A DNA stretch of 64,000 nt from an uncultured Clostridia bacterium (GTDB taxonomy: Bacteria > Bacillota > Clostridia > Christensenellales > Borkfalkiaceae): contig CANQHV010000002.1 in NCBI GenBank assembly GCA_947624005.1, forward strand, positions 62,001-126,000, written 5' to 3'. A program made the translations under genes and the position numbers. How positions within the stretch are numbered: the first letter of the stretch is position 1; each line of letters begins with the position of its first letter. Positions 1 through 64,000 of this stretch are shown here, piece after piece. Under the pieces are notes generated by a model. It had not been told where the DNA came from. It was given only the letters and a program-made list of their open reading frames with translations, and ran no database searches.

Positions 1-247
1 AAGCCAAACCGAGGGGTTTGTCGATTTTCCTTTGACGGTTGACGGAGTAGAGGTCGCCATTTCGTTGCTCGAAGTAAAACGCGGTCAGTACAAAGCTTCG
101 TTAAGAAGTAAAGGCAACGTGAACGTCAACGCGGTAGCCGCGACGTTCGGCGGCGGCGGGCACGTGCTTGCAAGCGGCTGTATGCTCTTCGGCGAGTACG
201 AAGAGGTTGTCGAAAAACTGACTTTTGCCGTAACTCAGCACCTATGA
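1..247 (+). CDS. nrnA: NrnA-like DHH/DHHA1 phosphoesterase (3' end only)
   Basis: C-terminal part of a bifunctional oligoribonuclease / 3'-phosphoadenosine-5'-phosphate phosphatase. The reading frame is open from base 2, so the gene starts outside the window. The visible end is the DHHA1 domain: the residues TEGFVDFPLTVDGVEVA followed by the substrate-binding glycine motif FGGGGH and an Ala-Ser-Gly turn, as in NrnA. The family degrades 2-5 nt RNA ends and pAp in the cytoplasm. The stop overlaps the truB start (ATGA), so the two are translationally coupled; nrnA-truB-ribF is a common order in Bacillota (usually with rbfA and infB upstream). The family call is firm; only the 5' boundary is unknown. 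Confidence 0.85.
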   Translation, partial: SQTEGFVDFPLTVDGVEVAISLLEVKRGQYKASLRSKGNVNVNAVAATFGGGGHVLASGCMLFGEYEEVVEKLTFAVTQHL

Positions 248-1089
248 CGGGTTTTATATGCGTGAATAAAGCCGAGGGCGTAAGTTCCGCGCGCGAAGTT
301 TCCAAAATCAGAAAGCTTGCGGGCGTACCGTGCGGTCATATGGGAACGCTCGACCCTATGGCGAGCGGGGTATTGCCCGTCGCGATAGGCAACGCGGCGC
401 GCCTGTTTGACTTTTTTCTCGACAAAAAGAAGAGATATATCGCAAGATTTTCGTTCGGACTTGACAGCGATACCCTCGATATTACGGGCAACGTACAGAA
501 AAAAGGTTTTGTGCCTGCGGAGAGCGAAATATCAGACGTACTCGGTAAATTCTGCGGTGAAATAATGCAGGTTCCTCCGAGGTACAGCGCGAAAAACGTT
601 GACGGGGAAAGGGGATATCAGCTTGCGCGAAGCGGGGTCGATTTTCAGCTCGCTCCGAAAAAAGTGAGCATATATTCGATACTTTTGCTTGAAAAGTGCG
701 ACGAAAATTCGTTTTTGTTTCAGATTGATTGCGGCGGCGGAACATATATACGTTCGCTTGCGCGCGATATCGCGGCGGAGATGGGAACGTATGCCGTAAT
801 GAGCGGGCTTACCCGCACTAAATCGGGCGTTTTCGATATCGAACACTCGGTTGAAACCGATAAATTAAACGCCGATAATTTTTATGATTTTATAATTCCG
901 ACGGACAGCGTGCTTCCCTACGAAAGTATCTGTGCGAGCGAACGAGAGGCTAAAAAACTGTTTAACGGTTTAAACGTGGAAAGCGACAAACCCGACGGAA
1001 TTTATAAGATATATTGCCCCGACGGCTCGTTTTACGGACTTGCCGAGGCGAACAATTCTTTGATGAGGGTAAAGAAGAAGTTATGTTAG
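244..1089 (+). CDS. truB: tRNA pseudouridine(55) synthase TruB
   Basis: Converts U55 in the T-loop of tRNAs to pseudouridine. The 281-residue length fits the short TruB form. The catalytic motif GTLDPMASGVLP is at about residues 34-45 with catalytic Asp37; later family blocks are the tyrosine-containing PPRYSAKNVDG and the motif GGGTYIRSLARDI. The C-terminus is a short PUA-like tail. The start overlaps the nrnA stop by 4 bases and the end overlaps ribF by 7 bases, so this is an operon with coupled translation. Confidence 0.96.
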   Translation: MTGFICVNKAEGVSSAREVSKIRKLAGVPCGHMGTLDPMASGVLPVAIGNAARLFDFFLDKKKRYIARFSFGLDSDTLDITGNVQKKGFVPAESEISDVLGKFCGEIMQVPPRYSAKNVDGERGYQLARSGVDFQLAPKKVSIYSILLLEKCDENSFLFQIDCGGGTYIRSLARDIAAEMGTYAVMSGLTRTKSGVFDIEHSVETDKLNADNFYDFIIPTDSVLPYESICASEREAKKLFNGLNVESDKPDGIYKIYCPDGSFYGLAEANNSLMRVKKKLC

Positions 1090-1982
1090 TAGTCAGATAT
1101 AACGAAGACGAGTATCAGTTTCCGAGTTTGCTCGTACTCGGTTGTTTCGACGGAGTTCATATAGGACACGCGGAACTTTTGAAGAAAGCTAAATTACAAG
1201 CCAAAATCAACGGTCTTGATCTCGGAGTTATGACTTTTGCCGAGGGTAAGGGCGGAAAAATGCTGTTTACTCTCGACGAACGAATGGAATTTCTCGAAAA
1301 GTTCAATGTAAAATTTGTTCTCAACATAGATTACACCGAAGATTTCAAAAAAACCGCGCCTTTGGAGTTTCTGCGTATAGTCGAAGAAAAAATAAACATT
1401 AAAGGCTATATGAGCGGCAAAGATTTCCGTTTCGGCGCGGGCGCAAAAGGCAAACCGTCCACGCTTAAAAGTTATGCCGACGACGAGGAAAACAGCGTTT
1501 GGTATATGTCTGTAAAAGAGGTCGCTCTCGGCGAAGAAAAAATCAGCACTACTCGCATTAAAGAGCTTTTGGAGCAAGGCGACGTCAAACTCGCCGCCGA
1601 AATGCTCGGCAGACGGTATTTTGTCAAAGGTACGGTTGTGCGCGGCGAAGAACGCGGGCGCAGTTTGCTCGGTTTTCCCACTCTGAACGTGACCTACCCC
1701 GAAAACAAGGCGGAGGTCAAGCAGGGCGTGTATAAAGTAGTCTGCACGGTTGACGGCGCGGAGTACAACGGTATGGCAAATTACGGACCGCGCCCGACTT
1801 TCGGCGACGACGGCGTAACGCTCGAAGTATATCTCGACGGATTCGACGGCGACGCTTACGATAAAACCGTTACAGTGGGTTTTTCGGAATATATGCGCGA
1901 TATAATCAAATTCGATTCTGTCGAAGAACTTAAAGTCCAGCTTGAAAAAGACCTCGAAGCGATAAGGAACAATAATGATTAA
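1083..1982 (+). CDS. ribF: bifunctional riboflavin kinase / FAD synthetase
   Basis: Makes FMN from riboflavin and then FAD. The N-terminal nucleotidyltransferase domain shows GCFDGVHIGH at about residues 20-29 (the HxGH signature) and SGKDFRFG. The C-terminal flavokinase domain shows GRSLLGFPTLNV near residue 195 and ANYGPRPTFG. An in-frame TTG lies 69 bases upstream inside truB, but the ATG at 1083 follows an AAGAAG ribosome site and begins where RibF homology begins. The 299-residue length is normal. It ends overlapping the next gene by 8 bases. Confidence 0.95.
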   Translation: MLVVRYNEDEYQFPSLLVLGCFDGVHIGHAELLKKAKLQAKINGLDLGVMTFAEGKGGKMLFTLDERMEFLEKFNVKFVLNIDYTEDFKKTAPLEFLRIVEEKINIKGYMSGKDFRFGAGAKGKPSTLKSYADDEENSVWYMSVKEVALGEEKISTTRIKELLEQGDVKLAAEMLGRRYFVKGTVVRGEERGRSLLGFPTLNVTYPENKAEVKQGVYKVVCTVDGAEYNGMANYGPRPTFGDDGVTLEVYLDGFDGDAYDKTVTVGFSEYMRDIIKFDSVEELKVQLEKDLEAIRNNND

Positions 1983-2826
1983 ATTCGGACCGAGCGGAAA
2001 CGGCGAAACGTTTTACGGTTTGGGCTATAAACATACCGAAGAAGCGGCGGAGTACTGCAAAAAACTCGGGCTTGACTGCTACGAATATTCTTTCGGCAGA
2101 GGTATACTTTTGTCGGAAGGGAAGGCGTGCGCGATAGGTCAGGCGTTTAGCGACTGCGGCGTTGAAATAAGCGTTCACGCGCCTTACTTTATAAACTTTG
2201 CAAACCCCGACGAAGAGGCGGCTCAAAAATCGGTCGGCTACGTGATAAACAGCGCAAAATATTTAAAGCTTATGGGGGGAAAGCGGCTTGTTTTCCACCC
2301 TGCGGCTCAGGGAAAGGCGACAAGGGAAGAGGCGGTTGCGCTGACGGCGGACAGACTTAAAAGGCTGTGCGAATATATCTATCTCAATAACCTCGAAGAC
2401 CTGTATATATGCCCCGAAACAATGGGCAAAATCGCACAGATTGGCACGCTTGAAGAGATTGTGAATTTCTGCAAAATTGACAAAGTTTTTGTGCCCGCGG
2501 TCGATTTCGGACATATCAACGCGCGCGAACAGGGCAGTCTTAAAACGGATGACGACTATAAATCGCGCCTTGAATATATGATTTCGGAACTCGGTTTTGA
2601 CCGCGTTAAAAATTTTCACGCGCATTTTTCAAAGATAATGTACGGCGCGCGCGGCGAAATAAAGCATCTGACGTTCGAGGATACGCAATACGGTCCGGAA
2701 TTCGAACCTCTTGCCGTCGCGTTGAAACAGCTTAACCTCGAACCGTATATAGTAAGCGAGTCGGCGGGTACGCAGGCGGAAGACGCCCTCGCAATGAAAC
2801 GCATTTATAATAGTGTTGACATATAA
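1975..2826 (+). CDS. endonuclease IV-like TIM-barrel protein (divergent)
   Basis: 283-residue protein of the AP endonuclease family 2 / xylose isomerase-like TIM barrel. Endonuclease IV cuts 5' of abasic sites with three zinc ions. Likely ligands are visible: His in SVHAPYF (about 67), His in FHPAAQG (about 106), Glu in CPETMG (about 147), Asp and His in VDFGHIN (about 176-179), His in NFHAHFSK (about 216) and Glu in VSESAG (about 261). The usual DRHxHIG block is replaced by GEIKHLTF, so the Asp of the Asp-His pair is not where expected. It sits in the truB-ribF run and overlaps ribF by 8 bases. It could be a true Nfo or a relative with altered chemistry. Confidence 0.7.
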   Translation: MIKFGPSGNGETFYGLGYKHTEEAAEYCKKLGLDCYEYSFGRGILLSEGKACAIGQAFSDCGVEISVHAPYFINFANPDEEAAQKSVGYVINSAKYLKLMGGKRLVFHPAAQGKATREEAVALTADRLKRLCEYIYLNNLEDLYICPETMGKIAQIGTLEEIVNFCKIDKVFVPAVDFGHINAREQGSLKTDDDYKSRLEYMISELGFDRVKNFHAHFSKIMYGARGEIKHLTFEDTQYGPEFEPLAVALKQLNLEPYIVSESAGTQAEDALAMKRIYNSVDI

Positions 2827-2862
2827 TAAACAATTTGCTAAAATAAGGAAGGTCGAGGCTGA

Positions 2863-3906
2863 ATGAACGAAACGGCGGCGCAAAAAATTCTTCTTAAAAC
2901 CGAGGCGGAAGCTTCGCTGTGCGCCCCGTCCGACTTGCGGAGATATCTTACGGGATTTTCCTCGACGTTCGGTTATCTTCTGACAGACGGCGACGGCACG
3001 GTATTCTATACCGACCCGAGGTATCTCGAAGCCGCGCGAAAACAGCTCGGAGCAAAGGGTATTCGCGTAGAAAAATTCGAGAGTCTGGAAAAAATCCTTA
3101 AAGGTTACAAAAAAATTGCCGTGCCGATAGGTAAAATCAGCGCGGACGAATATTTGAAACTTAAAAGTTACGGTCTTGAAATTACCGACAGCTTGCCCGC
3201 ATTTACCGAAGAAATGGCGGTAAAGCGCACCGACGAGCTTGAAAATATCGCGCGGGCGTGCAAAATCGCGGACGAGGCGTACCTCGGACTGCTCGGCAGA
3301 TTCCGCGAAGGAATGACCGAAAACGAACTCGCCGCCGAACTCGAATATCTTATGCGTACGGGCGGCGCAAGCGGTACAAGCTTCGAAACGATAGTCGCTT
3401 TCGGTAAAAATTCAAGCGTTCCGCACCACGAAACGGGCGAAACAAAGCTTAAATACGGCGACGTTGTGTTAATCGATTTCGGTTGCGTCGCAGGCGGATA
3501 TTGTTCGGACTGTACGCGCACACTTGTTTTCGGGGGCAAACCCGACGCGGAATTTGCGGAAATGTACGACCGCGTTCTGAACGCCCATATGCTCGCAAAA
3601 GAAAAGATAAGGGAAAATATGAGCGGGCGCGAGGCGGACGCGACGGCAAGGGACTATCTTACCGGATATTCGCTTGGCGAATATTTTACGCATTCGCTCG
3701 GACACGGAATAGGAATAAACATTCACGAATATCCCAACCTTTCGCCCAAAAGTGAGCATATACTTAAACAAAATATGGTTTTTTCGGACGAGCCGGGGGT
3801 GTATTTCGAGGGTAAATACGGAATCCGCATAGAGGATACGGTAACGCTTACGGCAGACGGCGTAAAAAGCCTTACGGACACAGATAAAAAACTAACCGTT
3901 TTATAA
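2863..3906 (+). CDS. M24 family Xaa-Pro peptidase
   Basis: Metallopeptidase that removes an N-terminal residue ahead of proline, or a dipeptidase of the same fold. The N-terminal creatinase-like domain spans residues 1 to about 125, followed by the pita-bread catalytic domain. The five metal ligands of M24 are present: two Asp in [17 protein letters not shown] (about 204 and 215), His in HSLGHGIG (about 279), Glu in SDEPGVYF (about 309) and Glu in GIRIEDTV (about 323). The length of 347 is typical of the short clostridial form. The start ATG follows AAGGAAGG. It precedes efp, a common arrangement in Bacillota. Confidence 0.92.
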
Positions 3907-3929
3907 ATATAAATTTTAGGAGAATTATT

Positions 3930-4505
3930 ATGGCATCAATTACAGCAGGCGATATCAGAAAGGGTACGACGTTTGAATACAACGGCAAGGGCGTTTACAC
4001 CGTAACCGAATTTCAGCACGTCAAGCCCGGCAAAGGAGCGGCTTTCGTAAGGGCGACCCTTAAAAACGTCGTTACGGGACAAGTTCTTTCGGATATTACT
4101 TTCAACCCCACAATGAAGCTCGAAACCGCGCAGGTCGAAACCAAAAAAATGCAGTATTCGTACACCGACGGCGAGTTCTATTACTTTATGGACCCCGACA
4201 CGTTCGATATGATTACCCTCAATTTGGAGCAGGTCGAGGACGCGCTTAAATATATCAAAGAAAACGACACTGTAACCATTAAGTCGCTTAAAGGAGTCGC
4301 GTTCTCGGTTGAACCCGAAAACTTCGTCGAACTCAAAATCGTCGAATGCGAACCGGGCGTCCGCGGCAACACCGCGACCAACGCCATGAAAAACGCAAAG
4401 GTCGAAACGGGCGCGACTATTCAGGTGCCTATGTTTGTCGAAGAGGGCGAAATAATCCGTATAGATACCCGCACGGGCGAATATATGTCCCGCGTCGGCA
4501 AATAA
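3930..4505 (+). CDS. efp: elongation factor P
   Basis: Binds ribosomes between the P and E sites and relieves stalling at proline runs. 191 residues with the three beta-barrel domains of EF-P. The tip loop of domain I reads [10 protein letters not shown]; the Lys of PGKG (about residue 35) is the position that is modified in many bacteria. The last block ends with TRTGEYMSR, matching the family C-terminus. The start follows TTAGGAG. The end abuts dtd with no gap. I see no known EF-P-modifying enzyme in the window. Confidence 0.97.
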
Positions 4506-4943
4506 ATGAAAGCAGTCGTTCAGCGAGTAAAAGCAACGTCGCTTTCCGTTGACGGCAAACTTATTGCCGAAATACCGTTCGGGCTTGCCGTATATCTCGG
4601 CGTAAAAGTCGGCGATACCGAAAAGCAGGCGGAGGCTGTCGCGAAAAAAGTCGCCGCTTTGCGCGTTTTTGAGGACGAAAACGGCAAAATGAACCTGTCC
4701 GTAAAAGATGTGGGCGGCGAAATATTGCTTATTTCGCAGTTTACTTTATACGGCGATTGTTCTCACGGCAACCGTCCGAGTTTTACCGAAGCCGAAAGAC
4801 CCGAGCGCGCAAACGCTTTGTACCAATGCGCGGCTCGGCTTCTCGGAGAGCAGGGCGTTACGGTAAAGACGGGCGTTTTCGGCGCGGATATGAAAATCAG
4901 TCAGTTCAACGACGGACCTGTAACTGTAATATACGAAATTTGA
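4506..4943 (+). CDS. dtd: D-aminoacyl-tRNA deacylase
   Basis: Hydrolyses D-amino acids (and glycine mischarged on tRNA-Ala) from tRNA. The 145-residue length is exact for DTD. Two signatures are present: ISQFTLYGD near residues 78-86, and the Gly-cisPro loop as NDGPVTVIYE near the end. It starts one base after the efp stop (TAA then ATG). Next to efp, it fits a translation quality-control cluster. Confidence 0.96.
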   Translation: MKAVVQRVKATSLSVDGKLIAEIPFGLAVYLGVKVGDTEKQAEAVAKKVAALRVFEDENGKMNLSVKDVGGEILLISQFTLYGDCSHGNRPSFTEAERPERANALYQCAARLLGEQGVTVKTGVFGADMKISQFNDGPVTVIYEI

Positions 4944-4973
4944 TTGCGGGGCGGCGACGCCCCGTTTGCTTAT

Positions 4974-5810
4974 ATGAAAATAAGATTTTTAGGCACGGGA
5001 GCGGCGGAAGGCGTACCCGCCGTGTTCTGCGGCTGTGAAAACTGCATATCAATTCGCGCGATGGGCGCGGCGGAAATCCGCACTCGCTCACAGGTCGTTA
5101 TCGACGACGATTTAAGCGTAGATTTCCCGCCCGAAGCTTTTGTTCATTCCTTAAAGTACGGCGTGGATTTGTCACGGCTTAAATATTTGCTTGTAACCCA
5201 TTCGCATTGCGACCATTTTTACGCGCACGATTTCATTCTCCGCGGGTATAAATACGCCAAAATCAACGAACCCGTGCTTGAAATTTACGGCAACGCCGAA
5301 GTGGGCGCGGTTTTTGCCGAATGTACGTCGCGCGAAATGAAACCTTCCGTCGCGCCGAATCTGAAATTCAACCGTATAGGCGCGTATCGGACGTTTGAAA
5401 TGGGCGACTATAAAATAATTTCGATACCTGCAAGACACGGCAACACCGAAGAGGCGCTTTTGTACTATATCGAAAAGCGCGGCGCGGGCTATCTGCATCT
5501 TTACGATACGGGCATAATTTCGGACGAGGCGGTCGCGTTCCTTGCAAAATGCGGCGCGAAAGCGAACGCGGTTGCGTTTGACTGTACTTTCGGCGAAAAC
5601 GAGAGCGGAGAAAACTCGCGGCATATGGGCTTGCCCGACAATATGAAAGTGAAAGACAAGCTTTTAAAAAGCGGTATAATCGACGGCGCAACAAAGCTTG
5701 TAATAACGCATTTTTCTCACAACTGCAATCCCATGCGCGAAAAACTTTCGCTTCTCGGAAAAGAGTACGGCGTTATCGCCGCATACGACGGTTTTACGTT
5801 GGAAATTTAA
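4974..5810 (+). CDS. MBL-fold metallohydrolase, PhnP-like
   Basis: Metallo-beta-lactamase fold hydrolase of the phosphoribosyl cyclic phosphodiesterase (PhnP)-like class. It begins with FLGTGAAEGVP and a Cys-x-Cys-x2-Cys cluster (CGCENC) that may bind an extra zinc, followed by the metal motif THSHCDHFYAHD (HxHxDH). Later blocks are IPARHG, YDTG and VITHFSHN. An in-frame ATG lies 30 bases upstream, but the protein family starts at MKIRFLGTG, so 4974 is preferred. No phn genes are nearby; the substrate is unknown. Confidence 0.83.
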   Translation: MKIRFLGTGAAEGVPAVFCGCENCISIRAMGAAEIRTRSQVVIDDDLSVDFPPEAFVHSLKYGVDLSRLKYLLVTHSHCDHFYAHDFILRGYKYAKINEPVLEIYGNAEVGAVFAECTSREMKPSVAPNLKFNRIGAYRTFEMGDYKIISIPARHGNTEEALLYYIEKRGAGYLHLYDTGIISDEAVAFLAKCGAKANAVAFDCTFGENESGENSRHMGLPDNMKVKDKLLKSGIIDGATKLVITHFSHNCNPMREKLSLLGKEYGVIAAYDGFTLEI

Positions 5811-5815
5811 AAACT

Positions 5816-6376
5816 ATGCATATATTCAAACATTTTTTAACGATAACGTGCCACAGACACGCCGTTATGCGGCTGTGTTTCAAGGCGGGACTTATAAGAC
5901 AGGGGCTTTGCCACGACCTGTCGAAATATTCGCCGTCGGAATTCTGGCGGGGCGCGAAATTTTATCAGGGCAACCGCAGTCCGCAGTCGAAAGAGCGCGA
6001 GGTGTATGGTTATTCCGCCGCGTGGCTTCACCATAAAGGGCGGAATAAACACCACTTCGAATATTGGACCGATTTTGCCGACGGCAGAAAGGTCTGTGCG
6101 GAGATGCCGCCCAAATATTTTGCCGAAATGGTCTGCGACAGGGTCGCCGCCTGCAAAATCTATCTGAAAAAGGATTACAAGCTTTCAAGTCCGCTCGAAT
6201 ACTTCGAATCGAGGACGGATAAAGAGGGTATGAACGCAAATACCTGCGAAAGATTGAGATACTTTCTTACAATGCTTGCCGAAAAGGGCGAGAGCGAAAC
6301 TTTCAGGGAACTGAAAAAATACGTCAAAGACAGCAAAAAGAAATCCCGCAAACAAAAGCCGCAAAAAACGGCGTAA
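5816..6376 (+). CDS. DUF5662 family protein
   Basis: 186-residue protein matching the DUF5662 family common in Clostridia, sometimes wrongly labelled catalase. It is rich in His: CHRHAVMRLCF near the start, the helix LCHDLSKYSPSEFW, and AWLHHKGRNKHHFEYW. This spacing suggests an HD-like metal site, which is inference. The C-terminus is a basic Lys-rich tail. It starts 5 bases after the MBL gene and is the last gene of the run; the terminator at 6435 follows. The function is unknown. Confidence 0.75.
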   Translation: MHIFKHFLTITCHRHAVMRLCFKAGLIRQGLCHDLSKYSPSEFWRGAKFYQGNRSPQSKEREVYGYSAAWLHHKGRNKHHFEYWTDFADGRKVCAEMPPKYFAEMVCDRVAACKIYLKKDYKLSSPLEYFESRTDKEGMNANTCERLRYFLTMLAEKGESETFRELKKYVKDSKKKSRKQKPQKTA

Positions 6377-6434
6377 ATTTCGGACTTTTATCATAAAAAT
6401 TGCGAAGTATAATTTGATATTCTGCATAAAACGT

Positions 6435-6463
6435 AACGGCGGCAATTGCAAATTGCCGCCGTT
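6435..6463. terminator. bidirectional terminator hairpin
   Basis: Perfect 13-bp stem (AACGGCGGCAATT) with a GCA loop between two convergent genes. ATTTTAC follows on the plus side, and a T-rich stretch lies on the minus side. Confidence 0.8.
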
Positions 6464-6488
6464 ATTTTACATTCGCCGATGAACTTTT

Positions 6489-7730
6489 TTATTTTGTTCG
6501 CGCTATTTTCGTATTGTCCTTGTCGCGGCTTCTCAATTCCTTTACGGGGTGTTCGCCGTCCTGATAGCGGAAATCTTTTCCAAGCCGTTCAATCGCCTTT
6601 TTGATAACAAGGTGGGAGGGGTTCTTTTCGGGGTCGCCCGCCATAAACTTCTGATAATCGAAAAATCTGTGACCGTCGCTTAACTTTCTTACGTCCTTAT
6701 AATCGCGGTCCTCCGCGGTCAGCATAATGGTGTCGCCCAAGACTTTTCTGATATATTCCTTGTTCGAGCCTATTTTTAAAAGCTTCGGAAATTCGCCCGC
6801 ACCGCACACCTTTTCGTAATCGGTTTTTTCGAATTTTTTAAGAAGCTTTGCGGCGGTTTTCAAATGGCATATTTCCATTTTGAAGTGTTCGGTCCAGATT
6901 TTTTTGATTGCCTCGTCGTTTTCGTCCTGCATAGCCGAGTAGTACAGCCAGCACTCGGTGTATTCGTGCATAACCCACTGTTCAAGCCATGTCATTGTAG
7001 GGTCGCGCAGACTTTCGTACTGCGTAACGTGCGCTTCTTCTATCATTGCGATTTCGGCATACAGCTTTCTGCCGAGGTCGTTTTTATACCACTGCGCAAT
7101 GTTCATATAGTAGTTCATCGTCTGCTGTTCGGCGGCGGTTATCGTACACGCAACGAGTTTTGAATAAAGTTCCGCCTTGTCCGCGTCCATATGCGGCTTG
7201 ATTTCGTCCGAGGGGAAACGGTGCTCGGCGACGGTGGGGCGACCGGGCATAATTTCGGTGTACTTGCCGACAAGTACGTCCGCGTCGATACCCTTATCCG
7301 TTTTCAGAAGATTAGCGTAGCGGTAGAGGTGGTCGAAGTCCTCCAAAAGCGCAAAATTCAACGCTTTTATATTCGTTTCGTTCTTTTCGTGGCGCGCAAG
7401 CTCGGCGGTAAGGTCTACGGCAAGCTGTTCGTACGCAATGGTAGTTTCGAGAATACTTTCGTTTATGGGTTTTAAACAGCTTATACGCTTCTGCTGCTGT
7501 TGTTCCTGCCGTCTGACTACGGCGAGCGCGTTTAAAATTTCGGGTTCGTCGCAATGCCGCGCAAAGTTATGCATAAACCATTGCGATTCGAACTCGGTGC
7601 CGTTCATAAGGATTACGCGCGTTTTGGTGTAGGGGGAAGTTTTGTCCTTGTTATAACTTTTCGGGTACATTTTTCTGAGTGGTAAAAAATTGTTGTCCAG
7701 ACTTTTGCTTTTTTCGTTAAAAGGGTTCAT
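6489..7730 (-). CDS. ferritin-like helical protein with paired diiron-type motifs
   Basis: 413-residue soluble, largely helical protein that I cannot name. Three segments resemble ferritin-like helix pairs: AYEQLAVDLTAELARHE with LEDFDHLYRYAN (about 90-140), ITAAEQQTMNYY with EIAMIEEAHVTQYE (about 195-235), and HEYTECWLYYSA with FKMEICHLKTAAK (about 255-300). The repeated Glu plus ExxH spacing fits a diiron four-helix bundle, possibly duplicated. No signal peptide. The start ATG follows GGAGGATAAACA. A role in oxidative stress or metal storage is inference; it faces tRNA-Gly and stands alone. Confidence 0.6.
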   Translation of the reverse strand: MNPFNEKSKSLDNNFLPLRKMYPKSYNKDKTSPYTKTRVILMNGTEFESQWFMHNFARHCDEPEILNALAVVRRQEQQQQKRISCLKPINESILETTIAYEQLAVDLTAELARHEKNETNIKALNFALLEDFDHLYRYANLLKTDKGIDADVLVGKYTEIMPGRPTVAEHRFPSDEIKPHMDADKAELYSKLVACTITAAEQQTMNYYMNIAQWYKNDLGRKLYAEIAMIEEAHVTQYESLRDPTMTWLEQWVMHEYTECWLYYSAMQDENDEAIKKIWTEHFKMEICHLKTAAKLLKKFEKTDYEKVCGAGEFPKLLKIGSNKEYIRKVLGDTIMLTAEDRDYKDVRKLSDGHRFFDYQKFMAGDPEKNPSHLVIKKAIERLGKDFRYQDGEHPVKELRSRDKDNTKIARTK

Positions 7731-7801
7731 TGTTTATCCTCCGAACAAGATTTTTGCCCTTTTAAGCGAAATTAAACCGCCTTTTTTGAATTTGCAATCG
7801 C

Positions 7802-7831
7802 TTGACAACGGCGGTTTTAATGTGATATATT
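7802..7831 (+). promoter_or_regulatory. promoter of tRNA-Gly
   Basis: TTGACA at 7802-7807, 18-bp spacer, TATATT at 7826-7831. The tRNA begins 32 bases after the -10 box. Confidence 0.65.
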
Positions 7832-7862
7832 TTAAACGTTCAAAAATTGCCGTTTTTGATTT

Positions 7863-7937
7863 GCAGGCGTCGCCTAGCGGTATGGCGTCAGCTTCCCAAG
7901 CTGATTTCGGCGGGTCCGACTCCCGTCGCCTGCTCCA
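7863..7937 (+). tRNA. tRNA-Gly (anticodon CCC)
   Basis: Cloverleaf read by eye. The acceptor GCAGGCG (7863-7869) pairs with CGCCTGC (7927-7933), the discriminator is T and CCA is encoded (7935-7937). The anticodon stem TCAGC/GCTGA encloses loop TTCCCAA, giving anticodon CCC, which decodes GGG. The T-arm is CGGG/CCCG with loop TCCGACT. The 3' end is copied again downstream in both orientations. Confidence 0.93.
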
Positions 7938-8115
7938 AAATTATTGCCCGCATATTGCGGGCATATTTAATAATGCGACGGGAGTCGGACCCTGAGAGGG
8001 AATTTTGCGTTAAGAAAACAGCACAAAAGCGCTGTTTTCAGCAAAATTTGACGAGCGCATAAAGCGCGAAGTCGGCGGATTGCGGAAGCAATACGCGCTC
8101 CCGTCGCCTGCTCCA
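7938..8115 (+). repeat. palindromic tail element bounded by copies of the tRNA-Gly 3' end
   Basis: Region between two genes, without an ORF. In order: hairpin GCCCGC...GCGGGC (7946-7962); a perfect 18-nt inverted copy of the tRNA T-arm/acceptor (7975-7992, complementary to 7912-7929); a nested stem-loop AATTTTGC...GCAAAATT (8001-8048) that encloses GAAAACAGC...GCTGTTTTC; a small hairpin GCGC...GCGC (8055-8067); then an 18-nt direct copy of the tRNA end including CCA (8098-8115, equal to 7920-7937). The same order is seen at 24950-25208. It looks like a small insertion that recreates the tRNA 3' end, or a tail that can pair with the tRNA. Confidence 0.75.
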
Positions 8116-8120
8116 TTTTT

Positions 8121-8155
8121 GCCCGTTTTTGAGGGATTTTTCCTCAAAAACGGGC
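8121..8155 (+). terminator. intrinsic terminator after the tRNA-Gly tail
   Basis: Perfect 14-bp stem GCCCGTTTTTGAGG with its complement, 7-base loop, then GTTTTTCGTTGTTTTTT. It starts five bases after the second copy of the tRNA 3' end. The rest of 8156-8290 shows only AT-rich sequence with a repeated AAATTGTCG. Confidence 0.85.
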
Positions 8156-8290
8156 GTTTTTCGTTGTTTTTTAAGCCTTAAAACAGAGTAATTTGCAAAT
8201 TTTGTCGCACAAATTGTCGCATAAATTGTCGTATAAAATCGGTAATTTCGTCCCTCGCACGCGGGGGTATTATTTACCGATAACTCCCTA

Positions 8291-8319
8291 TTGACATTTG
8301 CGCGCGCATAAGGTACAAT
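8291..8319 (+). promoter_or_regulatory. sigma-A promoter of the LRR lipoprotein gene
   Basis: TTGACA at 8291-8296, 17-bp spacer, TACAAT at 8314-8319. The gene's AGGAGGG ribosome site begins about 60 bases downstream. Confidence 0.75.
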
Positions 8320-8391
8320 GTATATGAGGAAGTATTAGTTACAGACATACCCGTTCGCCTTATGCGACGACAAAAAAAGGAGGGCATGCCC

Positions 8392-11300
8392 ATGAAAAAA
8401 CTTGTAATATTACTGTCACTTTTGGCTATCGCCGTCTGCGGCGCGATTACGCTTGCCGCGTGTAAAGGCGACGAACCTCACGAGCATTTCTGGGGAGAAT
8501 ATACGGTAACTCGGGAAGCGACCTGTACGCAAGAGGGCGAACAGGTTCGCTACTGTTCGGGGTGCGACGAATCCGAAACCGTTGCAATACCCGTAATTCC
8601 GCACGACGAATATGTTGTGGAAGAAGGTTATGCGGCGACTTGTACCGAGGAGGGGCTTTCGGATTTTACGAAGTGCCGCGTTTGCGGTGAAACGCTTTCA
8701 GAACATACGGTAATTGCAAAACTGCCGCACACCGAAGAAATAATCGAACACGGTTATGCGGCGACTTGTACCGCAAAAGGTCTTACCGACCTTGTTAAAT
8801 GCAGCGTTTGCGGAACGACTATAAGCGAACAGACGGAATTAGATATGATTCCGCACGATTATACGGGCGTGGCGTGGGTTATGAAAACGCCTTTTCAGGA
8901 CCCCGAAGGCGATATTCCCGCGGTCAACGGAACACATTCACGTCATTGCACCGTCTGCGGATACGAAGATATCGACGAATGTTCGTATACGACGGTTTAC
9001 GTTGCCGAAACGTGCGAGGACGGCGGCTATCATACGCACCATTGCGTAGTTTGCTCCAATCATATAAAACACGACGATTTGCCCGCAAAAGGTCATAATA
9101 TGTCGGAAGAACCGATTTACGCGGGGTATTACTATAATGACGGAAACTATGTTTACCGCCATAAATACATTTGTCTTAACGGGTGCGGCAAAACAGATTA
9201 CGAAGATTGCGCGAAAGTAGCGGGCGATACGGTTGCCCCGACTTGCACGAAAGCGGGATATACCAACTATAATTGCGAACAGTGCGGGCATACATATACC
9301 GACGACAGCACGGCGAAACTCGGACACGATTTCAGCGGCGCGCCGTCGCCCGATTCGTCGGGCAAGTGGAGCCATATTTATACTTGCACGAGAGAAAACT
9401 GCGGAGTAACAAAGTCCGAAAAATGTACAATGGTGACTAATACCGTCACAAAACGTACCTGTGATACGGCTTTGCGTATGCAGACGGTATGCACCGTTTG
9501 CAATAAAGAGGGGCAGACTTATGCCGTGGCGGGGCAAGAAGCGCTCGGACACGATTTGTCGGGTTGGGAACATTGCGAGGGCGACCAACATACGCAATTC
9601 TGCCGAAGGGAAGGTTGCGATTACAGCGACACCCAGCCGTGCAATTACGTCGAAACCGAAATACCCGCGACCTGTCTTACGGCGGGCAGTATAGAGCGGG
9701 CTTGCGAAGTTTGCCTGCATAAGGAAACCGAAGACGGCGACAGCGCATTGGGGCACAATTATTCCGACTGGACGATAGGCAAGGAAGGCGCGGGCGGCAC
9801 GCACTATAAAGTCTGCCGCAATGCGGGGTGCGACGAAAGTATACCCGACCATAAAATCACCGAAAGCTGCAATTTTACAAGTATGCATACCGAACCCGAT
9901 TGCACAACCGCAGGGTCCGATTACTATAAATGCGAAGTTTGCAATAACGAATACAGCGACATAATCCCCGAAAAAGGTCATCAATGGCTTAAAGGGTCCG
10001 ACGATAAAATCGAATATACGATTACGGACGAAAACCACAAGCGCAAATGCGGGGTGTGCGGATTCGAAGAAACCACGGCGCACAGCTACACGGTTTCAAA
10101 CTTCTGCGATATGTGCGGTCTTGACGCGCTCGAATATGCTGACGTCGGCGCGGATTGCATAGTTTACAGCGGCAGAAAACTTTCCGCCGTGAAAGAAATT
10201 ACAGTACCCGAATACCACGACGGCAAAAGGGTTATCGCCATAAACGACGGTCATCCCGAAAGCGGCGGTAATTGGATGGCGTTTTACGGTATGAAAAATA
10301 TCGTAAAAGTAACATTGCCCGCAAGCATACAGAGCATAGGTTACGGCGCGTTTGACAGCTGTACGAATTTAGCCGAAGTAATTATCGACTCGGGTGAAAA
10401 CAACGAAAAGGCAAGCGAGCTTACTACGATAGAAAAGTATGCGTTTTCACACTGCAATTCGCTTGCGAGAATAAATCTGCCCGCTTCCGTACGGACTATC
10501 GGCGAATGTGCGTTTTATCACTGCACAAAACTGTCGAATATAAATATTCCTTTCGTCGAATCGCCCGATAACGATAACGTCATAGATATAGAGCGGCACG
10601 CGTTCTACAACACCGCATTCTATAACGACAGTTCGCACTGGTCGGGGGACGCGCTTTATATAAGTCACCACCTTATAAAAGTTGCACCTGACCATTTCTC
10701 GGCAGACGGCGTGACGCGTTTCGTTGTAAAAGACGGTACCGTCACCATAAGCGCAAACGCGTTTGAAGACTGCGAACACCTTGAAACAGTCGAACTGCCC
10801 ACGACCTTGAAAGAAATCGGCAACGACGCGTTCCTTAACTGTACGCACCTTTCCGAAGTCGTGTTCGGCGGAAAATTCGGCGATTGGCTTTCGATAGCGT
10901 TCGGCAACGATTATTCCAGCCCTATGGCGTACGCGCATACTTTGCATATCGAGGGCGCTACGGGCGCAATCGAAATTCCCGAAAATGTAACCTCTATACC
11001 CGCGGGCGCGTTCAAGGGAAGCGTGATAACAAGCGTAACGATACATTCGAAAGTCGTTTCGATAGGCGAAGAGGCGTTTGAAAACTGCGCGAACCTCGAA
11101 ACGGTTATAATTGACGGGGCGCAAATAAGCTATATGGGCTCAAACGTATTCGCGGGAACGCCTTTCTATGAAAATGCCGACAATTGGGATAGTGACGGCG
11201 CGCTTTACGTAGGAAATTGTCTGGTCGCGGTTAAGCCCGACGTTACAAACCTCGAAATAAAAGCGGGTACGGTTTCGATAGCCGTTGCGGCCTTTGCGGG

Positions 11301-11517
11301 GAATGAAAGCTTGCAGACCGTCGTCATTCCAGAAAGCGTGGTCTATATAGGCGCGGGCGCGTTCGCAAATTGCGCGGCACTTAAAACCATAGAGCTTGAA
11401 GATACGAAAAATTGGTTTGCGACAAGTACAGTACTCGGAATCGGCAGAGCGCAGACCGTATATGGAAACGCTTTGGACAACTTTGAACTTTACGACGGCT
11501 CTTGGCGTAAAATGTAA
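8392..11517 (+). CDS. lipoprotein with Cys-pair repeats and BspA-type leucine-rich repeats
   Basis: 1,041-residue surface lipoprotein. The start at 8392 is chosen because AGGAGGG ends 7 bases upstream; the ATG two codons earlier is too close. The signal peptide ends in lipobox LAAC, so it should be lipid-anchored outside the membrane. Residues about 30-590 hold a dozen imperfect units built on patterns such as ATCTEEGLSDFTKCRVCG (a Cys, then CxxC, then a His near a Pro), which may bind metal or form disulfides. Residues about 590-1030 are LRR_5/BspA-type repeats (AFxxCxxLxxIxLPxSVxxIG). BspA-like LRRs often mediate adhesion. It stands alone between a promoter and a terminator; the ligand is unknown. 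Confidence 0.85.
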   Translation: MKKLVILLSLLAIAVCGAITLAACKGDEPHEHFWGEYTVTREATCTQEGEQVRYCSGCDESETVAIPVIPHDEYVVEEGYAATCTEEGLSDFTKCRVCGETLSEHTVIAKLPHTEEIIEHGYAATCTAKGLTDLVKCSVCGTTISEQTELDMIPHDYTGVAWVMKTPFQDPEGDIPAVNGTHSRHCTVCGYEDIDECSYTTVYVAETCEDGGYHTHHCVVCSNHIKHDDLPAKGHNMSEEPIYAGYYYNDGNYVYRHKYICLNGCGKTDYEDCAKVAGDTVAPTCTKAGYTNYNCEQCGHTYTDDSTAKLGHDFSGAPSPDSSGKWSHIYTCTRENCGVTKSEKCTMVTNTVTKRTCDTALRMQTVCTVCNKEGQTYAVAGQEALGHDLSGWEHCEGDQHTQFCRREGCDYSDTQPCNYVETEIPATCLTAGSIERACEVCLHKETEDGDSALGHNYSDWTIGKEGAGGTHYKVCRNAGCDESIPDHKITESCNFTSMHTEPDCTTAGSDYYKCEVCNNEYSDIIPEKGHQWLKGSDDKIEYTITDENHKRKCGVCGFEETTAHSYTVSNFCDMCGLDALEYADVGADCIVYSGRKLSAVKEITVPEYHDGKRVIAINDGHPESGGNWMAFYGMKNIVKVTLPASIQSIGYGAFDSCTNLAEVIIDSGENNEKASELTTIEKYAFSHCNSLARINLPASVRTIGECAFYHCTKLSNINIPFVESPDNDNVIDIERHAFYNTAFYNDSSHWSGDALYISHHLIKVAPDHFSADGVTRFVVKDGTVTISANAFEDCEHLETVELPTTLKEIGNDAFLNCTHLSEVVFGGKFGDWLSIAFGNDYSSPMAYAHTLHIEGATGAIEIPENVTSIPAGAFKGSVITSVTIHSKVVSIGEEAFENCANLETVIIDGAQISYMGSNVFAGTPFYENADNWDSDGALYVGNCLVAVKPDVTNLEIKAGTVSIAVAAFAGNESLQTVVIPESVVYIGAGAFANCAALKTIELEDTKNWFATSTVLGIGRAQTVYGNALDNFELYDGSWRKM

Positions 11518-11532
11518 CTTTCAATTTATCGG

Positions 11533-11559
11533 TTGCCCGCGGCGGAACGCCGCGGGCAA
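11533..11559 (+). terminator. intrinsic terminator of the lipoprotein gene
   Basis: Perfect 12-bp stem TTGCCCGCGGCG with loop GAA, then TATTTT. It lies 16 bases after the stop. Confidence 0.88.
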
Positions 11560-11577
11560 TATTTTAACCGTTTTGCG

Positions 11578-11606
11578 TTGACAGCGGCAAAACGGCGATT
11601 TATAAT
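11578..11606 (+). promoter_or_regulatory. consensus sigma-A promoter
   Basis: Exact TTGACA (11578-11583), 17-bp spacer, exact TATAAT (11601-11606), upstream of the histidine phosphatase gene. The -35 box lies within an inverted repeat CCGTTTTGC...GCAAAACGG, a possible operator. Confidence 0.9.
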
Positions 11607-11645
11607 TATTTACGGTTAAACCCGCAAATTGCATAAGAGGAAAAT

Positions 11646-12194
11646 ATGTTATTTATAATGCGCCACGGCAAGACGGAGTGGAACGTTAACCGCAAATTGC
11701 AGGGCAGAACGGATGTTCCGCTGAACGGTATCGGCAGAGCGATGGCTGAAAAGGCGGCTAAAGAGTATGCGGACGTGCATTTCGATATTTGTTATTGCTC
11801 GCCGCTGTCGCGTGCCAAAGAAACAGCCGAAATTTTGCTTAAAGGGAGAAACGTTCCCATCGTTCCCGACGAACGTTTAACCGAAATGAGTTTCGGCGTT
11901 TGCGAGGGAACCGAAGACAGTTTTCCCGCCGCAGAGGGGCCGATGAAATTGTTTTTCGATAACCCGCCCGCTTATGTTCCGCCCGCAGGCGCGGAAAGTT
12001 TCGCGGAATTATACGCAAGAACGGGCGATTTTATCGAAAAAGTAATCAGACCGTTAATAAAGCAGGGCAAGGACGTTTTGATAGTAGGGCACGGCGCAAT
12101 GAATTCGGGTATAATTTGTCAGATTAAAGGTCTGCCGCTCGAAAAATTTTGGAGCGTCGGCATAGAAAACTGCAAGCTTATAAAGTTGCTTTGA
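11646..12194 (+). CDS. histidine phosphatase family protein (phosphoglycerate mutase-like)
   Basis: 182-residue cytosolic enzyme of the dPGM/acid phosphatase superfamily. The catalytic motif is MRHGKTEWNVNRKLQGRTD at residues 5-23 with the phospho-accepting His; Arg in CSPLSRAKETA and the second His in IVGHGAMN complete the site. The short length and single domain suggest a broad phosphatase rather than glycolytic mutase. Start after GAGGAAAAT. Transcribed from the promoter at 11578, probably with tcdA. Confidence 0.88.
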   Translation: MLFIMRHGKTEWNVNRKLQGRTDVPLNGIGRAMAEKAAKEYADVHFDICYCSPLSRAKETAEILLKGRNVPIVPDERLTEMSFGVCEGTEDSFPAAEGPMKLFFDNPPAYVPPAGAESFAELYARTGDFIEKVIRPLIKQGKDVLIVGHGAMNSGIICQIKGLPLEKFWSVGIENCKLIKLL

Positions 12195-12249
12195 TTTTCC
12201 GCCGAAACGGTTCCGTATTGCGGCGTAAGTATTCGGAAAGTGTAAATAT

Positions 12250-13008
12250 ATGTTAAATGAATTTTCGAGAACTCGGTTATTGTTGGGTGAACAAGCTTTG
12301 CAAAAGCTTGCTTCGTCGCGCGTCGCAGTGTTCGGAATAGGCGGGGTGGGCGGCTACGTCGTCGAAGCTCTCGCCCGTTCGGGCATAGGCGCGCTTGACA
12401 TTATAGACGACGATAAAATCAGCATAACAAATATCAATAGGCAGATTTTTGCCACGCATAAAACAATCGGAAAGTATAAGGTTGACGTCGCTGAAGAGAG
12501 AATAGCGGACATAAATCCCGACTGTCGGGTAAAAACATTTAAAACTTTTTATCTGCCGTCCACCGAAAACGAGTTCGATTTTACCGTTTACGACTATATC
12601 GTGGACGCAATCGATACGGTGGCGGGCAAGCTCGCCATAATAAAAAACGCAAAAGCGGCTGATGTGCCCGTTATCAGTTCGATGGGGGCGGGCAATAAAC
12701 TCAACCCCGCCGCGTTTGAGGTCGCGGACATTTTCAACACTTCTGTCTGCCCGCTTGCAAAGACAATGCGCAGGGAATTGCGCAAAATGGGCATAGAAAG
12801 TTTAAAAGTAGTTTATTCGAAAGAAGAACCAATAAAACCCCGCGGGGTTTCCGAAGAGGGAAACACGCAATGTGTAAATTCGGCAGACCGTAAAATTTCC
12901 GCCCGCCGAGAAATTCCCGGCAGTGTCGCGTTCGTTCCGCCCGCCGTCGGCTTGATTATCGCCTCGGAAGTGGTAAAAGACCTTATAGCCGAAACGCCGA
13001 AAGGTTAA
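12250..13008 (+). CDS. tcdA: tRNA threonylcarbamoyladenosine dehydratase (TcdA/ThiF family)
   Basis: E1-like ATP-dependent enzyme that cyclises t6A37 of tRNA. The nucleotide-binding motif GIGGVGGYVVEALARSGIG (about 28-46) is followed by DDDKISITNINRQ with the ATP-contacting Asp and Arg, and the activation loop contains SSMGAGNKLNP. The 252-residue length and the C-terminal VAFVPPAVGLIIASEVV block are typical of TcdA rather than MoeB or ThiF. It lies 55 bases after the histidine phosphatase gene. Confidence 0.9.
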   Translation: MLNEFSRTRLLLGEQALQKLASSRVAVFGIGGVGGYVVEALARSGIGALDIIDDDKISITNINRQIFATHKTIGKYKVDVAEERIADINPDCRVKTFKTFYLPSTENEFDFTVYDYIVDAIDTVAGKLAIIKNAKAADVPVISSMGAGNKLNPAAFEVADIFNTSVCPLAKTMRRELRKMGIESLKVVYSKEEPIKPRGVSEEGNTQCVNSADRKISARREIPGSVAFVPPAVGLIIASEVVKDLIAETPKG

Positions 13009-13096
13009 AAAGATTTTGACCCGAACTAAAAAAGCGAACGATGTTCGCAGAACGCGCGCACGCAAATAAAAGTTGAAAAGTACCGCGCGGGCAAAT

Positions 13097-13310
13097 CGCC
13101 GCGCGCGTTGCGCGCGGCGGCAGTAGGTTACGGTTGAGTGCGTGTGCCCGCGGTTTTCAACCGCGGGCACACGCACATTTTTTTATATAACTCTCTGCCC
13201 CGACACGGAGCAGAGAGTTATATGTTCTTTTGTTATTATAATTCGTTTTTCGATTTTTGTTATTCCGATTTAACCCGCCGCGCGCCCGCGGATTGCGGGC
13301 GCGCGGCGGG
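13097..13310. repeat. four consecutive strong hairpins between convergent genes
   Basis: The 331-base gap between tcdA and the MATE gene has no ORF but four inverted repeats: CGCCGCGCG (13097-13119); a perfect 18-bp stem with 3-base loop, arms 13138-13155 and 13159-13176, followed by ATTTTTTT (a clear terminator for tcdA); a perfect 14-bp stem ATATAACTCTCTGC (13185-13198 / 13210-13223); and a perfect 16-bp GC stem CCCGCCGCGCGCCCGC (13274-13289 / 13295-13310). The last is placed to end minus-strand transcription. Two would be enough for termination; the others are unexplained. Confidence 0.85.
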
Positions 13311-13339
13311 TGGGGATAGGGGGTTATAAACTGTTTACC

Positions 13340-14713
13340 TTATATTTCGTCAATTTTGCGCGCGGCTTTTAAAAGAATGGGAACGGAGATTATCGCGGTC
13401 AAAAATTCCGCAATAGGGAATGCCCACCATACCGTATTTACGGCGTTTTCGGTCAAAGTGAACAGCCAAACGACGGGGAAGACTAATACTGCAAGTCGGA
13501 GAACGGAAATAAGGAGAGGATAAAGCGCATATCCGAGCGCTTGCAAAACTCCCTGCACGGCTACGCTGAATCCCATAAAGATATAGCCTATGCAAGCTAT
13601 TCTTATCGCCTCGGTTACAACGTCGGTGATTTCACGTCCGTCGTTTCCGCTCGCCATTCCGAAAAGCCCCGCAAGCTGTTCCGAAAAACATTCGAATATT
13701 ACGCAAATGACAGCCGCAACTATTAAAGTATTGAGTATGCCCCATTTTATGCATTGTCGCGCCCGTTGCCCGTCTTTCATTCCGTAATTATACGACAACG
13801 CCGAGATAATTGTGTTTGAAAGCCCGAAGCATGCAAAAAGCGCAAACTGCATAATTTTGTAGTAGATACCGAAGCCGCCCTGCAAAAGCGCGGCGTTTTT
13901 TGCCGTTCCGAGTATAAGATTTACGCCGAGCATCATAACCGACAACATTCCCTGCATAAGCGCGGCGGAAAGTCCGATATGGTAAATTTCAAAAATAATT
14001 TTACCGCTCGGCAAAATATTTTTAACGCCGTTGTGCAGTTCTTTATTTGAAATGTAATGAAACAGCATTGCGACCAATAGCGAGAGAACCTGCCCTATAA
14101 CGGTAGCCCAAGCCGCGCCCGCAATCCCCATTTTAAGCGGATAAATAAAAACATAATCGAGTATAATATTTGCCGCCGCGCCCGAAATCTGCGATACGGT
14201 GGAATAAAGCGTTTTGCCCGTACTCTGTAAAAACCGCTCGTAAATAGTGAAACCTATCGCCCCGAACGAAAAGCAACAGCATATGGTAAGATATTGCGCT
14301 CCCATTTGCGTAACTTTTTGGTCGCCGCCTGCCTGCATAGCGATAAACGGCTTTGCGCCGAAAAGCCCGAAAAGCAAAAATGCGATATATATTACAATCC
14401 CCAAAAATATTCCGTTGCCTACGGTTTTATCGGCTTTTTTTACGTCGCCTCCGCCGAGCGACTTCGAAAGCAGTGCGTTTATTCCCACCCCCGTGCCGAC
14501 GCCGATTGCGATAATAAGCAACTGTACGGGGAAAGCGAATGTCAGCGCGAGATTGCCGGCAACTCCGTCTTCGCCCATATTTATCACGAATGCGGTGTCT
14601 ACAATATTGTAAACTGCCTGTAAAATCATCGAAATTATCATAGGCAATCCCATTTTCCAGATAAGACCGCACACGGGTTGTACGGACATTTTATTTTGTT
14701 TAATATTTTCCAT
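13340..14713 (-). CDS. MATE family efflux transporter
   Basis: 457-residue inner-membrane multidrug/toxin antiporter with 12 predicted helices in two homologous halves. The N-terminus contains GLIWKMGLPMIISMILQAVY and YNIVDTAFV, typical of MATE proteins; GVGTGVGINALLSKSLG and the second-half copy SVMMLGVNLILG support this. A longer frame exists upstream, but the ATG at 14713 has AAAAGGAACG in front and matches family starts. It is preceded by its own promoter and a terminator-like hairpin in the leader, and follows the two-component genes on the same strand. The substrate is unknown. Confidence 0.93.
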   Translation of the reverse strand: MENIKQNKMSVQPVCGLIWKMGLPMIISMILQAVYNIVDTAFVINMGEDGVAGNLALTFAFPVQLLIIAIGVGTGVGINALLSKSLGGGDVKKADKTVGNGIFLGIVIYIAFLLFGLFGAKPFIAMQAGGDQKVTQMGAQYLTICCCFSFGAIGFTIYERFLQSTGKTLYSTVSQISGAAANIILDYVFIYPLKMGIAGAAWATVIGQVLSLLVAMLFHYISNKELHNGVKNILPSGKIIFEIYHIGLSAALMQGMLSVMMLGVNLILGTAKNAALLQGGFGIYYKIMQFALFACFGLSNTIISALSYNYGMKDGQRARQCIKWGILNTLIVAAVICVIFECFSEQLAGLFGMASGNDGREITDVVTEAIRIACIGYIFMGFSVAVQGVLQALGYALYPLLISVLRLAVLVFPVVWLFTLTENAVNTVWWAFPIAEFLTAIISVPILLKAARKIDEI

Positions 14714-14728
14714 AAACGTTCCTTTTTG

Positions 14729-14767
14729 CAAAAAATAAAGGCGCAAATCCAATCGGATTTACGCCTT
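14729..14767 (-). terminator. terminator-like attenuator in the MATE leader
   Basis: On the minus strand a 13-bp stem (AAGGCGTAAATCC with GGATTTGCGCCTT, arms 14767-14755 and 14750-14738, one G-T pair) with loop GATT is followed by TATTTTTT. It lies between the promoter (14791-14819) and the MATE start codon, eleven bases before the ribosome site. It can only act on leader transcripts heading into the pump gene, so conditional termination is likely. Confidence 0.75.
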
Positions 14768-14790
14768 CAAAAGCAACACATTGTACACAT

Positions 14791-14819
14791 ATTATACGTT
14801 TTTTTTACCGAAAAGTCAA
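14791..14819 (-). promoter_or_regulatory. sigma-A promoter of the MATE gene
   Basis: Minus strand TTGACT (14819-14814), 17-bp spacer, TATAAT (14796-14791). The predicted start near 14784 gives a leader of about 70 bases holding the attenuator. Confidence 0.8.
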
Positions 14820-14859
14820 CCGAAATCGTCGGTTTTAACGCAAAATACCATAGGTCAAA

Positions 14860-16374
14860 TTATGCAAGAGGGAGGGTGGCGGAGAAGATTGTCCGGTTAT
14901 CTTTGCGGGCGTATGTCAATTCGCCGTGCATGGTTTCGATTGCGTTTTTTGCCAAAAACAGACCGAGCCCCGAATTGTTTTCGGAGGGATTCCCCGATAC
15001 AAACGGCGCAAATACGTCTTTATCGGTTGTAATTCCCTGCCCATCGTCTACGATATCGAGGCGGCAAATGCCCTTGCGCTTTGCGGCAGTCACGGACAAA
15101 TGCGAACAATACGAGTGTTCAATCGCGTTCAAAACCAAATTTTGTATCACGCTTTCCAAAGCCAATTTTTTCGCATATACTTTCAGCGTTTCGGGCAGAG
15201 TAACCGTCAGAATAATTCCGTTTGCCTCGCAATCGGGGCGCAAATCGCCCGTCACTTTTTGCACGATTTCGCTTAAATTTACTGTTTCGGACTGCTCCGC
15301 AACGTAGTTTTGCTTGCCGTACTTCCCCAAATCGGCGAAATCTTTTTTCAGTTCGGAATTTCTTTGCAACAGGTAATCTACTTTTGAAATCAATTCGGGC
15401 TTTGACAGATTTTGCCGCAAATCTGTAAGCGATTCGTTCATTCCGACGACCGTCCTTTTCATATCGTGACTGACGTACAGCAAAATATTATCCCGCTCGG
15501 CAAGAATATTTTGCAGGTTTTGGGTCTGCCGCATAACTTCCTTTTCCAAATTCGTCGTAAGATACCGATTGTGTATTTCGGCAGTGATAAATTCGCGCAG
15601 CCCCAACGCAAACGTTATTCCAAGCTCTACAAGGTACAGCCAAAACGCGGGCGAAAGCATAATAAACGGAACGGGCTTATCCGCAAACAACGCCATAACT
15701 ACCGAAACTCCCGTAATTACGGTGTTCAGTCGCAGACCCAAAGGTTTGCCCTTGTATACGTCGAGTAATGTAAATCCCAACACAACGACGACGCACGCGA
15801 ACGCCAAAGCCATATATACATAGCATAATAAGTAATATGCCAATATACTCGTGCAAAAAGGCGTGACAAACGCCAAAACGGTTGCGGCGACGGCGACTGC
15901 GCTCGTCGGATATAAAACGGGGATTTTTCCGACCTTTTTCGGAAGATACAGTGCAGAGGCAAAAAGCAGAAACCCCACCGAAAACCGTCGTATCGCCGAA
16001 CACAAATACGGAACGGTCGTAAACCCGAATAACATATACGTTGAAAACAGCGCGCAAAAAATTCCCGTGGCGAATAGCAGTTGCGGAATAAAGGAAAACG
16101 ACCGCTTTAAAATGCATATCAATAAAAATAATAAAAGGGTTGCAACGCCGATTATCGCTCCGCATAAAATGACGGAGCGGTTTTGCGCCACTGCGCCGCG
16201 CACGGCCGAGTCCTCGCCGATTAAAACAGAACCCCAAAACCCGACATAGTTTTCGTTGTCCGCCTCGTAATGTATGGTAACTTTACATTCTTTCGATATC
16301 TTGCCGTCGGCGGGAATGGGAATATCCAAAAAAAACGGGCTTCGTCGCCGTTTTGTGCGAAACGCTGTCATCAA
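14860..16374 (-). CDS. sensor histidine kinase, 3' portion (7TM region and kinase)
   Basis: Main part of a membrane histidine kinase. It shows the end of an extracellular domain, about seven hydrophobic helices (residues about 65-265), then a coiled segment, the HisKA H-box VSHDMKRTVVG, and an HATPase_c domain with N-box NLVLNAIEHS, G1 DIVDDGQGI and G2 GLGLFLAKN. The extracellular start is in another frame (16283-16873): a run of eight T on the minus strand near 16328-16335 breaks the frame. Reading seven T joins the two into one protein of about 670 residues of 7TMR-DISM-like layout. The start shown (16374) is only the first ATG of this frame. Confidence 0.8.
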   Translation of the reverse strand: MMTAFRTKRRRSPFFLDIPIPADGKISKECKVTIHYEADNENYVGFWGSVLIGEDSAVRGAVAQNRSVILCGAIIGVATLLLFLLICILKRSFSFIPQLLFATGIFCALFSTYMLFGFTTVPYLCSAIRRFSVGFLLFASALYLPKKVGKIPVLYPTSAVAVAATVLAFVTPFCTSILAYYLLCYVYMALAFACVVVVLGFTLLDVYKGKPLGLRLNTVITGVSVVMALFADKPVPFIMLSPAFWLYLVELGITFALGLREFITAEIHNRYLTTNLEKEVMRQTQNLQNILAERDNILLYVSHDMKRTVVGMNESLTDLRQNLSKPELISKVDYLLQRNSELKKDFADLGKYGKQNYVAEQSETVNLSEIVQKVTGDLRPDCEANGIILTVTLPETLKVYAKKLALESVIQNLVLNAIEHSYCSHLSVTAAKRKGICRLDIVDDGQGITTDKDVFAPFVSGNPSENNSGLGLFLAKNAIETMHGELTYARKDNRTIFSATLPLA

Positions 16375-16873
16375 ATTCCGAGGGGGAGGAGAAATTGACG
16401 TAGTAGTCTAAATTATATCTGTCAATAGTGCCGACGTACTCTTCGTTATCCAACCGCACAAACACACTGCACGCGCCGAAAACGGGCGGAATATACATAG
16501 TCAAATGCCAGTTTCCGTCGGGTTGCAAAAGGTTATTTAAACTTTCGCTTTTCGCCCATTCGTCTTTTGTAAGGGTGTCTATATAAAATTGGTAAGTTCC
16601 CCGTTTTGCGGGCGTTTTGCCATCGTTTGCGCCCGATACGACATTTTTCGGTTCGGCAAACTCATTCGGAAGATAGTTGACCGCCGTCATTTTCATAACG
16701 CCGCTTACATCAAAAACCGAAACGGCGTTCACCGTCGCACCCGAAATATCTTTTTTTCTGACAGGCGCGTCTTCAACGGCGTTGCTACCCGTAAAAAGCA
16801 ATATAAGCGAAAACGCTACGCATAATAAAAACACGCCTGCCAAAACAAGGAAATTTACAATATTTTTCTTCAT
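16283..16873 (-). CDS. sensor histidine kinase, 5' portion (signal anchor and extracellular domain)
   Basis: 196 codons. An N-terminal membrane helix (NFLVLAGVFLLCVAFSLILL) is followed by an extracellular beta-rich domain ending in MYIPPVFGACSVFVRLDN and YYVNFSSPSEFDD, like the DISM sensor domains of 7TM kinases. After about residue 175 the frame diverges into unrelated sequence and stops, while the other frame continues sensibly with FLDIPIPADG. So this is the first part of the kinase at 14860. Its ATG overlaps the response-regulator stop (ATGA). The break could be an assembly error, a real mutation, or a slippage switch. Confidence 0.75.
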   Translation of the reverse strand: MKKNIVNFLVLAGVFLLCVAFSLILLFTGSNAVEDAPVRKKDISGATVNAVSVFDVSGVMKMTAVNYLPNEFAEPKNVVSGANDGKTPAKRGTYQFYIDTLTKDEWAKSESLNNLLQPDGNWHLTMYIPPVFGACSVFVRLDNEEYVGTIDRYNLDYYVNFSSPSEFDDSVSHKTATKPVFFGYSHSRRRQDIERM

Positions 16874-17550
16874 TGTACTTCCCCCGTAAAGCAGTACCCC
16901 TTGTTGAACTCGGTGCGGATAATATCGCTTGCGGGTATGGCGGCTTTAAGTTTTCGGCGGAGCGACGATAAGTGCGTCCGTATTGTCGTGGTATGCAAAC
17001 TCGGCGCGCACCAGATTTTTTCGTAAATTTCGTCCGCAGTGAAATACTTACCGCGGTTTTTTATAAGAAAGAACAGAATATTGAACTCGGACGGCGTAAG
17101 CGAAATGGGCATATTTTTATATTTTACCGTCCGCGTGTTCGCGTCCGCATAAAAAGCCCCGAAAGTTTCAACCGCGTCCTCTTTAGGCAAAAGCCGCAAC
17201 GCTATATGCGCTTCCAAAAGCCGCATCGAACACGACTTTACCACATAATCGGTCGCGCCCGAGGTAAGCCCCGTAAGTATAGTGTCCTCGCCGTCCAACG
17301 AAGATAAAATAATCACGGGCGGTAATTCGGGGAACACCTTAAAAAGTTCCATTCCCAAGCTGTGTTTGAGTATCAAATCCAAAACAATAGCGTCAATGTT
17401 TCCCGTTTCCGTCAGAATATCGACGGCTTCTTCCACGTCCGCCGCCGTAAAAACTGTATTCGCGGGTGAAAAGTGGGCAATCATTTGCCTTTTTAATTGT
17501 TCGTCGTCCTCAATAAACAGCAGTTTTCTGTCATAAACAGTATAATCCAT
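16870..17550 (-). CDS. OmpR/PhoB-family response regulator
   Basis: Two-component DNA-binding regulator. The receiver domain has the acidic pair in FIEDDEQ, the phospho-acceptor Asp in IVLDLILK, Thr/Ser in ILSSLDGED and Lys in DYVVKS. The C-terminal winged helix has LTPSEFNILFFLIKNRGK and TTTIRTHLSSLRRKLK. ATG at 17550 is preferred to the GTG at 17556 because GGAAG is 5 bases upstream of it. It is transcribed away from the surface-protein gene; the tandem 11-mer at 17646 in the shared region is a good candidate binding site. Confidence 0.92.
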   Translation of the reverse strand: MDYTVYDRKLLFIEDDEQLKRQMIAHFSPANTVFTAADVEEAVDILTETGNIDAIVLDLILKHSLGMELFKVFPELPPVIILSSLDGEDTILTGLTSGATDYVVKSCSMRLLEAHIALRLLPKEDAVETFGAFYADANTRTVKYKNMPISLTPSEFNILFFLIKNRGKYFTADEIYEKIWCAPSLHTTTIRTHLSSLRRKLKAAIPASDIIRTEFNKGYCFTGEVQ

Positions 17551-17645
17551 ACGCACTTCCGAATTTTTTGTAATTTCATTATACCAAATTAAAAAATTCC
17601 GTGCAAGTCCGCTGACAATTTCGCCCCTTTAATTTCCGTAAAAAA

Positions 17646-17667
17646 TTGTTAAGGTTTTGTTAAGGTT
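17646..17667. promoter_or_regulatory. tandem 11-bp direct repeat, candidate response-regulator site
   Basis: Two perfect copies of TTGTTAAGGTT placed head to tail (17646-17656, 17657-17667), 11 bp apart. OmpR/PhoB-family dimers bind such direct repeats on one helix face. The site lies between the divergent response-regulator gene and the large surface-protein gene. Confidence 0.7.
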
Positions 17668-17690
17668 CAGCCTTGCGCGGCGTTTACATT

Positions 17691-17718
17691 TTTCACAAAA
17701 ATGTATATGCGATATAAT
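17691..17718 (+). promoter_or_regulatory. activator-type promoter of the surface protein gene
   Basis: A good -10 TATAAT (17713-17718) with only a poor -35 (TTTCAC, 17691-17696, 16-bp spacer), about 24 bases downstream of the 11-mer repeats. A weak -35 fits an activated promoter. Confidence 0.5.
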
Positions 17719-17760
17719 AAAAGCGAAAAGATATTCCGAATAAACCCGTCAGATTTTGAC

Positions 17761-17770
17761 GGGGGGGGGG
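17761..17770 (+). promoter_or_regulatory. G10 homopolymer in the ribosome-binding site
   Basis: Ten consecutive G directly before TAT-ATG of the 1,849-residue protein. It takes the place of a normal AGGAGG site. Length changes by slippage would alter spacing and translation. Confidence 0.7.
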
Positions 17771-17773
17771 TAT

Positions 17774-20700
17774 ATGACTAAAAGAAATAGATTATTGGTC
17801 GTTTTAGCTGCGGTTATGGCGTTTGCGCTTGCCGCGGCGTTTTTGCTGTTTTCGCCGCCCCAAACCGCGTTTGCGGAGCGTAGCTCGACCGCTTGGACGA
17901 CTATCGGCGAGATATACAACGACTCAACTAAAGCTTTTAACGAAGACAACCTCAAAAAGCTATATAAAGCTCTTACGGGCACTGATACCTTTGCAAGCGT
18001 ACAAACGGCGGCAGACAGCGGAAAAACTTCGGCTGATTTCCGCAATCAGAACGTCGAAAGCAACAACGTTTCGGTATGGTTCGGCGGCAAAAAATGGGAC
18101 GCCGTCTATCTCACTACGGCTCAAAACGGCGGTGGTGACACCCAAAAAGGCGACGTTATCCTCGACTTATGGCAGTCCGCCGACAATATAGATAAACAAA
18201 AGGTAGGTTTTCTCGATTGGGACGCCGAGCGCACAGACGTTAACGACACTTATCCCGCAAATATGTATTCTACAAGCACATTACGTGTGAAAACCTTGAA
18301 TGCGGGCGGATATTGTTTAACTTCAAAAAATACATTAGGCACAAAACAGGAGCAAGATAGCAATAATCAATACGCCCGCTTTACAATGTCAACCGTTGGC
18401 AACAGTTTGACAAAGTATATTGCCACGCCCGCAGAGGTGGGCTATCAAGAGCACGAATTTGACGGCAATTCGGCGGCAGATATAGCTAATCAAGTATATA
18501 AACAACAAAAACAATATTATCTTCCCAACGACGCCTACGGTGAGCCGAATACAGGCGGAGAGTGGTATAGTACTGATTATGGCAATCTATATAGCAACAA
18601 AGATGATAGTCGTGTGGACGGAGCGAAGTACGGCGCGTGGAAAGATGATTATTTATGGATTCCCTCGATAACCGAAGCAGGCTGTGGCGTTACGGGTACG
18701 GGATTATGGAACACGGATTTCTCATTAAGAAGTTCCGCGGGAACGAAAGGAACAGATTGGACTTGGTTTCGTTCCGGATATAGTAGTGATCAAACATATT
18801 CTAATACCGGTTACTACTTCTTTGTATTTGTTCTTGGCGTTCTCGATGAAAATAATAATCACGCTGACTGGTCGAACCTTACATCAACAGATCCGAACTT
18901 TGTTCGCCCCGCACTTCACTTGAATTTGACCGCCGCAAACAAAAATACGGGTAGCGCATGGACGACTGTCGGCGAAATTTATAACGACGGCAGCAGTAGT
19001 TTTAACCGCGACAATATGCAAGCGCTCTACACGGCTTTAACGGGCGCGGGTTCTTATGGCGACGTGAGAACGGCGTTAAACGGCGGAAACAAGACTTCGG
19101 CGGACTTCCGCGAGCAAAATGTCGGGAAAAACGTACAAGTAACTTTCGGCGGGATAAAGTGGGACGCGGTCTATCTTACCAAAGCCAAAAACGGCGATTT
19201 TATTCTCGATTTATGGCAATCTGCCGATAACGTTTCGGAAACTCCGAGCAAATATGCAAACAGAAGCAGTGCTTCGGATAATCCTACCGCCAGCTATCCC
19301 GACAATATGTACTCGACGAGCCTTATCCGCGTGCAAACGCTGAACGCAGGCGGTTATATGTCAACTTCGGGTTCGGCTCTCGCCGAAAAAACCGAACAAG
19401 ATGCGAATAACAAATACGCCCGCTTTACAATGTCAAGCGCGGATAAAAGCCTTGTGCAGTATATAGTTCAGCCCAAAGATGTAGCATATCAGGAAACTGA
19501 AAGTGCCGTTGGTAACAGTGGTGTGTCAAATATTTGTCCAAACGATGCATACGGCACGCCGAGCAGCGGAAATTGGTTTAATGACGGTAAATATAATTAT
19601 ACAGGAAAAGGCACTGCTTACAATGAAACAAAATACGAAGCATGGAAAAACGACTATTTATGGCTTCCGTCGCTTGCGGAGACGGGCAAAAGCGATACGG
19701 CTAATCAAAACGGACTGTGGAAAACCGACGCCTCTTTAAGAAGCACTGTAGCAACGGGTGGCGCAAGCTACGCTTGGCTGCGTTCCGGCGGTTCCGGTTA
19801 TGCTACCTTTGCGTGCTATCTGACTCTTTCAGGCGGTTACGATATCGGCAATGTTTGCACTGAGTACGCCGTCCGCCCCGCAATTCACCTGAATTTAACG
19901 GCTATCAACAACTCTCTCAAAAAGGTTGTTAATGCGCCTGAAATCAAGTCCCTGACGTACACGGGAAGCAATTTAAAGGCTGATATTTCCGAGACGACGG
20001 AATATAAGATAATCAGCAATGAGGGCGGGGTTGAAGTCGGAACTTATGACGTTGAACTTCAACTGAAATCGCCCGACGATTACAAGTGGGCAGACGAAGA
20101 GCCGAACAAGGAGTTCAAATTATTGAAGTATGAAATCACGACGGCTACGAACGAGTGGACGGGCGGCGGCGTGAGCCTTGACGGGTGGACGTATGGCGAC
20201 ACGCCCCAAAGTCCCTCCGCGCCGTCAAAGTTCGGCACGGCGACGTATACATATTACAATGATAAGAACGGCGTAGCGGACACCTCACCTTTGGGGGCGC
20301 AGCCGACCAATGCGGGCACATATTGGGTGAAAGCGACCGTCGCCGCGCTCAAAAGCACGAAAGACCCGTCCAAAAATAACTATGACGAGCTTGTATCCGC
20401 CCCCGTAAGTTTTGAAATCAAAAAGGCAACCCTCACCATAAAGAGCGCGGAAGTTAAAACCAAACCCTATGACGGAACGACAACCGTAACAATCAATAAT
20501 ATTACTTTTGACGGCATAATGACGGGCGACGAGAGCAAAGTGCTATTCGATAGTTGCACGGCGGCTTTTGAAAGCGCAAACGCAAGCGACAGCGCAACCG
20601 TCAACATTTCTGCCGTTACGTTAAAAGGCGAAGCGGCGGGCAACTACACGGTTGACACTTCAAATCTGCCCACCATTACGGGCAAGATAGAAAAGGCGAC

Positions 20701-23323
20701 GGCAACCGTAACCGTATCAACGCCCCAAAACGCAATTTACGACGGCACGGTTCAGTCGGCAACCGTTTCAATAAGCGTTACTTCGGGCGCGCCCGAGCTT
20801 AAAGAAAGCGACTATAAGGTAAGCTATCAAGGCAAAGTTTTGACAAATAAAACGCCTAAAAACGCCGATACGTACACCGTTACAGTTACTCTTACGGGCA
20901 ACGCGGCTATAAACTATAAAATCAGCGGCTCTTCGACGGGCAACACGACGACCGCAGAGTTCACCGTCGGTCGGGCAACCGTAAAAAGTCTGCCCAATCT
21001 TAATAAATCGACCGTAACATACAACGGCGACATTCAATATGCTTCCGCAATAAACGAATCTTTTGAAACGGGCGTAAACGGCGAAACACTCAAAATAAAT
21101 GACGACTACACCGTAACCTATATGGTCAAGGGCGTGATAACAGACCCCAAAAACGCCGATACGTATACGGTAACGGTCGCTCTTACAAATTCGGCAAACG
21201 CAAGCAACTACACGCTTGAAAAAAATACCGCCGAATATACCATAGGCAAGGCGCAGATAACCGTCAGCGGCAAGTATTCCGACAGCAGAGATTATAACGG
21301 CGTGAAGTATGAATTTAAAATAACCGACGAGGGCTTATTCAACGGCTTGACCGTTGAAATGAACGCCGACGACCCCGAGTTTGAAATTACGATTGCCACC
21401 GATAAGTCGGCGAATACCTACACGGGCAATATTAAGGTGGAGTATGACGTGGTCAACTTTGACCTTACGAACGACGGAACGTATACCGTTACAATCAACA
21501 AGGCAGAGCTAACGCTTACTTTGACGGTAGTTGACGGCGGCAAGCCTTACGACGGCTACGATACCGCCACCGTGACGGGCGAGATTACGGCGGATAGTAT
21601 ATTCGGTTCGGACGACGTAACAATAGCCGAAATTATCGCAAACTTCAACGACAAAAACGTCGGCAAAAACAAGCCCATAAAAATAACCCAAGTGACCCTC
21701 GGCGGTACGGAGGCGGGCAATTATACCGTAGTTCTTAAAGACCTTCCCGCAATTACGGGCGATATAGAACAGGCAACTATTGAGGTTGTATGGAGCGGCT
21801 ATACGGGACTTGTCTACGACGGCAATTCCAAGGCAATAACCGCTTCAACTACGGGCGTAATGATAAACGGAAAAGCTGAAGAAGTTATTCTTTCAATAAC
21901 ATATGTATCCAATACGCCCGGCATTGAACTCGTCGGGGATATTCCGCTGAACGCGGGCTCTTACACGGCTACTGCAAGCACCTCAAACGGCAACTACGCG
22001 CTGTCGGGAAATACCAAAACTTACACCGTAGCAAAACAGCAGGTTGCCGCGCCGACGATTGCAAGCAAGGTCTATAACCGCGCACCGCAGACAGCCTACG
22101 TTGAACAATCGGAACTCTACGAAGTTACCGAAAACGACGGCGGAACGGATGTGGATAATTACAACGTCAAGCTCACGCTTACGGACAGCAAAAACTACGC
22201 ATGGACGACAAGCGACGAAGCGGAAATCGTCCTCACATTCACGATAACAAAAGCCACATACGATATGTCGGGCGTGACGTTCGAAGATTTCAGTATAATC
22301 TACGACGGCGAGGAACACAGCATATTTATCGGCGGCGCTTTGCCTTTTGAAGAAGTTACCGTAAGATATGAAAACAACGGACAAACGGCTGTCGGCGAAT
22401 ACACCGTAACGGCAATCTTTGAGGGCGACGCGCACAACTACGAGCCGATTCCCGAAAAAACGGCGACGTTGACGATATTGAAAGTCGTCCACAATTTGAG
22501 CAACATTATATTCGCCGACGTTAAAGTCAAGTACGACGGCGAGGCGCACGGTATTTATATCGAGGGCGAATTGCCGACAAACGTAACGGTGACCTACGAG
22601 GGCAACGGACAGACCGAACCGAATATATACACCGTAACCGCCGTGTTCAGCGACCCCGACGGCGAGTTTGACAGAAAAACGGCGACCCTCACAATTTTGA
22701 GAACGCAAACGCAGACCGCGCCCAAAGAGGAAAGCAGTTCGGGCGGTTCAAGCAGTTCAAGCGGCTCGGGCGAAACGGGCGGCGAGGGCGGTTCAAGCGG
22801 TGAAAGCGGCGCAAACGCCCCCGAGGTTCTTATAGAAAGCGAAGAAGGCTTTGACCCCACGTTGGAGCTTGTAGTCGAAAAAGTCGAGGACGTCGAACGG
22901 AATTATCTGGCGTGGGGAGCGGACGAAGTTTCCCAAAAATACGCCGTCAAGTTGTACAATCGGGACGGCGAGGAAGTGCCCATCGAGGGCAAAGTTACCG
23001 TGCGGCTTTTAATACCCGAAGCGTTCAGAGAAAAGGACTTTGACTTAATGGCAATGGCGAAAGCGGGTGCGGCAAGCGCAAATGACGGAGTGCAGACCGT
23101 CGCAATCAGCGCGATGACGGGAGCGACAAGCGTTACGTTTACTCGCGACGGCGATTACGTCGTATTTGAAGCGGACGGACTTTCCGATTATGTGTTTACA
23201 AGCAGCTACACGCCGTACTTTCCCATAATAATTGCCGCGACGGGCGTTTTGCTCGTCGACGTCGCAGCTATGATAGCTTTGGCGGTCGTAATCAAGAAAA
23301 AATTGCAAAGGAAGGCGAGGTAA
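17774..23323 (+). CDS. large surface protein with duplicated N-terminal domain and MBG/YDG repeats
   Basis: 1,849 residues. The signal peptide ends near QTAFA. Two copies of a domain of about 300-350 residues follow (each starts AWTTxGEIYND and ends VRPAxHLNLTA, with a WLRS/WFRS motif), resembling DUF6273-type modules. Then come about eight MBG/YDG bacterial Ig-like repeats marked by YDGxxxxxTV and NAGTY/NADTYTVTV, a Ser-Gly linker, a last beta domain, and a C-terminal membrane helix (FPIIIAATGVLLVDVAAMIA) with a basic tail. No LPXTG. This is a stalk-like adhesin layout. Expression looks controlled by the adjacent two-component system and the G10 tract. The partner is unknown. Confidence 0.85.
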   Translation: MTKRNRLLVVLAAVMAFALAAAFLLFSPPQTAFAERSSTAWTTIGEIYNDSTKAFNEDNLKKLYKALTGTDTFASVQTAADSGKTSADFRNQNVESNNVSVWFGGKKWDAVYLTTAQNGGGDTQKGDVILDLWQSADNIDKQKVGFLDWDAERTDVNDTYPANMYSTSTLRVKTLNAGGYCLTSKNTLGTKQEQDSNNQYARFTMSTVGNSLTKYIATPAEVGYQEHEFDGNSAADIANQVYKQQKQYYLPNDAYGEPNTGGEWYSTDYGNLYSNKDDSRVDGAKYGAWKDDYLWIPSITEAGCGVTGTGLWNTDFSLRSSAGTKGTDWTWFRSGYSSDQTYSNTGYYFFVFVLGVLDENNNHADWSNLTSTDPNFVRPALHLNLTAANKNTGSAWTTVGEIYNDGSSSFNRDNMQALYTALTGAGSYGDVRTALNGGNKTSADFREQNVGKNVQVTFGGIKWDAVYLTKAKNGDFILDLWQSADNVSETPSKYANRSSASDNPTASYPDNMYSTSLIRVQTLNAGGYMSTSGSALAEKTEQDANNKYARFTMSSADKSLVQYIVQPKDVAYQETESAVGNSGVSNICPNDAYGTPSSGNWFNDGKYNYTGKGTAYNETKYEAWKNDYLWLPSLAETGKSDTANQNGLWKTDASLRSTVATGGASYAWLRSGGSGYATFACYLTLSGGYDIGNVCTEYAVRPAIHLNLTAINNSLKKVVNAPEIKSLTYTGSNLKADISETTEYKIISNEGGVEVGTYDVELQLKSPDDYKWADEEPNKEFKLLKYEITTATNEWTGGGVSLDGWTYGDTPQSPSAPSKFGTATYTYYNDKNGVADTSPLGAQPTNAGTYWVKATVAALKSTKDPSKNNYDELVSAPVSFEIKKATLTIKSAEVKTKPYDGTTTVTINNITFDGIMTGDESKVLFDSCTAAFESANASDSATVNISAVTLKGEAAGNYTVDTSNLPTITGKIEKATATVTVSTPQNAIYDGTVQSATVSISVTSGAPELKESDYKVSYQGKVLTNKTPKNADTYTVTVTLTGNAAINYKISGSSTGNTTTAEFTVGRATVKSLPNLNKSTVTYNGDIQYASAINESFETGVNGETLKINDDYTVTYMVKGVITDPKNADTYTVTVALTNSANASNYTLEKNTAEYTIGKAQITVSGKYSDSRDYNGVKYEFKITDEGLFNGLTVEMNADDPEFEITIATDKSANTYTGNIKVEYDVVNFDLTNDGTYTVTINKAELTLTLTVVDGGKPYDGYDTATVTGEITADSIFGSDDVTIAEIIANFNDKNVGKNKPIKITQVTLGGTEAGNYTVVLKDLPAITGDIEQATIEVVWSGYTGLVYDGNSKAITASTTGVMINGKAEEVILSITYVSNTPGIELVGDIPLNAGSYTATASTSNGNYALSGNTKTYTVAKQQVAAPTIASKVYNRAPQTAYVEQSELYEVTENDGGTDVDNYNVKLTLTDSKNYAWTTSDEAEIVLTFTITKATYDMSGVTFEDFSIIYDGEEHSIFIGGALPFEEVTVRYENNGQTAVGEYTVTAIFEGDAHNYEPIPEKTATLTILKVVHNLSNIIFADVKVKYDGEAHGIYIEGELPTNVTVTYEGNGQTEPNIYTVTAVFSDPDGEFDRKTATLTILRTQTQTAPKEESSSGGSSSSSGSGETGGEGGSSGESGANAPEVLIESEEGFDPTLELVVEKVEDVERNYLAWGADEVSQKYAVKLYNRDGEEVPIEGKVTVRLLIPEAFREKDFDLMAMAKAGAASANDGVQTVAISAMTGATSVTFTRDGDYVVFEADGLSDYVFTSSYTPYFPIIIAATGVLLVDVAAMIALAVVIKKKLQRKAR

Positions 23324-23327
23324 GAGT

Positions 23328-23366
23328 ATGTCGGCTATTAATTTGTTAAACGCCGCGTTTTTATGA
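23328..23366 (+). other. 12-codon ORF overlapping the next start
   Basis: ATG at 23328 begins MSAINLLNAAFL and stops in ATGA at the start of the next gene. It could couple translation of the downstream gene to the surface protein; it may also be chance. Confidence 0.3.
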
Positions 23367-24775
23367 GCGGCGCGGAAGGCAGTATCCTTATTGCAATCTG
23401 CGTTGTCGCGGCTGTATGTACTCTTGCGGTCATTGCGCTTGCGATTACAGTCGTTTTGACAATCAGGCGGCGTAAGAGCGAGGACAAGGGCGAAGTTTTT
23501 GAGGCGCAAGAGGAGCAACCGCCCGCCGAACAAGCCGAAACCGTGCAAACGTCCGAAGAAGCGCTTGCAGAGCCGTCCGCAAAAGCACCTGCGGAAGTGG
23601 CGGCGCAAACACCCGCAATAACGCCTGTAAAGAAAGTCAAAATTGCGCGTGGGGCGGCGTTTGTTTCGGCGAGGTACGACAAATCGTTCACGGCAAAACT
23701 CATACAGTCGGACGACGAGGTCAAAGGGTGGTATTCGAGCCTTAAAAACGCATTGCTCGGTTATAAAAAGGTCAACTCGCGCATTTCGTGGCGGACGGAC
23801 AGCATAAACCGCGGACGGACCAAGCTTGCAAAGTTTGCAATACGCGGCAAGACGTTAAGGCTGTATCTCGCATTGAACCCCGACGATTACGCCGACACAA
23901 AATACAAGGTAGAGCGCACAGAAAACAAGAGATACGAAGAGGTTCCTTGCCTTTACAGAATAAAGAACGCGCGCAGGGCGAAATACGCGCTTGAACTTAT
24001 CGCAACGCTTGCCGAAAAATTCGGGTTGCAACCCGTTGAGCGGGAACAAGTTGATTATTATCTACCCTATGAAGAGAACGAACCGCTTTTGGAGCGCGGG
24101 CTAATAAAGGAAATAGTCTATAAAGCCGACGAACCCGTGCAGGTGGAAGAGGACGGCGAAACCGCCCAAGAAGTCGCCGTCACGGAAATTGCAGACAGCG
24201 AGCCGACGGAAGAGAACACAGTTGAGGAAACGGCGGAGGAAGAACAACCCGTCGAAGAGGAAACGGCGGAGGAAGTGCAACCTGCCGAAGAGGAAACGGC
24301 GACGGAAGCAACCGAAGAACAGCCCGCCGAAGAGGCAGAAGAGGTTTCCGAGCCGCCCGCCGAAGAGGTTGCAGTCGCCACCGAGGAAGTTACCGAAGTA
24401 GCACCGACGGAAGAGAACGCCGTTAAAGGAACGGAAACGGTTTCCGAAGAAGTTGCAGACAGCGAGCCGACGGAAGAACCTACGGAGGTTGAAGGACTGT
24501 CCGCCGAGGAACTCGACGACGTGCAATCTCACGAAGAAGAGAAAAAAGACGAGGACGGAATAGAGGTTGTAGGAGTAATGTTCCGCCGTCGCGGCAGAAA
24601 GGTGTATTGGTTTGACCCCGACGGAAAGACGTGGGAAAAGGGCGAGATTGCGCTTTACAAATCGACCGACAATCCCCCGCAGGAAGTAATCGTCGTGGAC
24701 AATGCGAAGATTTCGCCGAGCAAGCTACACCTTCCCTTAAAACCGTTGCATAAAGCAAACCGCCGTCCGAAATAA
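23363..24775 (+). CDS. Glu-rich single-pass membrane protein
   Basis: 470 residues, not assigned to a named family. An N-terminal helix (ILIAICVVAAVCTLAVIALA) is followed by RRRK, so the bulk is likely cytoplasmic. Residues about 95-225 form a conserved-looking basic domain (SRISWRTDSINRGRTKLAKF, LRLYLALNPDDYADTKY, PCLYRIKNARRAKYA) that I recall in many clostridial proteins of unknown role. Residues about 230-390 are low-complexity acidic repeats (EETAEE, EQPAEE). A small basic domain with RRRGRKVYWFDPDGKTW closes the protein. It lies 39 bases after the surface protein and is probably co-transcribed, so a role in that protein's placement is possible. Confidence 0.7.
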   Translation: MSGAEGSILIAICVVAAVCTLAVIALAITVVLTIRRRKSEDKGEVFEAQEEQPPAEQAETVQTSEEALAEPSAKAPAEVAAQTPAITPVKKVKIARGAAFVSARYDKSFTAKLIQSDDEVKGWYSSLKNALLGYKKVNSRISWRTDSINRGRTKLAKFAIRGKTLRLYLALNPDDYADTKYKVERTENKRYEEVPCLYRIKNARRAKYALELIATLAEKFGLQPVEREQVDYYLPYEENEPLLERGLIKEIVYKADEPVQVEEDGETAQEVAVTEIADSEPTEENTVEETAEEEQPVEEETAEEVQPAEEETATEATEEQPAEEAEEVSEPPAEEVAVATEEVTEVAPTEENAVKGTETVSEEVADSEPTEEPTEVEGLSAEELDDVQSHEEEKKDEDGIEVVGVMFRRRGRKVYWFDPDGKTWEKGEIALYKSTDNPPQEVIVVDNAKISPSKLHLPLKPLHKANRRPK

Positions 24776-24784
24776 CGATAAATC

Positions 24785-24818
24785 AAAGCCCGCAAGCACA
24801 TTAGCGCTTGTGGGCTTT
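24785..24818 (+). terminator. terminator after the Glu-rich protein gene
   Basis: 13-bp stem AAAGCCCGCAAGC with one G-T pair; weak T tract afterwards. Bases 24829-24905 hold further small inverted repeats (GTACGAAGGC, AAGGC-GCAA-GCCTT, ACGGGA...TCCCGT) and no gene. Confidence 0.6.
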
Positions 24819-24949
24819 GCTGATTTAGGTGTCGTACGAAGGCGAAAGCCTTTCGTACCGAAGGCGCAAGCCTTACGGGACTTGACGGACAAAATCCCGT
24901 CGCCTAAACAAAAAAAACGGCGGTTTGCTTTATGGCAAACCGCTTTAAA

Positions 24950-25208
24950 TGGTTGAGGTGACTATAAACAGTACAAGTGTAGTAATAGTGAATTGACGGG
25001 ACTTGCGCCTTTAGCGGCGCGCCCCGACAAACAGTGCACTGCACTGTTTGGTTTGCGTATCAAGCAATATTATTTGCGAGCCAATCAACGCAAACTGCTC
25101 GCTCCCGCTCGCATCTCCCCCCTCAAGTCCCGTCAAAAATCGGCATACAACAAAGCCGCGCGGACAAAAGTCCGCGCGGCTTTGTTGGTTGAGGTGACGG
25201 GACTTGAA
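24950..25208 (-). repeat. palindromic tail element bounded by copies of the tRNA-Pro 3' end
   Basis: No gene. Reading the minus strand from 25208: the tRNA-Pro 3' end (25208-25185); a perfect 17-bp hairpin (arms 25149-25165 and 25170-25186); an inverted 13-nt T-arm copy (25123-25135); nested palindromes including CAAACAGTGCA-C-TGCACTGTTTG; a direct T-arm copy (24994-25005); the acceptor/CCA part (24950-24962); then hairpin GCGGTTTGC (24920-24943) with a T run. The last copy is split by 31 bases flanked by TGAC. The order is the same as after tRNA-Gly. Before the island inserted, this would have been the natural tail of tRNA-Pro. Confidence 0.7.
25185..25208. repeat. attachment-site copy, distal end of the element
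   Basis: 24-bp copy of the tRNA-Pro 3' end, identical to 35301-35324; flanking bases differ on both sides. Confidence 0.88.
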
Positions 25209-25290
25209 GAATTTTGATTAACTGAAAAATCTTCAAAAATGAGCCATTTTTAATCATTTTTGGCTAAAAATACGCTATTTTTGCACTTCG

Positions 25291-25324
25291 TGCCCCGCGT
25301 CTGCCCCAAATAATTCTGCCCCAA
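25291..25324. repeat. TGCCCC repeats near the left end
   Basis: TGCCCCGC at 25291, TGCCCCAA at 25302 and 25317. The same octamer occurs twice near the right end (35194, 35206). Candidate integrase arm-binding sites. The rest of 25209-25427 shows no gene. Confidence 0.5.
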
Positions 25325-25427
25325 AAAATCAATCAAAAAATAAAAATCAAGGAAAATTTCAAAGCACCTATCGGTTAAAACCTACGCCGCTCTTCCAAGC
25401 GGCGTATAATTTTTGCGCTTAATAATC

Positions 25428-25484
25428 TTTTTACGTTTTTATTACAACTTTGTGTAAAGGTTTATTACTTCTTTTGAGTAAAAT
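25428..25484 (+). promoter_or_regulatory. putative Pho box and pstS promoter
   Basis: TTTAC/TTATTAC-type elements recur at about 11-12-base steps (25429, 25438, 25462, with a TGTAAA at 25453), followed by TAAAAT (25479-25484). There is no good -35, as expected for a PhoB-activated promoter. Confidence 0.5.
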
Positions 25485-25514
25485 CGGGGTAGTAAAACGA
25501 AAGGAGTAATAAAA

Positions 25515-26402
25515 ATGAGAAAGAAAAGAATTGCAAAGATTATGCTTGCGGCGGCGTGCGTTGTCGCAATGGGCGCAAGCAGTGCGGCTATGTTCGCGGG
25601 CTGTTCAAAAGACACGGAAACGATAACCGTTTCGGGGTCTACTTCTATGACCGAGCTTATGCAGGCTCTCGCCGCCGAGTACGAGGACGCTCACCCCAAC
25701 GTACAGATTATAGTAAATCAGGGCGGTTCGTCGGTGGGAATTTCCGACACGAAAGCGGGCTTGAACGACTTCGGGCTTGCCTCCAAAAAAGTTGACGAAG
25801 GCGACGGCGTTAAGGGCGTTCAGCTCTGCCTTGACGGAATTGCCCTGACCGTCAACAAAAACTGCGCCGTAACGCAAGTTACCAACGAGGAAGTTTTTGA
25901 CCTCTATATGAAGGGCACAGCTATCCAAAACACCATAACCACCGCCATTGCCCGCGACCAAGCCAGCGGCACGAGAGAGGCGTTTAACGAGGGCATAAAG
26001 GACCCCGAAGGCAATGATATTAAAAACCACTACAACGGTAACTACGAGCTTTCGGGTTTCACCCACGCGGCGTGGGACGAACAGCAGGCGACGGGCAGTG
26101 TAATCTCGCTCATCGAGCAGTCCACCGTATCCATCGGCTATATCTCGCTCGGCTCGGTTTTAATGAGTAGCGCAAACATAAAAGCCCTTGCGTTCAAGGG
26201 GTATGGGCAGGAGACTTACGTTGCCGCCACCGCCGAAAACGTGTTGAACGGCACATACGCCCTGCAAAGACCGTTCACGATAGTGCTTTCGACCAGCCGT
26301 GAACTCTCGCCCGCGGCACAAGGATTCTACGACTACATTATGAGTGAAGAGGCGCAGGCGGTAATAACCGCCGAAGGGTGCGTATCGACCTATGGAAAGT
26401 GA
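25515..26402 (+). CDS. pstS: phosphate ABC transporter substrate-binding lipoprotein PstS
   Basis: 295 residues. Signal peptide with lipobox FAGC, so the protein is membrane-anchored on the outside. Phosphate-binding motifs are ITVSGSTSMTELMQALA at the N-terminus, GGSSVGISD, and IARDQASGTREAF (the second phosphate loop). Ribosome site AAAGGAG. The stop overlaps the permease gene by 11 bases. It heads the island's phosphate operon and probably responds to PhoB. Confidence 0.95.
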   Translation: MRKKRIAKIMLAAACVVAMGASSAAMFAGCSKDTETITVSGSTSMTELMQALAAEYEDAHPNVQIIVNQGGSSVGISDTKAGLNDFGLASKKVDEGDGVKGVQLCLDGIALTVNKNCAVTQVTNEEVFDLYMKGTAIQNTITTAIARDQASGTREAFNEGIKDPEGNDIKNHYNGNYELSGFTHAAWDEQQATGSVISLIEQSTVSIGYISLGSVLMSSANIKALAFKGYGQETYVAATAENVLNGTYALQRPFTIVLSTSRELSPAAQGFYDYIMSEEAQAVITAEGCVSTYGK

Positions 26403-28179
26403 TAAAAAACTGCACATATCCCTAAATTTTAACGGTGAAAAGGTTGCAAGCGCGGTGTTTGCCGTGTTTGCGGCTTTTTCAACCGTGGCGGTGTTCGGGA
26501 TAATTTTTTACATACTCTACGCGGCTATTCCCGCTTTCCGTCAGATAGGTTTTTTCAAATTTATCTTTTCGGACGTATGGAACGCGCAGACCAATCAATA
26601 CGGCATACTTCCGATGATAGTCGGCAGTATATTTTTAACTTCGCTTTCGGTGCTTGTCGGCGGAACGCTTGCGGTTGTGACCGCCGTTTGGATGGTGTAC
26701 TACTGCCCCAAAAAACTCAAAAAGGCTTACGAGCAACTGATAAACCTTTTGGCGGGAATACCCTCTGTAATATACGGACTTTTCGGCTACACGTTTATCG
26801 TGCCCGCGCTCACAAAGGCTTTCAATTTAGCGGAGAGCGGCACATCGGGAACGGGACTATTGGCAAGCAGTATCATACTTTCTATAATGATTTTGCCGAC
26901 CGTTACGTCGGTTGCCAAAAACTCGCTCAAAAACGTGCCGTCCAACTATTACGAGGGCGCGCTCGCGTTGGGATGTACCAAAAACCAAACGGTTTGGAAA
27001 GTGCTTGTGCCTGCCGCTAAAAACGGAATTTTGGCGGGGCTGATTTTGGGGATAGGTCGGGCGGTCGGCGAAACAATGGCTGTGCAAATGCTTGTCGGCG
27101 GGGCGAACGCCTACCCGTTTTCCTTCTTCACGTCCTTTTCGACGCTCACTTCCATAATCGTCCGCGACATGGGCTACGCGAGCGAGCTTCAAACTTCCGC
27201 GCTGATGGGGTCGGGATTTGTACTGCTTGTGTTCATTTTGATACTTAACCTGTTGCTTCTTCTGACAAGGCGCAATAGTTTGGGCGGCAACCGCTTTTTC
27301 ACCCGCCGCATCGACGAGAGCAACGGAATAGAGAGCCTCCGCTCCTACAAACGCACGGGAAGTGTGCAGGACGTTTTGTGGATTATAAGCTGGATAGTCG
27401 CCCTGTTTATGGCGTTCGTGTTGTGTTTTATAGTAATTTTCGTGCTTGTGAAAGGACTGCCGAACCTCTCGGCAAACTTCCTTTTCGGGAGAAGTTCAAA
27501 CAGGCAGACCACTTTGCAACCGGCGTTTGTTTCCACGGGACTACTTATTTTACTGTCGCTTGCAATCGCCCTGCCGCTCGGCATTGGTGCGGCAATATAC
27601 CTCAATGAATACGCAAAAAAGGACAATCCGCTCGTAAAAATCATACGCATTTTCATAGACACGCTTTCGGGTATTCCGTCGATAATCTTCGGTATGTTCG
27701 GAATGTTGTTCTTCGTAACGGCTTGCCGCCTCAACTATTCCCTGACGGCGGGAGGAATAACGCTTGCTTTGATGATTTTGCCAACTGTGATAAGGAGTAC
27801 AGAACAGGCTCTTTCCGAAGTGCCCGACAGTATGCGCGAGGCGAGCTACGCTTTGGGCGCGGGGAAATTAAGAACAGTGTTCAGGGTGGTGCTTCCTCAG
27901 GCTCTTTCGGGAATAGTAACGGCGATAATACTTTCAATCGGAAGAATCGTTTCCGAGAGCGCGGCTTTAATTTACACGGCAGGGTCGTCCATATACACGC
28001 CCACGGGATTTTCAAGTCAGGGCTCGACGTTCGCCGTCCTCATTTACAGATTTATGGTAGAGGGTACGCACACCGAAGAAGCGTATGCGACAGCCGCAGT
28101 TTTAATGTTCGTCGTGGTCGTCTTAAATATTCTTGTAACCCTCTGCGAGTGGCTGTTCAAAAGGAGAAACAAGGTATGA
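26392..28179 (+). CDS. pstCA: fused phosphate permease PstC-PstA
   Basis: 595-residue polytopic permease carrying both subunits in one chain. The N-half (residues about 15-300) is PstC-like: six helices, [15 protein letters not shown], and the EAA loop [20 protein letters not shown]. The C-half (about 325-595) is PstA-like: [27 protein letters not shown], and a second EAA loop [20 protein letters not shown]. The usual arrangement is two genes. The stop overlaps the pstB start (ATGA). The fusion fixes the heterodimer in cis with two copies of PstB. Confidence 0.93.
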
Positions 28180-29021
28180 TTTTACTCAAAAAACGCAATA
28201 TATGTCGGGATATTCCGGCGCAAAAGCCGCAAAAAACCAAGTGCATAACGCCCTTTGAAATTACGGGAGATACCGCCGTTTCCGTCAGGGAAATGAACTT
28301 GTATTATGGCAGTTTTCACGCCCTCAAAAGCGTGTTTATGGAGTTCCCCAAAAATAAACTCACCGCTCTTATCGGTCCCTCCGGTTGCGGCAAGTCAACG
28401 CTTATAAAAAGTCTTAACCGAATGAACGACCTTGTCGAGGGCTGTAAAATCACGGGCGAAATAAAAATCGGCAACGACGATATCTACGATAGGCGGTGCG
28501 ATTTGGCGCGATTGAGGAAAAACGTCGGAATGGTCTTTCAACGTCCTAACCCGCTTGCGATGAGCATTTACGACAACATTGCCTACGGTCCGCGCACGTT
28601 CGGCATCCGCAAAAAGGAAGAGCTGGACGGCATTGTGGAAAGCTCCTTAAAAGGCGCGGCAATGTGGGACGAAGTGAAAGACAGACTCTCAAAATCGGCT
28701 TTGGGGCTTTCGGGCGGGCAACAGCAAAGGCTGTGTATTGCCCGTGCCTTAGCGGTCGAGCCGCAAATTCTTTTAATGGACGAACCGACGAGCGCGCTCG
28801 ACCCCATTTCGACGGCAAAGATAGAGGAGCTCTGTCTGGAACTCAAAAAGCGCATGACGGTCATAATGGTCACGCACAATATGCAACAGGCGTTCCGCAT
28901 TGCCGACTTCACGGCGTATTTTCTGCTTGGCGAAATGATTGAGATGAACGAAACAAAGGAGTTATTCGCGCACCCGCAGGATAAACGGACGGACGATTAC
29001 ATTAACGGTAGATTCGGCTGA
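28176..29021 (+). CDS. pstB: phosphate ABC transporter ATPase PstB
   Basis: 281-residue ATPase. Walker [10 protein letters not shown], the PstB-specific [10 protein letters not shown]-loop [19 protein letters not shown], signature [15 protein letters not shown], Walker [13 protein letters not shown] and H-loop VTHNMQQA. The open frame extends upstream, but ATG 28176 overlaps the permease stop and follows AAGGAG. An N-terminal extension of about 30 residues precedes the usual start. No phoU follows. Confidence 0.96.
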
Positions 29022-29023
29022 TT

Positions 29024-29078
29024 TTACATTTTTATTACATTGTAATAATTGTAATATTTCGCCGTAAAGTGCTAAAAT
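29024..29078 (+). promoter_or_regulatory. putative Pho box and promoter of phoB-phoR
   Basis: TTACA at 29024 and 29035 (11 bp apart), dyad ATTACA-T-TGTAAT, another TGTAAT at 29050, then TAAAAT at 29073. This fits autoregulation by PhoB. Confidence 0.5.
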
Positions 29079-29093
29079 ATCTTTGAGGTTATT

Positions 29094-29735
29094 ATGAAAG
29101 GGAAAGTATTTTTGTTGGAAGATGATACAAGCATTTGCGGGCTTGTAAAGGTCGCGCTTGAAATGAACGACTTTAAGTTTTCGTCCTTTTCCACGTTAAA
29201 AGATTTTACCGCCGCACTGCAAAAGGAACTGCCCGACGTCGCACTGCTCGACATTATGCTCCCCGACGGAAGCGGGTTGGACGTCTTAAAACTTCTCAAA
29301 GAAAAATACCCGTCCGTGAGTTGTATCATGCTCTCCGCGCTCTCGAAAGAAGAGGATAAAGTAAACGGCTTGAATATGGGTGCGGACGACTATATCGCAA
29401 AACCGTTTTCGGTGTTGGAACTCGTCGCCCGCGTAAACGCACGGCTTCGCGGCAAGCAGAAATCCACCGTGCTCACGGCGCAAAACATAACGCTCGATAC
29501 CGAAACTTTCGCCTGCGAGATTGACGGAAAGCCCGTAACGCTCAACCGCAAGGAGTTCGAACTTTTGAAGTGCTTTATGGAAAATCGGGGCAAGGTCTTA
29601 TCGAGGGAAAAACTTCTGACTGCGGTCTGGGGCTATGAAACGGGCGAAACGCGCACCCTCGATAACCATGTCGCCCGCCTCCGCAAATTGGGCGTACAAA
29701 TCGAAACCGTGTTCGGCGTGGGGTACAAATTATGA
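29094..29735 (+). CDS. phoB: PhoB-like response regulator
   Basis: 213 residues, OmpR/PhoB family. Receiver: LLEDDTS, Asp53-type ALLDIMLPDGSG, MLSALSKEED, DDYIAKPFS. Winged helix: LNRKEFELLKCFMENRGKV and GETRTLDNHVARLRKL. It lies between the pst genes and a PhoR-like kinase, so phosphate control is the natural inference. The stop overlaps the kinase start (ATGA). Confidence 0.92.
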   Translation: MKGKVFLLEDDTSICGLVKVALEMNDFKFSSFSTLKDFTAALQKELPDVALLDIMLPDGSGLDVLKLLKEKYPSVSCIMLSALSKEEDKVNGLNMGADDYIAKPFSVLELVARVNARLRGKQKSTVLTAQNITLDTETFACEIDGKPVTLNRKEFELLKCFMENRGKVLSREKLLTAVWGYETGETRTLDNHVARLRKLGVQIETVFGVGYKL

Positions 29736-31069
29736 AATGGCGCATACTATTACTTTCGCTCGGCATAACGCTGGTGTGCATACTGCTGTTCTCGCTGGGC
29801 TCGACGCAGGTCTACTATAATTCTTCGGTGAACGAAACGGAAAACGCCTTAAAGACCTATATAAACTCGTTTGAAAAAGGCGGTTATTTGAGGGATAGTA
29901 GTGGGGCAACCGACTATTCCGCCGACTTGAACGGCGTGCGCGTTACATTTATGGACCTGCGCGGGAATGTTTTGGGCGACAGCCAGACCGAGGATATTTC
30001 CCCCGACCACTCCGACCGCGAGGAAGTCAAAGAGGCGATATTAAACGGCGAGGGGTTTGCCGTGCGGTCAAGCTCCACCCTCGGTGAAAATATGATTTAT
30101 TACTGCAAGAGTATTGACGGAATTTTGGTGCGCCTCGCCGTGCCCGTGCCGTCCGAATGGGCGATATTCGCCCGCACCCTGCCCACCCTTGCAATGTATA
30201 TCGGAATTGACGTCATACTGTGCCTTATTCTCTCTTTCGTCGCAACCTATTTCATTCTGAATCCCGTAAAAACGCTTGCAACGGACGCGGCGGGCGGAAT
30301 TGTAAAAAGTAAATATTCCGAGCTTGCGCCGATTGCCGATATTTTGAACGAACGCAACCGCAATATCGCCCGACAGATGGAAGAAATCAAGACCGAAAAA
30401 GAGCTTGTGGAGCGTGCGCAGAACTCCAAAGACGAGTTTATTTCCAACGTCACGCACGAGATGAACACGCCCTTGACGTCAATTCGCGGCTATGCCGAAC
30501 TTTTGGAAGCGGGCGGCATGACCGAGGAGCAAAAAGCAGTTGCGTATTCCACGATTTTAACGCAGAGTGAACGTCTTTCGAGCTTGATTGCCTGCATTAT
30601 CAATTACAGCAAGCTCGACAGCGACGACTTGCCCGCCTACGAAGTGGACTTTTCTTCGCTCACACGGGAGATGATTTCCGCACTTAAACCCGAAGCCGAC
30701 AAGCGGAATATCACGATAATCGAACATATCGACGACAACGTGATTATCATGAGCCGCCACGAGAGGCTTACGGAGATTTTCGGAAATTTGGTGCGAAACG
30801 CTATAAAGTACAATAAAGACGGCGGGAGCATTACGATAACTCTGAACTATCGCGGACTGACAGTTGAAGATACGGGTATCGGCATTGCCGAGGAAAACAT
30901 GAGCAAGGTTTTCTCGCGCTTCTTCACGGTGGATAAATCGCACGGCGGCAAAAACGGCGGCTTCGGTTTGGGGCTTGCCGTCGCCAAGAAGATCTGCCAA
31001 AAATCGGGCTGGAAAATAAGCGTAACCAGCGCCCTCGGCGTTGGTAGCACATTCACCGTAGAATTTTGA
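29732..31069 (+). CDS. phoR: PhoR-like sensor histidine kinase
   Basis: 445 residues. Two membrane helices (about 4-24 and 150-172) flank an extracellular domain, then a linker, H-box FISNVTHEMNTPLTSIRGYAE, N-box NLVRNAIKYN, G1 VEDTGIGI, F-box and G2 GGFGLGLAVAKKI. The layout and partner support a PhoR role. The last 11 codons (GVGSTFTVEF and stop) occur again at 31983, beyond the next gene pair. Confidence 0.92.
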   Translation: MKWRILLLSLGITLVCILLFSLGSTQVYYNSSVNETENALKTYINSFEKGGYLRDSSGATDYSADLNGVRVTFMDLRGNVLGDSQTEDISPDHSDREEVKEAILNGEGFAVRSSSTLGENMIYYCKSIDGILVRLAVPVPSEWAIFARTLPTLAMYIGIDVILCLILSFVATYFILNPVKTLATDAAGGIVKSKYSELAPIADILNERNRNIARQMEEIKTEKELVERAQNSKDEFISNVTHEMNTPLTSIRGYAELLEAGGMTEEQKAVAYSTILTQSERLSSLIACIINYSKLDSDDLPAYEVDFSSLTREMISALKPEADKRNITIIEHIDDNVIIMSRHERLTEIFGNLVRNAIKYNKDGGSITITLNYRGLTVEDTGIGIAEENMSKVFSRFFTVDKSHGGKNGGFGLGLAVAKKICQKSGWKISVTSALGVGSTFTVEF

Positions 31070-31089
31070 AATAAATAAATTTTCATGCG

Positions 31090-31118
31090 AAAAGGAAGCC
31101 CCTCTATGGGACTTCCTT
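31090..31118. terminator. bidirectional terminator
   Basis: AAAGGAAGCCCC / GGGACTTCCTT imperfect stem between phoR and the convergent NTF2-like gene, with TTTTC on the minus side. Confidence 0.65.
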
Positions 31119-31134
31119 AAACTATTGTTAAAGA

Positions 31135-31518
31135 TTATTTTTTGATGGTATTGGAATTTTGGTTGTAGGCTTTGGCAACGCATTTCCATTCGCCGTTTAA
31201 TTTCAGAAGAAGTAAGTAGTCGGTAAAATCAATACTGCCGCCCCAGCCTTCTTCCAAAACACGTACGACGGCAAGCGTTTCCTCGACTGTAACAACGTCA
31301 ACTCTTGCTTTAAAATTTTCGTCCGCGCCGACCGTATCTACATTTTTATAGAACTGTTCGATAGAACCGTGTTCCAGCTCGCCGTTGAGAATACCGAACA
31401 AGACAGCTTCGCCGGTAAAAAGCTGTTTTGCGTATTTGCTGTTGCCCTCGGCTACGCTCCTGACGAAGTTCATAGCCGCTTTTTCGACATCCTGATAGTC
31501 TTTCAATGTTGCTCTCAT
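31135..31518 (-). CDS. NTF2-like (lumazine-binding type) small protein
   Basis: 127 residues with the NTF2/SnoaL cone fold pattern. It starts KDYQDVEKAAMNFVRSVAEG, has the FKARVDVVTVEETLAVVRV strands, and ends DYLLLLKLNGEWKCVAKAYN, like putative lumazine-binding (DUF4440-like) proteins. The catalytic role is unknown. AAGGAGG precedes the start. It is divergent from, and likely controlled by, the HxlR regulator; such pairs often respond to electrophiles or redox signals. Confidence 0.78.
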   Translation of the reverse strand: MRATLKDYQDVEKAAMNFVRSVAEGNSKYAKQLFTGEAVLFGILNGELEHGSIEQFYKNVDTVGADENFKARVDVVTVEETLAVVRVLEEGWGGSIDFTDYLLLLKLNGEWKCVAKAYNQNSNTIKK

Positions 31519-31542
31519 AAGATGAGCCTCCTTAAAAATTTA

Positions 31543-31607
31543 TTGACAAATAGATTTTATGATTGTATTATTATTTTGTCAAGTACGCACATTTATGTAC
31601 TGTACTT
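31543..31607. promoter_or_regulatory. overlapping divergent promoters with an operator
   Basis: Plus strand TTGACA (31543) -17 bp- TATTAT (31566) drives the HxlR gene. Minus strand TTGACA (31582-31577) -17 bp- TAAAAT (31559-31554) drives the NTF2-like gene. The two promoters share the same 40 bases. AAGTAC...GTACTGTACTT (31581-31607) is a likely HxlR operator. Confidence 0.75.
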
Positions 31608-31635
31608 ACTATTTGGAAAGTATAGAGGAAATATT

Positions 31636-31965
31636 ATGGAACGTTGCATTGCCAATGAAAAACTTTCGGACACGGGCTTTTCGTACACATTATCGCTCAT
31701 CAATGGAAAATACAAGATGACCATTCTCTACACACTCATGGAGTTTTCCGTGGTGCGCTTTAATGAGTTACAAAGATATATCAATGGGATTTCTTATAAA
31801 ACGTTGAGCGTAATGCTGAAAGAACTTGAAGCGGACAAGCTGATCGTTCGCAAGGAATATCCGCAAATTCCGCCGAAAGTGGAATACAGCCTTTCCGAGC
31901 GCGGAAAATCGCTCATGCCTATTCTTGATATGATGTGCGAATGGGGAGATAAGAACAGATTATAG
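31636..31965 (+). CDS. HxlR-family winged-helix regulator
   Basis: 109 residues. Typical HxlR features: an N-terminal Cys (residue 4, MERCIANEK), then LSLINGKYKMTILYTLM, RFNELQRYINGISYKTLSVMLKELEADKLIVRKEYPQ in three helices, and the wing PPKVEYSLSERG. The start at 31636 follows GAGGAAA. The N-terminal Cys may sense thiol stress, as in YodB/HypR, which is inference. Likely represses itself and the divergent gene. Confidence 0.9.
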   Translation: MERCIANEKLSDTGFSYTLSLINGKYKMTILYTLMEFSVVRFNELQRYINGISYKTLSVMLKELEADKLIVRKEYPQIPPKVEYSLSERGKSLMPILDMMCEWGDKNRL

Positions 31966-31982
31966 ATTGACATTTGCCCCAC

Positions 31983-32015
31983 GGCGTTGGTAGCACCTTT
32001 ACCGTTGAATTTTGA
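31983..32015 (+). pseudogene. remnant copy of a phoR 3' end
   Basis: Codons GVGSTFTVEF and stop, nearly identical in DNA to 31037-31069 with a few silent changes. A scar of a second kinase gene or of the insertion that brought in the NTF2/HxlR pair. Confidence 0.75.
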
Positions 32016-32103
32016 AAGTAGCAGTCGATAGCCTGTTAAAACTTTTGCCAAAAACAAACGCAAAAAATTGTGACTAAATTGTTTGATTTGCAATTTGTAG
32101 TGT

Positions 32104-32235
32104 TATAATTAAATTACACTTCCCGCTATTGAGCGGTGTTATGATGAGAAGTATGTCCTACTTCTCAATCGGCAAAAGGTTTGCCGAGCTGCCTTGCACT
32201 TTTATAAGGTCTATGACGTGACCTTATTGTTTTTT
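32104..32235 (+). ncRNA. candidate small RNA with own promoter and terminator
   Basis: TATAAT at 32104-32109 with a weak upstream TTTGAT (16-bp spacer). The predicted transcript from about 32116 has CCGCT/AGCGG, then a perfect 9-bp hairpin TGAGAAGTA (32145-32167), CGGCAAA-AGG-TTTGCCG (32170-32186), and an ATAAGGTC/GACCTTAT stem (32204-32227) followed by TGTTTTTT. There is no ORF. It may be a regulatory RNA of the mobile element or an attenuator ahead of its mobilisation region. Confidence 0.55.
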
Positions 32236-32327
32236 GGTGTGCGAGGTTGGGCTTTATTGTTGTACAATTTTTTAGAAAAAATTTTTTGATTTTTGAAATT
32301 TTCGGTGATAATTTCATCTAATTATAT

Positions 32328-32346
32328 GAGGGGCATTATTCCCCTC
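32328..32346 (+). repeat. hairpin in the pre-mobilisation region
   Basis: GAGGGG-CATTATT-CCCCTC. No gene is evident in 32236-32540 apart from this; a 64-codon minus-strand frame there has no ribosome site. Confidence 0.5.
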
Positions 32347-32540
32347 AAAGCAGGAATTATGAGATAATCTTAAATCAAAACTTTATAGAATGGTTGACCA
32401 CCATAGGGCAATTTGAAGTTGCTAAATTCGGTTAAAGTCGGTGATTTGCGAGAAGCGGTCAGCGGCTTTTTTGTTGTCTTTTTTAAGTCAATTACCGTTT
32501 CTTCAAACGGTAAAATAAAGTCATTTAAGGAGGTGAAACA

Positions 32541-32561
32541 ATGACAATCAGACCGCCATAA
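32541..32561 (+). CDS. six-residue leader peptide
   Basis: ATG encodes MTIRPP and stop. It is preceded by AAGGAGGTGAAACA, an unusually strong ribosome site for so short a frame. It lies 100 bases before oriT and about 190 before the relaxase. A leader peptide, perhaps pausing at Pro-Pro, or what is left of a lost gene. Confidence 0.4.
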   Translation: MTIRPP

Positions 32562-32661
32562 CAAGTAAAAATCTGCACGCCGAATGAACGCCGGTTACAC
32601 ACCGACATTACAAAACAGCCCCCTGCAAGGGCGAACGGAACTTATGGAGCGAAGCGCAACT

Positions 32662-32681
32662 AAGTGTAGTGAGCTACACTT
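32662..32681 (+). other. oriT: MobV-type origin of transfer (oriT)
   Basis: AAGTGTAGTGAGCTACACTT: an 8-bp stem with a TGAG loop just upstream of the relaxase. It matches the pMV158-type MobV nick region (AAGTATAGTGTGTTATACTT as I recall it) with paired changes that keep the stem, so the expected nick is after G32673. Confidence 0.65.
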
Positions 32682-32732
32682 GCGAAGCAAATTAGCCACT
32701 ACACGGTAAATTTCAATAAGGAGGTAAAATTT

Positions 32733-33677
32733 ATTTCATATTTAGTTTGTCATATGGAAAAGTACACCCGGCAGGAAGTCTCGCCCGTCGAGAAAGAAAA
32801 TGAAAGAGACGAAAATTACGAGGCGACAAATCCTCAAATAGATAGTAGCCGCACAAACCAAAACTATCACTTAAAACGTCCGCAAGGCAGTTACATTGAG
32901 ATGATAAACAATAGACTGTCCCAGCTGACCTTAAAACGTAAGTTGAGGTCGGATGCAGTCTATATGGATTCGTTTGTGTTAGGCTCGGACAGAGAGTTTT
33001 TCGGTTGTTTAACCGAAGGTCAACAAAAAGAATTTTTTTGGGACTGCTTGGACTTCTTCTCGGAAAAATACGGCTATGAAAATATCCTTTCTGCCGTAGT
33101 CCACAAGGACGAAACAACCCCTCATCTTCACCTCAACATAGTGCCGATAGTGAACGGCAAGTTGTGTTCAAAGGACTTGTTCGACAGGCAGAAGCTCTCT
33201 CAACTTCAAACGGAGTTTTATGAGAAGGTCGGCAAGAAATGGGGACTTCAACGCGGCAAGGAGGGAAGTACGGCAAAGCACCTTGATACAGCCGAGTTTA
33301 AGGCTAAAAAGATAATCGAGGGTGCGGAGTAGCAGGCGCAGGAGTATTTGGACGGAGTACACTCCTCTATTGCCGAGGCGCAAAACCAACCGTTGCCGAA
33401 AAAGAAAAAGGAAGTTGCCGAAGAAATAACCTCTCTGCGCAAGGATAACGCCGCGTATAAGCAACAGCTTGAAATCAAGAATAGAGATTCAAAAGACCTA
33501 TTCAATCTTGTGCAGGAGCAAGAGCGAAAGTTGCGGACTTCGGAGAAAGCGTACAAGATGGTAACGGACATAATAGAAACCTATCCCGACGAGTTCGAGG
33601 AACTTCTTTCAAAGGCACGGCAAAAGAAAAATCCGCCCACTACTTTCCACGTCAAGCGAGGTGGTTGGAGCAAGTAA
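32733..33677 (+). pseudogene. MobV-family relaxase, decayed
   Basis: Relaxase that would nick at oriT. The frame reads ISYLVCHMEKYTRQ from 32733, which matches MobV starts (MSYLVCHM), but the first codon is ATT; AAGGAGG sits 8 bases upstream of it, so a start mutation is likely. The next ATG is 32754. Motif ATNPQID and the histidine motif VVHKDETTPHLHLNIVP (HxDExTPHxH) are intact. An in-frame TAG at 33330-33332 cuts the protein, and the frame then continues with a coiled-coil tail to 33677 (ITSLRKDNAAYKQQ). Two point changes thus inactivate it; the truncated 192-residue form still contains the catalytic core. Confidence 0.85.
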
Positions 33678-33695
33678 AAACTTTACTTTTGGGTC

Positions 33696-33750
33696 TTGAC
33701 AAATCAAGCGAACTGTGATATATCGTATTAACAACTTGTTACGGTATATC
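33696..33750 (+). promoter_or_regulatory. promoter with dyad operator
   Basis: TTGACA (33696) -17 bp- TATATC (33719), overlapped by GATATATCGTA (33717-33727) and its near-complement TACGGTATATC (33740-33750). A likely regulated promoter for the small ORF and integrase. Confidence 0.6.
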
Positions 33751-33803
33751 TTACAACTTAATCACAACTGAATACTTTTTAATAAATTAAGGAGGAAACT
33801 TTT

Positions 33804-33878
33804 GTGAAAATCGTAACAACTGCACTCGCAAAAAGTATCGAAGAACTTTTTGCGAAGAGGAGCAACAACGGAACTTAA
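33804..33878 (+). CDS. 24-residue small ORF
   Basis: GTG start after AAGGAGG with good spacing, encoding MKIVTTALAKSIEELFAKRS and four more residues. Helical and basic. The place between relaxase and integrase is where an excisionase often sits, so this may be a remnant or a short leader. I do not recognise it. Confidence 0.45.
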   Translation: MKIVTTALAKSIEELFAKRSNNGT

Positions 33879-33973
33879 TTACAATTTGGCGAACAGACAA
33901 ATTGTTTTTAGCGCAGTTTGTTGCGACGAAGTGAGAGAACATTGTAACTACACAAAAATAAATTTAAGGAGAA

Positions 33974-35185
33974 TTGACAGAACAGGAATTATCTAACATA
34001 TTAAAAACCATAAGGGCGATACCGGAAAGTAGCGACGAGATGGCAATGGCTGTATTAAAAGCCGCCGCAGATTCCATTTCGATGGACAAGCTCAAAGCGT
34101 TGACCTCCGTGCCCGAACATGACAGTAAATTAACCGATAGCACGGCTTTGAAATTTTCCGATAAGGAGATTTCAAAGATGCCCAAAACATTCAGGAAAGA
34201 ATTTAGAACGCAAGGTTGCACCTGCCACGTCCGCAAACGTAAAAGCGGCGTTGATACTTGGAATTACGAAATCCGCTATCGCCGCAACGGCTACAACATA
34301 GCGGCATCGGCAAACAACCTTGAAGAAGCAAAGCAAAAATTCATTAAAAAACTAAATCACGTCGAAAAGTATGGTAAACAAATTAAAGAAAATAGAATCC
34401 CGACTACTTTTCAGGAGTTTTCGGACTATTTCTTTGAGACCTACTACAAGCGCAAAGTGGTAGCATATTCGTATAAGGTTACGCTAAACCGATTCAATAA
34501 AAACTTACGTCCTATTTTTAAGAGTATGCCGTTGAAAAATATAACGGGATTTATGTGTCAAAAATTGCTTGACGAAGTTTGTACACAAGGCAAGACAAAA
34601 ACGGCAATTGAGCTGAAAGCCACACTAAACAATATATTTAAAATGGCGATACGGCACGGAATAATTCAATCTAACCCGATTGACATAGTTTTTATTGAGA
34701 ACCATGCAAGCGAACACGGAAAAGCGTTGACAAAAGAACAGGAAAAGTTGCTATTGACATCAACGAAAGACACACCGTTCCAGCTCATGTTTGCCGTTGG
34801 GTTATATACGGGAATGCGCCCGAACGAGTACAGCAGTGCAAAAATAGAGGGTGATTTTATTGTTGCGATTAACAGTAAGCGCAAAAACGGCAAAGTTGAG
34901 TATAAGCGTATCCCGATTATCCCAATGTTGAAACCTTATTTAGAGAATGTAAAAGAGTTAAAATTTTATGTGATAAACCGCATACGTGAAAAATTACATA
35001 CAATTCTGCCCCAAAACAGACTTTACGACTTGCGAACAACATTTTACACCCGTTGTCAGGAATGTGGGGTTGCCGAGGTCGCAAGGAATGAATTTGTTGG
35101 ACATTCTCTCGGAGTTCTCGGCGATACCTATACCGACTTATCCGACGAGTTCCTCTTAAAAGAGGGAGCAAAATTAAATTGGTAG
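33974..35185 (+). CDS. tyrosine recombinase (integrase)
   Basis: 403 residues. The N-terminal part has an AP2-like arm-binding domain (WNYEIRYRRNGYNIAASANNL), the middle part the SAM-like core-binding domain (TFQEFSDYFFETYYKRK), and the C-terminal part the catalytic domain. Catalytic Arg is in GLYTGMRPNEYSS, Lys in NSKRKNG, and the second Arg in LYDLRTTF (Tyr replaces the usual His of HxxR). GHS and nucleophile Tyr are in VGHSLGVLGDTYTDLS. The start is taken as TTG at 33974, with AAGGAG only 2 bases away, so it may be wrong. It lies 116 bases from the tRNA-Pro target. Confidence 0.88.
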   Translation: MTEQELSNILKTIRAIPESSDEMAMAVLKAAADSISMDKLKALTSVPEHDSKLTDSTALKFSDKEISKMPKTFRKEFRTQGCTCHVRKRKSGVDTWNYEIRYRRNGYNIAASANNLEEAKQKFIKKLNHVEKYGKQIKENRIPTTFQEFSDYFFETYYKRKVVAYSYKVTLNRFNKNLRPIFKSMPLKNITGFMCQKLLDEVCTQGKTKTAIELKATLNNIFKMAIRHGIIQSNPIDIVFIENHASEHGKALTKEQEKLLLTSTKDTPFQLMFAVGLYTGMRPNEYSSAKIEGDFIVAINSKRKNGKVEYKRIPIIPMLKPYLENVKELKFYVINRIREKLHTILPQNRLYDLRTTFYTRCQECGVAEVARNEFVGHSLGVLGDTYTDLSDEFLLKEGAKLNW

Positions 35186-35193
35186 ACGATTTG

Positions 35194-35213
35194 TGCCCCA
35201 ATTTATGCCCCAA
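35194..35213. repeat. TGCCCCAA repeats near the right end
   Basis: Two direct copies (35194-35201, 35206-35213), matching those at the left end. Candidate integrase arm sites. Confidence 0.5.
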
Positions 35214-35253
35214 AATGAGAAATAAAAGTAGCAAATGACACTTAAAAACAGCA

Positions 35254-35296
35254 GAAAAAAGCCCGTTTTTGGGCGAAAATCGCTCAAAAACGGGCT
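35254..35296 (-). terminator. terminator downstream of tRNA-Pro
   Basis: 12-bp stem AGCCCGTTTTTG with an inner GCGA/TCGC stem, followed on the minus strand by a T run. It lies within the element but serves the tRNA. Confidence 0.8.
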
Positions 35297-35300
35297 AAAA

Positions 35301-35324
35301 TTGGTTGAGGTGACGGGACTTGAA
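35301..35324. repeat. attachment-site copy within tRNA-Pro
   Basis: 24 bp identical to 25185-25208; covers the CCA end, acceptor strand and T-arm of the tRNA. Confidence 0.88.
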
Positions 35325-35378
35325 CCCACGACCTTCTGGTCCCTAACCAGACGCGCTACCAAACTGCGCTACACCTCA
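35302..35378 (-). tRNA. tRNA-Pro (anticodon AGG)
   Basis: The minus strand folds as a cloverleaf. Acceptor TGAGGTG/CACCTCA, D-stem GCGC/GCGC with loop AGTTTGGTA, anticodon stem TCTGG/CCAGA with loop TTAGGGA (anticodon AGG), T-loop TTCAAGT, encoded ACCA. The body matches bacterial tRNA-Pro. A34 is uncommon in bacterial tRNA-Pro. The 3' end serves as the integration site of the element. Confidence 0.92.
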
Positions 35379-35478
35379 ATAACAACATATATATTATACT
35401 TGAAAAGCGTAAAAAAGCAAACTCTTTTAGGCGGTTTTGAAAAAAATTTTGAAATAAGCTATTTATTTTATAATAATA

Positions 35479-35507
35479 TTTACAATGCGTGCACGGTATG
35501 ATATAAT
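35479..35507 (+). promoter_or_regulatory. promoter of mntP, apparently leaderless
   Basis: TTTACA (35479-35484), 17 bp, TATAAT (35502-35507). The ATG begins 6 bases after the -10 box, where transcription should start. No yybP-ykoY-type riboswitch fits in the 130 bases. Confidence 0.8.
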
Positions 35508-35513
35508 AAGTTT

Positions 35514-36137
35514 ATGTCATTCGTAGCATTTCTGCCGATATTTTTATCGGGCGTTTCGCTTGCGGTAGACGCGTTTGCCGTTTCTATAACGGACGGAATG
35601 GTTTACCGCGACCTGACGAAAAGCAAGGGCTTATTGATTCCGTTGACTTTCGGGCTGTTTCAATCGTTTATGCCCATAGTCGGGTTCTATATTTCAATGT
35701 TGCTGTCGCAGATAAATTTCTTCGAACAGATAGACCATTGGGTCGCATTTGCACTGCTGCTTATAATCGGCGGCAAGATGATTTTCGACGGCATAAAAGA
35801 GCGCAAGCTTCCGCAGGAAGAGGTGAAGCAGAAAAAATTTTCGATGGTGGAAGTCCTTACGCAGGGCGTCGCGACAAGCATAGACGCGCTGGCTGTCGGG
35901 TTTTCGTTGACAGCGATGCTCGACGGTGTTAAAAACATACAACTATGGGCGTGGATAAGCGTAGCTGTAATCGGTATAACCACTTTTGCAATAGTTGTCT
36001 GCGGACTTCTGATAGGCGTAAAAGTAGGACATTTATTCAAAAAAAAGACGTGGATTGCCGAACTTATCGGCGGCGTAGTGCTGATATTGATAGGCGTCAA
36101 GATTGTTGTCGGATCGTACGTAAAACTTCCTTTTTAA
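35514..36137 (+). CDS. mntP: manganese efflux pump MntP-like
   Basis: 207 residues, six membrane helices in two repeats. The N-repeat has LSGVSLAVDAFAVSITDGM and the second has GVATSIDALAVGFSL; the paired Asp of SxDA motifs are the transport residues of the MntP/YtaF family. It exports Mn2+. Neither a ribosome site nor room for a leader is present. It overlaps the convergent murG by 41 bases at the 3' ends. Confidence 0.9.
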   Translation: MSFVAFLPIFLSGVSLAVDAFAVSITDGMVYRDLTKSKGLLIPLTFGLFQSFMPIVGFYISMLLSQINFFEQIDHWVAFALLLIIGGKMIFDGIKERKLPQEEVKQKKFSMVEVLTQGVATSIDALAVGFSLTAMLDGVKNIQLWAWISVAVIGITTFAIVVCGLLIGVKVGHLFKKKTWIAELIGGVVLILIGVKIVVGSYVKLPF

Positions 36138-37140
36138 TGTTATCGTTGCCGCACTTGACTTGGCACAAGGCAAGCGCGGCTTTTAATTTTCGGTCGTTTA
36201 AAAGGGCAAGTATCGAAGCTTGCAGGCTCGCGGGAGTAAGCTCGCTTTCTCTCAATATGCGGCACACACCCAAAGAAGAAAAATATTTCGCGTTTTCAAC
36301 CTGATCCCCGCGGCTGGCTTTATTTTCGAGCGGTATAAATAGCGTGGGTATTTTAAGTGCGATAAGTTCGTTTGCGGAGTTGGAACCGCAACGCGCAACC
36401 GCGCCGTCCGCGCAAGCGTAAATTGCGCCCATATCGTTGATGAACTCAATCTGGTAATAGCCCTGCACGGTAGAAGTTACTTTGTTTCCTTTGCCGCAAA
36501 TGTGCAGTATATTTATTTTGCGGCATAAAGTTGGTACGAGTTTTCTTATGTTTTCGTTTATTATTTTCGACCCGCTCCCGCCGCCGAATACTATGACGGT
36601 GGGGCGGTCGTCAAGCCCGAACTGCGCCTTTGCCGCCTGTCGGTCGCGGTTGAAAAGGTCTTCCCGCATAGGCGAACCCGTATAAACGCCGCGTTTGAAT
36701 TTTTTGGCGGTGGACGGGAATGTGGTAAGTACTTCTTTGCACCGTGAAGCAATAAATTTATTGGCAAGCCCCGGGCTTACGTCCGATTCGTGAGTTATCA
36801 CGGGTATTTTGCGCTTTTTTGCCGCAAGAGCGGCGGGAACGCTTACAAAACCGCCCTTACAAAACAATAAATCGGGCTTTTCCGCGTCGAGAATTTTTCC
36901 CGCCTCGCGCACGCTTTTCAATAATTTAAAAGGCAGGGCAAGGTTGCAAAAAACCTTGCCCCGCACAAGTTTAACCGCAGGACAGCTTAAAAATCTTACT
37001 CCGTTTGCGGCACAAATGCTTTTTTCGATGCCGCCGGTGCCGATATATGCGATATCGAAGCTTTTAAGCTGTTCGATAATCGCGATATTCGGAATGACGT
37101 GACCGGCGGACCCGCCGCCGCAGAAAATGATTTTTTTCAT
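36097..37140 (-). CDS. murG: MurG, lipid II-forming GlcNAc transferase
   Basis: 347 residues, GT28 family. Adds GlcNAc to lipid I at the inner face of the membrane. The N-terminal glycine loop is GGGSAGHVIPN (about 6-16), followed by KGGFVSVPAALAA and VITHESDVSPGLANK. The C-terminal donor domain has VFGGGSGSKIIN and CGSNSANELIALKIPTLFIPL with the UDP-GlcNAc contacts. Start at MKKIIFCGG (37140); the longer upstream frame lacks support. It stands apart from other mur genes. Confidence 0.9.
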   Translation of the reverse strand: MKKIIFCGGGSAGHVIPNIAIIEQLKSFDIAYIGTGGIEKSICAANGVRFLSCPAVKLVRGKVFCNLALPFKLLKSVREAGKILDAEKPDLLFCKGGFVSVPAALAAKKRKIPVITHESDVSPGLANKFIASRCKEVLTTFPSTAKKFKRGVYTGSPMREDLFNRDRQAAKAQFGLDDRPTVIVFGGGSGSKIINENIRKLVPTLCRKINILHICGKGNKVTSTVQGYYQIEFINDMGAIYACADGAVARCGSNSANELIALKIPTLFIPLENKASRGDQVENAKYFSSLGVCRILRESELTPASLQASILALLNDRKLKAALALCQVKCGNDNIKKEVLRTIRQQS

Positions 37141-37178
37141 AGCTATAATATATTTATTATGGCTATAAAATATGAAAA

Positions 37179-37754
37179 TCAAACAAACCGAATGCTTTGA
37201 ATTATAATTTGGGTATAGTTGCTGACCATTTTAACCAGATTATCCAAGGTTAATTGATTTGGAGAGGAATGTCCCCATTTTATATAGCAGTCAATGATGC
37301 CTCCCGCGGCGAAAGTAAGGGGGTATTCTATTTCGTACGATCTTACGGTGGGGAACCTGTCCAAAATCGCCGCGCGTGTTTTGCTGACGAAGATATCTTT
37401 GAGGCGCGCCGCAAAATTTACGCAGTTGGTGGAATAAAGTATATAAGTTTTGAAAATTTCGTTTTCTTCCATTATATTTGAAAGCGAAGTGAACATATTA
37501 TAAGTGCTTTCGTAAATTTTGGTGATGTCAAACTTACTTAAACAGTCCATAATGTGAGAAGATATTTCGCGTTCGATATCTATAAGAATATCTTTGACTT
37601 TTTGGTAATGGAGATAAAAAGTCGAGCGGTTGATATTAGCTTTCGCGGCTACGTCCGAAATTGAAATGTCTTCCAAATCCTTTTCGAGCATAATCTGCAT
37701 AAACGAATTTTTTATGTTTGTTCTCGTTCTTATAATGCGCTTATCGACCGCCAT
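37179..37754 (-). CDS. TetR/AcrR-family regulator
   Basis: 191 residues. N-terminal helix-turn-helix: IKNSFMQIMLEKDLEDISIS and VAAKANINRSTFYLHYQKVKD. The C-terminal ligand domain is helical, of the TetR_C_7-like kind. Start after GAGGTGAAATT. It lies 39 bases upstream of murG on the same strand and may share a transcript; the target is unknown. Confidence 0.87.
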   Translation of the reverse strand: MAVDKRIIRTRTNIKNSFMQIMLEKDLEDISISDVAAKANINRSTFYLHYQKVKDILIDIEREISSHIMDCLSKFDITKIYESTYNMFTSLSNIMEENEIFKTYILYSTNCVNFAARLKDIFVSKTRAAILDRFPTVRSYEIEYPLTFAAGGIIDCYIKWGHSSPNQLTLDNLVKMVSNYTQIIIQSIRFV

Positions 37755-37822
37755 AATTTCACCTCATTTTTGATATCTTTTGTTTATTATACAACAGTAC
37801 GATGAATAAATCAAATTAAAAC

Positions 37823-37851
37823 TTGACATTTTTCGCAATTGGTTATAAAAT
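37823..37851 (+). promoter_or_regulatory. promoter, apparently leaderless
   Basis: TTGACA (37823-37828), 17 bp, TAAAAT (37846-37851); the ATG at 37858 is at the expected start point. Confidence 0.7.
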
Positions 37852-37857
37852 AATCGT

Positions 37858-38220
37858 ATGGATGTAGTTTATATCATAGCAATAGTATTCGGCGGAATAT
37901 TTTTGCTGTTGTTTTTAATATGTATAATTTTGTGGGGGCTGGCGATAAAGCGCAATACTGCGCGGTTTGCCGCGATTGAAGAAATGTACGCCTCGGACAA
38001 TCTTAACAAAATGGAGTACGACAACGCTTTTTACGACGACGACGTGGCGGATATGATATACGGCACCGCAGTCGATACGCAAGTTACGATTGACGAAGTT
38101 CTGACCGAGCGCCGTGCGAAAGCGGCGGCGTTAAGCGCGGAAGAGTCGGTTTTCGGTAAAATCGAGTCGGAGGGACTTGAAGAAGTTACGGGTAATTACA
38201 ATCCCGATGACGATAAATAA
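37858..38220 (+). CDS. small single-pass membrane protein
   Basis: 120 residues, unrecognised. An N-terminal helix (IIAIVFGGIFLLLFLICIIL) with short outside end, then AIKRN, so the acidic C-terminal 90 residues are inside. The tail is rich in Asp/Glu (YDDDVADMIYG, YNPDDDK). A consensus promoter and a strong terminator make it a real single-gene unit. Confidence 0.7.
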   Translation: MDVVYIIAIVFGGIFLLLFLICIILWGLAIKRNTARFAAIEEMYASDNLNKMEYDNAFYDDDVADMIYGTAVDTQVTIDEVLTERRAKAAALSAEESVFGKIESEGLEEVTGNYNPDDDK

Positions 38221-38224
38221 TCAA

Positions 38225-38256
38225 AAGCCGTTCGGTTTGGGTAAACCGAACGGCTT
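38225..38256. terminator. bidirectional terminator
   Basis: Perfect 14-bp stem AAGCCGTTCGGTTT with loop GGGT between convergent genes, then AAATTTTATT. Confidence 0.88.
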
Positions 38257-38261
38257 AAATT

Positions 38262-38681
38262 TTATTGGGCTTCGAATCTGAAAAACAGTTCTTTATTCAT
38301 AATTTGCCGCGATATTGTAAACTGACCGTCTTTGATTACGGCGGATTGGCTGAACTTCATTCCGAGTATGCCTACTTCGGCGTGAAATTCCCGCGTTTTC
38401 GGGTCAACCGTATAGGGGCAGGTAACCGAGTGCTTTTTTTCGCCTTTCCGCTTTAAACTGACTTCGAGTTCTTTGCCGTTTAAAAAAATCACGCGGATAT
38501 ATTCGTAATTTTTCAGAAAATCCGTGCCGCCGTAGGTCGCTTCGACGCATTCGTATTGCGCAATATAAGGTTTGGTAATCGTCTTAATGCCGCCTTTGTC
38601 CGACGCGTTGCAGGCTGTAACCGTAAAAAGCGAGCATACGATAATCAAAAGCGCCGTGCAAATCAAAAACTTTTTTTTCAT
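38262..38681 (-). CDS. small lipoprotein of unknown function
   Basis: 139 residues. Signal peptide KKKFLICTALLIIVCSLFTV with lipobox TVTAC, so lipid-anchored. The body is a beta-rich domain with no motif I can name (YIRVIFLNGKELEVSLKRKG, FHAEVGILGMKFSQSAVIKDG). The start at 38681 is the Met before the Lys run; an upstream frame adds 25 residues without support. Single gene. Confidence 0.7.
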   Translation of the reverse strand: MKKKFLICTALLIIVCSLFTVTACNASDKGGIKTITKPYIAQYECVEATYGGTDFLKNYEYIRVIFLNGKELEVSLKRKGEKKHSVTCPYTVDPKTREFHAEVGILGMKFSQSAVIKDGQFTISRQIMNKELFFRFEAQ

Positions 38682-38786
38682 AACAAAACGAGTTTGCGCA
38701 ATAAAGCAAAAAATAAACGCGTCTGAAATTTTTCGGCTTGCGGTTCCGCCGTACAAGGCGGAGAGGAAGAGTCAAAAGCGCAAAAT

Positions 38787-38812
38787 AAAAGTCGGGAAAA
38801 ATCCCGACTTTT
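38787..38812 (-). terminator. terminator of fba
   Basis: AAAAGTCGGGA stem with AAAA loop, T runs on both strands; 27 bases after the fba stop. Confidence 0.85.
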
Positions 38813-38838
38813 TAATTTAACCGATTATGCGCGCAAGA

Positions 38839-39705
38839 TTAAGCCTTGCCGATGCTTCCGAAGATTTCCATCTTTTCCTTGACGGTATCCTTGATGGCTT
38901 GCGCGCCGGGAGCAAGCAATTTTCTGGGGTCGAAGCCCTTACCGACAAGGTCTTTGCCCTCTTCGACATACTTTCTCGTCGCCGCCTGAAAGGCGAGCTG
39001 ACATTCGGTGTTTACGTTGATTTTCGCAACGCCGAGCGAAATTGCCTTTTTAATCATATCCGTGGGAATACCCGTGCCGCCGTGGAGGACGAGGGGCATA
39101 TTTCCGACTTTCGCCTTGACCGCCGCAAGCGTTTCGAAACTTAACCCGGGCCAATCGGGGGGATACTTGCCGTGAATATTGCCTATGCCCGCAGCAAGCA
39201 TCGTAACTCCGAGGTCTGCAATCTTTTTACATTCGTCGGGGTCTGCGCATTCGCCTTTGCCTATAACGCCGTCTTCTTCGCCGCCGATTGCGCCGACTTC
39301 GGCTTCGAGGCTAAGACCCTTTTTCTTGCACACCGCGACAAGCTCGGTGGTTTTTGCGACGTTTTCTTCTATAGGGAAGTGCGAACCGTCGAACATAATG
39401 GAGGAGAAGCCCGCCTCGATACATTTATAGCAGCCTTCGTAAGTGCCGTGGTCGAGGTGCAAAGCCACGGGAACGGTGATTTTGAGTTCCTCTATCATAG
39501 CCTTAACCATAGCCGCAACCGTCTTGAAACCGGTCATATATTTACCCGCGCCCTCGGAAACGCCGAGAATTACGGGAGATTTCAATTCTTCCGCAGTCTG
39601 CAAAATGGACTTTGTCCATTCGAGATTGTTAATATTGAACTGTCCGACGGCATATTTGCCGTCCCTTGCCTTTTCCAGCATTTCCTTTGCCGAAACCAAC
39701 GCCAT
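38839..39705 (-). CDS. fba: class II fructose-bisphosphate aldolase
   Basis: 288 residues. Cleaves fructose 1,6-bisphosphate to DHAP and GAP. Motifs: GQFNINNLEW, the zinc and catalytic HLDHGT (Asp then His, about 83-86), VEAEVGAIGG-like EAEVGAIGGEED, HGKYPPDWP with zinc His about 180, VLHGGTGIP with zinc His about 208, and KINVNTECQLAF. Divergent from gap (276 bases between), so two successive glycolytic steps face each other. Confidence 0.96.
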   Translation of the reverse strand: MALVSAKEMLEKARDGKYAVGQFNINNLEWTKSILQTAEELKSPVILGVSEGAGKYMTGFKTVAAMVKAMIEELKITVPVALHLDHGTYEGCYKCIEAGFSSIMFDGSHFPIEENVAKTTELVAVCKKKGLSLEAEVGAIGGEEDGVIGKGECADPDECKKIADLGVTMLAAGIGNIHGKYPPDWPGLSFETLAAVKAKVGNMPLVLHGGTGIPTDMIKKAISLGVAKINVNTECQLAFQAATRKYVEEGKDLVGKGFDPRKLLAPGAQAIKDTVKEKMEIFGSIGKA

Positions 39706-39888
39706 AAAAACCTCCGAATATCATATTTAGCTAAAAAGCTTCTTTATCAATTATAAAGCATAACAACGCAAATTTCAAGCCTATTTATAAAAATAATTTA
39801 TAAATAATTATGTAAAATCACTTTTCAACCGCCGAAAATATGTTTATAATCATTATGTAAAGAGAAAAATTAATGCTTGCGAAAACAA

Positions 39889-39917
39889 TTGACTTGACCG
39901 AAGTTATTTGTTATAAT
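39889..39917 (+). promoter_or_regulatory. promoter of gap
   Basis: TTGACT (39889-39894), 17 bp, TATAAT (39912-39917). The ribosome site CGGAGGAA lies before the ATG. The rest of the 276-base fba-gap spacer is AT-rich without genes. Confidence 0.8.
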
Positions 39918-39981
39918 TGAAAAGAATTTAAGCGGATCTAAATTTTAAAATATAAAATATAATTCGGAGGAATTAAAATTT

Positions 39982-40998
39982 ATGGCAAATGTAAAAGTTG
40001 CGATTAACGGTTTCGGTCGTATCGGAAGACTTGCTTTCAGGCAGATGTTCGAGGCCGAGGGCTACGATATTGTGGCTATCAACGATTTGACAAGCCCCGC
40101 TATGCTTGCTCATCTGTTGAAGTACGACTCTGCGCAGGGCAGATATAAGTACGCCGAGTCCGTCGTAGCAGGTGAAGATTCCATCACCGTTAACGGCAAA
40201 ACCATTAAAATTTACAAGGAGAAGGACGCCGCAAATCTTCCTTGGAAAGATTTGGACGTAGACGTTGTGCTTGAATGCACGGGCTTCTATACTTCAAAGG
40301 AAAAGGCTTCCGCGCATATTACCGCGGGCGCAAAGAAGTGCGTTATTTCCGCACCCGCAGGCAACGATTTGCCTACCGTGGTATTCGGCGTAAACGAAAA
40401 GACTTTAAAAGCTACGGATACCGTAATTTCGGCGGCAAGCTGTACCACGAACTGCCTTGCGCCTATGGCGGACACGCTTAACAAGCTTTCCAAAATCAAA
40501 AAGGGCTATATGACTACCATTCACGCATATACGGGCGACCAGATGGTGCTTGACGGTCCTCACAGAAAGGGCGATTTGAGAAGAGCAAGGGCGGCTGCCG
40601 TTAATATCGTTCCCAATTCGACGGGCGCGGCAAAGGCAATCGGTCTTGTAATTCCCGAACTGAACGGCGTTCTCGACGGTTGCGCACAGCGCGTACCCGT
40701 TCCCACGGGTTCGCTTACCCAGCTTATCGCGGTTTGCGAGGGCGAAGTTGACGCGAAAGCCGTAAACGATGCAATGAAAGCGGCTTCCAGCTCGTCCTAC
40801 GGTTACACCGAAGAAGAAATCGTTTCAAGCGATATCATCGGTATGACCTACGGCTCGCTGTTCGACGCAACTCAGACGAAGTGTATGCCTATGGGCGACG
40901 GCACGACCCTTGTTAAGGTTGTTTCGTGGTACGATAACGAAAATTCGTACACCTCGCAGATGGTAAGAACCATTAAGTACTTCGCCGAATTGAAGTAA
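39982..40998 (+). CDS. gap: glyceraldehyde-3-phosphate dehydrogenase
   Basis: 338 residues. Oxidises GAP with NAD+ and phosphate. NAD loop [15 protein letters not shown] at residues 8-22, catalytic Cys in [14 protein letters not shown] (about 155), phosphate-site HAYTGDQ with His about 182, and [14 protein letters not shown] near the end. The Asp after AIND supports NAD rather than NADP use. Followed by a strong terminator. Confidence 0.97.
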
Positions 40999-41011
40999 TT
41001 AAAATCAATTG

Positions 41012-41039
41012 AAAATCCCGTCCGAGCGGACGGGATTTT
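41012..41039 (+). terminator. terminator of gap
   Basis: AAAATCCCGTCCG pairing with CGGACGGGATTTT, then TTATTTT. A second imperfect hairpin (ACCGCCCGAC/GTCGGACGGT, 41088-41114) serves the convergent ychF. Confidence 0.88.
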
Positions 41040-41124
41040 TATTTTGCCTTTTAAGTGTTTTCCGTTATGCGGAAAAAATATTGATAAAAAACCGCCCGAC
41101 GGTTTGTCGGACGGTAATTTTTTG

Positions 41125-42225
41125 TCAGACGTTGAAGCGGAAGAGGACTACGTCGCCGTCTTTTATAACGTAGTCTTTGCCCTCCGAGCGGACCTTGCCT
41201 TTTTCGCGCGCGCCGACAAGCCCGCCGCATTCCAAAAGCGTTTGCCAATCGACTATTTCCGCGCGGATAAAGCCCTTTTCGAAGTCGGAATGTATTTTTC
41301 CCGCCGCCTGCGGGGCTTTTGTGCCGTTGACTATCGTCCAGGCGCGGGTTTCTTTTTCGCCTGCGGTAAGGTAAGAAATAAGCCCCAAAAGCGCGTAACT
41401 CTTTTTTATAAGGCGGTTCAAGCCGCTTTCTTTAAGACCGAGTTCGTTAAGGAACATTGCGCAGTCCTCGGGGTCCATTTTTGAAAGTTCTTCTTCGGTT
41501 TTTGCGCAGATGACAAGCACTTCGCTGCCTTCAACCGCGGCAAAATCTTTTACCTGCTTTACAAAAGCGATATCGTCCTCGGGCTTACCCATATCGAACT
41601 CCGAAATATTTGCCGCATAGATTACGGGCTTTGCGGTAAGCAAAAAGAGGCTGTCCAAAAGCGGTTTTTCCTCGTCCGAACATTCGAAAAGCCGAGCGGG
41701 TTTTTCTTCGCTTAAAAATTTTTCGAGCTTTTCCAAAAAAGCGTATTCCGCGGCGGCTTCTTTGTTCGAACCGCCGCGCGCCGCCGCGCGTATTCTGTCC
41801 TGACGTTTGTTCACTGCCTCGATATCGGCAAGGATAAGTTCGAGAGTAATGGTATTGATATCGGCTACGGGGTCGATTTTATTGCTTACGTGGGTTATGT
41901 TTTCGTCCTCGAAACAGCGGACGACGTGTACGATTGCGTCGCATTCGCGTACGTGCGACAAAAATTTATTGCCGAGCCCCTCGCCCTGCGACGCGCCTTT
42001 AACAAGCCCCGCAATATCTACGAATTCGACAATGGCGGGGGTTACTTTTTTGCTTGAATAAAGGGCGGCAAGCTTGTCAAGCCGTTCGTCGGGAACTGCC
42101 ACAACGCCGACATTCGGCTCTATCGTGCAGAACGGATAGTTCGCGGCTTCCGCGCCTGCGTGGGTAATTGCGTTGAAAAGAGTGGACTTGCCTACGTTGG
42201 GCAATCCGACTACGCCTAATTTCAT
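41125..42225 (-). CDS. ychF: YchF/OLA1-family ATPase
   Basis: 366 residues. Obg-related GTPase-fold protein that prefers ATP. Walker [21 protein letters not shown] at the start, switch region [20 protein letters not shown], the NxxE-type G4 (NISE) typical of YchF, a coiled-coil insert, and a TGS domain at the end ([32 protein letters not shown]). It binds ribosomes and is redox-responsive in other bacteria. Confidence 0.96.
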
Positions 42226-42349
42226 ATCGGTTCATCCTTTTTTTGATACTTAAATTATAATATAATCGTCAAAAATAATCAAAACAATTAGACGGTAAAC
42301 TTGCCAAAATTTTGCGTATATGTTAAAATATTTCCGTTAAGGAAGAATT

Positions 42350-44032
42350 ATGGACTATAAAGCATATATTGCCGACAAAATTCGGTTAGACGGAGTAACA
42401 AAACAGGAAATTTACGAAAGCGTCGCCTTGCCCCCGAACTCGGAAATGGGCGATTACGCGTTGCCTTGCTTTAAATTTTCGAAAATTTTAAGGAAAAGCC
42501 CCGTCGTTATCGCCGAGGAGTTAAAGGGAAAGTTTACGCTTGACGACGGCGTTTTAAGCGAAGTTTCGGCGGTAAACGGATATCTTAATTTCAAAGTAAA
42601 CAAATCGGCGTTGACAAAATCCGTGCTTTCGGCGATTTTCGAACAAGGCGGCGGTTACGGTTCGTCCGACGTCGGCAACGGCAAAACAATCTGCATTGAT
42701 TATTCGTCGGTAAATATCGCAAAGCCCTTTCATATCGGGCATCTTTCGACTACGGTTATAGGCGGTGCGCTGTACCGAATATATAAATTTTTAGGCTATA
42801 ACGTGGTCGGAATCAATCATTTGGGCGACTACGGCACGCAGTTCGGCAAACTTATATGCGCCTACAAGCACTGGGGCAATAAAGAGGAAGTCGAACGCGG
42901 CGGTATTCACGCCGTAAACGATTTATACGTCCGTTTCAACTCCGAAGCCGACGAGCAGATGGAAAACGAGGCGCGCGAGTATTTCAGACTTATCGAAAAC
43001 GGCGATAAAGAGGCGAACGAACTGTTCGAGTGGTTCAAATCGCTTACGCTTAAATATGTCGGCACGATTTACGACCGACTTAAAATCACGTTCGACAGCT
43101 ATGCGGGCGAGCGGTTTTACACCGACAAAATGCAACCCGTAATAGACGAATTGAACGAAAAGGGGCTTTTAAAAGAAAGCGACGGCGCAAAAATAGTCGA
43201 TTTGGAGCCTTACGGAATGTCCCCTTGCCTTATTTTGCGTTCCGACGGCGCGTCGTTGTACGCCACACGCGACCTTGCCGCCGCAATTTACCGTAAAAAT
43301 ACTTACGACTTTTATAAATGTCTGTACGTCGTCGCGTATCAACAGAATCTGCATTTCAAACAGGTTTTTAAGGTGCTCGAACTTATGGGCAAGCCTTGGG
43401 CAAAGGACCTTGTGCACGTCGCATACGGAATGGTTTCGCTTGAAGACGGCGCAATGTCCACGCGGAAAGGCAAAGTCGTATGGCTCGAAGACGTAATTTC
43501 AAGGTGCGTCGAAAAGGCGAAAGCGATTATCGAGGAAAAGAATCCCCGACTTGAAAATAAGGACGAAACGGCGGAAAAGGTGGGCGTCGGCGCGGCGATT
43601 TTCGGCGCGCTGTACAACAATAAAATCAAAGATATCGTATTTTCTTACGATAAAGTTTTGAGTTTCGAGGGCGAAACAAGCGTTTATGTGCAATACACAT
43701 GCGCCCGCGCAAACTCCGTCCTCGAAAAAGCGGGAGAGGCGGGAACGGCTTTTGAAAATTACGAGGTAAACGCGCTTGAATTCGAGGTAATAAAAGCCCT
43801 TGCTTCATTCCCCGACGCCGTTAAGGAAGCCGCTGAAAAGTACGAACCGAGTATTGTCGCGCGTTTTGCCGTAGACCTCGCTCAAAAGTACAATAAATTT
43901 TATATCGAATGCAAAATTCTTACGGCGGAGGGAGAGGCAAAACCTTTCAGACTTATGCTTACGGGCGCGACTTTGCAAACGCTTAAAAACGCCCTCGGGC
44001 TTCTGGGAATAGGCGTGCCAGATAAAATGTAA
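42350..44032 (+). CDS. argS: arginyl-tRNA synthetase
   Basis: 560 residues, class I. The N-terminal Arg-tRNA binding domain (about 1-110) precedes the HIGH motif as KPFHIGHLSTT (about 126). The KMSKS-like loop is AMSTRKGKVV, as in many ArgRS. The C-terminal DALR domain shows VQYTCARANSVL and ends LGLLGIGVPDKM. Ribosome site AAGGAAG. Its stop overlaps the next start (TAATG). Confidence 0.96.
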   Translation: MDYKAYIADKIRLDGVTKQEIYESVALPPNSEMGDYALPCFKFSKILRKSPVVIAEELKGKFTLDDGVLSEVSAVNGYLNFKVNKSALTKSVLSAIFEQGGGYGSSDVGNGKTICIDYSSVNIAKPFHIGHLSTTVIGGALYRIYKFLGYNVVGINHLGDYGTQFGKLICAYKHWGNKEEVERGGIHAVNDLYVRFNSEADEQMENEAREYFRLIENGDKEANELFEWFKSLTLKYVGTIYDRLKITFDSYAGERFYTDKMQPVIDELNEKGLLKESDGAKIVDLEPYGMSPCLILRSDGASLYATRDLAAAIYRKNTYDFYKCLYVVAYQQNLHFKQVFKVLELMGKPWAKDLVHVAYGMVSLEDGAMSTRKGKVVWLEDVISRCVEKAKAIIEEKNPRLENKDETAEKVGVGAAIFGALYNNKIKDIVFSYDKVLSFEGETSVYVQYTCARANSVLEKAGEAGTAFENYEVNALEFEVIKALASFPDAVKEAAEKYEPSIVARFAVDLAQKYNKFYIECKILTAEGEAKPFRLMLTGATLQTLKNALGLLGIGVPDKM

Positions 44033-44673
44033 TGATTAAAGCTGTTGTTTTCGATTTGGACGGAACGCTGCTCGATACCTCACGCGATATCGCAAAGGTT
44101 CTGAACGACGCGTTGTGCGAATTCGGGCTTTCCGAGTTACCGCTTGAACAGGTGATAAAAATAGTGGGCGGCGGAGCCGAAAAACTTGTCAAACAAGCGG
44201 TGGACAAAGAGGTCGATTATAAAAAAGTGTTAAAAGTTTTTTGCGAAAAGTACGCAAATAACGGTAACGGATTAACGTCGTTTTATGACGGAGAGGAAGA
44301 AATTCTGCAAAAGCTTTCCGCCCGCGGAATTAAAATGGCGATACTTACAAATAAGCCTCACCGCGCCACAATGGCAGTTTTTGCCAAATTTTTGGCAAAA
44401 TTCGGCTTTTGCGAAGTACTTGGTCAGACAGAGTACTACCCCGTAAAGCCCGACCCTGCCTCACTTTTTGCCATTTTAAGCAAAATGAATGTAAACGCAA
44501 ACGACTGCGTTTTCGTCGGCGACGGCGAAACTGACGTACAGACTGCGCGTAACGCCGGTATGCGCTGTGTTTCCGCACTTTGGGGGTACAGGTCAAAGGA
44601 CGAACTCAAAGCGGCGGGAGCGGAGGAATTTGCGGAAAACTTTGCCGACTTGTACGATAAGATATGCGGATAA
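44032..44673 (+). CDS. HAD-family phosphatase (phosphoglycolate phosphatase-like)
   Basis: 213 residues. HAD motif I VVFDLDGTLLDTS at the N-terminus, motif II ILTNKPH, Lys in KPDPAS, and motif IV FVGDGETDVQTARNAGM. An alpha-helical cap (residues 15-80) places it in the Gph/PgmB group. Coupled to argS by TAATG. The substrate is not certain. Confidence 0.88.
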   Translation: MIKAVVFDLDGTLLDTSRDIAKVLNDALCEFGLSELPLEQVIKIVGGGAEKLVKQAVDKEVDYKKVLKVFCEKYANNGNGLTSFYDGEEEILQKLSARGIKMAILTNKPHRATMAVFAKFLAKFGFCEVLGQTEYYPVKPDPASLFAILSKMNVNANDCVFVGDGETDVQTARNAGMRCVSALWGYRSKDELKAAGAEEFAENFADLYDKICG

Positions 44674-44700
44674 ATTTTGTGATTTTGGCCCGTTATTCTG

Positions 44701-44729
44701 TTGTAATTTCAAGTTGAATATGATATAAT
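44701..44729 (+). promoter_or_regulatory. promoter of the reverse rubrerythrin
   Basis: TTGTAA (44701), 17 bp, TATAAT (44724-44729); ribosome site AGGAG 11 bases before the ATG. Confidence 0.7.
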
Positions 44730-44770
44730 TTTTTAAAAATAAAAAATAAATTTTTTCAGGAGTATATATT

Positions 44771-45298
44771 ATGAAAAGATGCGTTATTTGCGGCGAAATC
44801 GTTGAAGACGACGTAGACGTCTGCCCCGTATGCGGAGCTAAGAAGTTTACCCCCGTCGAAGAAAAAACTGCTTACGCCTGCGAGCATATCGTCGGCGACG
44901 GCGTAGTCGAAGACAAAGAAGTTATGGATGGGCTTCACGCTCATTTTACGGGCGAATGCACCGAGGTCGGAATGTATCTCGCTATGTCGAGAGTCGCTGA
45001 CCGCGAGGGTTACCCCGAGGTTGCCGAAGCGTTTAAGCGTTACGCTTTGGAAGAGGCGGAGCACGCCGCTAAATTTGCCGAGCTTTTGGGCGAGGTTGTA
45101 ACTCCTTCCACAAAGAAAAATCTCGAAATGCGCGCGGCGGCGGAAGCAGGCGCGTGCGAGGGCAAACTTGCGATTGCAAAGCGTGCGAAGCAGCTTGGCT
45201 ACGACGCTATTCACGACACCGTTCACGAAATGGCAAAGGACGAGGCGCGTCACGGCGCGGGCTTTGCGGGTCTTTTGAAAAGATATTTCGGTAAATAA
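44771..45298 (+). CDS. reverse rubrerythrin
   Basis: 175 residues. A rubredoxin-like domain is at the N-terminus (CVICG...CPVCG, residues 5-22), ahead of the ferritin-like diiron domain; the usual rubrerythrin has the opposite order. Diiron residues are in [30 protein letters not shown] and [11 protein letters not shown]. Reverse rubrerythrins reduce H2O2 and O2 in strict anaerobes, which supports an anaerobic host. Single gene with its own promoter and terminator. Confidence 0.93.
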
Positions 45299-45319
45299 TT
45301 ATAAATAAGTTAAATAAAG

Positions 45320-45350
45320 AAGCGCGGCTGAAAACATATCGGCCGCGCTT
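45320..45350 (+). terminator. terminator of reverse rubrerythrin
   Basis: AAGCGCGGC / GCCGCGCTT stem with 13-base loop, then TTC. Confidence 0.75.
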
Positions 45351-45420
45351 TTCATATAATGAATTATAGGCGCAAGGGGGAAAACTTTTGCGCTACCAAA
45401 GATAAAGGAACGATGTACTG

Positions 45421-45801
45421 ATGTGTAATTTCAATAACTGCGGTTGCGGTTGTAACAGCGGCAGAATTTTCAACGGGATTTTGAACTTGTTTTCGGGTAA
45501 ATGCGGTTGCAATAACGGTTGCAACTGCGGCTGTAACGGCAACGGGGGAAATTCCGGTTTGAATCCTTTTTCCAATTCCTGCGGCTGTTCCAACTACGAC
45601 CCTTATTACGCCGCACAATACGGCTTGAACCAGACGGGCAATAACGGTTGCGGTTGTTCGTGTAACGGTGGAACGGCTTCGTACGGTTTTTCGGCAAGAT
45701 TCGGCGGCAACAACGGTAACAACGGTTGCGGTTGCAACGGCTGTTCGGGCTGGAAATCCTGCGGTTGCTGTTCTTATTGGTGGAACGGCGGCCAAAACTG
45801 A
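45421..45801 (+). CDS. Cys/Gly/Asn-rich repeat protein
   Basis: 126 residues of unusual composition, with many CGC, CNN and NNGCGCN units and about 25 Cys. Three tracts (residues 5-13, 28-42, 76-84 and beyond) alternate with short hydrophobic or aromatic stretches (GILNLFSG, YDPYYAAQYG). No signal peptide. Could be a metal-binding, spore-coat-like or self-assembling structural protein. AAAGGAACG lies about 10 bases upstream of the ATG, and a terminator follows, so it is likely expressed. The frame's antisense ORFs are low-complexity artefacts. Confidence 0.65.
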   Translation: MCNFNNCGCGCNSGRIFNGILNLFSGKCGCNNGCNCGCNGNGGNSGLNPFSNSCGCSNYDPYYAAQYGLNQTGNNGCGCSCNGGTASYGFSARFGGNNGNNGCGCNGCSGWKSCGCCSYWWNGGQN

Positions 45802-45817
45802 TTTCCACCGATTATCG

Positions 45818-45846
45818 GGCGTTCCCTCGGGAGCGCCTTATTTTTT
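45818..45846 (+). terminator. terminator
   Basis: GGCGTTCCC-TC-GGGAGCGCC stem (one G-T pair), then TTATTTTTT. Confidence 0.8.
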
Positions 45847-45948
45847 GCGGAAATTTGCATATGCGCACATATCGGCGCGTTTGCGTTGGCGTTTCGGCGC
45901 GGTTAAGTCGGCTTGTATATCGCAAAACTTTATGCAAAAAATAATGGT

Positions 45949-46722
45949 ATGCGCAAAATCATCGAAACGTACAAATATTTTGCCGACAAGCGGTATTCGA
46001 CGATAGCGGGAACGCTTGTTTATTTTTTGCTTATGAGTATTGCGCCGTTTATGCTTTGGCTTACACTGTTTTTGGGCGACGTCAGCTTGCAACGCATACT
46101 TTCGAACTCGCTTTTTTCGTCGGTAAGCCCGATAATAAATTATCTGCACGCTTCGGCGGGAAGCGCGGCGGGCGGCGCAAGCGTAATTTTGCTTGTCACA
46201 ACGCTTTATTCTTCGACAAACTTTTTCTATCATTTGAGAAGAAGCGGCGAAATCGTGTACGATTCGCAAAAAGTAAAGGGGGGAATAAAACTGCGGCTTG
46301 TTTCGCTTTTGCTTATTCTTTCCGCGCTTTTTCTGATTGCGGTTCTTGCGGCGGTAGGGTTTTTCGGCACCCGCGTACTCGACCTTTTGTTGCCAGAAGC
46401 GCTTGCGACCGTTTTTTCCACCGTGTTTTTAACGGCGGTTGCCTTTGCCGTTGCGCTCGTTTTAAACCTCTTTGCGTGTCCGTATCGCCGCAAAGCGTCC
46501 GAAATGCTACCCGGGAGCTTTCTTACAACCGCGCTTTGGCTCGCTTTTTTGGTGGGTTTTGCAATCTACGGCAAGTTTGCGCACCCCGAACAACTGTACG
46601 GCGCAATCGCGTTCGTCATTGTTTTTCTGCTGTGGTGCTACGTTATGATGAGCAGTTTTGTAATCGGTATGATTTACAACGGCTCGTTCAAGCGCAGAAA
46701 AGTGTATAAAAAACTGTTCTGA
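45949..46722 (+). CDS. YihY/BrkB family inner-membrane protein
   Basis: 257 residues, six membrane helices. N-terminal YKYFADKRYSTIAGTLVYFL, the family motif SLFSSVSPIINYL, TLYSSTNFFYHLRRSGEIVY and the later LWCYVMMSSFVIGMIYNG are typical of YihY (often mislabelled ribonuclease BN). ATG at 45949 fits the family start; a TTG start at 45913 would add 12 residues. The function is unknown. Confidence 0.85.
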   Translation: MRKIIETYKYFADKRYSTIAGTLVYFLLMSIAPFMLWLTLFLGDVSLQRILSNSLFSSVSPIINYLHASAGSAAGGASVILLVTTLYSSTNFFYHLRRSGEIVYDSQKVKGGIKLRLVSLLLILSALFLIAVLAAVGFFGTRVLDLLLPEALATVFSTVFLTAVAFAVALVLNLFACPYRRKASEMLPGSFLTTALWLAFLVGFAIYGKFAHPEQLYGAIAFVIVFLLWCYVMMSSFVIGMIYNGSFKRRKVYKKLF

Positions 46723-46733
46723 AAAAATAATTT

Positions 46734-46759
46734 GCCCGCCGCGTAAAAACGCGGCGGGC
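46734..46759. terminator. bidirectional terminator
   Basis: Perfect 11-bp GCCCGCCGCGT stem with AAAA loop between convergent yihY and degV. Confidence 0.8.
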
Positions 46760-46791
46760 ATAACTTAAAGTCGTAACTTTAAAAGCGATAA

Positions 46792-47664
46792 TCAATATTT
46801 GATAGCGCAAGCGCACGCAAGCGCGCCCGGACCGATATGGCAGGAAACGCTTAAAGAAAGCGGGTCGATTGCCGTAAATTCAGCCTTGGGGAAAGCCTGC
46901 ATAACCTCGCCCTTGAACTTTTCCGCTTCGGCAAAATTTTCGGTATGCGCGATTGCGACGGTGAGTTTTCCTTCTTCGTATTCTTTCGAAAATCTGGTTT
47001 GAATGTCTTTTTTAACAGCGTCAAGCATAACTTCTTTCGCCGCGGAAAGCTTTCTGACTTTTGCGTATTGGTCGAGTTTAAAGCCTTGAATCTGAAGTAC
47101 GGGTTTGATATGAAGAAGAGTTCCGATAGCCGCGACGGCGGGAGTAAGTCTGCCGCCCTTTTTAAGGTATTTCAGGGTATCGACCATAATGTAAATGCTC
47201 GAAGTCATTTTGGTTTCGATAAGCCAATCGGCAATTTCTTTGCCCGACTTGCCTTCTTTTGCCATTTTAATACCGTCCAAAGCGCTTTGACGTTGAGTTA
47301 CCGAAATTCTTTGGTTGTCAACGACGTAAACTTTACCCTTGAACCTTTCTTCGGTTTCCGCAAAATGCGAAAGCGTATGGCAGGTTTCGGAAAGTCCGCT
47401 CGACATAGGGATATAGACGATTTCGTCGTATGTTTCAAGAGCTTTGTCCCAGATTTCAGCCACGTCCAAGGGGTTGGGTTGAGAGGTGGAAACGTTGGCG
47501 TCGCCTTTAAGCTTTTCGTAGAACTGTTCCTGCGAGATTGTAAGGTCTTCGTAAAACACCTCGCCGTCGATAAGTACGGGCATAGGAACCACGAATATGC
47601 CAAGCTCTTTTGCTTCGGATTGTGTTATACCGCTGTTGCTGTCGGTTATTATCGCTGTTTTCAT
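46792..47664 (-). CDS. DegV family fatty acid-binding protein
   Basis: 290 residues. Starts AIITDSNSGITQSEAKELGI with the DegV motif; then VSTSQPNP, the loop MSSGLSETCHT that binds the carboxylate, VDTLKYLKKGGRL, and the C-terminal HIGPGALA. FakB-like proteins hold fatty acids for FakA kinase; no fakA is nearby. Ribosome site AGGAGAAAGC. Single gene. Confidence 0.92.
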   Translation of the reverse strand: MKTAIITDSNSGITQSEAKELGIFVVPMPVLIDGEVFYEDLTISQEQFYEKLKGDANVSTSQPNPLDVAEIWDKALETYDEIVYIPMSSGLSETCHTLSHFAETEERFKGKVYVVDNQRISVTQRQSALDGIKMAKEGKSGKEIADWLIETKMTSSIYIMVDTLKYLKKGGRLTPAVAAIGTLLHIKPVLQIQGFKLDQYAKVRKLSAAKEVMLDAVKKDIQTRFSKEYEEGKLTVAIAHTENFAEAEKFKGEVMQAFPKAEFTAIDPLSLSVSCHIGPGALACACAIKY

Positions 47665-47752
47665 TTATGCTTTCTCCTGTTAATACTGTTATGGTGACAT
47701 TATACAACCGAAATTGAGATTAGTCAACGGTTTATGATATAAATGTTGCAAA

Positions 47753-48124
47753 TCACAATTCGGCTATCACTTCGACTTCCACAAGCGCGCCTTTTGGAAT
47801 ATCTTTGACGGCTACGCAACTTCTTGCGGGATTGGACGTGAAGTACTCGGCGTAAACCGCGTTAAAAGCCGCAAAATCCCCGATATCCGCGAGAAAGCAA
47901 ACGGTTTTAACTACTTTTTCCATAGAGGTGCCGGCCGCTTTTAAAAGCGCGGATATGTTTTTGCATACCTGACGGGTTTGCTCTTCTATCGTTTTCGCCT
48001 CAATTTGCGAGAAGGCGGGGTTGACGGGTATCTGACCCGAACAGAATACAAGATTTCCGCATACTTTTGCCTGCGAATAGGGTCCTATAGCCGCGGGAGC
48101 CGCGTCTGTTTGAATTGTTTTCAT
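47753..48124 (-). CDS. ridA: RidA family enamine/imine deaminase
   Basis: 123 residues, YjgF/YER057c/UK114 fold. Hydrolyses 2-aminoacrylate and related enamines. Motifs: IGPYSQAKVCGNLVFCSGQIPVNP, the Arg of RSCVAVKDIPKGALVEVE that binds the carboxylate. It lies 8 bases after ilvA, whose reaction releases the enamine RidA removes. A clear functional pair. Confidence 0.95.
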   Translation of the reverse strand: MKTIQTDAAPAAIGPYSQAKVCGNLVFCSGQIPVNPAFSQIEAKTIEEQTRQVCKNISALLKAAGTSMEKVVKTVCFLADIGDFAAFNAVYAEYFTSNPARSCVAVKDIPKGALVEVEVIAEL

Positions 48125-48132
48125 ATTATCTC

Positions 48133-49335
48133 CTATATAAGCTTGAAGCCTTGAGCTTTAAGCTGTTCTTCAATTTGACGGGTGTGCTCGAAGTTTCTCG
48201 TTTCAATCTGTATACGCAGATAGCACCCGTTTATGTCTGAACCCTCGTTCGAACGCTCGTGTAAAACCGCGGTAACGTTGCCGCCGCAGTTTGCTATAAT
48301 CGTGGACACCTGAACAAGCTGTCCGGGTTTGTCCATAAGCTCGATGGTAAGAGTGCAGGTCCTGCCCGACATAAGAAGTCCTCTGTTGATTACGCGCGAC
48401 AAAATGGTCACGTCGATATTGCCGCCCGAAACAAGGCAAACGACTTTTTTGCCTTTAATATCGGGAATTTTATCGAACATAACCGCCGCAAGCGCGACCG
48501 CGCCCGCGCCCTCGGCAATCATTTTCTGCTTTTCAATCAAGGCAAGAATTGCCGCCGAAACCTGGTCGTCGGTGACCGAAACTATGCCGTCAACGTATTT
48601 TTCGCACAAATTAAAAGTATTTACGCCCGGTTCTTTTACCGCAATGCCGTCGGCAATGGTGGAAACGGAGTCAAGCGTTTCGATTTTGTTATCTTTTATC
48701 GAGTTGAGCATACTCGGCGCGCCCGCGGATTGAACGCCGTATACCCTGATTTTGGGGTTAAGCGATTTTACGGCGAAAGCCACGCCAGAAATAAGTCCGC
48801 CGCCGCCGACGGGAACGACTATAGCGTCAACGTCTTCAAGCTGGTTTATGATTTCAAGACCTATCGTGCCTTGTCCCGCAATAACGTCTTCGTCGTCGAA
48901 AGGGTGAATAAAGGTGTAGCCGTATTCCTTTTTAAGCCGTTCGGCTTCGTTGTGGGCGTCGTCGTAAACGCCGGGAACCAAAATCACTTCCGCACCGTAG
49001 CTTTTTGTCGCTTCGACTTTTGAAATGGGCGCGCCGTCTGGCATTGTGATTTTAGCCTTTATGCCGAATTTTTTCGAAGCGAGCGCAACTCCCTGCGCGT
49101 GATTTCCCGCCGAGCAGGCAATAACGCCTTTTGCTTTTTCTTCGGGGGTGAGCTGTGAGATTTTATAGTATGCGCCGCGGACCTTAAAGGAACCCGTAAG
49201 CTGTAAATTTTCCGTTTTAAGATAAATTTCGCTGCCTGTCTGTGCGGAAAGTACGGGCGAATAGATTATGTCGGTCTTTCTTACGGCGTCCTTTAAAACA
49301 TATTGAGCATGATAAACTTTGTCTAAACTTAACAT
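48133..49335 (-). CDS. ilvA: threonine ammonia-lyase
   Basis: 400 residues. PLP enzyme that turns threonine into 2-oxobutanoate and ammonia. The PLP Lys is in TGSFKVRGAYYKI (about 50), the glycine loop is VPVGGGGLISG, and Ser in CLVSGGNID contacts the pyridine. A C-terminal ACT domain of about 75 residues (CTLTIELMDKPGQLVQVSTI) suggests the short catabolic/TdcB-like or regulated form. No other isoleucine genes are nearby. Confidence 0.93.
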   Translation of the reverse strand: MLSLDKVYHAQYVLKDAVRKTDIIYSPVLSAQTGSEIYLKTENLQLTGSFKVRGAYYKISQLTPEEKAKGVIACSAGNHAQGVALASKKFGIKAKITMPDGAPISKVEATKSYGAEVILVPGVYDDAHNEAERLKKEYGYTFIHPFDDEDVIAGQGTIGLEIINQLEDVDAIVVPVGGGGLISGVAFAVKSLNPKIRVYGVQSAGAPSMLNSIKDNKIETLDSVSTIADGIAVKEPGVNTFNLCEKYVDGIVSVTDDQVSAAILALIEKQKMIAEGAGAVALAAVMFDKIPDIKGKKVVCLVSGGNIDVTILSRVINRGLLMSGRTCTLTIELMDKPGQLVQVSTIIANCGGNVTAVLHERSNEGSDINGCYLRIQIETRNFEHTRQIEEQLKAQGFKLI

Positions 49336-49431
49336 AGCCTTTTCCTTAATATAAATGACAATGAAATTATAGTATTAAAAGGGTTTAAAGTCAAACCAAA
49401 TGGGGGTTAATTGAGAAATTTGTGCAACCGC

Positions 49432-49460
49432 TTGAAATTCGCCGCGTTGCGGAGTATAAT
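49432..49460 (+). promoter_or_regulatory. promoter of the isomerase-kinase operon
   Basis: TTGAAA (49432-49437), 17 bp, TATAAT (49455-49460); AAGGAG ribosome site at 49494. Confidence 0.8.
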
Positions 49461-49505
49461 AAAAAAGCGGAAAAACCGCAGTCAGCGGTACCAAGGAGTA
49501 AATTT

Positions 49506-50981
49506 ATGTTCAACACACCCCCAATAAAGGTAGGAATAGTAGCCGTTTCGCGCGATTGTTTCCCCGAAAGTCTGTCTGTTTCGAGGAGAGCGCGGCTCGT
49601 CGCGGCGTATGAAAAGAAATACGGCAAAGGACAGGTGTACGAATGTCCCGTATGTATAGTCGAAAGCGAAAAACAGATGGAAGAGGCGCTTGCGGACGTA
49701 AAAAAGGCGGGCTGTAACGCGCTGTGCGTATACCTCGGCAATTTCGGACCCGAAATAGCAGAAACTATGCTTGCAAAGCAATTCGCGGGACCGGTTATGT
49801 TCTGCGCGGCGGCAGAAGAAGACACCGAATGTCTTGCCGACGGGCGCGGCGACGCATACTGCGGTATGCTTAACGCAAGCTATAACTTAAAACTCCGCAA
49901 CGTAAAGGCGTACATCCCCGAAAACCCCGTAGGCGACGCGGAACAGTGCGCCGATATGATTTACGGCTTTCTGCCCGTCGCGCGCGCAACGGTCGGTTTA
50001 AGCGAACTTAAAATAATCTCTTTCGGTCCCAGACCCAAAAATTTTCTCGCGTGCAACGCGCCGATAAAACAGCTTTACAATCTCGGCGTCGAAATCGAAG
50101 AAAATTCCGAACTCGACCTTTACGAGGCGTATTTGAAGCACGGCGGCGACAAGAGGATTCCCGCCGTCGCCGACGATATGATAAAGGAACTCGGCGCAAA
50201 AAACGTAAATTCCGCGATTCTTCCGAAGCTCGCGCAGTACGAACTTACGCTGACGGATTGGATTGACGAACACCTCGGCGGCAGAAAATATGCGGCGGTT
50301 GCGGGCAAATGCTGGCCCGCGTTTCAGACTACTTTCGGCTTTGTGCCGTGTTACGTAAATTCTCGGCTTACGGGCAGAGGGATACCCGTTTCCTGCGAGG
50401 TTGACATATACGGCTGTCTGTCGGAATATATCGGTCAGTGCGTTTCAGACGATATTGTGACACTTCTCGATATCAATAATACGGTGCCGAGCGATATGTA
50501 CGAAAAAAGTATAAGGGGCAAGTTCGCATACAAACTCACCGATACTTTTATGGGCTTTCACTGCGGCAACACCTGCTCGGAAAAACTTTGCAACCCCACG
50601 ATGAAAAATCAGAAAATTATGGCGCGTTCTCTGCCGAAAGAGGTCACGTTCGGCACTATCGAGGGCGACATTGCGGCGGGCGACGTAACGCTTTTCCGCC
50701 TGCAATCAACCGCAGACAACAGACTTTTGGCTTACGTCGCGCAGGGCGAGGTTTTGCCCGTCGCTACAAAATCTTTCGGCAGTATAGGCGTTTTCGGCGT
50801 GAAAGAGATGGGCAGGTTTTACAGACACGTTTTAATAGAGAACGGCTTCCCGCACCACGCGGCGGTAGCTTTCAATCATTGCGGCAAGGCGCTTTTCGAA
50901 CTGTTTAAACTGCTCGGCGCGGAAAAAATAGGCTATAACAAGCCCGAACACGAAAAATACGGAACGGAAAATCCCTTTTAA
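49506..50981 (+). CDS. L-fucose/L-arabinose isomerase family protein
   Basis: 491 residues. Aldose-ketose isomerase fold. Features: KVGIVAVSRDCFPESLS at the start, an N-terminal Rossmann-like segment, the metal-site region AVAGKCWPAFQTTFGFVPCYVNSRL and GIPVSCEVDIYG with Glu and Asp, and the late FHCGNT with another metal His. Coupled by TAATG to a xylulokinase-like gene, so it probably feeds a ketose to it. The substrate (arabinose, fucose or another) is not fixed by the sequence. An in-frame upstream extension lacks a ribosome site. Confidence 0.82.
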   Translation: MFNTPPIKVGIVAVSRDCFPESLSVSRRARLVAAYEKKYGKGQVYECPVCIVESEKQMEEALADVKKAGCNALCVYLGNFGPEIAETMLAKQFAGPVMFCAAAEEDTECLADGRGDAYCGMLNASYNLKLRNVKAYIPENPVGDAEQCADMIYGFLPVARATVGLSELKIISFGPRPKNFLACNAPIKQLYNLGVEIEENSELDLYEAYLKHGGDKRIPAVADDMIKELGAKNVNSAILPKLAQYELTLTDWIDEHLGGRKYAAVAGKCWPAFQTTFGFVPCYVNSRLTGRGIPVSCEVDIYGCLSEYIGQCVSDDIVTLLDINNTVPSDMYEKSIRGKFAYKLTDTFMGFHCGNTCSEKLCNPTMKNQKIMARSLPKEVTFGTIEGDIAAGDVTLFRLQSTADNRLLAYVAQGEVLPVATKSFGSIGVFGVKEMGRFYRHVLIENGFPHHAAVAFNHCGKALFELFKLLGAEKIGYNKPEHEKYGTENPF

Positions 50982-52426
50982 TGTTTTATATAGGTTTGGA
51001 TCTCGGCACAAGCGGCTTAAAAGGTCTGCTTGTAGACGGAAAAGGAAAAATAGTAAAAAAGGCGTGCTCGGAATATGCGGTAAGTTACCCGCGCGACGGC
51101 TGGGCGGAGCAAAATCCCGCCGATTGGCTTGAAGCCGCGTTGCGCGTTATAAAGGAGTTAAGCGCGGGAATAGAAAACGAGGTTGCGGGGCTTTCGGCAG
51201 GCGGGCAAATGCACGGGCTTGTAATGCTCGATTCGGACGACAAAGTTATACGACCCGCTATTTTATGGAACGACGGCAGAGCGCAGCCGCAGGCGGATTA
51301 TCTTAACAATACTTTCGGGCGCGAAAAACTTTCCCGCCTTACCGCAAATATCGCGTATGCAGGTTTTACCGCGCCCAAAATTCTGTGGGTAAAGCAAAAC
51401 GAACCGCAGAATTTCGGAAAAATAGCAAAAATAATGCTTCCGAAAGATTACCTTTCTTATATGCTGACGGGCGTTTTCTGTACCGATTTTTCGGATGCGG
51501 GCGGCACGCTTCTTCTGGACGTTAAAAACAAAAGGTGGTCGGAAGAAATGTGCCGCGAATGTTCGGTGAAGATATCGCAACTTCCCGAACTTTTCGAAAG
51601 CTTTCACAAAGTCGGAAAAATAAAAACCGAAATACTTCCGAACGCCGTTTTGTATGCGGGCGCGGGCGATAACGCCACGGCGGCTGTGGGTACGGGAGCG
51701 GTGGAAGACGGCGATTGCAATATATCGCTCGGCACAAGCGGAACCGTTTTTATCGCGCGCGACAGCTTTTCGGAAATAAAGGACAACGCGCTTCATAACT
51801 TCGTCCACGCAACGGGCAAATGGCACTATTTGGGTTGCATTTTGTCTGCGGCGGGCGCAAACAAGTGGTGGATTGAAAAAATTCTGGCTTCCGAAGATTA
51901 TGACGGAGAAGTGAAGGGAGCCGAAAATCTGCTCGGTAAAAATACGGTTTATTTTTTGCCGTATCTTATGGGCGAGAGAAGTCCGCACAACGACGCGTCT
52001 GCCCGAGGCGCGTTTTTGGGAATGAACGCGAACACCGCAAGAAAGCAGATGAATCTTGCCGTATTGGAGGGAGTGGCGTTCGCGCTTCGCGACTGCGTTG
52101 AAGCGGCGAAAGCGTGCGGAGTCGGAATCAAACGCGCCACGATTTGCGGCGGCGGCGCGGCAAGCCGACTTTGGAAAAAGATTATAGCCAACGTTTTGGG
52201 CGTTGAAGTATGTTCGCCCGAATACGAGGAAGGTGCGGCTTACGGCGCGGCGCTTATAGCAATGTACGGGAGCGGCGAAATCGCAAATTTCGGCGATATC
52301 AAAAAGCTTGTACCGTTCAAAGATATTATAAAACCGTCGGAAACGCTTTCGGAAGATTACGAAAGGCGTTACGCCGTATACAAGACGTTATACCCTGCGT
52401 TGAAAGACGTTTTCGGTCGGTTATAA
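50981..52426 (+). CDS. xylB: xylulokinase-like FGGY sugar kinase
   Basis: 481 residues. Phosphorylates a ketopentose such as D-xylulose. N-terminal phosphate loop GLDLGTSGLKGLLVDGKG, substrate region GQMHGLVMLD, WNDGR, catalytic Asp in GAGDNATAAVGTGAVEDG, and the C-domain ATP motif CGGGAASRLWKKIIANVLG. Start overlaps the isomerase stop (TAATG). Together they form a minimal sugar catabolic pair with no transporter here. Confidence 0.9.
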   Translation: MFYIGLDLGTSGLKGLLVDGKGKIVKKACSEYAVSYPRDGWAEQNPADWLEAALRVIKELSAGIENEVAGLSAGGQMHGLVMLDSDDKVIRPAILWNDGRAQPQADYLNNTFGREKLSRLTANIAYAGFTAPKILWVKQNEPQNFGKIAKIMLPKDYLSYMLTGVFCTDFSDAGGTLLLDVKNKRWSEEMCRECSVKISQLPELFESFHKVGKIKTEILPNAVLYAGAGDNATAAVGTGAVEDGDCNISLGTSGTVFIARDSFSEIKDNALHNFVHATGKWHYLGCILSAAGANKWWIEKILASEDYDGEVKGAENLLGKNTVYFLPYLMGERSPHNDASARGAFLGMNANTARKQMNLAVLEGVAFALRDCVEAAKACGVGIKRATICGGGAASRLWKKIIANVLGVEVCSPEYEEGAAYGAALIAMYGSGEIANFGDIKKLVPFKDIIKPSETLSEDYERRYAVYKTLYPALKDVFGRL

Positions 52427-52475
52427 CTTTAAAATTTACTAAAGCGCGGCGGCAAGCCGTGCGCGGGAACTACCA

Positions 52476-53705
52476 ATGAATGTTTACGAAACTTTGGCTT
52501 ACGGCAAACGGTACGGATTTGTATTTTTGAGATATGTCGCTACGGTTTTTTTCTTTCTTTCGCTGATAGCGACGTATTACATAATAGCCAATGTAATTGA
52601 ACAGGCAAATTACGCGCTTACCGCGTTCAACGAGGTAGACGTTGTCGGAATAGTCAATGCGCTTACGTCTTTCAAAATCCCGGGCGTATTCGGAAAAATT
52701 ATCGCGATTATGCGCAGTCTGGGCGCGCTTGTCATACCGCTTTACTTTATCGCAACGGTATCGTTTGTGCTTAATTTAAACCGCGGCGGAATAGGCAAAA
52801 TAACGAGCCGAACTGCGCTGATGGCGGTTCTGATGTTTGTCGCGGAATTTTTGATATATACCCTAATCGTCGGTTTGGCTATGCTGCTTATAATGCAGGT
52901 ATTCCTTTCGATATCGGAACGGTATGCCGACGCGCTTGAACTGATTAACGAAATAATTGTAACGCTGAATGCCGAAACAAGTTGGATGCCGGTAGAAAAC
53001 ATAGATGAGGCGATTGAAATTGCGCAAGCCTTGGCGACCGAGCAACTTACGCTTATTTTATTGAGAAATCTGCCGTCTTTCAACATTTTTCTCGACCAGC
53101 TTCTGTGCCTTTTAATGTGTCTTTTCTTCTGCTTTATACCGAAGAGGGTAAACACGCGTAAAAAACTTATAATCTATCGGCTTGCGGGGCTTATACCCGT
53201 AATGTACATATTGGCTACCTTTGTGCTGAACGGGCTTACGCAGTCAGGTTATCTTGAACCGAATCTGACTTTAATGTGCATTTTCCCCGCGAAACGGTTG
53301 CCGCATTTTCTGTTTATCGGGTGTATGATTTTCTGCAACCGTTGCCAACCTATACGCACATTGGATTGTAAAAGCGGATTTACTTGCGTTTATACTTCGA
53401 AAAAGGTTTACCGCGCTACGCCGCTTGTATTCGAAACGGCGGGAGCCGCAAAAAAACGCGCTTTGACCGCGGCGGTTTTTTTAAGCGTATGCCTTTTGAT
53501 TTTAAGCGCAATTGATTTTTGCCTCGGCTATTTGCCGTCCGCGGCAAAGTGGGGGTTGGGCAAATCGTACTATGCAGTGTTCTGTATCCCGTTTTTGTTC
53601 TTTTATGACGACCGTAAACCGACGGTTAAAAGCAGGTATTCGCTTTTTTCCGTGTTTTATTTGTTTGTTATTGCGACAATTGTGGCGATTTATCTTTTCC
53701 TGTAA
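52476..53705 (+). CDS. polytopic membrane protein of unknown function
   Basis: 409 residues, about ten hydrophobic helices (first VATVFFFLSLIATYYIIANV; last FLFVIATIVAIYLFL). A hydrophilic segment near residues 145-190 (NAETSWMPVENIDEAIEIAQ) and a Cys-rich stretch (GCMIFCNRCQPIRTLDCKSG, about 280-300) are the only landmarks. I do not recognise the family. It lies 49 bases after xylB and could be the end of that transcript, but no link to sugar use is visible. Confidence 0.7.
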   Translation: MNVYETLAYGKRYGFVFLRYVATVFFFLSLIATYYIIANVIEQANYALTAFNEVDVVGIVNALTSFKIPGVFGKIIAIMRSLGALVIPLYFIATVSFVLNLNRGGIGKITSRTALMAVLMFVAEFLIYTLIVGLAMLLIMQVFLSISERYADALELINEIIVTLNAETSWMPVENIDEAIEIAQALATEQLTLILLRNLPSFNIFLDQLLCLLMCLFFCFIPKRVNTRKKLIIYRLAGLIPVMYILATFVLNGLTQSGYLEPNLTLMCIFPAKRLPHFLFIGCMIFCNRCQPIRTLDCKSGFTCVYTSKKVYRATPLVFETAGAAKKRALTAAVFLSVCLLILSAIDFCLGYLPSAAKWGLGKSYYAVFCIPFLFFYDDRKPTVKSRYSLFSVFYLFVIATIVAIYLFL

Positions 53706-53805
53706 TCAAAATCACCAAAATGGGCGTTCCGAAAATAAAATTTTATAAACTGCGTGTAAAAACGCTTGAAATTTATTCTGCAATGTTATAAAATTATCAA
53801 GTAAT

Positions 53806-53895
53806 GCAGAGGTGGCAGAGTGGTCGAATGCGCACGACTCGAAATCGTGTTACGTAGGAATACGTACGGAGGTTCGAATCCTCTCCTCTGCGCCA
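53806..53895 (+). tRNA. tRNA-Ser (anticodon CGA)
   Basis: Acceptor GCAGAGG/CCTCTGC, discriminator G and encoded CCA. Anticodon stem CACGA/TCGTG with loop CTCGAAA gives anticodon CGA (UCG codons). A long variable arm (TACGTAGGAATACGTA) confirms class II. The promoter TTGAAA with TAAAAT lies just upstream (53766-53794). Confidence 0.93.
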
Positions 53896-53896
53896 A

Positions 53897-53931
53897 AAAA
53901 CAGCGTTGCGTTTCTGCGACGTTGTTTTTTT
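53897..53931 (+). terminator. terminator of tRNA-Ser
   Basis: AACAGCGTTGC pairs with GCGACGTTGTT (G-T pairs), then a run of eight T. Confidence 0.8.
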
Positions 53932-53945
53932 TGCGTGAGATGTGA

Positions 53946-53955
53946 GAACCTCCGT
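53946..53955 (+). repeat. inverted copy of the tRNA-Ser T-arm
   Basis: GAACCTCCGT is the exact complement of ACGGAGGTTC in the tRNA (53868-53877). It follows the terminator and precedes a hairpin TTGCATAGCT...AGCTGTGCAA, the same order as in the tails of tRNA-Gly and tRNA-Pro. No direct 3'-end copy is seen. Confidence 0.55.
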
Positions 53956-54041
53956 CTTGCATAGCTGATGAATATATGCGACGAGCTGTGCAAAACTATA
54001 CAAAAATGGGCGTTCTGATATTCTTTTTATCTTTCAAACGC

Positions 54042-54083
54042 TTGACTTTGATGTAAAGGGGAAATATAATAACATTAGTTATT
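54042..54083 (+). promoter_or_regulatory. promoter and TetR operator
   Basis: TTGACT (54042-54047), 17 bp, TATAAT (54065-54070). The inverted repeat AATAAC-ATTA-GTTATT (54068-54083) overlaps the -10 and start site; likely autoregulated by the TetR protein encoded next. Confidence 0.8.
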
Positions 54084-54101
54084 AATAAAAGGTGTTATTT
54101 T

Positions 54102-54665
54102 ATGCCTGCAAAAAAGAAGATAACCGAGGAGTTTATAATTTCGTCCGCGCTTGAAATTGTCAAAGAGCGGGGAGCGGAGGGGCTGAACGCGCGCAGTATA
54201 GCCGAAAAGTGCCGTTGTTCGACCCAACCTTTGTACCGCGCCTTTAAAAATATCGATGAGCTTAAAAACGAAGTATTGAAAAGAATAGCCGACGTTTATT
54301 ACGAATATATTCAAAACGAGGTAAAAAGCGGAAAATACCCCGAATATAAGGCTTTCGGTATGGGCTATATCCGCTTTGCGAAAGAGCAGAGCGAATTTTT
54401 CAAGTGTCTTTTTATGTGCGACAGAAAGGGCAGGTCGGATTTCGAAGACGATGATTTCGAAAAAGTAGTAAATACGATAATTTCTTTGGGATTAAGTCGC
54501 GAATCGGCAAGTCGGTTGCATATACATATGTGGATATGGCTGCACGGAATAGCGACAATGTACGCGACGGGGTTTCTCAATTGGGATTGGGATACGGTAA
54601 GCGCGATGCTGACGGACGAATTTACGGCTATGAAAGAAAAAATTGTGACGGATGGCAAAAAATGA
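54102..54665 (+). CDS. TetR/AcrR-family regulator of an ABC exporter operon
   Basis: 187 residues. Helix-turn-helix at 8-55 (FIISSALEIVKERGAEGLNA, IAEKCRCSTQPLYRAFKNID). The ligand domain has MWIWLHGIATMYATG, like the WHG-type C-terminal domain. It is first in the operon with the ABC genes; the stop overlaps the ATPase start (ATGA). Likely senses the exported compound and represses from the palindrome at 54068. Confidence 0.9.
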   Translation: MPAKKKITEEFIISSALEIVKERGAEGLNARSIAEKCRCSTQPLYRAFKNIDELKNEVLKRIADVYYEYIQNEVKSGKYPEYKAFGMGYIRFAKEQSEFFKCLFMCDRKGRSDFEDDDFEKVVNTIISLGLSRESASRLHIHMWIWLHGIATMYATGFLNWDWDTVSAMLTDEFTAMKEKIVTDGKK

Positions 54666-55585
54666 TTATCGAAATAGAAGACCTGAAAAAGAGTTTCAAG
54701 GACGTAAAAGCCGTCGACGGCATAACGTTTAAAGTCAAACAAGGCGAGTTGTTTGCCTTTTTAGGCGTAAACGGCGCGGGCAAATCAACGACGATAAATA
54801 TTATAAGCGGCATTATCAAAAAGGATTTCGGCAAGGTGTCCGTCTGCGGTTACGATATCGACACGTCCGCAGAAGCGGCAAAGGGCAAGATAGGCATAGT
54901 TTTTCAGACGTCGGTACTCGATAAAAAGCTGTCCGTATACGAAAATCTTAAATCGCGGGCGGCGTTGTACGGTATTTTCGGCGACGCTTTCAAAAAAAGG
55001 CTTGCCGAAATTTCCGAAATGTTCGGTCTGGACGAGATTATGAACCGCGCCGTTTGCAAACTTTCGGGCGGACAGAAAAGGCGCGTGGATATTGCGCGCG
55101 CGCTTATCAATAACCCCGAACTTCTTATTTTGGACGAACCGACGACGGGGCTTGACCCGCAAACGCGCATAAACGTCTGGTCAACGCTTGAAAAGTTGCG
55201 CAACGAAACGCATCTTACGGTCTTTCTGACAACCCATTATATGGAAGAGGCGGCAAACGCCGATTACGTTGTCATAATCGACAACGGCAAAAAAGTCGGC
55301 GAGGGAACTCCGCACGACCTGAAAAACAAATACGCAAGCGATTTTATTCGATTTTACAATAATATCGAAAAGGCGGAAGAGTATTTTTCGGCGCGCGGCT
55401 ATAATTTGATAAAAGAACGCAATTATTTGCAGGTCGAGCTGAAAAGTACGTCCGAAGTCGCGACGTTTTTCGGCGACGCGCCCGAAATTTTCGACGATTT
55501 CGAGGTTCTGAAAGGCAATATGGATAACGTGTTTTTAAACGTAACGGGAAAAGATTTGAAAGAGGTGCTGTATGAGCGAAAGTAA
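54662..55585 (+). CDS. ABC transporter ATP-binding protein (DrrA type)
   Basis: 307 residues. Walker A GVNGAGKST, Q-loop VFQTSVLDKKLSVYENL, signature LSGGQKRRVDIARAL, Walker B LLILDEPTTGLDP, H-loop TTHYMEEA. The C-terminal extension of about 80 residues is the DrrA-type. Start ATG 54662 overlaps the tetR stop. It partners with the permease that overlaps it by 14 bases; drug or lipid export is inferred. Confidence 0.93.
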   Translation: MIIEIEDLKKSFKDVKAVDGITFKVKQGELFAFLGVNGAGKSTTINIISGIIKKDFGKVSVCGYDIDTSAEAAKGKIGIVFQTSVLDKKLSVYENLKSRAALYGIFGDAFKKRLAEISEMFGLDEIMNRAVCKLSGGQKRRVDIARALINNPELLILDEPTTGLDPQTRINVWSTLEKLRNETHLTVFLTTHYMEEAANADYVVIIDNGKKVGEGTPHDLKNKYASDFIRFYNNIEKAEEYFSARGYNLIKERNYLQVELKSTSEVATFFGDAPEIFDDFEVLKGNMDNVFLNVTGKDLKEVLYERK

Positions 55586-56507
55586 AAAGCTTTTAAGCTT
55601 AATCCAACGTAATATCAAGTGCTATTTTAAAGATAAAATGATTTTCCTCGTTTCGCTTATCACGCCGTTGATATTGCTGCTGTTGTTCGTAACTTTTTTA
55701 AGAAACGTATATCTGAACAGCATAAAAGACCTCATCCCCGACGGCTACGATATAAGCGGCAGAATAATAGAGGGGCTTGCAGGCTCGTGGCTTATTTCGT
55801 CGATAATAGCCGTAAGCTCGGTCACCGTCGCTTTCTGTTCAAATATAGTTATGGTTCAGGATAAATTGGACGGCACGCTGAACGATTTTAAAATTTCGCC
55901 CGTTAAAAGCTACACATTAACGCTCGCATACTTTATTTCCAACTTTATCGTAACCTTGCTTGTTCTGCTGTGCGTGCTTGTAATCGGCTTTGTTTACATA
56001 GGCGCGGTTGGGTGGTATATCCCCATAGGCGACGGGTTTATGATTTTGGCTGACACTGTGTTGTGTACGCTTTTCGGAACTCTTATGTCGGCGGTGTTTT
56101 TAAGCTTTGTACGCTCACAAGGCGCGCTTAACGGTATTTCAACGCTTATTTCGTCCGTTTACGGCTTTATTATAGGCGCGTATATGCCGCTTTCGAGATT
56201 TTCGTCGGGCTTGCGCACGATACTGTGCTGTCTGCCCGGCACCTACGGCGTGGGTATTCTGCGCAACCATTTTATGAACGGTTACCTCGACGCCATAGCC
56301 GATTGCGGAGTTACCGAAGAAGCCGTGTTGAGAATAAAAGACGGTTTCGACGGGAATTTATATGTCGGTTCAACGCAGATTCCGCTGTGGGCAATGTATG
56401 TAATACTTTTGGGCACCTGCCTTGTATTGGCGGCGGCGTTTATCGCGCTTGTTCTGGTAAGAAACGGAAAAACAAAGCTTAAACAATCGGAAAAAAGGGT
56501 AAAATAA
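55572..56507 (+). CDS. ABC-2 type permease (DrrB type)
   Basis: 311 residues with six helices. N-terminal IQRNIKCYFKDKMIFLVSLI and a large extracellular loop, the signature CCLPGTYGVGILRN, and a last helix VILLGTCLVLAAAFIALV. Partner of the preceding ATPase; both lie under TetR control. Confidence 0.9.
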   Translation: MSESKKLLSLIQRNIKCYFKDKMIFLVSLITPLILLLLFVTFLRNVYLNSIKDLIPDGYDISGRIIEGLAGSWLISSIIAVSSVTVAFCSNIVMVQDKLDGTLNDFKISPVKSYTLTLAYFISNFIVTLLVLLCVLVIGFVYIGAVGWYIPIGDGFMILADTVLCTLFGTLMSAVFLSFVRSQGALNGISTLISSVYGFIIGAYMPLSRFSSGLRTILCCLPGTYGVGILRNHFMNGYLDAIADCGVTEEAVLRIKDGFDGNLYVGSTQIPLWAMYVILLGTCLVLAAAFIALVLVRNGKTKLKQSEKRVK

Positions 56508-56522
56508 ATATCGAGGGTAGTT

Positions 56523-57749
56523 ATGGAAAGGGAAAAACTGAAAAAATATGCCGAACTTATCGTAAAGTGCGGTCTTAACGTACAAAAAGGACAGGAAGTA
56601 GTAATAAGGTGCGGTCTTGACCAACCCGATTTCGTCGCAATGGTGACGGAAGAGTGTTACAGGTGCGGCGCGGAGCGCGTAAAAGCAGAATGGTCGTATA
56701 TGCCCGTAACAAAGCTTAACTATAGTTACAGAACGCTTGAAAGCCTTTCGGACGTTACCGAAATAGAAAAAGCCGAACTTAAAAGGCGGGTTGACAAACT
56801 TTCGTGTCTGTTATGGCTTGATTCTGACGACCCCGACGGGCTTGAAGGCACCGACAGCGAAAAAATTTCGAAAGCGAATATGGCAAGATACCCTGTAATT
56901 AAGCCCTACCGCGACGCGCTCGAAAACAAATATCAATGGTGTATTGCCGCGGTTCCCGGCAAAGAGTGGGCGGAAAAGGTCTTTCCCGATATGCCCGCGG
57001 ACAAGGCTGTCGAAAAGCTTTGGGAGGCAATTTTATACACTTCGCGCGCGGACGAAAACCCCTTAAAGGCGTGGAAGAAGCATAATAAACAGCTTGCCGA
57101 CCACTGCGCAATGCTGAATAAATACAAATTTACCAAACTCGAATATAAAAGCGAAAACGGCACTGATTTTACCGTCGGGCTTAACCCGCTCGGCATTTTT
57201 CAGGGCGGCGGCGAGTATACCCTCGGCAGTAAAATCTATTTCAATCCCAATATTCCGAGCGAAGAGGTATACACTTCGCCGATGCGCGGCGTAGCCGACG
57301 GCAAAGTGGTGGCGACAAAACCGCTTTCTTATCAGGGCAAGCTGATAGAAAATTTCTATATGGTTTTCAAAGACGGAAAAGTCGTCGAGGCGCACGCCGA
57401 AAAAAATCAGGAAGTCCTTGACAAAATGTTGGCAATGGATGAGGGCGCGTCGATGCTGGGAGAGGTTGCGCTTATCGCCTACGATTCGCCGATAAACAAT
57501 ACGGGTATTCTGTTTTACAATACTCTGTTCGACGAAAACGCAAGCTGTCATATAGCTCTCGGAAGAGGGTTTAACAACTGTCTTGAAAACTACGAAAAAT
57601 ACACCGTAGAGGAGTGCGAAAAACTCGGCGTAAATAACAGTATGATTCACGTCGATTTTATGATAGGCAGTCCCGACTTACAGATTTTCGGCGTAACATC
57701 AAAGGGAGAAAGGGTTCGGATTTTCAAAGACGGCAATTGGGCTATATAA
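56523..57749 (+). CDS. M29 family aminopeptidase
   Basis: 408 residues, like AmpS and thermophilic aminopeptidase T. Cobalt/zinc peptidase that frees N-terminal residues. Metal ligands: Glu in NIPSEEVYTSP (about 250), Glu in LGEVALI (about 317), His in SCHIALG (about 343), Tyr near 357, His and Asp in IHVDFMIGS (about 378-380). It lies 15 bases after the permease gene and may be read with the operon, though its job is general peptide turnover. Confidence 0.93.
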   Translation: MEREKLKKYAELIVKCGLNVQKGQEVVIRCGLDQPDFVAMVTEECYRCGAERVKAEWSYMPVTKLNYSYRTLESLSDVTEIEKAELKRRVDKLSCLLWLDSDDPDGLEGTDSEKISKANMARYPVIKPYRDALENKYQWCIAAVPGKEWAEKVFPDMPADKAVEKLWEAILYTSRADENPLKAWKKHNKQLADHCAMLNKYKFTKLEYKSENGTDFTVGLNPLGIFQGGGEYTLGSKIYFNPNIPSEEVYTSPMRGVADGKVVATKPLSYQGKLIENFYMVFKDGKVVEAHAEKNQEVLDKMLAMDEGASMLGEVALIAYDSPINNTGILFYNTLFDENASCHIALGRGFNNCLENYEKYTVEECEKLGVNNSMIHVDFMIGSPDLQIFGVTSKGERVRIFKDGNWAI

Positions 57750-57762
57750 AAAATATGAAACA

Positions 57763-57790
57763 AAAAAACGCGGAATTTTCCGCGTTTTTT
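57763..57790. terminator. bidirectional terminator
   Basis: AAAAAACGCGGAA-TT-TTCCGCGTTTTTT palindrome between convergent genes. Confidence 0.88.
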
Positions 57791-57835
57791 GCTGTTTAAG
57801 GCAATAATCATAGTACTATGCGTGACATAAAAGGC

Positions 57836-58999
57836 TTAAATTATCTGTAAAACGTAAAATTTCAGGTATTGAGTTTCGTCTGCGCATAAAAGCGCGGGGT
57901 GGTCGGGCGATTGTGTTCTGACTTCGACAAGCCTTACGTCTTTACCGCTTTCTTTGGCGGCTTCGGAAAGCATTTTTTCAAACAGCGTCGCCGACATATA
58001 GTGCGAGCAGGAACAGGTAATCAGAAACCCGCCGCTTTTTACAATCTTCATTGCGGTCAGATTTATATCTTTATATCCGCGGTACGCGTCTTTCACCTCG
58101 TCGGCGGTTTTGCAAAAGGCGGGAGGGTCGAGAATAACCGTATCGAAATGCCTTTTTTCGCGCCTGAACGAGCGCAGAACTTCGAAAACGTCGCCTTGTA
58201 AAACTTGCACGTTTTCAAAACCGTTCAAAACCGCGTTGTCGCGCACGTTTTTCAGCGCGAGCTCGGAAATATCGCACGCCGTCACCTTGTCCGCAACCGT
58301 CGCCGCGTTCATCGAAAAACCGCCGCTGTTGCAAAAACAGTCCAAAACTTCGCCGCGGCAATATCTTCTTGCGGCGAATCTGTTTTCTTTCTGGTCGAGA
58401 AAATAGCCTGTTTTCTGACCGTTTTTAATGTCCACAAGCATTTTTATGCCGTTTTCTTCGATTTCGCAATAGTCGGGCGCGTCGCCGTACAGCGCGCCTT
58501 TGACTTCTTCAAGTCCCTCTTTTTTGCGCACGGGCGCGTCGCTGCGTTCGTAAATTGCTTTGGGCGAAAACAGTTTTACAAGAATTTTGCGGATTTCCCG
58601 CTTGCGCATATCTATTCCGAGCGACAGACACTGCATAACAAGGTAATCGCCGTATTTGTCTATGATAAGCGCGGGAAGTCCGTCGGCTTCGGCGAAAACC
58701 ATTCTGTACGCGTTTTTGTACCCGAGGCGTTTTCGGTAATTGTCCGCCCGCAAAATTCGTTCGGTATAAAACGCCTCGTCGTCGATTGAGTTGTCGCGTA
58801 TAAAAATACGCACAAGAATTTTCGAGGCGTGGTTGATATAACCCTTGCCGATAAATCTTCCGTCGTAGGAGTAAACTTCGGCAAGCGAGCCGTTTTTGTC
58901 CTTGTTTTCTATTCTCGCTACCTCGTTGGCATAGACCCAACTGTGACCCGAAACAATCCGCTTTTCTTCGTTCTTTTTAAGATAAACCCTGTATGCCAT
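57836..58999 (-). CDS. class I SAM-dependent rRNA methyltransferase (RlmI-like)
   Basis: 387 residues. N-terminal PUA domain (RIVSGHSWVYANEVARI), a middle EEHEE-like domain, and a SAM domain: GYFLDQKENR, VLDCFCNSGGFSMNAA (motif I), ACDISELAL (motif II), and catalytic-type VILDPPAFCKT (motif IV). RlmI makes m5C1962 in 23S rRNA; the exact target here is inferred. The start at 58999 matches the family; the longer upstream frame overlaps the divergent promoter. Confidence 0.9.
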   Translation of the reverse strand: MAYRVYLKKNEEKRIVSGHSWVYANEVARIENKDKNGSLAEVYSYDGRFIGKGYINHASKILVRIFIRDNSIDDEAFYTERILRADNYRKRLGYKNAYRMVFAEADGLPALIIDKYGDYLVMQCLSLGIDMRKREIRKILVKLFSPKAIYERSDAPVRKKEGLEEVKGALYGDAPDYCEIEENGIKMLVDIKNGQKTGYFLDQKENRFAARRYCRGEVLDCFCNSGGFSMNAATVADKVTACDISELALKNVRDNAVLNGFENVQVLQGDVFEVLRSFRREKRHFDTVILDPPAFCKTADEVKDAYRGYKDINLTAMKIVKSGGFLITCSCSHYMSATLFEKMLSEAAKESGKDVRLVEVRTQSPDHPALLCADETQYLKFYVLQII

Positions 59000-59058
59000 A
59001 AAACACCCGAAAACAGTGTAACAAATTTGCTTAAAAAACGCAAACGCTTTCAATTGGT

Positions 59059-59087
59059 TTGCCTTTTTTATATATAAATGGTATAAT
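59059..59087 (+). promoter_or_regulatory. promoter of the ABC exporter pair
   Basis: TTGCCT (59059-59064), 17 bp, TATAAT (59082-59087); ATG at 59097, so only about three leader bases are expected. Confidence 0.65.
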
Positions 59088-59096
59088 GTTCCATAT

Positions 59097-60818
59097 ATGA
59101 GAAAACTTCTGAAATATCTCAAACATTATAAATTACAGACGGCGCTCGCACCTCTTTTCAAGCTGTTCGAGGCGATTTTGGAACTTATCGTTCCACTTGT
59201 CGTCGCCGCGATAATCGACAACGGCATAAACGGCGGAAAGGGCACGGGTTACATCGTCGGAATGTGCGGCGTTCTTGTCGCGCTCGGCGTAATAGGTCTT
59301 GTAAGCGCGGTTGCCGCGCAATACTTCGCCGCGCGCGCCGCTGTGGGATTTTCAAAAGAACTGCGCGGCGACCTTTTCCGTAAAATGCAGTCGCTTTCCT
59401 ATGCGCAGATTGACAATATCGGTACGTCAAGAATGATTACCCGAATGACAAGCGACGTCAATCAGATTCAGTCGGGCGTAAATATGGTTTTAAGACTTTT
59501 TTTGCGCTCGCCGTTTATCGTATTCGGCGCAATGATAATGGCGTTGATAATATCGCTTTCGATAGGGGGCGTGTTCGCGGCTATTATTTTCGGGCTTTGC
59601 GTAGTAGTGTTCGGTATAATGCTTATATGCATACCGCTTTATAAAAAAAGTCAGGCTAAACTCGACCTCGTTACGCAATCTACAAGGGAATCGCTTACGG
59701 GAGCAAGAGTTTTGCGGGCGTTCTGTAAGGAAGAAGACGAGATTAAATCGTACAACGAAAGAAACGACGGGCTTTGCCGTTCCCAAAAATTCGTCGGCGC
59801 GATTTCCGCGCTTATGAATCCGCTTACCTATGCGGTTATAAACGTAGGCATAATAGTCGTTTTGTATATGGGCGGTTTGCAGGTTTCCGCGGGTTCGCTT
59901 ACTCAGGGTCAGGTTGTCGCGCTGTACAACTATATGTCGCAGATTTTGGTCGAGCTTGTAAAGCTGGCAAACCTTATAATAACGATTACCCGTTCTTTTG
60001 CGTGCGCGGGGAGGGTGAGCGAGATTCTCGAAATGCAACCGTCGCTTAATCACGGGCTTGCGCAAAAAGCCGACGGCGGACATTTTATCGAATTCAGAAA
60101 CGTATGCGCAAATTACGGACAGGCTCCCGTAGACGCTTTAAGCGAAGTTTCCTTTACGGCAGAGCGCGGCGAAACGATAGGAATAATAGGCGGCACGGGC
60201 GCGGGGAAAACCACGCTTGTTAATATGATACCGCACTTTTACGACTGTAAGTCGGGCGAAGTGCTTATAGACGGCGTAAACGTCAACGCGGTCGGCGACG
60301 AAAAACTTCGCGAAATGTGCGGGGTGGTGCCGCAACGCGCCGTGCTTTTCAAGGGCACTATACGCGATAACCTTAAATGGGGCAACGGAAACGCGACCGA
60401 CGAAGAACTGATGCGCGCAATAGACGTGGCGCAAGCCGCCGACGTAATAAATTCCAAACAAAACGGGCTTGACGAAGAGGTTGAACAGGGTGGCAAAAAT
60501 TTTTCGGGCGGGCAAAGACAGCGGCTTACGATTGCGCGCGCGCTCGTTAAAAATCCCGAAATTTTAATCCTCGACGACAGCGCGTCCGCGCTCGACTACG
60601 CTACCGACGCGCGTTTAAGAAAGGCTTTGTCCGGTCTTGAAAACAACCCTACGGTATTTATCGTGTCACAGCGCACGTCGTCAATCCGTCACGCTGATAA
60701 AATTATCGTCCTTGACGGCGGTAAAATGGTGGGCGTCGGCGCGCACGAAGAACTTCTGAAAACGTGCCCGCTGTACGGCGAAATACATTATTCGCAGTTC
60801 GAAAAGGAGGGAGCGTAA
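59097..60818 (+). CDS. ABC exporter half, degenerate-site subunit
   Basis: 573 residues. Six-helix transmembrane domain (about 15-320) plus an ATPase domain: Walker A GGTGAGKTT, signature FSGGQRQRLTIARAL, Walker B LILDDSASALD. The usual catalytic Glu is Asp, as in the inactive-site half of heterodimeric exporters (TM287, BmrC). It abuts the second half with no gap, so they form a heterodimer. The substrate is unknown. Confidence 0.92.
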   Translation: MRKLLKYLKHYKLQTALAPLFKLFEAILELIVPLVVAAIIDNGINGGKGTGYIVGMCGVLVALGVIGLVSAVAAQYFAARAAVGFSKELRGDLFRKMQSLSYAQIDNIGTSRMITRMTSDVNQIQSGVNMVLRLFLRSPFIVFGAMIMALIISLSIGGVFAAIIFGLCVVVFGIMLICIPLYKKSQAKLDLVTQSTRESLTGARVLRAFCKEEDEIKSYNERNDGLCRSQKFVGAISALMNPLTYAVINVGIIVVLYMGGLQVSAGSLTQGQVVALYNYMSQILVELVKLANLIITITRSFACAGRVSEILEMQPSLNHGLAQKADGGHFIEFRNVCANYGQAPVDALSEVSFTAERGETIGIIGGTGAGKTTLVNMIPHFYDCKSGEVLIDGVNVNAVGDEKLREMCGVVPQRAVLFKGTIRDNLKWGNGNATDEELMRAIDVAQAADVINSKQNGLDEEVEQGGKNFSGGQRQRLTIARALVKNPEILILDDSASALDYATDARLRKALSGLENNPTVFIVSQRTSSIRHADKIIVLDGGKMVGVGAHEELLKTCPLYGEIHYSQFEKEGA

Positions 60819-62591
60819 ATGGCAACCTCGCAGAAAAGTATTCTCCGCCGCATATTAAAACAGCTTAAAGGCTACGGATTTTGGATTGCGCTGACCGTGA
60901 TTTTGGCAATAATAACGGTCGCGGGCAACCTGATTGTTCCCATTTTCTTCGGGCGCACGGTAAATCTGATTGTAGGCAAAAACGCCGTTGATTTCGACAA
61001 AATGGCGCAATATTTCGTTATTATCGGCGCAATTATAGGCATTACGATTATCTCGCAGTGGCTGATGGGCGTAGTAAATAACAAAATTACCTATAACGTC
61101 GTAAAAGATATCCGCGAAGAAGCGTTTGCAAATTTACAGCGGCTTCCGCTGAAATTTATAGACAGTCGTTCTTACGGCGACGTGGTAAGCCGCAATATCG
61201 CCGATGTAGACCAATTTGCCGACGGGCTTTTAATGGGGTTCACGCAACTGTTTACGGGAGTTCTTACAATAATCGGCACGCTTGTGCTGATGCTGATAAT
61301 CAATTGGATTATCGCGCTTGTCGTGTTTGTTTTGACTCCGCTTTCGCTGTTCGTCGCGAAGTTTATCGCAACGCACACATATTCTATGTTTAAAAAATCA
61401 AGCGAAATCCGAGGCGAACAGACTGCGTTTATCGAAGAAATGGTGGGCAATCTGAAAGTCGTGCAGGCGTTCGCGCACGAGGACGAAAACGAGCAGAAGT
61501 TCGACGAAATAAACGAACGGCTTACTTCCGCGTCGCTTAAATCTGTTTTCTATTCTTCGCTTACCAACCCTTGTACGCGCTTTGTGAACGCGTTGGTATA
61601 CGCGGCGGTTGCGCTTTCGGGCGCTCTTATGCTGATAACTATGGCGGACGGCGGGGCGCAAATTCTTGCGGGCGCTTTCGATGTGGGGCTTTTAACTACT
61701 TTGCTGGCTTACGCAAACCAATATACAAAGCCTTTTAACGAAATTTCGGGCGTGGTGACCGAGTTGCAGAACGCGATTGCGTGCGCGGGCAGAATTTACG
61801 AACTTATCGACGAGCCGCCGCAAAAACCCGATTCGCCCGACGCGGTGCGACTTGAAGATATACGCGGCGAGGTCAAATTCGACAACGTATGCTTTTCGTA
61901 CGCCGAAGACAGAAAGCTTATCGAAAATCTGAACGTCGCCGCAAAAGCGGGGCAGAGGGTGGCGATAGTCGGTCCGACAGGTTGCGGCAAGACCACGCTT
62001 ATCAATCTTTTAATGAGGTTTTACGAACCCGATTCGGGCAAAATTACGGTGGACGGCAACGATATTTTAAACGTTACCCGCAAATCTCTCCGCGAAAATT
62101 ACGGTATGGTTTTGCAGGACGTCTGGCTTAAAAGCGGCACAATCAAAGAAAATATCGCCCTCGGGAAACCCGACGCCTCCGACGACGAAATTATCGCGGC
62201 GGCGAAAGCGGCGCGCGCGCACAACTTTATAATGCAGACGCCCGACGGTTACGATACGGTGATAAACGAAGAGGGCGGCAACCTTTCGCAGGGACAGAAA
62301 CAGCTTTTAAGCATAACGCGGATAATGCTGTGTCTGCCGCCGATGCTTATTCTCGACGAGGCGACTTCGTCCATCGATACGCGCACGGAAATTGAAATTC
62401 AGAAAGCGTTTTCGCGCCTTATGCAGGGGCGGACGAGCTTTATTGTCGCGCACCGACTTTCGACCGTCAAAGAGGCGGATTTGATTCTTGTAATGAACGA
62501 CGGCAAGATAGTCGAGCAGGGCGTACATTCCGAACTTTTAAAACTCGGCGGGTTTTACAGTAAACTGTATAACAGCCAATTTGCAATATAA
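60819..62591 (+). CDS. ABC exporter half, catalytic-site subunit
   Basis: 590 residues. Six transmembrane helices, Walker A GPTGCGKTT, signature LSQGQKQLLSITRIM, and Walker B LILDEATSSID with the catalytic Glu; H-loop IVAHRLS. The canonical Walker B complements the degenerate one in the partner. Start ATG immediately follows the partner's stop after GGAGG. Confidence 0.93.
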   Translation: MATSQKSILRRILKQLKGYGFWIALTVILAIITVAGNLIVPIFFGRTVNLIVGKNAVDFDKMAQYFVIIGAIIGITIISQWLMGVVNNKITYNVVKDIREEAFANLQRLPLKFIDSRSYGDVVSRNIADVDQFADGLLMGFTQLFTGVLTIIGTLVLMLIINWIIALVVFVLTPLSLFVAKFIATHTYSMFKKSSEIRGEQTAFIEEMVGNLKVVQAFAHEDENEQKFDEINERLTSASLKSVFYSSLTNPCTRFVNALVYAAVALSGALMLITMADGGAQILAGAFDVGLLTTLLAYANQYTKPFNEISGVVTELQNAIACAGRIYELIDEPPQKPDSPDAVRLEDIRGEVKFDNVCFSYAEDRKLIENLNVAAKAGQRVAIVGPTGCGKTTLINLLMRFYEPDSGKITVDGNDILNVTRKSLRENYGMVLQDVWLKSGTIKENIALGKPDASDDEIIAAAKAARAHNFIMQTPDGYDTVINEEGGNLSQGQKQLLSITRIMLCLPPMLILDEATSSIDTRTEIEIQKAFSRLMQGRTSFIVAHRLSTVKEADLILVMNDGKIVEQGVHSELLKLGGFYSKLYNSQFAI

Positions 62592-62610
62592 ATCTTAAAC
62601 GAGGAAAAAT

Positions 62611-64000
62611 ATGTTACAGGTCAACAACGTTTCGCTTCAATACGGAAGCAAAAAGCTGTTTGAGGAAGTCAACCTCAAATTTACAAAGGGCAACTGTTAC
62701 GGTATTATCGGCGCAAACGGCGCGGGTAAGTCTACTTTTTTAAAAGTTTTAAGCGGCGAAATCGAACCTAATAAGGGCGACGTAACGCTTGACAAGACCG
62801 AAAGAATGTCCGTTTTGCAACAGAACCAGAACGCTTTCGACAACGTGAACGTTCTGCGCGCCGTTATGCTCGGGCACAAGCGCCTTGTCGATATAATGGA
62901 CGAAAAAGACGCGCTGTATGCAAAACCCGATTTTTCGGACGAGGACGGCGTGCGCGCAAGCGAACTCGAAAGCGAATTTGCCGAACTCGGCGGATGGGAA
63001 GCGGAGTACGAGGCGCAAACTCTTCTCAACGAGCTCGATATAGGCGAAGAATTTTATTATACGAAGATGTCTGACCTCGACGCCAAGCGTAAAGTCAAAG
63101 TGCTGCTGGCGCAGGCGCTTTTCGGCAACCCCGACGTATTACTGCTTGACGAGCCGACGAACAACCTCGACATAAAGACGACGCGCTGGCTTGAAAATTA
63201 TCTTCTCGACTTCGAAAATACCATAATTATCGTTTCGCATAACAGACACTTTCTGAATAAAGTTTGTACGCATATCTGCGATGTGGACTACGGTAAAATC
63301 TCAATGACTTTGGGTAACTACGATTTCTGGTACGAAACGAGCCAGCTCATTGCCCGTCAGCAACGCGACCAGAACAAAAAGAACGAACAGCGTGCGAAAG
63401 AACTTCAAGACTTTATCGCCCGTTTTGCCGCCAACGCGTCAAAATCGCGGCAGGCGACTTCGAGGAAGAAAGAGCTTGAAAAACTTACAATTGCCGACTT
63501 TAAACCGTCGCTCAGAAAATACCCGTTTATCGACTTCAAATTCGAACGCGAAATAGGCAACGATATTCTGATGGTGGAAGGACTTACCAAAAAAGGATTT
63601 TTCGAGGACGTGTCGTTTACCGTGCAGAAAGACGAAAAAATAGGTATCGTAAGCGACAAAAGTACGGTAATTTCCATGCTTTACGATATTCTTGCGGGAA
63701 AAGTTCAGCCCGATTCGGGTACGGTAAAGTGGGGCAAGACCATTTCGGTCAGCTACTTCCCCGAAAACAACTCGGAGTATTTCCAAGGGTGCGATTTGTC
63801 GCTTGTGGATTGGCTTAGCCAATTTTCGAAAGACCATTACGAAGAGTACCTGCGCGGCTGGCTGGGCAGAATGCTTTTTTCGGGCGAAGAGGCTTTAAAA
63901 CAGGCAAAAGTCCTTTCGGGCGGCGAGAAAGTAAGGTGTATGCTTGCCAAAATGATGCTCGAAGGCAGTAATTTTCTGATTTTCGACGAGCCGACAAACC
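62611..64000 (+). CDS. ABC-F ATPase (3' end cut by window)
   Basis: At least 463 residues; no stop before the window ends. Two ABC domains without membrane helices joined by a charged linker (QRDQNKKNEQRAKELQDFIA), so an ABC-F ribosome-associated factor of the YbiT/YkpA type. The first domain has Walker A GANGAGKST, a degenerate signature and Walker B LLLDEPTNNLD. The second has a degenerate Walker A (IVSDKSTVIS) but signature LSGGEKVRC and Walker B FDEPTN. Start after GAGGAAAAAT. Roles in the family range from translation control to antibiotic protection. Confidence 0.88.
   Translation, partial: MLQVNNVSLQYGSKKLFEEVNLKFTKGNCYGIIGANGAGKSTFLKVLSGEIEPNKGDVTLDKTERMSVLQQNQNAFDNVNVLRAVMLGHKRLVDIMDEKDALYAKPDFSDEDGVRASELESEFAELGGWEAEYEAQTLLNELDIGEEFYYTKMSDLDAKRKVKVLLAQALFGNPDVLLLDEPTNNLDIKTTRWLENYLLDFENTIIIVSHNRHFLNKVCTHICDVDYGKISMTLGNYDFWYETSQLIARQQRDQNKKNEQRAKELQDFIARFAANASKSRQATSRKKELEKLTIADFKPSLRKYPFIDFKFEREIGNDILMVEGLTKKGFFEDVSFTVQKDEKIGIVSDKSTVISMLYDILAGKVQPDSGTVKWGKTISVSYFPENNSEYFQGCDLSLVDWLSQFSKDHYEEYLRGWLGRMLFSGEEALKQAKVLSGGEKVRCMLAKMMLEGSNFLIFDEPTN

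Follow-up and report, generated by a model that had tools for sequence, protein, structure and literature searches.

The tail of tRNA-Pro(agg) in the genome of an uncultured Clostridia bacterium is probably (at a rough probability of 0.6) what is left of an integrative cassette of about 200 bp that has no genes; the cassette would have carried a folded attC-like site and been moved in trans by a tyrosine recombinase acting at the tRNA T-loop. The tail lies in a window of 64,000 nucleotides, the whole stretch of DNA that was analysed (contig CANQHV010000002.1, positions 62,001 to 126,000). The unit behaves as an integrated cassette, and what follows many of the tRNA genes in these genomes is an array of cassettes, not a plain terminator. 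Two copies of the 3' half of the host T-arm, one inverted (A') and one direct (A), enclose a core of hairpins; A' and A are complementary and match the host tRNA, and the core stays conserved. From the sequences we infer the recombinase, the rewriting of A', and the function of the unit as DNA or as RNA.

Structure of the tRNA-Pro tail

Sequence reading and a repeat search place the Pro tail on the minus strand, the same strand as tRNA-Pro (Table 1). Every part that the initial annotation had listed for the tail was found: the tRNA end, the inverted T-arm copy, the dyads (e.g., the P4 dyad of the core at 25028-25050, CAAACAGTGCA/TGCACTGTTTG), and the terminator with its T run. Two of its descriptions are amended. 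The hairpin given as 17 bp exists with perfect arms of 18 nt, and the direct copy of the tRNA 3' end is present but is split by a 31-nt insert. A covariance model of the core (R1) scores 163.4 bits over 24993-25136 of the window (cmsearch). The 1.22-Mb genome has four copies of the 11-mer GACGGGACTTG, three in about 210 bp of the Pro tail and one in tRNA-Pro, and a single copy of its reversed control pattern; the repeats of the 11-mer in the tail are above chance expectation. An additional partial T-arm copy is seen at 24875-24885 of the window, and matching sequence lies downstream of the element of locus L125.

Table 1. Features of the two tRNA tails and of the island in the window.
Feature	Position	Strand	Basis
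tRNA-Gly(ccc), the host tRNA of the Gly tail	7863-7937	+	ARAGORN
Gly tail: hairpin, A' (7975-7992), hairpin-bearing core, direct copy (8098-8115)	7938-8115	+	Sequence; related cores
Second terminator-like hairpin, then T run	24910-24943	-	Sequence
Remainder of direct copy: acceptor strand and CCA	24950-24962	-	Repeat D1
31-nt insert between two GTCA copies, splitting the direct 3'-end copy	24963-24993	-	Sequence
A, direct copy of T-arm 3' half; 3' strand of helix P1	24994-25005	-	Repeats D4, I5
Type-B conserved core: hairpins P2 (GNRA-like loop), P3, P4, P5	25006-25122	-	Alignments A1, A3; R1 match
A', inverted copy of tRNA-Pro T-arm 3' half; 5' strand of helix P1	25123-25136	-	Inverted repeats I5, I6; cmsearch
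Terminator-like hairpin of the unit, perfect 18-nt arms (25148-25165 / 25170-25187)	25148-25187	-	Inverted repeat I1
Displaced tRNA-Pro 3' fragment, T54-A76: first A copy, acceptor strand, CCA	25186-25208	-	Sequence; repeat D1/I6
Island in the T-loop, between tRNA-Pro and element	25209-35301		Pfam matches; boundaries from sequence; G013 without island
tRNA-Pro(agg), the element's host until the island inserted	35302-35378	-	ARAGORN; Rfam tRNA, 65.2 bits

Size and spread of the element family

R1 was built from A1, an alignment of seven type-B copies in which the Pro, Leu, and Ser tails were used and the Gly tail was not. At E 0.01 it matches 59 of the 93 genomes of the genus, the source genome included, and has no match in 34. 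It matches 156 of 301 genomes of the family, in 12 of 18 genera (E 1e-4), and 3 of 291 genomes of a class sample, all three in the same family (E 1e-3); filters were strict in the large scans, so absences are soft. A search of this kind had been proposed in the initial annotation, and the many further copies bear out its "defined element family", a large one that is confined in these scans to one clostridial family. A sub-family with a different core and the same plan (B2) comprises 26 copies, which were folded separately.

A DNA pattern of the core occurs in nine stretches of GTDB contigs, of which eight bear the title uncultured Clostridia and the ninth uncultured Christensenella, and in no viral contig. 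Among phages and plasmids, blastn gave no match to the element at the sensitivities used. With Rfam 15, only the three tRNAs of the window reach the gathering score; in eight loci there are 28 matches up to E 5, of which only tRNA and 5S reach it. For want of a gathering-score match in the window or the eight loci, a known structured RNA family was rejected. Searches of an open-licence PMC library showed no description of such elements.

Other tails in the same genome

The initial annotation had placed the Gly and Pro tails in one family. The common plan stands: on sequence reading the parts follow in the same order in both, and the motif that it reported from both tails (TTTGCGTT) is indeed present in each. 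A common core does not, and membership of the Gly tail in the R1 core family is unsupported, since R1 matches Pro and misses Gly in the window. As a DNA query the Gly core has matches in 22 of the 93 genus genomes, only six of them at E <=1e-12, the source genome included.

The source genome has 28 tRNA genes, whose surroundings were read; one tail is cut by a contig end. The tail of tRNA-Leu(aag) has the same core as the Pro tail (77% identity) with T-arm copies of its own. Other hairpin elements, here called type A, are found at the Ser(gct) and Tyr tails, at a 5' half of tRNA-Pro(cgg), and at two places with 5S-like sequence, at one of which Rfam calls a 5S gene.

Several further arrangements were observed. 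In L025, L054, and L041 a type-A element separates the complete tRNA, Pro(cgg) or Val, from a copy of the 5' half, and in L041 the element ends in an inverted anticodon-arm copy. In L023 and L024 the type-A element is downstream of 5S-like sequence, with the 3' end of the 5S copied behind it. Behind tRNA-Leu(caa) in L017 and tRNA-Thr(ggt) in L002 there are tandem units without the type-B core, every one of which closes with a tRNA 3'-end copy. At about 1204-1430 of L079, an inverted anticodon-arm copy and another repeat lie between tRNA-Pro and a second partial tRNA copy, which is perhaps one more class of element.

Linkage to tRNAs and match to the host

R1 was run over 91 sources, of which 89 are loci from the genus scan and the other two are the window and L016, and gave 104 matches, of which 103 were parsed; the one dropped is a plus-strand echo of the window match at 28.5 bits. 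This set leaves out weaker genus matches and further family-level matches (L155-L164 and others). A tRNA lies within 700 nt upstream of 76 of the 103 copies, on the same strand in all 76, and 63 copies lie 47-59 nt after it (median 52). The hosts of these 63 are Leu (22), Ser (21), Pro (9), Arg (6), Gly (3), Thr (1), and Ala (1). Among the 27 copies with no tRNA called in that distance, ten are preceded at 70-79 nt by an A..CCA fragment that agrees in 12-14 of 14 bases. The remaining 17 have neither a called tRNA nor a good upstream fragment; they count against the cassette reading, and the tRNA linkage that the initial annotation expected of further copies, borne out for the 76, is not established for them.

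The arms of the 63 copies match the T-arm of their own host, both inverted and direct, as expected from the earlier claim that the ends of the element copy the host tRNA. The longest exact inverted match averages 11.3 nt to the own tRNA against 5.6 nt to other tRNAs, the own match being longer in 3606 of 3790 comparisons, and the direct match averages 18.3 nt against 5.9. The longest direct match is exactly 21 nt, from C56 to the CCA end, in 39 of the 63, and the last 10 nt are exact in 47. Exact matches are short in some copies (just 6-8 nt for 13 of the 63 inverted arms, just 4-6 nt for 4 of the direct), so many arms have drifted, which again counts against the cassette reading.

Insertion at the T-loop

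The unit consists, in order, of the tRNA 3' end (C56 to CCA), a terminator hairpin, a spacer, A', and the core of four hairpins. Its insertion can be followed at the orthologous tRNA-Ser(gga) loci of genomes G053 and G089, which share 1816 aligned bases at 82% identity. Compared with the empty locus of G053, the occupied locus of G089 has one extra piece of 212 bp between two copies of a 21-bp repeat; the remaining gaps in the alignment are of about 15 bp or less. The repeat spans the region from C56 of the T-loop to CCA, and the tRNA is left complete. An element of the tyrosine-recombinase type would leave just this at a tRNA gene: a clean insertion between direct repeats of tRNA sequence, with the tRNA complete. 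No gene of the size of an integrase is present in the 212-bp unit or in the array units that were read, and as a tRNA-integrated element the unit could therefore only be non-autonomous.

Twelve loci that share one tRNA terminator were read by the author as three occupied, one occupied and displaced, seven empty, and one truncated. Arrays are built of unlike units (e.g., B2-B1-B2-B2 behind tRNA-Ser in L104). Where the terminators on the two sides of the unit could be compared (48 copies; 15 of the 63 were not measurable), 15 copies have like terminators, some of these copies being tandem arrays, and 33 have unlike ones; on the 33 unlike pairs, a fixed target-site duplication that includes the terminator is rejected. 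In L202-L212, one terminator sequence (AACGAGTATAATCCGAACC...) stands in different genomes behind several Ser tRNAs and one for Leu, which looks like a spread of the terminator itself among tRNAs.

DNA of other kinds, including the island of the window, joins at the same T54/T55 point. On the author's reading, unlike DNA joins the A..CCA fragment at the T-loop in the window and in L066, L067, L075, L093, and L115. The island cargo comprises a PstS-like protein, a permease, a two-component pair, HxlR, a Mob_Pre relaxase, and, beside tRNA-Pro, a tyrosine integrase (Pfam); a phosphate-uptake-like set (solute-binding protein, permease, two-component pair) occupies 25515-31069 of the window. That the tail adjoined tRNA-Pro before the island arrived, as had been proposed, is supported by genome G013. 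Its orthologous locus aligns over 743 bases upstream (75% identity) and 111 downstream (89%), and its element lies 50 nt after tRNA-Pro with no island between. On the author's reading, that element is a hybrid: it begins as type B and includes an inverted piece of type A.

Fold and covariation

The fold was assessed on A3, a structure-blind alignment of 62 of the 103 copies (at least 88 bits, 136-153 nt, distinct). Its 36 pairs form in 96.2% of cells (84.0 in shuffles), 24 pairs show double changes (16.0 in shuffles), and the covariation score is 0.368 (0.147 in shuffles). Four of the five covariation measures were reached by none of 500 shuffles; the fifth, further pair types, is unexceptional (49 against 46.4, reached by 80 of 500). 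Slid structures pair in 30-48% of cells, a comparison in which the proposed structure is favoured, being derived from these sequences. The host-matching helix P1 has 10 pairs, 8 of them with double changes, and is paired in 91.9% of cells; the other helices are paired in 94.8-99.1%. Inverse and direct half-sites thus stand around a covarying hairpin region, the arrangement of an attC-like site. With the covariation, the tRNA linkage and the match to the own tRNA, a plain terminator or a chance repeat is ruled out as the identity of the tail.

The loop of P2 was parsed as GNNA in 59 of the 62 copies, and 58 of these 59 are GNRA; a tandem G.A/A.G step is found in 43 of the 62, with T.A pairs in 13. 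GNNA loops and tandem G.A steps occur on the tRNA-sense strand only, so this is likely the folded strand. The GNRA loops suit RNA as well and thereby count against a cassette of DNA. In an alternative that we consider unlikely, the unit is a mobile structured RNA: the A'-core-A transcript would be the active form, A' would be a guide or clamp on the host T-arm, and spread would proceed via an RNA intermediate or an RNA-guided enzyme. The strong covariation fits such an RNA, as do the loops, the tandem G.A steps on the tRNA strand, and units that end in a tRNA 3' end and terminator. RNA helices usually tolerate G.U, yet in type B the G.U cells (31) are not above the A.C cells (39). The smaller B2 set has 9 against 4, and the argument is indecisive because template switching could also remove G.U intermediates. 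The want of an Rfam family at gathering score also speaks against RNA, and the clean insertion with a 21-bp tRNA repeat suits recombination by an integrase. We lean toward single-stranded DNA, not RNA, as the form in which A'-core-A acts.

Change of host tRNA and the proposed mechanism

In a tree of 65 cores (drawn with no support values) the host tRNAs are intermixed, and core identity and arm identity are weakly correlated (Spearman 0.14). Within G082, the Pro-agg core has 87% identity with that at Arg-ccg, and their A' differ; within G091, the cores at Ser-gct and Ala-cgc are 84% identical and their arms are different and host-matching.

In the cassette reading, one DNA strand of A'-core-A would fold, and the folded form would be the recombination site, as in the attC of integrons. 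The 21-bp repeat and the T-loop boundary agree with sites of tyrosine recombinases; the anticodon arm, T arm, and 3' end are known regions for such sites in tRNAs, according to PMC8371274. A T-loop tyrosine recombinase supplied by islands such as that of the window would move the unit in trans. Once the unit has a new host tRNA, A' would be rewritten to fit by template switching between the two arms, which are nearly complementary. In a single step, template switching can form or repair perfect stems and makes inverted copies (PMC8794818). An origin of A' by fold-back copying of the whole tRNA 3' end is not favoured; the spacer before A' is mostly not a complement of the acceptor strand on the author's reading. 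A unit built for one tRNA would spoil the 3' end of another on entry, so a change of target needs an extra step, and this is the chief gap of the proposed mechanism.

A bolder version, tentative and with the odds against it, is self-retargeting mobile DNA, in which a conserved folded scaffold has its A' rewritten for each host gene to pair beside the insertion. If so, the element would choose its site, or be repaired, by means of a stem that the host templates and that is in effect programmable, which sets it apart from attC, the ends of MITEs, and a classical attP. Its sister systems would be the type-A elements found next to 5S genes and at 5' halves of tRNAs.

Replication errors alone would dispense with the recombinase: template switching and unequal recombination would give hairpin-prone tRNA tails their inverted and direct copies, and gene conversion would spread the core. 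Inverted copies made in one step by template switching (PMC8794818) are in keeping with this, as are the tandem arrays whose terminators are alike (a score of at least 17 in 15 of 48 pairs, against shuffled maxima of 7-13) and the extension of the hairpin into CCA, which is seen in 29 of the 63 element tails and in 2 of 14 other tails. Such errors make a quite improbable explanation of the precise T-loop boundary in many tRNAs (a direct match of exactly 21 nt in 39 of 63), the clean 212-bp insertion, and the unlike terminators of 33 of the 48 copies. An old immobile tail in vertical descent, its cores kept alike by gene conversion and its arms by selection on the stem, would agree with relatives that share host and arm mutations (e.g., the same A' change at Pro(cgg) of G006 and G064) but is highly improbable given presence and absence at orthologous loci (the empty site among them), the genus genomes without a match (34 of 93), and the mixed host labels in the core tree.

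Comparison with known systems

The cassette proposed here shares features with four known systems. Genomic islands and integrative elements at tRNA genes, which tyrosine integrases move (Williams 2002, cited in PMC8371274), likewise integrate in the T-arm region, leave a direct repeat of the tRNA 3' end, restore the tRNA, and form arrays at one tRNA. The unit described here differs in being about 200 bp long and without genes, in carrying an inverted, host-matching arm within a conserved hairpin core, and in having its cores at many different tRNAs.

An integron cassette with its attC has the order half-site, cargo, inverse half-site, structured middle, half-site. The A-spacer-A'-core-A topology is alike, and so are the one-direction arrays and the covarying hairpin site with strand-specific features; unlike integron cassettes, the units use tRNA genes in place of attI, have host-specific arms, and contain no gene where read. 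The integron label fails, as the integron integrase (TIGR02249) is over cut-off in none of the 93 genomes, which are incomplete MAGs. Weaker TIGR02249 matches occur in 87 of the 93 and also in all 14 controls, which is what any tyrosine recombinase would be expected to give.

The CTX phage integrates at dif by XerCD through a single-stranded folded attachment site formed from annealed inverted half-sites. A one-strand site of this kind is the principle proposed here; the phage uses XerCD and dif where the unit uses the tRNA T-loop, and the unit has no phage genes. MITEs and palindromic repeats such as the Rickettsia palindromic elements are small, gene-less, hairpin-forming, and dispersed, also near RNA genes. 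The unit is alike in these respects and unlike in its precise tRNA site and in its ends, which copy the host gene: its arms follow the host tRNA, where a MITE would have terminal inverted repeats of its own, alike in all copies.

Set beside these systems, the element would be a minimal integrative unit, gene-less and of about 200 bp, that uses and restores tRNA genes and holds a host-specified stem in a conserved fold. Its copies would be natural experiments on the change of tRNA host by integrative elements, on the origin of folded recombination sites such as attC, and on template switching that keeps stems perfect.
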